A stretch of 20,535 nt of DNA from assembly GCA_011390385.1 (NCBI GenBank), contig JAABSN010000045.1:1-20535 (forward strand), written 5' to 3'. The stretch is from Thioalkalivibrio nitratireducens. Lineage in GTDB: Bacteria; Pseudomonadota; Gammaproteobacteria; Ectothiorhodospirales; Ectothiorhodospiraceae. The notes below the pieces were generated by a model. It made no database searches. It saw only the letters and a program-made list of their open reading frames with translations, and was not told the origin of the DNA. The translations under genes were made by a program, and so were the position numbers. The stretch's first letter is position 1. Each line of letters begins with the position of its first letter. Positions 1 through 20,535 of this stretch are shown here, piece by piece.

Positions 1-343
1 GCGGGCCGGGATCGAGGCGATGGGCATGTCGTTCCTGGTCGACGCTGCGCACCGGCTTCCACAACTGAACGCGGTCATGGTTCCGGACGGCGTGGACGAA
101 GCCGCGGTGCGTGCCGCGCTGCTGGAACGCTACAGCCTGGAGATCGGTGCCGGACTGGGACCCTATGCCGGACGCATCTGGCGTATCGGGCTGATGGGGC
201 ATGCCGCGAATGAACGCAATGTGCTGTTGTGTCTGGGGAGCCTGGAGGCCGTGCTGGCCGAAATGGGTGTGGTGACACCCGGAAAAGCTCTGCCGGCCGC
301 GCGCGCTGTCTACTCCGAATGGCCGCGGGCCAAGGCGGCCTGA
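1..343 (+). CDS. Alanine/serine-glyoxylate aminotransferase, C-terminal part (5' truncated)
   Basis: An open frame enters from the left edge (first full codon at base 2) and stops at TGA 341-343, leaving about 113 residues. The segment is the small C-terminal domain of a class V, PLP-dependent aminotransferase of the alanine-glyoxylate / serine-glyoxylate / serine-pyruvate group: a LERYSLEIGAGLGPYAGRIW stretch is followed by RIGLMGHAANERNV, the conserved end of this family, and then a terminal helix. The PLP lysine lies upstream of the window. Family members transfer the amino group of alanine or serine to glyoxylate in photorespiration-like or one-carbon metabolism. Substrate cannot be told from this part. 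The next gene lies on the other strand, so this is the last gene of its transcript. Confidence 0.88.
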   Translation, partial: RAGIEAMGMSFLVDAAHRLPQLNAVMVPDGVDEAAVRAALLERYSLEIGAGLGPYAGRIWRIGLMGHAANERNVLLCLGSLEAVLAEMGVVTPGKALPAARAVYSEWPRAKAA

Positions 344-388
344 CAGACGCCGGAGCCTTCCCGGTGCCATTCGCATCCGCCCCTTGAC

Positions 389-404
389 ACCCTGCGCGCA
401 GGGT
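389..404. repeat. 16-base perfect palindrome after the aminotransferase gene
   Basis: Bases 389-404 read ACCCTGCGCGCAGGGT, identical to their reverse complement. They could fold as a 6-base-pair stem with a CGCG loop. There is no T-run after it on either strand, so it is not a standard intrinsic terminator. A TTGACA hexamer overlaps its left edge at 384-389 but no correctly spaced -10 box follows. It may be a transcript-end hairpin between the aminotransferase gene and the convergent small membrane protein gene. Confidence 0.45.
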
Positions 405-410
405 ACTCTC

Positions 411-490
411 CGCAGATTGCCGTGGGGCGCAGCCGAATCACACCGGGCGCAGTATCGCGCTCCGGTTCATTCCCCTCTTGGCCGCCCAAG
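411..490 (-). repeat. Probable decayed copy of the dispersed two-hairpin repeat
   Basis: Read on the minus strand, bases 444-411 resemble the second hairpin of the dispersed element at 6184, 12950 and 20000: the core TTCGGCTGCGCC is kept and is followed by CACGGCA-like and CTGCGG sequence. The first hairpin (about 490-455) is barely recognisable, and the terminal CTTTCACGTTAA tail is absent. Unlike the other copies it lies downstream of a gene rather than before a start codon. It is probably an old, degenerate copy. The resemblance was judged by eye. Confidence 0.35.
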
Positions 491-501
491 TCCGCAGGAC
501 A

Positions 502-771
502 CTAGCGATCGCCAGGTTCGGGCTGCCGGAACCGTGGCGAATACTCGTGCCAGACTTCCCGGCCCAGTTTCAATCCCAGCAACAGCCAGGGAAAGCCATG
601 AAGGACCAGGTCGAAGATGTCCAGCGGCCTCGTCAATTCGCCGTGGAACAGCCAGCGGACCTTCTCGGCAATATGCGGCTCGGGTACCCAGGGCGCCAGC
701 CCGAGGGTGGCCACGAAGATCACGAACAGCCAGACGGGTGTGCGGTCGATCCAAGCGATAAACTTGTTCAT
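502..771 (-). CDS. Small two-helix inner-membrane protein (often annotated RND transporter)
   Basis: This 89-residue protein has two hydrophobic segments, roughly residues 12-29 and 54-68, separated by an amphipathic stretch with the motif PHIAEKVRWLFHGELTRPLD. Short proteins with this pattern (a PEPH motif, then RPLDIFDL) are widespread in proteobacteria and are frequently labelled RND transporter, although they are far too short to be a pump. The function is unknown. The ATG at 771 has an AGGA ribosome binding site about seven bases upstream. It follows the glycosyltransferase genes on the same strand after 77 bases that hold a possible promoter, so it may be transcribed separately. Confidence 0.8.
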   Translation of the reverse strand: MNKFIAWIDRTPVWLFVIFVATLGLAPWVPEPHIAEKVRWLFHGELTRPLDIFDLVLHGFPWLLLGLKLGREVWHEYSPRFRQPEPGDR

Positions 772-791
772 AAGAGTATCCTAACCTGCTT

Positions 792-820
792 TTATTACAG
801 CAGGGACAAGGCCGCGAAAA
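792..820 (-). promoter_or_regulatory. Possible sigma-70 promoter for the small membrane protein gene
   Basis: On the minus strand a TAATAA -10-like hexamer (797-792) lies 17 bases after a weak TTTTCG -35-like hexamer (820-815). It is about 20 bases upstream of the start codon, so the leader would be very short. The AT-rich spot stands out in high-GC surroundings, but the -35 match is poor. Confidence 0.3.
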
Positions 821-848
821 TCCCGAGTGTTTTCCCTCGCTGCGGTGC

Positions 849-1466
849 TCACTCAGGACGCGTCAACGGCAAACCCACGAGAAGCTCCGCGGGGCAATGG
901 CGCAGATCCTCGGGCCGATCCAGGTCGGGACTCGAATCCAGTTCCGCCAGCGCCAGGCCGCCTTGCAAGCAGCGTTGCCTCGTTTCCGCAAGCACATCCG
1001 GCCCACCCCACGGCATTTCGTGAAACAGGCCGCTCGCAGCGACCGCCAGTCCGATCATCACGTAGCCGCCATCGAGCGCCGGCACCAGAACGCAGTCGTG
1101 ACCGGACCGCAATGCCCGGGCCGCAGCGCGCACGGTAGCGGCATCGAGGTGGGGGGCATCGGAACCCAGCAAAAGCGCCGGCAACTCGACTTCGAGCGCC
1201 GCCTGCATCCGTTGCCCGAGATCACCCGTCGCCTGCGGGTGCAGCGAACAGCCGAATTCGCGTCGGCATTCGGCGAAAAAGGGGTGCCCAACATCCGGTG
1301 CGCACCAGAGTTCGACCGGGCCCTTCCCGGCGGCACCGGCCTCGGCCAGCGCCCGCCGCACCAGACGCCGGTGCAACTCGGCAGCGCCCACCGCACCCAG
1401 CGCCGGTATGAGGCGGGTCTTCGCCGCCCCCGCAACTGGTGCCCTGGCAAAGACGAGAATCCTCAT
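849..1466 (-). CDS. TIGR04282-type glycosyltransferase (DUF2064 family)
   Basis: A 205-residue protein of the small GT-A-like, nucleotidyltransferase-fold family known as DUF2064 / TIGR04282. Visible marks are the N-terminal FARAPVAGAAKTRL signature, GDLGQRM near the middle, GSDAPHLDAATV (the acidic metal/nucleotide-binding loop), PALDGGYVMIGL, and PWGGPDVL with DLDRPEDL at the end. The open frame extends upstream to 1703, but homology begins at ATG 1466. That ATG overlaps the stop of the preceding glycosyltransferase as ATGA, typical of translational coupling. The TIGR name refers to arsenosugar biosynthesis, but the family is common where no arsenosugar genes exist, so the sugar substrate here is unknown. 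It is expected to be cytoplasmic. Confidence 0.88.
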   Translation of the reverse strand: MRILVFARAPVAGAAKTRLIPALGAVGAAELHRRLVRRALAEAGAAGKGPVELWCAPDVGHPFFAECRREFGCSLHPQATGDLGQRMQAALEVELPALLLGSDAPHLDAATVRAAARALRSGHDCVLVPALDGGYVMIGLAVAASGLFHEMPWGGPDVLAETRQRCLQGGLALAELDSSPDLDRPEDLRHCPAELLVGLPLTRPE

Positions 1467-2233
1467 TGATACCGGCGGGCGAGCCGTTCCGGGTCCGCTC
1501 CGAGCCAGTACTCGAAACGCAGTCGCCACATCAGCAACACGGTGCGCCATACGCCGCGCTGCTCCCAGCGCCGGGCCGAAGTCATCAGCGAGGCTCTTAC
1601 ACAGGCCGGGCGGCCAACCTGTCGCTTCAGCGAACGCGACAACGCGATATCCTCCATCAGCGCGATTTCGGGAAAACCGCCCGCCGCACGAAACACAGAA
1701 CACGTAACGAAGATCCCCTGATCACCGGTGGCAATCCCGGTCACGCAGGAGCGCAGGTTCATCAGGAAAGCGGTGATCCGAAGCAGCCGGCTCTCGCCCG
1801 ACAGGCGCACGCGGCAACGGCCCCAGGCATGCCCTGCCCGCAGTGCATCAAGCACCGCCGCAGGCACGTTCGCGGGCACCCGGGAGTCCGCGTGGAGAAA
1901 CCAGAAAGCGTCACCTTGCGCGACCGCCACACCGGCATTCATCTGGCGTGCCCGCCCGGGCACACTCGACAACACCCGATCGGCTCCCGGTGCAGCTTCA
2001 GTCAGGGTTCCGTCGTCGGAACCGCCATCGACCACGATGATCTCGTGCCCGCGCTTTCGCAGGGGCGCGAGATCGGCAAGCAAACGCGGCAGCCGCGTGG
2101 CTTCGTTGAGACACGGGATGACAATGGACAGCCGCCCCGTGGAGACGCTCGCTTTCGCACTACCTGCACGAAACACTGGAATCGACACGCTGTCCTGTCT
2201 CAACGCTCGGGGGGAACGATCTGACTCCGGCAT
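1463..2233 (-). CDS. TIGR04283-type family 2 glycosyltransferase
   Basis: A 256-residue GT2-type enzyme. The catalytic domain starts near residue 34 with LSIVIPCLNEA and continues with VDGGSDDGT (nucleotide-binding aspartates), RARQMNAG, FLHADSRVP (the DXD-like metal site), GDQGIFV and MEDIALSRS. It ends with TSARRWEQRGVWRTVLLMW, characteristic of TIGR04283. It usually travels with the TIGR04282 protein, as here, where the two genes overlap by four bases. The ATG at 2233 overlaps the upstream gene by 34 bases. A TTG at 2203 that overlaps the upstream stop is an alternative start and would remove about ten poorly conserved residues. The product may be a glycolipid or polysaccharide; nothing in the sequence fixes it. 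Confidence 0.87.
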   Translation of the reverse strand: MPESDRSPRALRQDSVSIPVFRAGSAKASVSTGRLSIVIPCLNEATRLPRLLADLAPLRKRGHEIIVVDGGSDDGTLTEAAPGADRVLSSVPGRARQMNAGVAVAQGDAFWFLHADSRVPANVPAAVLDALRAGHAWGRCRVRLSGESRLLRITAFLMNLRSCVTGIATGDQGIFVTCSVFRAAGGFPEIALMEDIALSRSLKRQVGRPACVRASLMTSARRWEQRGVWRTVLLMWRLRFEYWLGADPERLARRYQ

Positions 2234-3696
2234 CGCTCTGCCGGCACGTTCATGCGGTGGAGAACATCAAGTGCCGTCGTGATGAACGGCTGAGGCCCGG
2301 CAACATAGAAGTCACACGCATCAGGGTTATCCAGTCGCGTCAACGCGCCGGTGAGAGTGGCGGACCAGGTTTCCGGATCACCGCTGACGCTGTTGACCCG
2401 AAGCGGCCGGTAGCGGAAGGAATCCAGCGCGTCTTCCCAGGATCGACACAAGTTGTCCTGATAGTGACCGATCGCCCCGGTCGCCACCCAGATCAGGTCG
2501 ATCGCGTACGCCTCGTCGAGCGCGATCACATGTTCGATCAGGCTCTTGACCGCGGCAAAACCGGTGTCACAGGCCAGGAACACGAGTGGACGCACGATGT
2601 CCCCCGGGATCACGAAATCACCGAACGGTGCTTCCACTGCGATCGGGTCGCCCTTGCGCAGGTGCTCGAAGCAATATCGGGCGAACGGATCCTCCTTGTC
2701 TTCGGCGATGTGGAAGACCAGATTGCGGTCATCGCAGGGGCAGTTAGCCAACGGCAACAGGGCCTCGACCGGCTCGTCCCCGGCTCGCAGCCGCGCATAC
2801 TGGCCACCGAGGAAGCGCAGCCTTCGGGTACGCGGCGTCTGAACCCGCAGCAACATCACATGCGGTTTCGGCTGCTGAATCTCGCGCACCAGGGCATTGA
2901 TCGACTGCACCGCAATCTGGTCCGGACTTCTCGCGACACCGACTTCGATCACCAGGTCGGTCACCGGGGCCACCGAACACAGGAGCGCATATCCCTGCGC
3001 GCGTTCGGTCTCGCCGATCACGAAATCATGGGGCCGGACTTCCCTGACCTCGCCAGACACGACACGCGCCTTGCACTCGCCACAGTTGCCGTTGCTGCAA
3101 CCGTAGGCGATCGACAACCCGGCCCTGAGCGCCGCCTCGAGCACCGTATCGGCGCCCTCGACAAGGAATTCATGGTCATCGGGTACCAACCGCACCTGCG
3201 GTGCCATCACTGTCATCCAGTTCCCCCCATCGGTTTTCGCGCCCGAGGCATAACGCTCGACGCGCTCCTGATGCAGCGCACTCTGCACCGTCCGCTTGAT
3301 CTCCCGCACGACACTCCGGGTCGGCGCATCGCCCGCCTTCTCCAGTTCCCGCAAGCGGTTCTCCAGCGATTCCAGGACGCCGGCATACTGTTCGGTCTGT
3401 TGTCTGAGCCGGTTCAGTTGATGGCCCAGGCGCGCGAGGCGCTCGGCCAACACCTGCGGGTCGGGCAGGCTGCGGCTGGCAATATCCTTCCCCAGAGCGG
3501 CCGCCTTGATCTTGTCCAGCTTTTCCAGCGTCCGGTCGTCCGACATGCGCGTCGCCGGATACAGGTTGAGCAAGTCGTCGACCCCGACCATGCCATCGAA
3601 GCTGGGCAGTTCGCCGTGCTTGATCCGGAACTGCAACTCGGCGCGGGTGACACCCGCGAGTTTGGCCGCACGCAATACCGAAAGCCGTTGTTCCAT
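2200..3696 (-). CDS. MerR-like/coiled-coil protein fused to 2Fe-2S ferredoxin and flavin-reductase-like domains
   Basis: A 498-residue modular protein. Residues 1-55 look like a MerR/excisionase-type helix-turn-helix (VLRAAKLAGVTRAELQFRIK, then a VDDLLNLYP wing-like end). Residues 85-120 form a coiled coil. Residues 165-250 are a plant-type ferredoxin with Cys200, Cys205, Cys208 and Cys240 in the C-x4-C-x2-C...C pattern. Residues 275-495 resemble an FNR-type reductase, with GGQYARL, PFGDFVIPGD and DFYVAGPQPF. The usual flavin motif RxYS is replaced by LLPLAN, and the NAD site reads DTGFAAVKS instead of GTGIAP. Electron transfer is therefore plausible but flavin and NAD binding are doubtful. 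I chose ATG 3696 because the upstream frame to 3987 has no homology-like content. It is the first gene of the minus-strand glycosyltransferase block. Confidence 0.82.
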   Translation of the reverse strand: MEQRLSVLRAAKLAGVTRAELQFRIKHGELPSFDGMVGVDDLLNLYPATRMSDDRTLEKLDKIKAAALGKDIASRSLPDPQVLAERLARLGHQLNRLRQQTEQYAGVLESLENRLRELEKAGDAPTRSVVREIKRTVQSALHQERVERYASGAKTDGGNWMTVMAPQVRLVPDDHEFLVEGADTVLEAALRAGLSIAYGCSNGNCGECKARVVSGEVREVRPHDFVIGETERAQGYALLCSVAPVTDLVIEVGVARSPDQIAVQSINALVREIQQPKPHVMLLRVQTPRTRRLRFLGGQYARLRAGDEPVEALLPLANCPCDDRNLVFHIAEDKEDPFARYCFEHLRKGDPIAVEAPFGDFVIPGDIVRPLVFLACDTGFAAVKSLIEHVIALDEAYAIDLIWVATGAIGHYQDNLCRSWEDALDSFRYRPLRVNSVSGDPETWSATLTGALTRLDNPDACDFYVAGPQPFITTALDVLHRMNVPAERCRSQIVPPER

Positions 3697-3822
3697 CGCT
3701 TTGGAGATCCCTGGCCTGATGAGGGCGCCAATCCGCACTCGGATCCTCGCACATGGGGCCCCGATACCGCTGGGGTCTTGCGCCAAGATTAGCAGGCGCT
3801 CGCGGCCGGCGCAGCCCGAAAG

Positions 3823-3845
3823 AAAAAACCGCCCCGGAGGGCGGT
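3823..3845 (-). terminator. Rho-independent terminator, minus strand
   Basis: Read on the minus strand: ACCGCCC (3845-3839), a TCCG tetraloop, GGGCGGT (3834-3828), running into a run of six T. The 7-base-pair GC-rich stem and T-run are a textbook intrinsic terminator. It ends transcripts coming from the right, from the 24-codon ORF or an RNA at 3846-4152. It lies 127 bases upstream of the ferredoxin fusion gene, which therefore needs its own promoter. Confidence 0.85.
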
Positions 3846-4077
3846 GAAGGCGCGATGGAGGAGGATCGCGCATGCGCAAGACAGGCGGCGGAGACAAGGC
3901 CGCCATCCGTACAGCTCTCGGGTCCAGGCGGACAACACAGCAGTCATTCGTCAGCGCGCGGCACTCACCGCCATCAGCGGCGGCCACCGCTCAGGGCATC
4001 GCATCAGCCCTGCCAGGAACGAGCTTTACCGTCGCTCTCGCATCTGCAGGACCAGAGCAGGCCCGCGAGCCACCGGA

Positions 4078-4152
4078 TCAGATCGAATAGGCCAGCAACA
4101 TCGCTCCGATAATCGTCAGCGAAGCCATACCGGATGCCACGAGAATCTTCAT
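4078..4152 (-). CDS. Putative 24-residue single-helix membrane microprotein
   Basis: ATG 4152 to TGA 4078 encodes 24 residues starting MKILVASGMASL and ending AMLLAYSI: one charged residue at position 2, then a continuous hydrophobic helix long enough to span a membrane. GGAGAG lies about four bases before the ATG, one of the best ribosome binding sites in the window. The transcript would end at the terminator at 3823-3845, giving roughly 230 bases of 3' RNA. I do not recognise a family. Support comes from the ribosome binding site, codon reading and downstream terminator rather than homology, so chance is possible for so short an ORF. Confidence 0.5.
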   Translation of the reverse strand: MKILVASGMASLTIIGAMLLAYSI

Positions 4153-4381
4153 ACTGCTCTCCAATGCAGACGACAACGGCAACGCCGCTTCTCTATCCAG
4201 AAGACGGAAGCAGGTTCCGTGCCAAATCCGGCGCCGCAACGGAAATCAGTAAACAATGGTTTGTTTATATGTCGTTTTCCCATGAATCCGCTCCAGAGAC
4301 AATCTGTCGCGTTGCGCAGCCAATGCACCAAATTGCGCCAATCGAAACACGGGGGATTCGAGCAGAGCACCAACGTGCGAC

Positions 4382-4434
4382 CGGTGCGGTTCGGCTTCGC
4401 CGCACGGCACCCCGCACAGGTTCTTTCACGTTAA
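4382..4434 (+). repeat. Dispersed two-hairpin repeat, half copy A (second hairpin and tail)
   Basis: The second hairpin of the family (GGTGCGGTTCGGCTTCGCC, then CACGGCACC) is followed by a short spacer and the family tail CTTTCACGTTAA at 4423-4434. The first hairpin is missing or unrecognisable upstream. The tail ends only eight bases before the ATG of the RNA ligase gene, so the repeat makes up nearly the whole proximal leader of that gene. The only Shine-Dalgarno-like bases, CTGAAG, directly follow the repeat. Confidence 0.8.
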
Positions 4435-4442
4435 ACTGAAGC

Positions 4443-5540
4443 ATGGATCATCAGACATTGATGAATGCGCTGGAACTGGGGCGCGCCGAAAAACACTGCT
4501 TCGAGGATCTCGAGTACACGCGCCTGACGGAAACGGTCGCCCGGTATCCGAGAGGCAGCGTGGTCCTGCCGGACGGGGCCGTGATCCCCGGTTATCCGTC
4601 GATTGCGCGAATCCATTCCCTGTCGGCCGGGTTGCGCGAGCAGTTCCGGGGGCACTTCTGGGCCGAGGAAAAAATCGACGGCTACAATGTCCGCATCCTC
4701 AGCCATCAGGGACGCGTCTATGCGTTCAGCCGCGGAGGGTTCGTCTGCCCGTTCAGCACCGACCGCCTGCCCGATCTGATGCCGCTTTCGGTCTTCGAGT
4801 CCGAGCGGGACCTCGTCCTGTGCGCGGAGATCGCCGGTCCCGACAACCCGTATCTGGAGGGATCACCGCCGCACATCGAACACGACGTTCAGCTTTTCGT
4901 CTTCGACATGCTGCGCAAGGGTCAGCCGGGATTCCTGCCCCAGAACACAAAGATGCGGTTGCTCGAACGGCACGGCTTGCCGGCTACCCGTATCTTCGCG
5001 CGCTTTCGCCCCACTGACGTCGAACCCCTGCGCAAGCTGATCCTGCAACTCGACAGCGAGGGCGCGGAAGGCCTGGTACTGAAGGCGGAGGCCGAAGGCA
5101 ACCGTGCCAAGTACGTCACCGGTCGCTCGAACATCACCGATATCCAGGTATGCAGCGGACAGTTGCTGGACCTCCCACCGGAGTACTTCACCAACCGCCT
5201 GATGCGGCTGGCCCTGTTCGTAACCGAGCACAACCAACAGGGCGACCCGGAGCTGGAACGCAGTCTGGGCCAGGCGTTTCTGCAGGGGCTGGACCGAGCC
5301 GTGGAACGCAGCCGCGACAGCGGTCGCGTGCATCACCGCTACCGGTGCCGCTTTCGCGAGCGACGCAATGCCCTGCACTTCATCGAACACATGGCCGCGA
5401 CCGGTGGACAACGCGTGCGCATGGCGCCCGGAGTGCCCCGTAAGGAAGGTGGCTACTGGGCAATCGAGTTCGAACGGGTGTTCGATCGCATGACCGGCAC
5501 CTTGTCCACTGCGCTGTCCGGTGCCGTGCAATTCGACTGA
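4443..5540 (+). CDS. ATP-dependent RNA ligase, archaeal Pab1020/Rnl3 type (TIGR01209)
   Basis: A 365-residue nucleotidyltransferase-superfamily RNA ligase. Motif I is EEKIDGYNVRI, whose Lys would be the adenylylated residue. Motif III is the FVFDM region, motif IV is EGLVLK, and motif V is the NRAKYV segment. The length and the C-terminal helical domain fit the Pyrococcus abyssi Pab1020 / Methanothermobacter Rnl3 group, which joins or circularises 5'-phosphate and 3'-hydroxyl RNA ends in vitro; the cellular role is not settled. This group is typical of archaea and patchy in bacteria. Its convergent neighbour is the family's named partner protein, 18 bases away stop to stop. The ATG at 4443 has a weak ribosome binding site and directly follows repeat copy A. 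Confidence 0.9.
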   Translation: MDHQTLMNALELGRAEKHCFEDLEYTRLTETVARYPRGSVVLPDGAVIPGYPSIARIHSLSAGLREQFRGHFWAEEKIDGYNVRILSHQGRVYAFSRGGFVCPFSTDRLPDLMPLSVFESERDLVLCAEIAGPDNPYLEGSPPHIEHDVQLFVFDMLRKGQPGFLPQNTKMRLLERHGLPATRIFARFRPTDVEPLRKLILQLDSEGAEGLVLKAEAEGNRAKYVTGRSNITDIQVCSGQLLDLPPEYFTNRLMRLALFVTEHNQQGDPELERSLGQAFLQGLDRAVERSRDSGRVHHRYRCRFRERRNALHFIEHMAATGGQRVRMAPGVPRKEGGYWAIEFERVFDRMTGTLSTALSGAVQFD

Positions 5541-5558
5541 ACGCGGGTTCCGAAGGCC

Positions 5559-6158
5559 TCAACCGGCATCGGCGCCGGAGAGTTTTCCGTCCGCAAGGTT
5601 CTCCATCACCCGGCGCAGATAATCGACCGTGACCAGCTTGATCCCCATTCGGTTGCCGAGCTTGCGCATCCCCTGATCGGCGCTGGCCAGTTCGGCATCC
5701 AGCTCGAGTGCCAGGAGCACTGCATCGACGTCTTCACGCGAGTCGACCAGACCCTTGCGCATCGCCTCGCGAAACCGCTCGCGCAACTGGGTAATGAGTT
5801 CCGGCGGCATGTCGGCAGCCGCACCGGCACGTTTGGTATGCTCTTCGGCGATGCGCAGGCCGCGGTCGATCCGATGACGAACTTCGTCGATGAACTCGTA
5901 CAGAATGTCACTGGGAATCGTCAACGTGAAGCGACGTGGAGACCGTATCCAGACAACGGTCTCGAAGTCCGCTGCCAGCTCTTCGAGGTCCCGCATGGTG
6001 CGGAACTCCTCGTACACCGACAGTGGCATGTAGAATTCCGCCGGGCAGCGGCAGGCCAGGCGCAGGAAGGTCCGCAACCCCTCCCGGGGATCATCGCCGA
6101 ACTGACTGAACACATGGGGATTGGTGAAAAGACTGGTATCCAGAACGAAGCGGCGCAT
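5559..6158 (-). CDS. RNA ligase partner protein / HARP (minimal protein-only RNase P family)
   Basis: A 199-residue PIN-like protein of the MJ_0950 / RNA ligase partner family (TIGR03875), also called HARP, homologs of Aquifex RNase P. Members are RNA-free nucleases shown in Aquifex and Halorhodospira to cut the 5' leader from pre-tRNA. It begins MRRFVLDTS with the metal-binding Asp7. Further acidic residues Asp139, Asp143, Asp145 and Asp161 lie in VDSREDVDAVL and ASADQG, matching the PIN-type active site spacing. Residues about 85-135 are the helical insertion used for tRNA binding and oligomer formation in HARPs. The length is normal and no key acid is missing. It faces the RNA ligase gene tail to tail. 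Repeat copy B ends 25 bases before its ATG. Confidence 0.9.
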   Translation of the reverse strand: MRRFVLDTSLFTNPHVFSQFGDDPREGLRTFLRLACRCPAEFYMPLSVYEEFRTMRDLEELAADFETVVWIRSPRRFTLTIPSDILYEFIDEVRHRIDRGLRIAEEHTKRAGAAADMPPELITQLRERFREAMRKGLVDSREDVDAVLLALELDAELASADQGMRKLGNRMGIKLVTVDYLRRVMENLADGKLSGADAG

Positions 6159-6183
6159 GGATATATCCTGTCGCTAGACTGCC

Positions 6184-6311
6184 TTGCGGTGAAAGTCCAT
6201 CCCGTAGAGCGCCGTGAGGCGAAACCAAACCGCACCGGTGCCGGGTCGGGGTACCCCGTCCTTGTTCGGGCCTGGAACGGTGCAATTCGCTGCGCTCATT
6301 GGCACCCTACG
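6184..6311 (-). repeat. Dispersed two-hairpin repeat, full copy B
   Basis: On the minus strand it starts CGTAGGGTGCCAATGAGC, forms the first hairpin (closing GAATTGCACC), and has a variable middle of about 40 bases with its own GGGGTACCCC palindrome. The second hairpin (GGTGCGGTTTGG to CACGGC) follows, and the tail CTTTCACCGCAA ends at 6184. Its first hairpin is almost identical to that of copy D at 20000. The tail has diverged from CTTTCACGTTAA at the last bases. It points at the HARP start codon 25 bases away. Confidence 0.85.
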
Positions 6312-6487
6312 CCTGTGTCATGGTCTGGTGTGGCATCGGCACCATTGTATTCCTGGTCCATCATGGTCGGACCACTCGCGACGCGTCAACTCGGAATCTG
6401 GATCGGCGCAGATCACGCGCGTACCCTCGCAACCCTGTCCGCCGGCGATGGTCCACTTACAGAGGCAGCGACGTTAGAGGCACGGCA
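6312..6487. other. Rest of the 329-base gap before the methyltransferase gene
   Basis: The gap between the HARP start (6158) and the methyltransferase start (6488) holds repeat copy B and then these 176 bases. The methyltransferase frame stays open back to 6299, but the extra residues have no family-like content, so it is treated as leader. No convincing -35/-10 pair is visible. The ribosome binding site AGAGG sits about eight bases before ATG 6488. Confidence 0.6.
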
Positions 6488-7093
6488 ATGCGCGGGATCG
6501 AACACATTCCATGGCTGTATGACGCACTGATGAGCACCTGGGACTTCACCGGCTTCTCGCGCTGGCGACGGAAACTGGTGAGCACGGTCGAGAACCGAAT
6601 CCTTGAGGTAGGCTGTGGCACGGGGCGCAACCTGCCCCTGTACCCGGAGGGCAGCGAAGTGGTCGCGCTGGACCCTGACCTCGAAGCCCTTCGCCGGGCG
6701 CGCCGGCGGTCTCCCGGCGCGCTACTGGTCGTCGCCCGGGCCGAAGCCCTGCCCTTCCCCGCGGACCATTTTCAGACGATCGTCAGCGGGCTGGTCTTCT
6801 GCAGCGTGCAAGACCCAGCTGCCGGCCTTGCGGAAATCCGCCGCGTTCTGCGCCCGGACGGGCAACTGCGCATGATCGAGCATGTCCGTCACAGCCACCC
6901 CGCCCTGGCGCGGATACAGGACGGCGTCCAGCCGGCGTGGACCTGGGTGACCGGCGGCTGTCATCCGAACCGTGACACGGAGACCGCGGTGGAACACGCC
7001 GGTTTCACGATCGATCCCGAGGACCGCGTGGCCCGCGGCGTCATGCGTCGCTTCTCGGCGCGCCTGACCCGGCCGAAAGACCCGAGTCGGTGA
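6488..7093 (+). CDS. Class I SAM-dependent methyltransferase (Methyltransf_11 type)
   Basis: A 201-residue methyltransferase. The glycine-rich SAM loop ILEVGCGTGRNL lies near residues 38-49, the acidic post-strand-2 site is ALDPDLEAL, and AEALPFPADHFQTIVSGLVF followed by LRPDGQLRMIEHVR are motifs II-III of the UbiE/COQ5-like group. The late segment (TGGCHPNRDTETAVEHAGF) resembles the small METTL7-like or lipid methyltransferase subgroup, but the substrate cannot be assigned. ATG 6488 was chosen because homology starts there and AGAGG precedes it; the frame upstream to 6299 is not family-like. It converges on the deacetylase gene with 87 bases between the stops. Confidence 0.85.
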   Translation: MRGIEHIPWLYDALMSTWDFTGFSRWRRKLVSTVENRILEVGCGTGRNLPLYPEGSEVVALDPDLEALRRARRRSPGALLVVARAEALPFPADHFQTIVSGLVFCSVQDPAAGLAEIRRVLRPDGQLRMIEHVRHSHPALARIQDGVQPAWTWVTGGCHPNRDTETAVEHAGFTIDPEDRVARGVMRRFSARLTRPKDPSR

Positions 7094-7180
7094 TTCCCAC
7101 CGCCGGTCAACCCTGCTCGGGTTTCACGGCCGCCACCTGCACCACGGCACCGCGCGTGATGACGTGCCCCCACGGGAATC

Positions 7181-8110
7181 TCACGACTCCGTCAGCACCT
7201 TCAGGTGCGTTGCAACACTGCGCCCCAAGGCGGAAAGGTTATACCCACCTTCCAGCGTCGAGACCAATCGACCGTCGCAGTGACGCTTGGCGATGTCATG
7301 CAACTGCAGGGTGAACCACTCGTAGTCTGCTTCCACCAGTCGGAAATTGGCCATGTCGTCTTCGAGATGGCCGTCGAAGCCGGCGGAGACCAGGATCAGT
7401 TCGGGCTGGAAGGCTTCGAGGGCTGGAAAGCACCGCTCCTCCACGACGTTGCGCAGCGCGGCGCCATCGCTGTCCCGGGGCAACGGCAGGTTCAGAATGT
7501 TTTCGCTGCGCGTATCCGCACCAGTGTTCGGATAAAACGGGTGTTGAAAACTCGAGCAGAAAAAGACACGTGCATCGTCACGAAAAATATCCTCGGTCCC
7601 GTTCCCGTGATGCACATCGAAATCGACGATGGCGACCCGTGACAACCCGTGCGCCTCCAGCGCATGGGCCGCGCCAATCGCGACGTTGTTGAACAGGCAA
7701 AAACCCATGCCGTAGTCGCGACCGGCATGATGACCCGGCGGCCGCACCGCGCAGAAAGCCGTGTGCGTGGCGTTTTCGAGCACGAGATCGACTCCCAGGA
7801 CCACGGCGCCGGCGGCCCTTTGCGCCGCTTTCAGGCTGTGCTCGCCGACGTAGGTGTCACCACCATCCAGCGTCGCCCAGCGCCCGGGTTCCGGAACCCC
7901 CGCCTCCAGTGCATCGATGTATTCGGCGTCGTGCACGCGCAACAGCTGCTCGCGCGTAACCAACGGCGCCTCGCGATGACGCAGCCAGGGCTCGATCCCG
8001 GAGGCGATCAGCTGGTCGTCGATCGCCGCGAGTCGCTCCGGGCATTCCGGATGCTCAAAGGGCGCCCGGTGCAGCGCGCAATCAGGATGGGAGATAAAGA
8101 AGGTTTTCAC
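7181..8110 (-). CDS. Histone deacetylase family protein (HDAC-like amidohydrolase)
   Basis: A 309-residue zinc-dependent amidohydrolase of the arginase/deacetylase fold (acetoin utilisation protein / HDAC superfamily). Visible motifs are RPPGHHA (catalytic His pair), GFCLFNN, DFDVHHGNGT (zinc Asp and His), SAGFDGHLEDDM (second zinc Asp) and LEGGYN. These proteins remove acetyl or other acyl groups from lysines, polyamines or small amides. The start is the GTG at 8110: MKTFFISHPDCALH is the usual beginning of the family and AGGGG lies eight bases upstream. The long open frame beyond it (to 10027) is the antisense of the next gene. It is divergent from the acyl-CoA synthetase/acetyltransferase gene, so the pair may make and remove acyl marks; this is inference. 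Confidence 0.92.
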   Translation of the reverse strand: MKTFFISHPDCALHRAPFEHPECPERLAAIDDQLIASGIEPWLRHREAPLVTREQLLRVHDAEYIDALEAGVPEPGRWATLDGGDTYVGEHSLKAAQRAAGAVVLGVDLVLENATHTAFCAVRPPGHHAGRDYGMGFCLFNNVAIGAAHALEAHGLSRVAIVDFDVHHGNGTEDIFRDDARVFFCSSFQHPFYPNTGADTRSENILNLPLPRDSDGAALRNVVEERCFPALEAFQPELILVSAGFDGHLEDDMANFRLVEADYEWFTLQLHDIAKRHCDGRLVSTLEGGYNLSALGRSVATHLKVLTES

Positions 8111-8177
8111 GTCGACAGCCCCTGGAAGCGGGGACCCCGATGCGGACCCACCATCGGGCCTGAACCGGACCGCTTCA

Positions 8178-8206
8178 TTGACTATTAGAGCAGGACCCGA
8201 TACACA
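8178..8206 (+). promoter_or_regulatory. Probable sigma-70 promoter for the acyl-CoA synthetase/GNAT gene
   Basis: TTGACT (8178-8183), a 17-base spacer and TACACA (8201-8206) lie in the 144-base divergent region, about 48 bases upstream of the plus-strand ATG. The -35 box matches five of six consensus bases, and the -10 is moderate. The minus strand of the same region has only weaker candidates for the deacetylase gene. Confidence 0.5.
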
Positions 8207-8254
8207 AGTCTTATTGCACTGCCGCAAAACGCACCACGAACCGGACCACTGCGC

Positions 8255-10942
8255 ATGGGCCCACACTATCTGAACCGCATCCTTTCCGCCCGCAGCATCG
8301 CACTCATCGGCGCGAGCAACCAAACGGGTAGCGTCGGCTCCACGATTCTGAAGAACCTGCTGGCGATGGGCTTCGAGGGGGAGTTGTACCCGGTCAATCC
8401 GAAATACAAGAAAGTCCACGGACGCAAGAGCCATCCCAGCGTGGGAGCGATCGGAAGGAACATCGACCTCGCCATCATCGCCACACCGGCCGACACCATT
8501 CCTGACATCATCCGGGAATGCGGCAAGGCCGATGTTCAGGGCGCCATCGTGATGTCCGCCGGCTTCGGTGAGGGAGGGTCCGAAGGGACCCGCCTGCAGG
8601 ACCGGATGCGGGAGGCGGCCCGGGAAACCGGATTGCGCATCATCGGCCCCAACTGCCTGGGCATCATGCGCCCGTCGCGCAGGATCAACGCCACCTTCAG
8701 CCGTAACAGCGCCGTACCCGGACACCTGGCACTGGTCTCTCAATCCGGCGCGATCTGCTCGGCGATCCTCGACTGGGCCGAGGACCAACGCATCGGATTT
8801 TCGCTGGTCGCGTCCCTCGGCGACGCTGCCGACGTGGACTTCGGGGATGTCCTCGATTTTCTGGCGCTGGACCCGGAGACCCGCAGCATCCTCCTGTATA
8901 TCGAGGGCATCCGGAACGCCCGCAGCTTCATGAGTGGCCTGCGTGCGGCGGCGCGCATGAAACCGGTGATCGTGATCAAGGCCGGGCGACACGCCGAGGG
9001 TTCGCGGGCGGCGATGTCCCATACCGGGGCAATGGTCGGCGCGGACGACGTTTTCGATGCAGCGCTGGAACGCGCGGGCGCGGTGCGTGCGCAGACGGTG
9101 CAGCAGATGTTCTCGGCCGCCAGCATCCTGTCCAGTGGCGTACGGGCGCGGGGAAACCGGCTGGCGATCGTGACCAATGCCGGCGGCCCCGGCGTGATGG
9201 CCACGGACCGGGCTGTGGAACTGGACCTCTCGATCCCTGATCTGCACGCCCAGACGTTGAAGCGGCTGGATGCCGCATTGCCGCCCCACTGGTCGCATGG
9301 CAATCCCGTGGATCTGCTCGGCGACGCGGACCCAAGCCGCTATGAAACCGCCCTGGCAGCCTGCCTGAAGGATCCGGGGGTTGACGGCGTTCTGGCAATG
9401 CTCACGCCACAGGCGATGACCGACTCCGATGCAATCGCCGAGATCGTGATCCGCAGCAGCGCTGGCGGAAGGGACAGCAAGCCTGTGCTGGCATGCTGGA
9501 TGGGCGGCAAGCAGGTCGAAAAGGCCCGGGACCGTTTCATCGCCGAACGGCTTCCGAGCTTCATCACCCCGGAGGCCTCGATCGAGGCTTTCGCGTATCT
9601 TACGGCTCACCAACGCAACCAGCGCCTGTTGCTCCAGGTTCCGGGACCTCTCAGCGACCGCAGTCCGGCCGATGTCGAGGGCGCTCGCATGATCATCGAG
9701 GGCGCCCTCGGCGAGGGTCGCCGTTCGCTGGGAACCATGGAGTCCAAGGCAGTGCTCGCTGCGTTCCGGATTCCGGTGACGCAGACCGTGCAGGCGCACA
9801 ACCCCAGTGAGGCGCTGGTCGCCGCGAGCACGCTGGGCTATCCACTGGCGATGAAGATCGCTTCGCCCGACATCACTCACAAGTCCGACGTCGGCGGCGT
9901 GCGGCTGAACATCACGACCGCCGAGGCGGTACGCAAATGCTTCCAGGCCATGATGCAGGAAGCAGCGGAAGCGCGACCCGAAGCGCGCCTCGAGGGTGTG
10001 ACCCTTGAGCGAATGTATCGAAGTCATTACGGGCGCGAACTGATGGTGGGGGTTCTGCGCGATCCGGTGTTCGGGCCGGTGATCAGCTTCGGTTCGGGCG
10101 GTACTTCAGTAGAAGTGCTGCAGGATCGGGCGGTGGCGCTGCCGCCGCTGAACGAGACCATCATCCGCGGAATGATCGGCCGCACGCGCGTGGCCCGTCT
10201 ACTGCAGCGTTTCCGGCACATGCCTCCGGTCGACGTCGCAGCGCTGGAGCAGGTACTGCTGCGCATCTCGGAAATGGTCTGCGAGTTGCCGGAAGTACTG
10301 GAACTCGACATCAATCCGCTGATCGTCGACGAAAACGGTCTGGCCGCGGTGGACGCACGAATCGTGGTTGATTTCCCGCCCAGCCAGGCCGATCGTTACG
10401 GACACATGGCGATCCATCCCTACCCGGGGCATCTCGTCGAGCAATGGCCGATGCCGGACGGCATCACACTGACGGTGCGGCCGATCCGTCCGGAGGACGC
10501 GCAGATCGAACAGGCATTCGTGCGCAGCCTGTCCGACGAATCACGCTATTTCCGGTTCATGCAGGCGGTGCACGAGCTTACTCAGGAGATGCTGGTCCGG
10601 TTCACCCAGATCGATTACGACCGTGAGATGGCGATGATCGCAGTGGTCGAACCCGACCCCGGGGTCGAGAAGCAGGTGGCCGTAGCCCGCTACACGGCCT
10701 ACCCCGACAAACGCAGTTGCGAATTCGCGATCGTGGTCGCCGACGAATGGCAGGGCCGCGGCATCGGCACCCATCTGATGCAGACACTGATGCGGGTGGC
10801 AAAGTCCCGCGGCATCAGCCTGATGGAGGGCGAGATCATTGCCGGAAACACCCACATGCTGGGGCTGATGCGTCACCTGGGCTTCAAGATCCGGGCGACT
10901 GAGGACGACGAAGGCGTGGTCCAGGCAGCGCGCGAACTCTAA
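8255..10942 (+). CDS. NDP-forming acyl-CoA synthetase fused to GNAT acetyltransferase (PatZ/Pat-like)
   Basis: An 895-residue protein, close to the length of E. coli PatZ. Residues 1-130 are the CoA-binding Rossmann domain (IALIGASNQTGSVG). Residues 150-455 are the succinyl-CoA-synthetase-like ligase domains. Residues 490-710 are the ATP-grasp domain (MKIASPDITHKSDVGGV, then LDINPLIVDENG). Residues 738-890 are a GNAT domain with the acetyl-CoA loop EWQGRGIGTHLM. His256 in MSHTGAMVG corresponds to the phosphohistidine of active ADP-forming acyl-CoA synthetases; as I recall, PatZ lacks it. This protein may therefore both make acyl-CoA from acid and nucleotide triphosphate and acetylate lysines, for instance on acetyl-CoA synthetase. 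The ribosome binding site at ATG 8255 is weak. It is divergent from the HDAC-type deacetylase. Confidence 0.92.
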   Translation: MGPHYLNRILSARSIALIGASNQTGSVGSTILKNLLAMGFEGELYPVNPKYKKVHGRKSHPSVGAIGRNIDLAIIATPADTIPDIIRECGKADVQGAIVMSAGFGEGGSEGTRLQDRMREAARETGLRIIGPNCLGIMRPSRRINATFSRNSAVPGHLALVSQSGAICSAILDWAEDQRIGFSLVASLGDAADVDFGDVLDFLALDPETRSILLYIEGIRNARSFMSGLRAAARMKPVIVIKAGRHAEGSRAAMSHTGAMVGADDVFDAALERAGAVRAQTVQQMFSAASILSSGVRARGNRLAIVTNAGGPGVMATDRAVELDLSIPDLHAQTLKRLDAALPPHWSHGNPVDLLGDADPSRYETALAACLKDPGVDGVLAMLTPQAMTDSDAIAEIVIRSSAGGRDSKPVLACWMGGKQVEKARDRFIAERLPSFITPEASIEAFAYLTAHQRNQRLLLQVPGPLSDRSPADVEGARMIIEGALGEGRRSLGTMESKAVLAAFRIPVTQTVQAHNPSEALVAASTLGYPLAMKIASPDITHKSDVGGVRLNITTAEAVRKCFQAMMQEAAEARPEARLEGVTLERMYRSHYGRELMVGVLRDPVFGPVISFGSGGTSVEVLQDRAVALPPLNETIIRGMIGRTRVARLLQRFRHMPPVDVAALEQVLLRISEMVCELPEVLELDINPLIVDENGLAAVDARIVVDFPPSQADRYGHMAIHPYPGHLVEQWPMPDGITLTVRPIRPEDAQIEQAFVRSLSDESRYFRFMQAVHELTQEMLVRFTQIDYDREMAMIAVVEPDPGVEKQVAVARYTAYPDKRSCEFAIVVADEWQGRGIGTHLMQTLMRVAKSRGISLMEGEIIAGNTHMLGLMRHLGFKIRATEDDEGVVQAAREL

Positions 10943-10949
10943 GGAAGCG

Positions 10950-11012
10950 CTGGTTTAGCCCGCCACGCTGCGCTCGCGGCTAATGGCTTCGCTTCTCGCG
11001 ATGACGCCCTGG
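10950..11012. repeat. Possible dispersed intergenic repeat between the Pat-like and arsJ genes
   Basis: The minus strand reads GTCATCGCGAGAAGCGAAG at about 11004-10986, resembling the GTCATTGCGAGG...GCGAAGC intergenic repeats common in many proteobacteria. A TTAGCC/GGCTAA inverted repeat (10955-10960 and 10978-10983) sits beside it. Only one copy is in the window, so repeat status rests on memory of similar sequences. It fills much of the 105-base gap between two convergent genes and could act as a transcript end. Confidence 0.3.
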
Positions 11013-11047
11013 GTTCTGATTTTCCGACCTGCGGAGCATTCGTCCTC

Positions 11048-12277
11048 TCAGCGGTTTGGCCGCGAAGCTGCCTCCATGGCTGAGGGTCCCCGCGGCAAGA
11101 GCGACGACAGCATCCAGGCCGCAAACACGAATATGCTGGACGCGATCAGACAACCCACCAGCCCCTGAGTCATGAAAATCCAGCCGGAAAGCACGGTGCC
11201 AACCAGCCTGCCGCCGGCGTTCGCCATGTAGTAGAAGCCGACCTTCATCGCAACCTTGTCGGCTTCGGCATAATCGAGGATCAGGAACGAGTGCACCGCC
11301 GAATTGACCGCAAAGACCACGCCGAACACACCCAGCCCGACGATCAGCACCAGCCCCGGATCGAAACCGGTCTCCAGCGCGATCACGATGCCGACCGGGA
11401 TCAACATCAGCACCAACGCCCAGACCCGGGCGGTCAGACCGGTCGGGTCCAGACCCTTGCGCGCAATCAGGGTCGGGACTGCGGCCTGCACGAACCCGTA
11501 GCCGATGATCCAGAGCGCCAGGAAAGCCCCGACCTGCAGGTGGTTCCACCCGAGCGTTGCGGAAAGAAACACCGGCAACGCGACCACGAACCAGACATCG
11601 CGCGCCCCGAAAAGGAAAAAGCGCGCCGCCGAAAGGACGTTGATTGCGGGGCTGTTGGCAAACATCTGCGTGAATTTCGGCTTGCCATCGACGCGGCCCA
11701 GCCCGCGCGGGAGCCCCAGCACGGCGAGGCTGAGGCTCAACACCAGCAACCCTGCAAGCACCACAAGGGCCGCCTGGAAGCCGATCGTGTACAGGAGCGC
11801 CGCGCCGACGAAGAAACCCAACCCCTTCAGCGCGTTCTTCGATCCGGTCAGCCAGGCCACCCACCGGAACAGCCGGCCCTGCACGTCCCCCGCGACCAGC
11901 TTCACGCCGGACTTCGCGCTCATCTTGTTCAGGTCCTTCGCGATCCCCGACAGCGCCTGAGCGAACATCACATACGCGACCGACAGCCAGGCCTCCGGTA
12001 CCGTCAGCATCAGCAGCGCGCCGATCTGCAGCAGCGTGCCCGACACCAGCGTCGTGTTCAGCCCCAGCCGCGCCGCCAGCCAACCGCCCGCCAGATTGGT
12101 CACGATGCCGAAGAATTCGTAAAACAGGAACAGCAGCGCAATCTCCAGCGCGCTGTAACCCAACTGGTGGAAATACAGCACCACCAGCATCCGGATCGCG
12201 CCGTCGGTGACCGTGAACGCCCAGTAGTTCGCGGTAATGCGCGCATAAGCGGCAAGACCGAGCTTCGCAGGGGTCAT
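11048..12277 (-). CDS. arsJ: MFS exporter, ArsJ-like (organoarsenical efflux)
   Basis: A 409-residue, roughly 12-helix major facilitator protein. The conserved segments NYWAFTVTDGAIRMLVVLYFHQLGYS, LFYEFFGIVTNLAGGW, QALSGIAKDLNKMSAKSG and ARFFLFGARDVWFVVALPVF fit ArsJ. ArsJ exports 1-arseno-3-phosphoglycerate, which is made from arsenate by a companion glyceraldehyde-3-phosphate dehydrogenase. No such dehydrogenase and no ArsR/ArsC gene is next to it here, so it either depends on a distant enzyme or carries another substrate. ATG 12277 is preferred to the GTG at 12304. A perfect 7-base inverted repeat lies directly upstream of that ATG. It follows tspO on the same strand after a large inverted repeat. 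Confidence 0.85.
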   Translation of the reverse strand: MTPAKLGLAAYARITANYWAFTVTDGAIRMLVVLYFHQLGYSALEIALLFLFYEFFGIVTNLAGGWLAARLGLNTTLVSGTLLQIGALLMLTVPEAWLSVAYVMFAQALSGIAKDLNKMSAKSGVKLVAGDVQGRLFRWVAWLTGSKNALKGLGFFVGAALLYTIGFQAALVVLAGLLVLSLSLAVLGLPRGLGRVDGKPKFTQMFANSPAINVLSAARFFLFGARDVWFVVALPVFLSATLGWNHLQVGAFLALWIIGYGFVQAAVPTLIARKGLDPTGLTARVWALVLMLIPVGIVIALETGFDPGLVLIVGLGVFGVVFAVNSAVHSFLILDYAEADKVAMKVGFYYMANAGGRLVGTVLSGWIFMTQGLVGCLIASSIFVFAAWMLSSLLPRGPSAMEAASRPNR

Positions 12278-12280
12278 CCT

Positions 12281-12299
12281 CGACACCCCCGCGGTGTCG
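12281..12299. promoter_or_regulatory. Perfect 7-5-7 inverted repeat just before the arsJ start
   Basis: CGACACC (12281-12287), five bases, then GGTGTCG (12293-12299). It ends three bases before the arsJ ATG and covers the place where the ribosome binding site must lie. As RNA it would form a stem sequestering that site; as DNA it could be an operator. If translation instead starts at GTG 12304, it lies inside the coding region. Confidence 0.5.
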
Positions 12300-12304
12300 C
12301 ACAC

Positions 12305-12387
12305 GCCGGAGCGGGTGGGTGGGGTCCGGGCCGTCGGCAGCCATGGACGGCTTGAGCGTACCCGGACTCCACGGCCCCGCTCCGGCT
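12305..12387. repeat. Large nested inverted repeat between tspO and arsJ
   Basis: The outer arms GCCGGAGCGGG (12305-12315) and CCCGCTCCGGC (12377-12387) are exact complements. The middle arms GGGGTCCGGG (12321-12330) and CCCGGACTCC (12361-12370) match at nine of ten positions. The inner arms GCCGTC (12330-12335) and GACGGC (12346-12351) match exactly. Together they can fold into an 83-base interrupted hairpin filling most of the 135-base gap. There is no T-run on either side, so it is not a simple intrinsic terminator. It could be a transcript-stabilising or attenuating structure. Confidence 0.6.
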
Positions 12388-12412
12388 CCCGAACGGGGTC
12401 GAACCGCGCACG

Positions 12413-12904
12413 TCAGTTCAGGACCCAGAAGGCATGGTTCAGAAAGCCCGCGAAACCGACCCAGGCCAGGTAGGGGAACAGCAGTGCCCCCGCGATCCTG
12501 TCGCGACGCCAGAACAGGATCATCGTGGCCAGGATGGTGAACCACAGGACGGCGATTTCGAACAGGGCCCAGCCAATCTGCTGCAAGCCGAAGAACAGAA
12601 TGGACCAGAGCAGATTCAGGGCCAACTGCACCAGGAACAACCCCAGCGCCCAAGGCGCATCCCTGAACCCGTGTACTCGCCAGACACGCCAGGCGGCGTA
12701 GGCCAGTATCACGTAGAGTACTGTCCACACCGGGCCAAACACGGCGTTCGGCGGCGCAAACGTCGGCTGCACCAGTTGCGGATACCAATCGCCAACCGAA
12801 CTGCGCGTCACCATGCCGCCGATCACGGCCACGACCAGCACCAGTGCGAGCCAGCGGATCAACCCGCCGAGATCCTGCCAGGCACTGCGTCCATTCTGGC
12901 TCAT
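12413..12904 (-). CDS. tspO: TspO/MBR family membrane protein
   Basis: A 163-residue protein with five hydrophobic helices and the family marks PTFAPPNAVFGPVWTVLY (loop 1 with the conserved Pro and Trp) and LNLLWSILFFGLQQ. It ends with PYLAWVGFAGFLNHAFWVLN, the PYLxWxxFAxxLN signature of the tryptophan-rich sensory protein / translocator protein family. Members bind porphyrins and cholesterol-like ligands and modulate tetrapyrrole-linked responses. ATG 12904 is supported by GGAGGGG seven bases upstream; the frame beyond it has only a GTG at 12937. Repeat copy C ends 45 bases before the ATG. The arsJ gene lies downstream on the same strand. Confidence 0.92.
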   Translation of the reverse strand: MSQNGRSAWQDLGGLIRWLALVLVVAVIGGMVTRSSVGDWYPQLVQPTFAPPNAVFGPVWTVLYVILAYAAWRVWRVHGFRDAPWALGLFLVQLALNLLWSILFFGLQQIGWALFEIAVLWFTILATMILFWRRDRIAGALLFPYLAWVGFAGFLNHAFWVLN

Positions 12905-12949
12905 TGCCCACCCCTCCCGCCGCACCGGGTTCGCCACATACGCTGTATC

Positions 12950-13075
12950 TTAACGTGAAAGTCCTTGCAGGGTGCCGTGAGGCGCAGCCGAAGCGCACCG
13001 ATACGCGGCCAGGCCTGACCTTCAGGCTCCCTGGCTTCGAGCGGTACAACTCGCTGCGCTTGTTGGCACCCTGCG
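12950..13075 (-). repeat. Dispersed two-hairpin repeat, full copy C
   Basis: On the minus strand: GCAGGGTGCCAACAAGCGC begins the first hairpin (closing GAGTTGTACC), then a variable middle of about 40 bases. The second hairpin (GGTGCGCTTCGGCTGCGCC, then CACGGCACC) and the tail CTTTCACGTTAA (12961-12950) follow. It matches copies B and D over both hairpins but not in the middle. It points at the tspO start codon 45 bases away. Confidence 0.85.
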
Positions 13076-13114
13076 CAGATCCATCTTCCGGAGTGGCGCG
13101 TATTGCCGTGATCG

Positions 13115-13519
13115 TTATTGCATCGGCTCCACTGATAGCACTGTGTAGGCGCCGTTGATCCGGTCGAATGTCGCCAGAATCTCGTCTCCGGCCCCGAGTC
13201 CTTCCAGAAGACTCGGATCAGAGACCTGGAATACCATCGTCATCGGCGGCATGCCGAGATTGGGAATCTCGCCGTGTCGAAGCGAGAGGGTGTTGGCTCG
13301 CGTGTTGATGCGACGCACTTCCGACCTCACCCTGGGTAGTTCTCCCTGAGCCTCCCCGCTGCCCGACCCGTGCATACCCTGGGCATGGGACTGATGCGGC
13401 ATCCCATCATCAGCGCTGGTGCCAGCACCCTGATGATGACCTTGCTGCGCGTGCCCACTGTTCAGGGCAACAACGACGACAACGGCGAAGAGCATGAGGT
13501 ACGGTAAGGTTTTTTTCAT
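13115..13519 (-). CDS. CusF-like periplasmic copper-binding protein with His-rich leader
   Basis: A 134-residue secreted protein. Residues 1-24 are a signal peptide (MKKT, hydrophobic core, cleavage after GHA). Residues 25-55 are rich in His, Gln, Gly and Met, a likely extra metal-binding arm. Residues 64-134 are a CusF-type OB fold. The E. coli CusF copper(I) ligands correspond to His82, Met93 and Met95 (RHGEIPNLGMPPMTM). The position of the cation-pi Trp44 of CusF is Met90 here, which would give an all-His/Met site. CusF passes copper to efflux systems in the periplasm. It is the last gene of the minus-strand copper operon, 105 bases after the multicopper oxidase. Confidence 0.87.
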   Translation of the reverse strand: MKKTLPYLMLFAVVVVVALNSGHAQQGHHQGAGTSADDGMPHQSHAQGMHGSGSGEAQGELPRVRSEVRRINTRANTLSLRHGEIPNLGMPPMTMVFQVSDPSLLEGLGAGDEILATFDRINGAYTVLSVEPMQ

Positions 13520-13624
13520 GAGCAGGTCTCTCTGGTTGTTCTGGTGAAATCGTGGATTGTTGTCTCTGCGCCGATTCCCGCCAACGGGTCAGGTCGAAGC
13601 GCCGGGCAACGGTGGTTACGGCTG

Positions 13625-15031
13625 TCAGTGTTGATGCCCATTCGGCACCGGCTTGCGCACCTGCATCTCGAAAGCGGTACGGTTCAGGTCGGGAACCTCG
13701 CCCCGGTTGAGACGTTCCGCGGCGAAACGCTGCGGCTCCGGCATGGATCCGGTCCATTCGTAGGCCTGGGTTCCGGCCGGTTGCTGATACCAGCCAGGAT
13801 CCGAGTAATCGCCCGGTTTCTGGTCCCGGCGGACCTTGAGCGTGGTAAACATGCCGCCCATGCCGATCGGCCCGTGCGGACCGAAACCGGCCATCATCGC
13901 GAGCGTCTCCTCCGGCAGCATCATCTGCATATCCTTCATGTCCGCCATTCCCCGCTCGCCCATGAGCATGTAGTCGGGCACGAGTTCCTGAATCCGTCCC
14001 ACCAGGCCGCGGTGATCGACCCCGATCATGGTCGGCACATCGTGACCCATGGGGTTCATGGTGTGATGGCTCTTATGGCAATGAAAGGCCCAGTCACCCT
14101 CGGAATCGGCAATGAATTCGACCTGGCGCATCTGGCCGACCGCAATGTCGGAGGTGACCTCCGGCCACCGTGAACCGGGTGGGGTCGGACCACCATCAGT
14201 GCCCGTGACTTCGAACTCATGGCCGTGCAGATGGATCGGGTGGTTGGTCATCGTGAGGTTGCCAACCCGGATGCGTACCCGGTCGCCGAGGCGGACATTG
14301 AACGAATCGATACCCGGAAATGCCCGGCTGTTGAAGGTCCACAGATTGAAGTCGAGCATGGTGTTGATCTTCGGCACCACGCTGCCGGGATCGACGTCAT
14401 AGGCATTCAACAGAAAACAGAAGTCCCGTTCAGCCTCGTTGATCCAATCATGCTTCTGGCGTGGATGGGTCACCCAGAAACCCATCATTCCCATCGCCAT
14501 CTGCACCATTTCGTCGGCATGCGGGTGGTACATGAAAGTGCCCGGGCGGCGCGCCACGAATTCGTACACGAAGGTCTTGCCAACCGGGATGGATTTCTGA
14601 TTCAGACCGGCCACTCCATCCATGCCATTTGGCAGCCGCTGGCCGTGCCAGTGAATCGTGGTCTGCTCGGGCAGACGGTTGGTCACGAACAGGCGCACGC
14701 GATCGCCCTCGACCACCTCGATGGTCGGTCCCGGACTCTGACCGTTGTAACCCCATAGCCGGGCGATCATTCCAGGAGCGATCTCGCGTTCGACCGGTTC
14801 CGCAACGAGGTGGAATTCCTTCACACCATTATTCATGCGCCACGGTGCAGTCCAGCCATTCAGCGTGACCACCGGGTTGTAGGGACGACCCTTGTCGGGC
14901 ATGCGCGGCGGCGCGGTCCCCGGCGAGGTCATGATGGCAGGCTCGGGTAACGCGGCCAGTGCGACCTTGCTGACCCCGGACACCGCCACGGCACCCAGTG
15001 CTGCTCCGCTGATAAAATCGCGTCGATTCAT
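13625..15031 (-). CDS. Tat-exported multicopper oxidase (copper resistance type)
   Basis: A 468-residue multicopper oxidase. Residues 1-28 are a twin-arginine signal (NRRDFISGAAL). Copper ligands are all present: TIHWHG (127-129), HPHADE (169-171), NHPIHLHGH (264-271) and HCHKSHHTMNPM (317-328, type 1 Cys318 with Met328). It should oxidise copper(I) to the less toxic copper(II) in the periplasm using oxygen. Oddly, about 140 residues follow the type 1 site, including a Met-rich segment (355-394) with 11 Met. ATG 15031 fits the Tat signal and has GGAGGG ten bases upstream. The frame upstream belongs to the tolC end; the genes are four bases apart. Confidence 0.92.
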   Translation of the reverse strand: MNRRDFISGAALGAVAVSGVSKVALAALPEPAIMTSPGTAPPRMPDKGRPYNPVVTLNGWTAPWRMNNGVKEFHLVAEPVEREIAPGMIARLWGYNGQSPGPTIEVVEGDRVRLFVTNRLPEQTTIHWHGQRLPNGMDGVAGLNQKSIPVGKTFVYEFVARRPGTFMYHPHADEMVQMAMGMMGFWVTHPRQKHDWINEAERDFCFLLNAYDVDPGSVVPKINTMLDFNLWTFNSRAFPGIDSFNVRLGDRVRIRVGNLTMTNHPIHLHGHEFEVTGTDGGPTPPGSRWPEVTSDIAVGQMRQVEFIADSEGDWAFHCHKSHHTMNPMGHDVPTMIGVDHRGLVGRIQELVPDYMLMGERGMADMKDMQMMLPEETLAMMAGFGPHGPIGMGGMFTTLKVRRDQKPGDYSDPGWYQQPAGTQAYEWTGSMPEPQRFAAERLNRGEVPDLNRTAFEMQVRKPVPNGHQH

Positions 15032-15035
15032 GATT

Positions 15036-16346
15036 TCAGTGCCCTCCTGCGGCAGATTTGCGGCCCGTGGCGACGGCACCGGTGTCGGGTCCGGGATACT
15101 CGGCTCCGGCAAGCACGGCCTGCAGGTTCGCGTGTGCCAGCCAGAAATCGCGTTGGGCCTGAACCGCGGCAGCGGCGCGTTCCACCCGATCGCGGGCGCT
15201 CGACAGCAGGTCCCAGGTACTTTTCAGCATGCCGTTGTAGCGCAGCACCATGTCCTCCTGAATGTCCTCGCTCAGGCGTTGATTCGCTTCCGCCCGCTGC
15301 GCGATGTCGTACGCGACCCGGTACTGATGGTAGGCCTCGCGCACTTCGGAACGGATCCTGACTGCCAGCGCCGCCGCCTCGGCCTGGGCCTTTGCAGCCT
15401 GGGCCGCCTCATGGCCAGGGGGCAAACGGCGACGCTCCAGGACGGGGGCCGACCGGATGAGTGGTTGCATCGATCCGTTACCGGCACCTGCCGAACCCAG
15501 CGCGTCGGAAAGCGCCTTCTCGGCAGCATCGTTCCACATATCCCTGGTCCGGGACGCCAATCCCCGCCGTGCGCGCTCGGCCTCGATCGCCAGGAGCGAA
15601 AGTGTGGGATGGTTCTGCAGTGCCGCATTCTCCAGTCCGTCGGCACCGGGGAGGGTATCGGGGAGTTCCGGGAGCTGCTCGGGAAGGGGCAAATCGCCGA
15701 CTTCACCCCACAGGCCGAGCGTTCGGTTCAGCGCTTCGCGGGCACTCGCCGCGGACTGTCGTGCCCGTGACAATTCGATGCCCGCATCGGACAGATCCAG
15801 TTGTTGCCGCAGAAGGCGATCCTGCCCCCAGTTTCCCACCCGCGTCATGCGCACGGCGAGTTCGGTCGCAATCTCCGAAGCCTCGAACGCCTCCTCGGCG
15901 CGGCGCAGGGCTGCCGTGGCCGCAACCGCCTCGATCCATGTGCGCTGAACATCGCGGGCGAATCCCAGGACAGCGACATCGGCCCGTGTACGCTGCAATC
16001 GGTTCATGTCCTCGGTGGCAAAGAGATCGGGGCGGTTCGACAGTGCGATGCGCAGAGCATCAACCGACGACAGCGGTTTTCCGTCCGGCCGCGCCTCGGC
16101 AGCGGCAGGCCGGTTCTCGGCCTCCCAACGGATGATGTCAATGTGGCCTCGCGTGAAGGCCCCGACCATGTCGTTCGCTGCGCGCCATCCGTCTTCCCCC
16201 ATCGCAACCGCATCGAGAACAGATGGAGCCACTGGAACGAAGGCGGGTTCGGGAACCGGCACAGCCGGGTCATACGGCTGGATTGCCATCGCGAGGTTTG
16301 GGAACAGGCTCGAGGCGAGCAGCAGGCACACGGCAGTTCGTTGCAT
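15036..16346 (-). CDS. TolC-family outer-membrane efflux protein
   Basis: A 436-residue protein with an N-terminal signal peptide (MQRTAVCLLLASSLFPNLAMA) and two long alpha-helical, Ala/Glu/Arg-rich halves. Repeated heptad-like stretches (AALRRAEEAFEASEIATELAVRM; AEAAALAVRIRSEVREAYHQYRVAYDIAQRAE) fit the outer-membrane efflux protein fold, which trimerises into an outer-membrane channel with a periplasmic tunnel. The ATG at 16346 (preceded by TTG 16349) has GGAGAG upstream. It sits between copD and the multicopper oxidase, the place often held by copB in cop operons. No CusA/CusB pump genes are in the window, so its inner-membrane partner is unknown. Confidence 0.87.
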   Translation of the reverse strand: MQRTAVCLLLASSLFPNLAMAIQPYDPAVPVPEPAFVPVAPSVLDAVAMGEDGWRAANDMVGAFTRGHIDIIRWEAENRPAAAEARPDGKPLSSVDALRIALSNRPDLFATEDMNRLQRTRADVAVLGFARDVQRTWIEAVAATAALRRAEEAFEASEIATELAVRMTRVGNWGQDRLLRQQLDLSDAGIELSRARQSAASAREALNRTLGLWGEVGDLPLPEQLPELPDTLPGADGLENAALQNHPTLSLLAIEAERARRGLASRTRDMWNDAAEKALSDALGSAGAGNGSMQPLIRSAPVLERRRLPPGHEAAQAAKAQAEAAALAVRIRSEVREAYHQYRVAYDIAQRAEANQRLSEDIQEDMVLRYNGMLKSTWDLLSSARDRVERAAAAVQAQRDFWLAHANLQAVLAGAEYPGPDTGAVATGRKSAAGGH

Positions 16347-16373
16347 CAAGGCATCTCTCCCTTCCGTTCGATC

Positions 16374-17273
16374 TCACCCATTGGGTGACGTCGTGGTTGT
16401 CAGCAGCGCGGTCATAAACAGGATCAGCAGCACCAGAAAGCCTTCTCCAAGAATGCTTCGCCGCAGGCGCCGGTCCGCGTTCGGCTCTCTCCGCTCGAAG
16501 GCCGGAACCAACAGCCATTTGTTCATCGCCGCAAGCACGAGCAGCAACAGAACCAGTGCAATCTTGAGCAGCAGGATCTGCCCGTAAGCGGTCTCCAGAA
16601 AGGCAGCCGTCGCGCCTAGCAGCAACCAGGCCAACACCAGCCCGGCCGCCAGCAGGAACCCGACCGTCACTGATGCCACCCGACCAAAGGCCGCAAGGAC
16701 TTGGCCGGCAACCTCGTGCGGAACCGCGTGTCCAGCCATTCGGTAAAGCGGAATCAGCGCACCCACCCAGAAAGCCACGGCCCCCAGGTGAATCAGAAGC
16801 AGCCCCCCCAGAAGCCAATACGGACCGTCGTTGGTGTGCCCGACCTGCGTGAAAGCCAGGAACACCAAGATCACCCCCGTCACACTCAAACCGATGCCCG
16901 GATACCGCAGTCGCCCCCTGGCCATCAGGACTCCGTGCAGCAGAAGCAGTCCGCTGGCTGCAAGGATCATCCTGGTTCCCTGGGCGCTTTCGAAGGCAAT
17001 GCCGAGCAGCACCGGATCGATCGCGGCACCCAGGGTGCTCCCGCCGAGAAACCCGGCCTGCAACGGCCACTGCAGAAGCAATAGTGTCAGCGCGATCCAG
17101 GCAGCAATGACGACGGAATGACGCAGACCGACATCGCCCTGTTCCCATCGAAATGCCAGCCCAAACAGGACACCCCCCGTCGCAATGAGCGCACTCGCAT
17201 AGAAGGCCGCGGCTGCGAGGACCATCGACAGTGTCCAGGCGTCCATGCCATCGAGAACCGAAACCCAATCCAC
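16374..17273 (-). CDS. copD: CopD-family inner-membrane copper protein
   Basis: A 299-residue membrane protein with about eight hydrophobic helices, fitting the CopD domain family. Family-like features are TQVGHTNDGPYWLLGGLLLIHLGAVAFWVGALIPL (conserved HTND and HLGAVAFWVG) and a KIALVLLLLVLAAMNKW segment near the C-terminus (KxxLVxxxLxLAxxNK). CopD is thought to move copper across the inner membrane together with periplasmic CopC. The start is GTG 17273, three bases after the copC stop, implying coupled translation; an ATG at 17246 is an alternative. The C-terminus is threonine-rich and ends just before the tolC gene. Confidence 0.88.
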   Translation of the reverse strand: MDWVSVLDGMDAWTLSMVLAAAAFYASALIATGGVLFGLAFRWEQGDVGLRHSVVIAAWIALTLLLLQWPLQAGFLGGSTLGAAIDPVLLGIAFESAQGTRMILAASGLLLLHGVLMARGRLRYPGIGLSVTGVILVFLAFTQVGHTNDGPYWLLGGLLLIHLGAVAFWVGALIPLYRMAGHAVPHEVAGQVLAAFGRVASVTVGFLLAAGLVLAWLLLGATAAFLETAYGQILLLKIALVLLLLVLAAMNKWLLVPAFERREPNADRRLRRSILGEGFLVLLILFMTALLTTTTSPNG

Positions 17274-17276
17274 TTT

Positions 17277-17621
17277 TCAGCGGACGGTGAAGTAAAACTC
17301 GTCGGACATGGCATGGCCATCCTCGGCCAGGCCACGCCATCGAACGGTGTATTCGCCGGATCCCAACATACTTTCTGGCGCGGTCTCGAACTGGCTGATC
17401 AATGCACCTCCCGGACGCTCGCTGAGCGCGACCGGCCCATCAGGACCCGACACTTCGAAGAATGTCAGACGCATGTCGTGATCGAACCAGATAGCGATTC
17501 GTTCCGGGCTGGTTTCGAGCGTCGATTCGTGTTCCGGGTATGACCCTTCCTGTTGTGCATGGGCCCAAAGGGTCGGCGGCAGCAGCAACGCAAGAGCCAC
17601 AATCAAGGCAGGCACTTTCAA
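17277..17621 (-). CDS. copC: CopC-family periplasmic copper-binding protein
   Basis: With a TTG start at 17621 the product is 114 residues: a signal peptide (MKVPALIVALALLLPPTLWA) and a mature part starting HAQQEGSYPEHE. The mature N-terminal His is the CopC copper(II) ligand, and DGHAMSDEFYFTV near the end carries the second conserved His. The WFDHDMRLTFFEV and GEYTVRWRGLAEDGH segments are typical CopC beta strands. The frame is open to 17819 and the start is uncertain: TTG 17621 gives a normal signal peptide but lacks a close ribosome binding site; ATG 17705 would add 28 residues before it. It is the first gene of the copper operon, divergent from the regulator. Confidence 0.83.
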   Translation of the reverse strand: MKVPALIVALALLLPPTLWAHAQQEGSYPEHESTLETSPERIAIWFDHDMRLTFFEVSGPDGPVALSERPGGALISQFETAPESMLGSGEYTVRWRGLAEDGHAMSDEFYFTVR

Positions 17622-17762
17622 TGTCGAGTGTGTAATGGCGAATCCTCTGGCTGGTATCTTGAGCGAATCGGAGTGCGCGATGTTCGGCGCAGCTCCGCGC
17701 GTCATCTGGCGCAAACTCCGCAAGATGATGCAGCCGGCAACCGAACACCGGCCTGACAGGGA

Positions 17763-17780
17763 CATTACAAATCTGTCATG
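17763..17780. promoter_or_regulatory. CopR/CusR-type operator dyad
   Basis: CATTACA (17763-17769), four bases AATC, then TGTCATG (17774-17780): a 7-4-7 dyad with one mismatch. Operators of CusR/CopR-type heavy-metal response regulators are short AT-leaning dyads of this kind. It sits in the divergent space between copC and the response regulator gene, where one site could control both directions. An additional TGACA lies at 17754-17758. Consensus core promoter boxes are not evident on either side, as is usual for activator-dependent promoters. Confidence 0.55.
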
Positions 17781-17845
17781 TTTCCGGTCGTCGTCGATGC
17801 CGGTGGCAGAATGGTGCACTGACGAGGGCAGCGGGTGGCAGCTTC

Positions 17846-18526
17846 ATGAAGATCCTGATCGTGGAGGACGAACCGAAGACCGGTGAATACCTGCGCCAGG
17901 GCCTGAGCGAAGCCGGGTTCGTCGTCGATCTCGCGCGCGACGGGCTCGACGGGCTGCACCTCGCAACGACCGGCGATCACGACCTGCTGGTGCTGGATGT
18001 CATGCTGCCGCGCATGGATGGTTGGGCAGTTCTGCAAGCACTCAGACTCTCCGGACACCAGGTGCCGGTGTTGTTCCTGACCGCGCGGGATGAGGTCGAC
18101 GATCGCGTTCGCGGACTTGAACTCGGCGCCGATGACTATCTCGTGAAGCCCTTTGCCTTCGCTGAGCTCCTCGCACGGGTTCGCGGTCTGCTGCGGCGAG
18201 GCCGCAACAAGGAACCGGAGATCCTGACCGCCGCCGATCTGGAGATCGATCTGTTGCGCCGCCGTGTACGGCGCGGTGGCGTGAGGATCGATCTCACTGC
18301 CAAGGAATTCGCGTTACTGGAGCTCCTCGTCCGCAGGCAGGGGGAAGTCCTGCCCAGATCGCTGATCGCCTCGCAGGTCTGGGACATGAACTTCGACAGC
18401 GATACCAACGTGATCGAAGTCGCCGTCCGGAGATTGCGTGCGAAAATCGACGATCCCTTCGAACCCAGGCTCATCCGAACCGTCCGCGGCATGGGCTACG
18501 TACTCGAACCCCCGGAGGACGGATGA
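17846..18526 (+). CDS. Heavy-metal response regulator, CusR/CopR type (OmpR family)
   Basis: A 226-residue response regulator. The receiver domain spans 1-115 with acidic pocket Glu7-Asp8, phosphoacceptor Asp51 in [14 protein letters not shown], Thr79 and Lys101 (YLVKPF). The winged-helix DNA-binding domain spans about 130-224 ([53 protein letters not shown]). Its pattern is that of the cztR/silR/copR heavy-metal subgroup. Its gene overlaps the sensor kinase by four bases (ATGA) and is divergent from the copper operon, so it most likely activates that operon and possibly itself through the dyad at 17763. Confidence 0.92.
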
Positions 18527-19956
18527 GTCCCGGCCTCCTCCCTCGCCATGTGAAACCACGCCGGCCGCTGTCACTGACGGCGCGGCTGGCGCTCCTGTTC
18601 GCAACGTTCGCCGCAGTCCTGATGCTCGGCCTCGGCATCCTGATGGAACGGGCGGTCGACATCCACTTCGACGAAATGGATGCGTATGATCTGACCGCAA
18701 AGATGACGGTCATCGGCAATCTGGTTGCCCGAACGCGGAATCAACGCGATCTGGAGACACTACCGCAACGTCTTCACGATGCGCTGGCGGGCCACGAGAA
18801 CATCGCGGTACTTCTGCGTGACGCGGAAGGAGTCGTCATCTTCGGCGCGCAATTGAACCGTTTCCCAAGAGCCAGGCTCGCCGGGGAAGGCGCCCGTGCA
18901 GCAGAGGAAAGCTGGGTTCGCGACGGGCGCCATTTCATCAGTCGGGAACGCAGCTTCGAACTGCCTGTTCCGGAGCCGACGACGCTTCATGCCGTGGTCG
19001 CGCTCGATGTCAGCCATCACATCCATTTTCTACGCGAGATACGCAGGCATCTCTGGCTCGGCGTGGCGCTCGCTGCTGCCTTTGCCGCCGTACTCGGCTG
19101 GTTGGCCGCGCGACAGGGACTGGTGCCACTGGCGAGAATCACCGCTACGGCACGCCGCCTGTCGGCGGAACGGCTTGGCGAACGCATTGCTGAACGCGAC
19201 GCACCCGCGGAGGTGCGCGAACTCGCACACGCGTTCAATGGCATGCTCGATCGCCTCGAAGGGTCGTTCCAGCGCCTCAGCCACTTCTCGGCCGATATTG
19301 CACACGAACTCCGAACCCCGGTTTCCAATCTGATCACCGGGACCCAGGTGGCATTGTCACGCGCCCGCAGTGCCGACGCGTACCGCGATACCCTCCACTC
19401 GAACCTCGAAGAGTTCGACCGCCTCGCGCGCATGATCGGCGACATGCTCTTTCTGGCCAAGGCCGACAACGGACTGCTGCCACGGCCCGCGGAAACCATC
19501 GAGCTGGAGGTCGAGACCCAGGCTCTGCTCGAATTCTACGAGGCACTGGCCGACGATCAGGGCGTGCGATTGCGGTTGCGCGGCGAGGCCAGCGTCGTTG
19601 GCGATCGCCTGATGTTGCGCCGCGCGCTCTCCAATCTGCTTTCGAACGCGCTCCGCCATACGGCGTCGGGTGCCACGGTCGAGATCGACATTCGCCGGCG
19701 GGAAAACGACGCCATCGTCACGATACGTAACCCGGGAGCAGTGATTCCTGCCGACCGCCTTCCGCTGCTCTTCGACCGCTTTCACCGCGTGGATGATTCG
19801 CGGTCGGAACGCGGTGAAGGCGCGGGTCTCGGCCTGGCGATCACGAAATCCATTGTCAAGGCCCATGGCGGCACCATCGACGTCGAGTCCGCGGACGGGT
19901 TCACCACCTTTTCGGTACGCCTTCCGCGGGACCCTTCCGTCCAGTTCCATGGCTGA
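18523..19956 (+). CDS. Heavy-metal sensor histidine kinase, CusS/CopS type
   Basis: A 477-residue membrane kinase. Transmembrane helices lie at about 20-40 and 178-197, enclosing a periplasmic sensor domain with several His residues (HHIHF, 165-169). A HAMP linker (200-250) follows, then the dimerisation domain with His261 in [16 protein letters not shown], and an ATPase domain with N-box [10 protein letters not shown], a Cus-type [23 protein letters not shown] segment and [13 protein letters not shown]. It should sense periplasmic copper or silver and phosphorylate the regulator encoded just before it. The start is fixed by the ATGA overlap with the regulator stop. Confidence 0.92.
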
Positions 19957-19999
19957 CCCTCATGCCCTGTGGTGGCACTGCGGCACTGACAAGGAAAAC

Positions 20000-20126
20000 C
20001 GTAGGGTGCCAATGAGCGCAGCGAATTGCACCGCGAGAGGACCGGGAGCCTGGATCCGGGGCGGCGTGCTTCCGGTGCGGTTCGGCTGCGCCTCACGGCA
20101 CCCTGCGGGGCCTGCTTTCACGTTAA
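20000..20126 (+). repeat. Dispersed two-hairpin repeat, full copy D
   Basis: CGTAGGGTGCCAATGAGCGC opens the first hairpin (closing GAATTGCACC), followed by a variable middle with a CCGGGAGCCTGGATCCGGG inner fold. The second hairpin (GGTGCGGTTCGGCTGCGCC, then CACGGCACC) and the tail CTTTCACGTTAA (20115-20126) complete it. The first hairpin is nearly identical to copy B and the second to copy C. The tail runs straight into AAAAGGAG, the ribosome binding site of the cytochrome c gene. Confidence 0.88.
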
Positions 20127-20139
20127 AAGGAGCCAGGAG

Positions 20140-20535
20140 ATGATGATGAAACGAACCAGTGCATCTGTCGGCGTGATTTCGCTGGTGCTGCTCGCTGGCT
20201 GCGGCGAGCCCGCGAACGACGCGACCGAAATGAACGATCACAACGCGGCGGCGCCCGCCTCTGCAGTGCCGGAACCGACGGGGGCACCCCAACCCGAATT
20301 CCGGATTCCTGCGGCAGATTTTCAGTCCCGTCCCGCGCTGGGCGCCGATCTCTTTGCGACACATTGCGCCCGTTGCCACGGAGCCGAAGCCCTCGGTTCC
20401 GACCAGGGTCCGCCGCTGATACACCGGATCTACGAACCGTCGCACCACTCCGATCTGGCTTTCTATCGGGCCGTTGCCCTTGGTGTCCATCAACACCACT
20501 GGGAATTCGGGGCCATGCCACCGGTCGCCGGCGTT
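20140..20535 (+). CDS. Lipoprotein c-type cytochrome (3' truncated by window end)
   Basis: The frame is open from ATG 20140 to the edge, 132 codons. The N-terminus has three Met codons, a Lys-Arg pair, a hydrophobic core and the lipobox LLAGC, so it is probably a lipid-anchored periplasmic protein. An Asn/Ala/Pro-rich linker follows (residues about 25-60), then a single haem domain with CARCH near residues 81-85 and a probable axial Met in FGAMPPVAG just before the edge. AGGAG occurs twice upstream, 8 bases before ATG 20140 and 6 bases before ATG 20146, so the exact Met is uncertain. It follows the copper sensor gene, but copy D intervenes and it may be separately expressed. It may donate or accept electrons in copper oxidation; this is inference. 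Confidence 0.88.
   Translation, partial: MMMKRTSASVGVISLVLLAGCGEPANDATEMNDHNAAAPASAVPEPTGAPQPEFRIPAADFQSRPALGADLFATHCARCHGAEALGSDQGPPLIHRIYEPSHHSDLAFYRAVALGVHQHHWEFGAMPPVAGV

Follow-up and report, generated by a model that had tools for sequence, protein, structure and literature searches.

Linkage between the genes for HARP and for the Rnl3 type of RNA ligase is published (Seshadri & Gopalan, mBio 2025; PMC12153264). The ligase was present in 665 of 751 HARP-positive genomes; in bacteria, 127 of 164 cases had the two genes near each other, as a rule in a layout termed 'bidirectional', and Thioalkalivibrio was named as a carrier genus of the pair (PMC12153264). C/D-box RNA maturation, 5'-adenylation, a toxin-antitoxin function, and coincidence were the readings discussed there. 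This paper was the sole match of literature searches on HARP with Thioalkalivibrio and on HARP with RNA ligase, and among the 20 matches listed, out of 289, in a further search, no other paper contained 'RNA ligase partner'. The finding of HARP beside an RNA ligase is therefore not new; the question behind the pair is why a protein RNase P is retained in some bacteria alongside the ribozyme.

Each half of the pair has a described relative. In the RNase P of Aquifex aeolicus (Aq_880), which is a HARP, the R129A variant is inactive and the R125A variant strongly impaired in pre-tRNA cleavage, and K119 is one of five basic residues that were mutated together (excerpted text of PMC8266387). Substrates of the archaeal Rnl3 ligase Pab1020, from Pyrococcus abyssi, include C/D-box sRNAs (PMC12153264). 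Here we describe a ligase gene (+) and a HARP gene (–) that lie tail to tail, with 18 bases between them, in a window of 20,535 nucleotides (the whole stretch of DNA that was analysed), and that are a real, intact member of the published pair.

An intact HARP-ligase pair

4443..5540, + strand: ATP-dependent RNA ligase, Rnl3 / Pab1020 type, 365 aa (TIGR01209, PF09414, PF18330, PDB 3qwu)
5541..5558, no strand: gap of 18 nt between the convergent stop codons, with no terminator-like site in the gap
5559..6158, – strand: HARP / 'RNA ligase partner protein', PIN nuclease, 199 aa (PF08745, TIGR03875, NF003344, PDB 7og5)

Both open reading frames lie where the preliminary description had placed them, and both proteins score far above the curated cut-offs of the families that it had named. 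The window HARP scored 221.1 bits against TIGR03875, 'RNA_lig_partner' (cut-off 95.3), and 207.6 against PF08745 (cut-off 27), and matched PDB entry 7og5, 'RNA-free ribonuclease P', with E=4e-77. The active site attributed to it is intact: among HARPs from 79 loci and the window (80 sequences, the truncated L042 being left out), Asp139, Asp143, and Asp161 were identical in 80/80 and Asp7 in the 79/79 with data, the residue being missing from one truncated protein. Arg126, Arg130, and Arg134 were likewise arginine in 80/80, and the first two are the equivalents of the spike-helix arginines R125 and R129 of Aquifex. By its profiles, catalytic aspartates, and arginines, the window protein is a HARP of the same family as Aq_880, although members of its clade were reported inactive on pre-tRNA. 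It differs from the Aquifex enzyme in that RNase P is kept by the window's relatives, as discussed below, and its clade differs at the position of K119, which was Glu in 92% of the 39 HARPs of the window's clade, whereas 89% of 18 Aquificota had Lys there.

The window ligase scored 306.2 bits against TIGR01209 (cut-off 136.9) and exceeded the cut-offs for PF09414 and for PF18330, the C-terminal domain that it has in common with Pab1020; its relatives in the PDB were 3qwu (E=5e-101) and 2vug/PAB1020. In an alignment of 23 sequences, the nucleotidyltransferase motif residues, K77, E129, K214, and K223 among them, showed no variation, in agreement with the integrity that had been claimed for them before. 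Family profiles and motif residues make the protein an Rnl3 RNA ligase, for which joining or circularising activity is predicted. Between the window and five relatives, dN/dS was 0.03-0.05 in HARP, and the ligase gave values of 0.06-0.12. In both trees the window was sister to L001, from a Thioalkalivibrio metagenome-assembled genome, with 96% identity for HARP and 91% identity over 316 columns for the ligase.

Linkage and co-inheritance of the two genes

A scan of GTDB genome contigs yielded 328 relatives of the locus, and the best 80, a sample skewed to the window's kin, were studied. The ligase gene adjoined HARP in 61 of these 80 loci, so that the pairing given in the preliminary description, already published, is seen again here; pair-carrying strains include Thioalkalivibrio versutus AL 2, T. 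thiocyanoxidans ARh2, and Methylonatrum kenyense AMT 1. Every bacterial pair for which the two stop codons could be seen (62/62, window counted) was convergent, with a coding overlap of 4-54 nt in 20, a gap of 1-88 nt in 39, and spacings of 187, 839, and 1070 nt in the three widest-spaced pairs. Our results agree with PMC12153264 in the two families, in their co-occurrence, and in their close, 'bidirectional' placement, and differ in that the main text there says 'bidirectional', whereas the bacterial pairs seen here were all convergent and frequently overlapped in their coding regions. Terminator-like sites at 4000-6500 of the window numbered 2, against 1.7 expected.

A further difference from the published linkage is a divergent layout on two haloarchaeal plasmids. 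HARP was found in five plasmid records, all haloarchaeal; the ligase gene adjoined it on two (L106 and L108), with the genes divergent and 121 and 98 bases between their starts, and no ligase was found on the other three, the search covering plasmid sequences only. Because the bacterial layout is convergent and the haloarchaeal one divergent, the adjacency may have arisen or been rearranged more than once; the two divergent cases suggest this and are too few for proof.

Among the 19 loci without an adjoining ligase, 16 belong to genomes that have a ligase above the cut-off elsewhere, and G021 has a ligase end fragment below the cut-off; in the HARP carriers G022 and G031, whose genomes are possibly incomplete, the profile search found no ligase. 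Separation of the two genes was seen in 10 of 18 Aquificota, against 9 of the 62 loci from elsewhere (Fisher p 0.0009). Loss of RNase P leading to loss of linkage was considered and rejected: all 18 Aquificota are without rnpA or rnpB above the cut-off, linked or not, and the independent events are few.

To describe the surroundings of the pair, the ORFs of the 80 loci and of the window (5404 in all) were clustered, with flanks of up to 10 kb and many loci shorter on one side. The loci were sorted by hand into 27 groups, and, besides HARP, the ligase, and overlapping frames, no cluster occurred in more than 5 of these; the next most recurrent (5/27) looks, by its motif, like an ABC-type ATPase. 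From one lineage to another the immediate neighbours of the pair differed, as judged in 15 listed loci, and the window contained no tRNA or Rfam RNA. Since no other gene cluster recurs widely beside the pair, the unit is HARP plus ligase.

Several comparisons bear on co-inheritance, for which phylogenetic co-occurrence had been proposed as a check, and they bore it out. First, in a sample of 47 genomes from the order, HARP was found in 29 and the ligase in all 29 as well as in G067, where the ligase gene starts 61 bases from a contig end, in the direction in which HARP would be expected. Second, a sample across the class comprised 369 genomes that, the centre genome G005 excepted, were not picked for HARP; in it, HARP was found in 17 and the ligase above the cut-off in 15, all within those 17 (Fisher p 7e-25, uncorrected for relatedness); judged from their coordinates, the genes were adjacent in 12 of the 15 ligase carriers and convergent in all 12. 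Third, HARP and ligase distance matrices correlated with r=0.92 over 59 pairs, three pairs with truncated proteins having been dropped, and 0/2000 permutations gave a value as high; r was 0.91 within Ectothiorhodospiraceae and near kin (34 pairs) and 0.89 outside (25 pairs), and the two trees were similar. Because this correlation includes species relatedness, it speaks for shared descent, not coevolution, and co-occurrence inside one order is a matter of few independent events. Against co-inheritance, two of four control genomes that were HARP-positive by PF08745, Thermus composti and Haloferax volcanii, had no ligase.

The two genes might also have been retained in parallel, each useful independently in hot, salty, or alkaline habitats, HARP as a rugged spare RNase P and the ligase for general RNA repair, with no common substrate. 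HARP carriers are mostly extremophiles, and the authors of the published study allow this reading (PMC12153264). We consider it unlikely, as it leaves unexplained both the similar trees and an adjacency that, in 61/80 loci, comes with no recurring third gene.

RNase P and fibrillarin in HARP-carrying relatives

RNase P and fibrillarin results refer to the genomes of the window's relatives. In a first set of 16 non-Aquificota HARP genomes, RNase P RNA was above the cut-off in 14 and RnpA was found in 15. The window's closest kin account for both genomes that lack a full RNA match: G001, the genome of L001, has two sub-threshold RNase P RNA fragments, and G002, that of L002, has no RNA match, with RnpA present in both; G016 has the RNA and no RnpA match. 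A second set of 25 more such genomes had RnpA in 24 and the RNA above the cut-off in 19; none was without both, and G450 had the RNA only. RNase P RNA and/or protein is thus kept in 41/41 non-Aquificota HARP genomes, in line with the earlier presumption that an ordinary RNase P is present. In contrast, neither rnpA nor rnpB was found above the cut-off in 18/18 Aquificota tested, with a weak RNase P RNA match in G017 (17.9 bits vs a cut-off of 100).

With the RNA of RNase P, its protein, or both present in the window's relatives, HARP does not serve as the housekeeping RNase P in this clade. Yet its residues are invariant and its dN/dS is low, a strong constraint in the presence of RNase P, and HARP would therefore have to cut another RNA. 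According to PMC12153264, the HARPs of Alkalilimnicola, Halorhodospira, and Thioalkalivibrio were reported not to process pre-tRNA. Section 16 of a review (PMC10941002) notes that misfolding could explain inactive HARPs and that RNase P activity is seen in some HARPs whose genomes encode both RNase P forms. The general statement with which the analysis began, that HARPs process pre-tRNA, accordingly holds for some enzymes from dual-enzyme genomes and, as reported, fails for three of the window's clade. Retention of R126 and R130, the Glu of the clade at K119, and the reported inactivity on pre-tRNA together suggest that the target of HARP is an RNA with a tRNA-type elbow and not an ordinary pre-tRNA end.

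Alternatively, HARP could process pre-tRNA as a reserve RNase P or one used under stress, while the ligase repairs tRNAs; the two would then have tRNA in common and separate reaction paths. The invariant elbow-binding arginines and catalytic aspartates are compatible with such a role, as is the RNase P activity that the review section cited above notes for certain HARPs whose genomes also have RNP RNase P. The stated inactivity of the clade's HARPs on pre-tRNA and the Glu at the K119 position argue against it, and we regard a back-up role as unlikely.

Fibrillarin was above the cut-off in 0/33 HARP-carrying bacterial genomes, with sub-threshold matches in 7, and in 4 of 14 controls, of which five (four archaea and Thermotoga maritima) gave any match. 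The published C/D-box model, tested here against bacteria, therefore does not fit them, and we rejected C/D-box sRNA circularisation as the bacterial function. The fibrillarin data remove, for bacteria, one published answer to the question why both RNase P forms are kept, and they set the 33 HARP bacteria apart from Pab1020 with its archaeal C/D-box substrates.

Candidate functions of the pair

Other proposals for a joint function fared less well than cutting and sealing. In a toxin-antitoxin pair, HARP would be the toxin and the ligase an antidote acting by repair, and HARP does fall in the VapC-like PIN group (PMC12153264). PADLOC gave no match, however; the partner is a 365-aa ligase and not a small antitoxin, the genes are convergent and not in an operon, no HARP or ligase relative was confirmed in viral contigs and no HARP in phage records, and two HARP genomes, possibly incomplete, were found without the ligase. 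We hold a toxin-antitoxin function to be highly improbable. A 5'-adenylation cycle, in which the ligase, under stress, would mainly adenylate the 5' ends of RNA, the adenylated leader being removed later by HARP, was proposed from the strong adenylation and weak ligation of Palaeococcus Rnl3 (PMC12153264). We found no sequence feature in its favour and give it little credence.

A cut-and-seal pathway acting on tRNA-like RNA, the general form of which had been put forward in the preliminary description, remains the best reading of the pair, unproven as it is and built on a linkage that was already published. By homology, HARP would assemble into a ring, grip RNA by its tRNA-like elbow, and cut it so that the new ends carry a 5'-phosphate and a 3'-hydroxyl. 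With ATP, the Rnl3 ligase could seal such ends, either within one molecule, to form a circle, or across a nick, to effect repair. HARP and the ligase would then act on the same RNA, with its tRNA-type elbow, and use this end chemistry. The evidence moderately supports a joint function of the pair and narrows the candidates, and we give an even chance to HARP and Rnl3 being two enzymes of one RNA-processing pathway. A more specific proposal, which we advance tentatively and regard as possible rather than probable, is that in extremophile Gammaproteobacteria the two make up a pathway dedicated to RNA circularisation or tRNA repair, which acts on a bacterial RNA with a tRNA-type elbow and is separate both from housekeeping RNase P and from archaeal C/D-box RNA; the linkage would have arisen independently in bacteria (convergent) and in haloarchaea (divergent).

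Leaders and a dispersed repeat

6360..6389, – strand: HARP promoter-like site TTGACG-18-CATGAT (leader scan, alignment with L001)
6203..6311, no strand: dispersed inverted-doublet hairpin repeat in the HARP leader, with units at 6237-6203 (–) and 6278-6311 (+)
4432..4437, + strand: TAAACT, a hexamer resembling a -10 element, five bases upstream of the ligase start codon (clade comparison)
4382..4416, + strand: copy of the repeat unit just upstream of the ligase, a single unit being recognised
411-445, 12966-13075, 20000-20107: other repeat sites

The promoter-like site of HARP is intact in the window but lies 200 nt from the start codon there, and 27-33 nt from it in 10/10 close relatives with a full-length leader. 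Its pattern fits 14 of the 33 HARP leaders scanned (window included), and the promoter reading is therefore weaker outside the window's clade. On the ligase side, TACACT or TAAACT stood at this position upstream of the start in 12/12 clade members with upstream sequence (window included), and the ligase mRNA may possibly be leaderless.

A repeat in the leaders of both genes had been taken as a hint of shared expression. Both leaders do contain the repeat, but further copies lie elsewhere, eight units in all in the 20.5-kb window, and it was not found in 105 related loci or in shuffled loci. The three sites with two opposed units fold into long hairpins (z -1.7, -4.8, -4.1), and the ligase-side copy does not stand out in folding (z -0.6). 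The opposed-doublet layout is that of REPIN-type elements. The HARP-side repeat sits between the conserved HARP promoter and the start codon, in a stretch that L001 is without, and the copy near 344-513 stands where L003 has about 28 bases; the repeat is a candidate young family of the window's lineage. We rejected it as shared regulation of the pair, and with it the hint of shared expression, on the grounds that it is a dispersed hairpin, was not found in the related loci, and intrudes between promoter and start. Because two copies flank the pair in opposite orientation, we also considered that they might be the ends of a mobile cassette carrying it, and rejected this as well, since L001 is without the HARP-side copy and since L001, L002, and L003 all retain the start of the neighbouring methyltransferase gene.

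Other genes in the window

A copper-handling cluster at 13625-19956 comprises genes for a multicopper oxidase, an outer-membrane efflux protein, CopD, CopC, a response regulator, and a CusS-type sensor kinase. At 849-2233 (–), a gene for a DUF2064 protein adjoins one for a TIGR04283 'arsenosugar biosynthesis' glycosyltransferase. A histone-deacetylase-family gene at 7181-8128 (–) is divergent from a gene for a CoA-ligase/ATP-grasp/GNAT fusion at 8255-10942 (+), and their domains suggest that the two are possibly a protein-acetylation pair.
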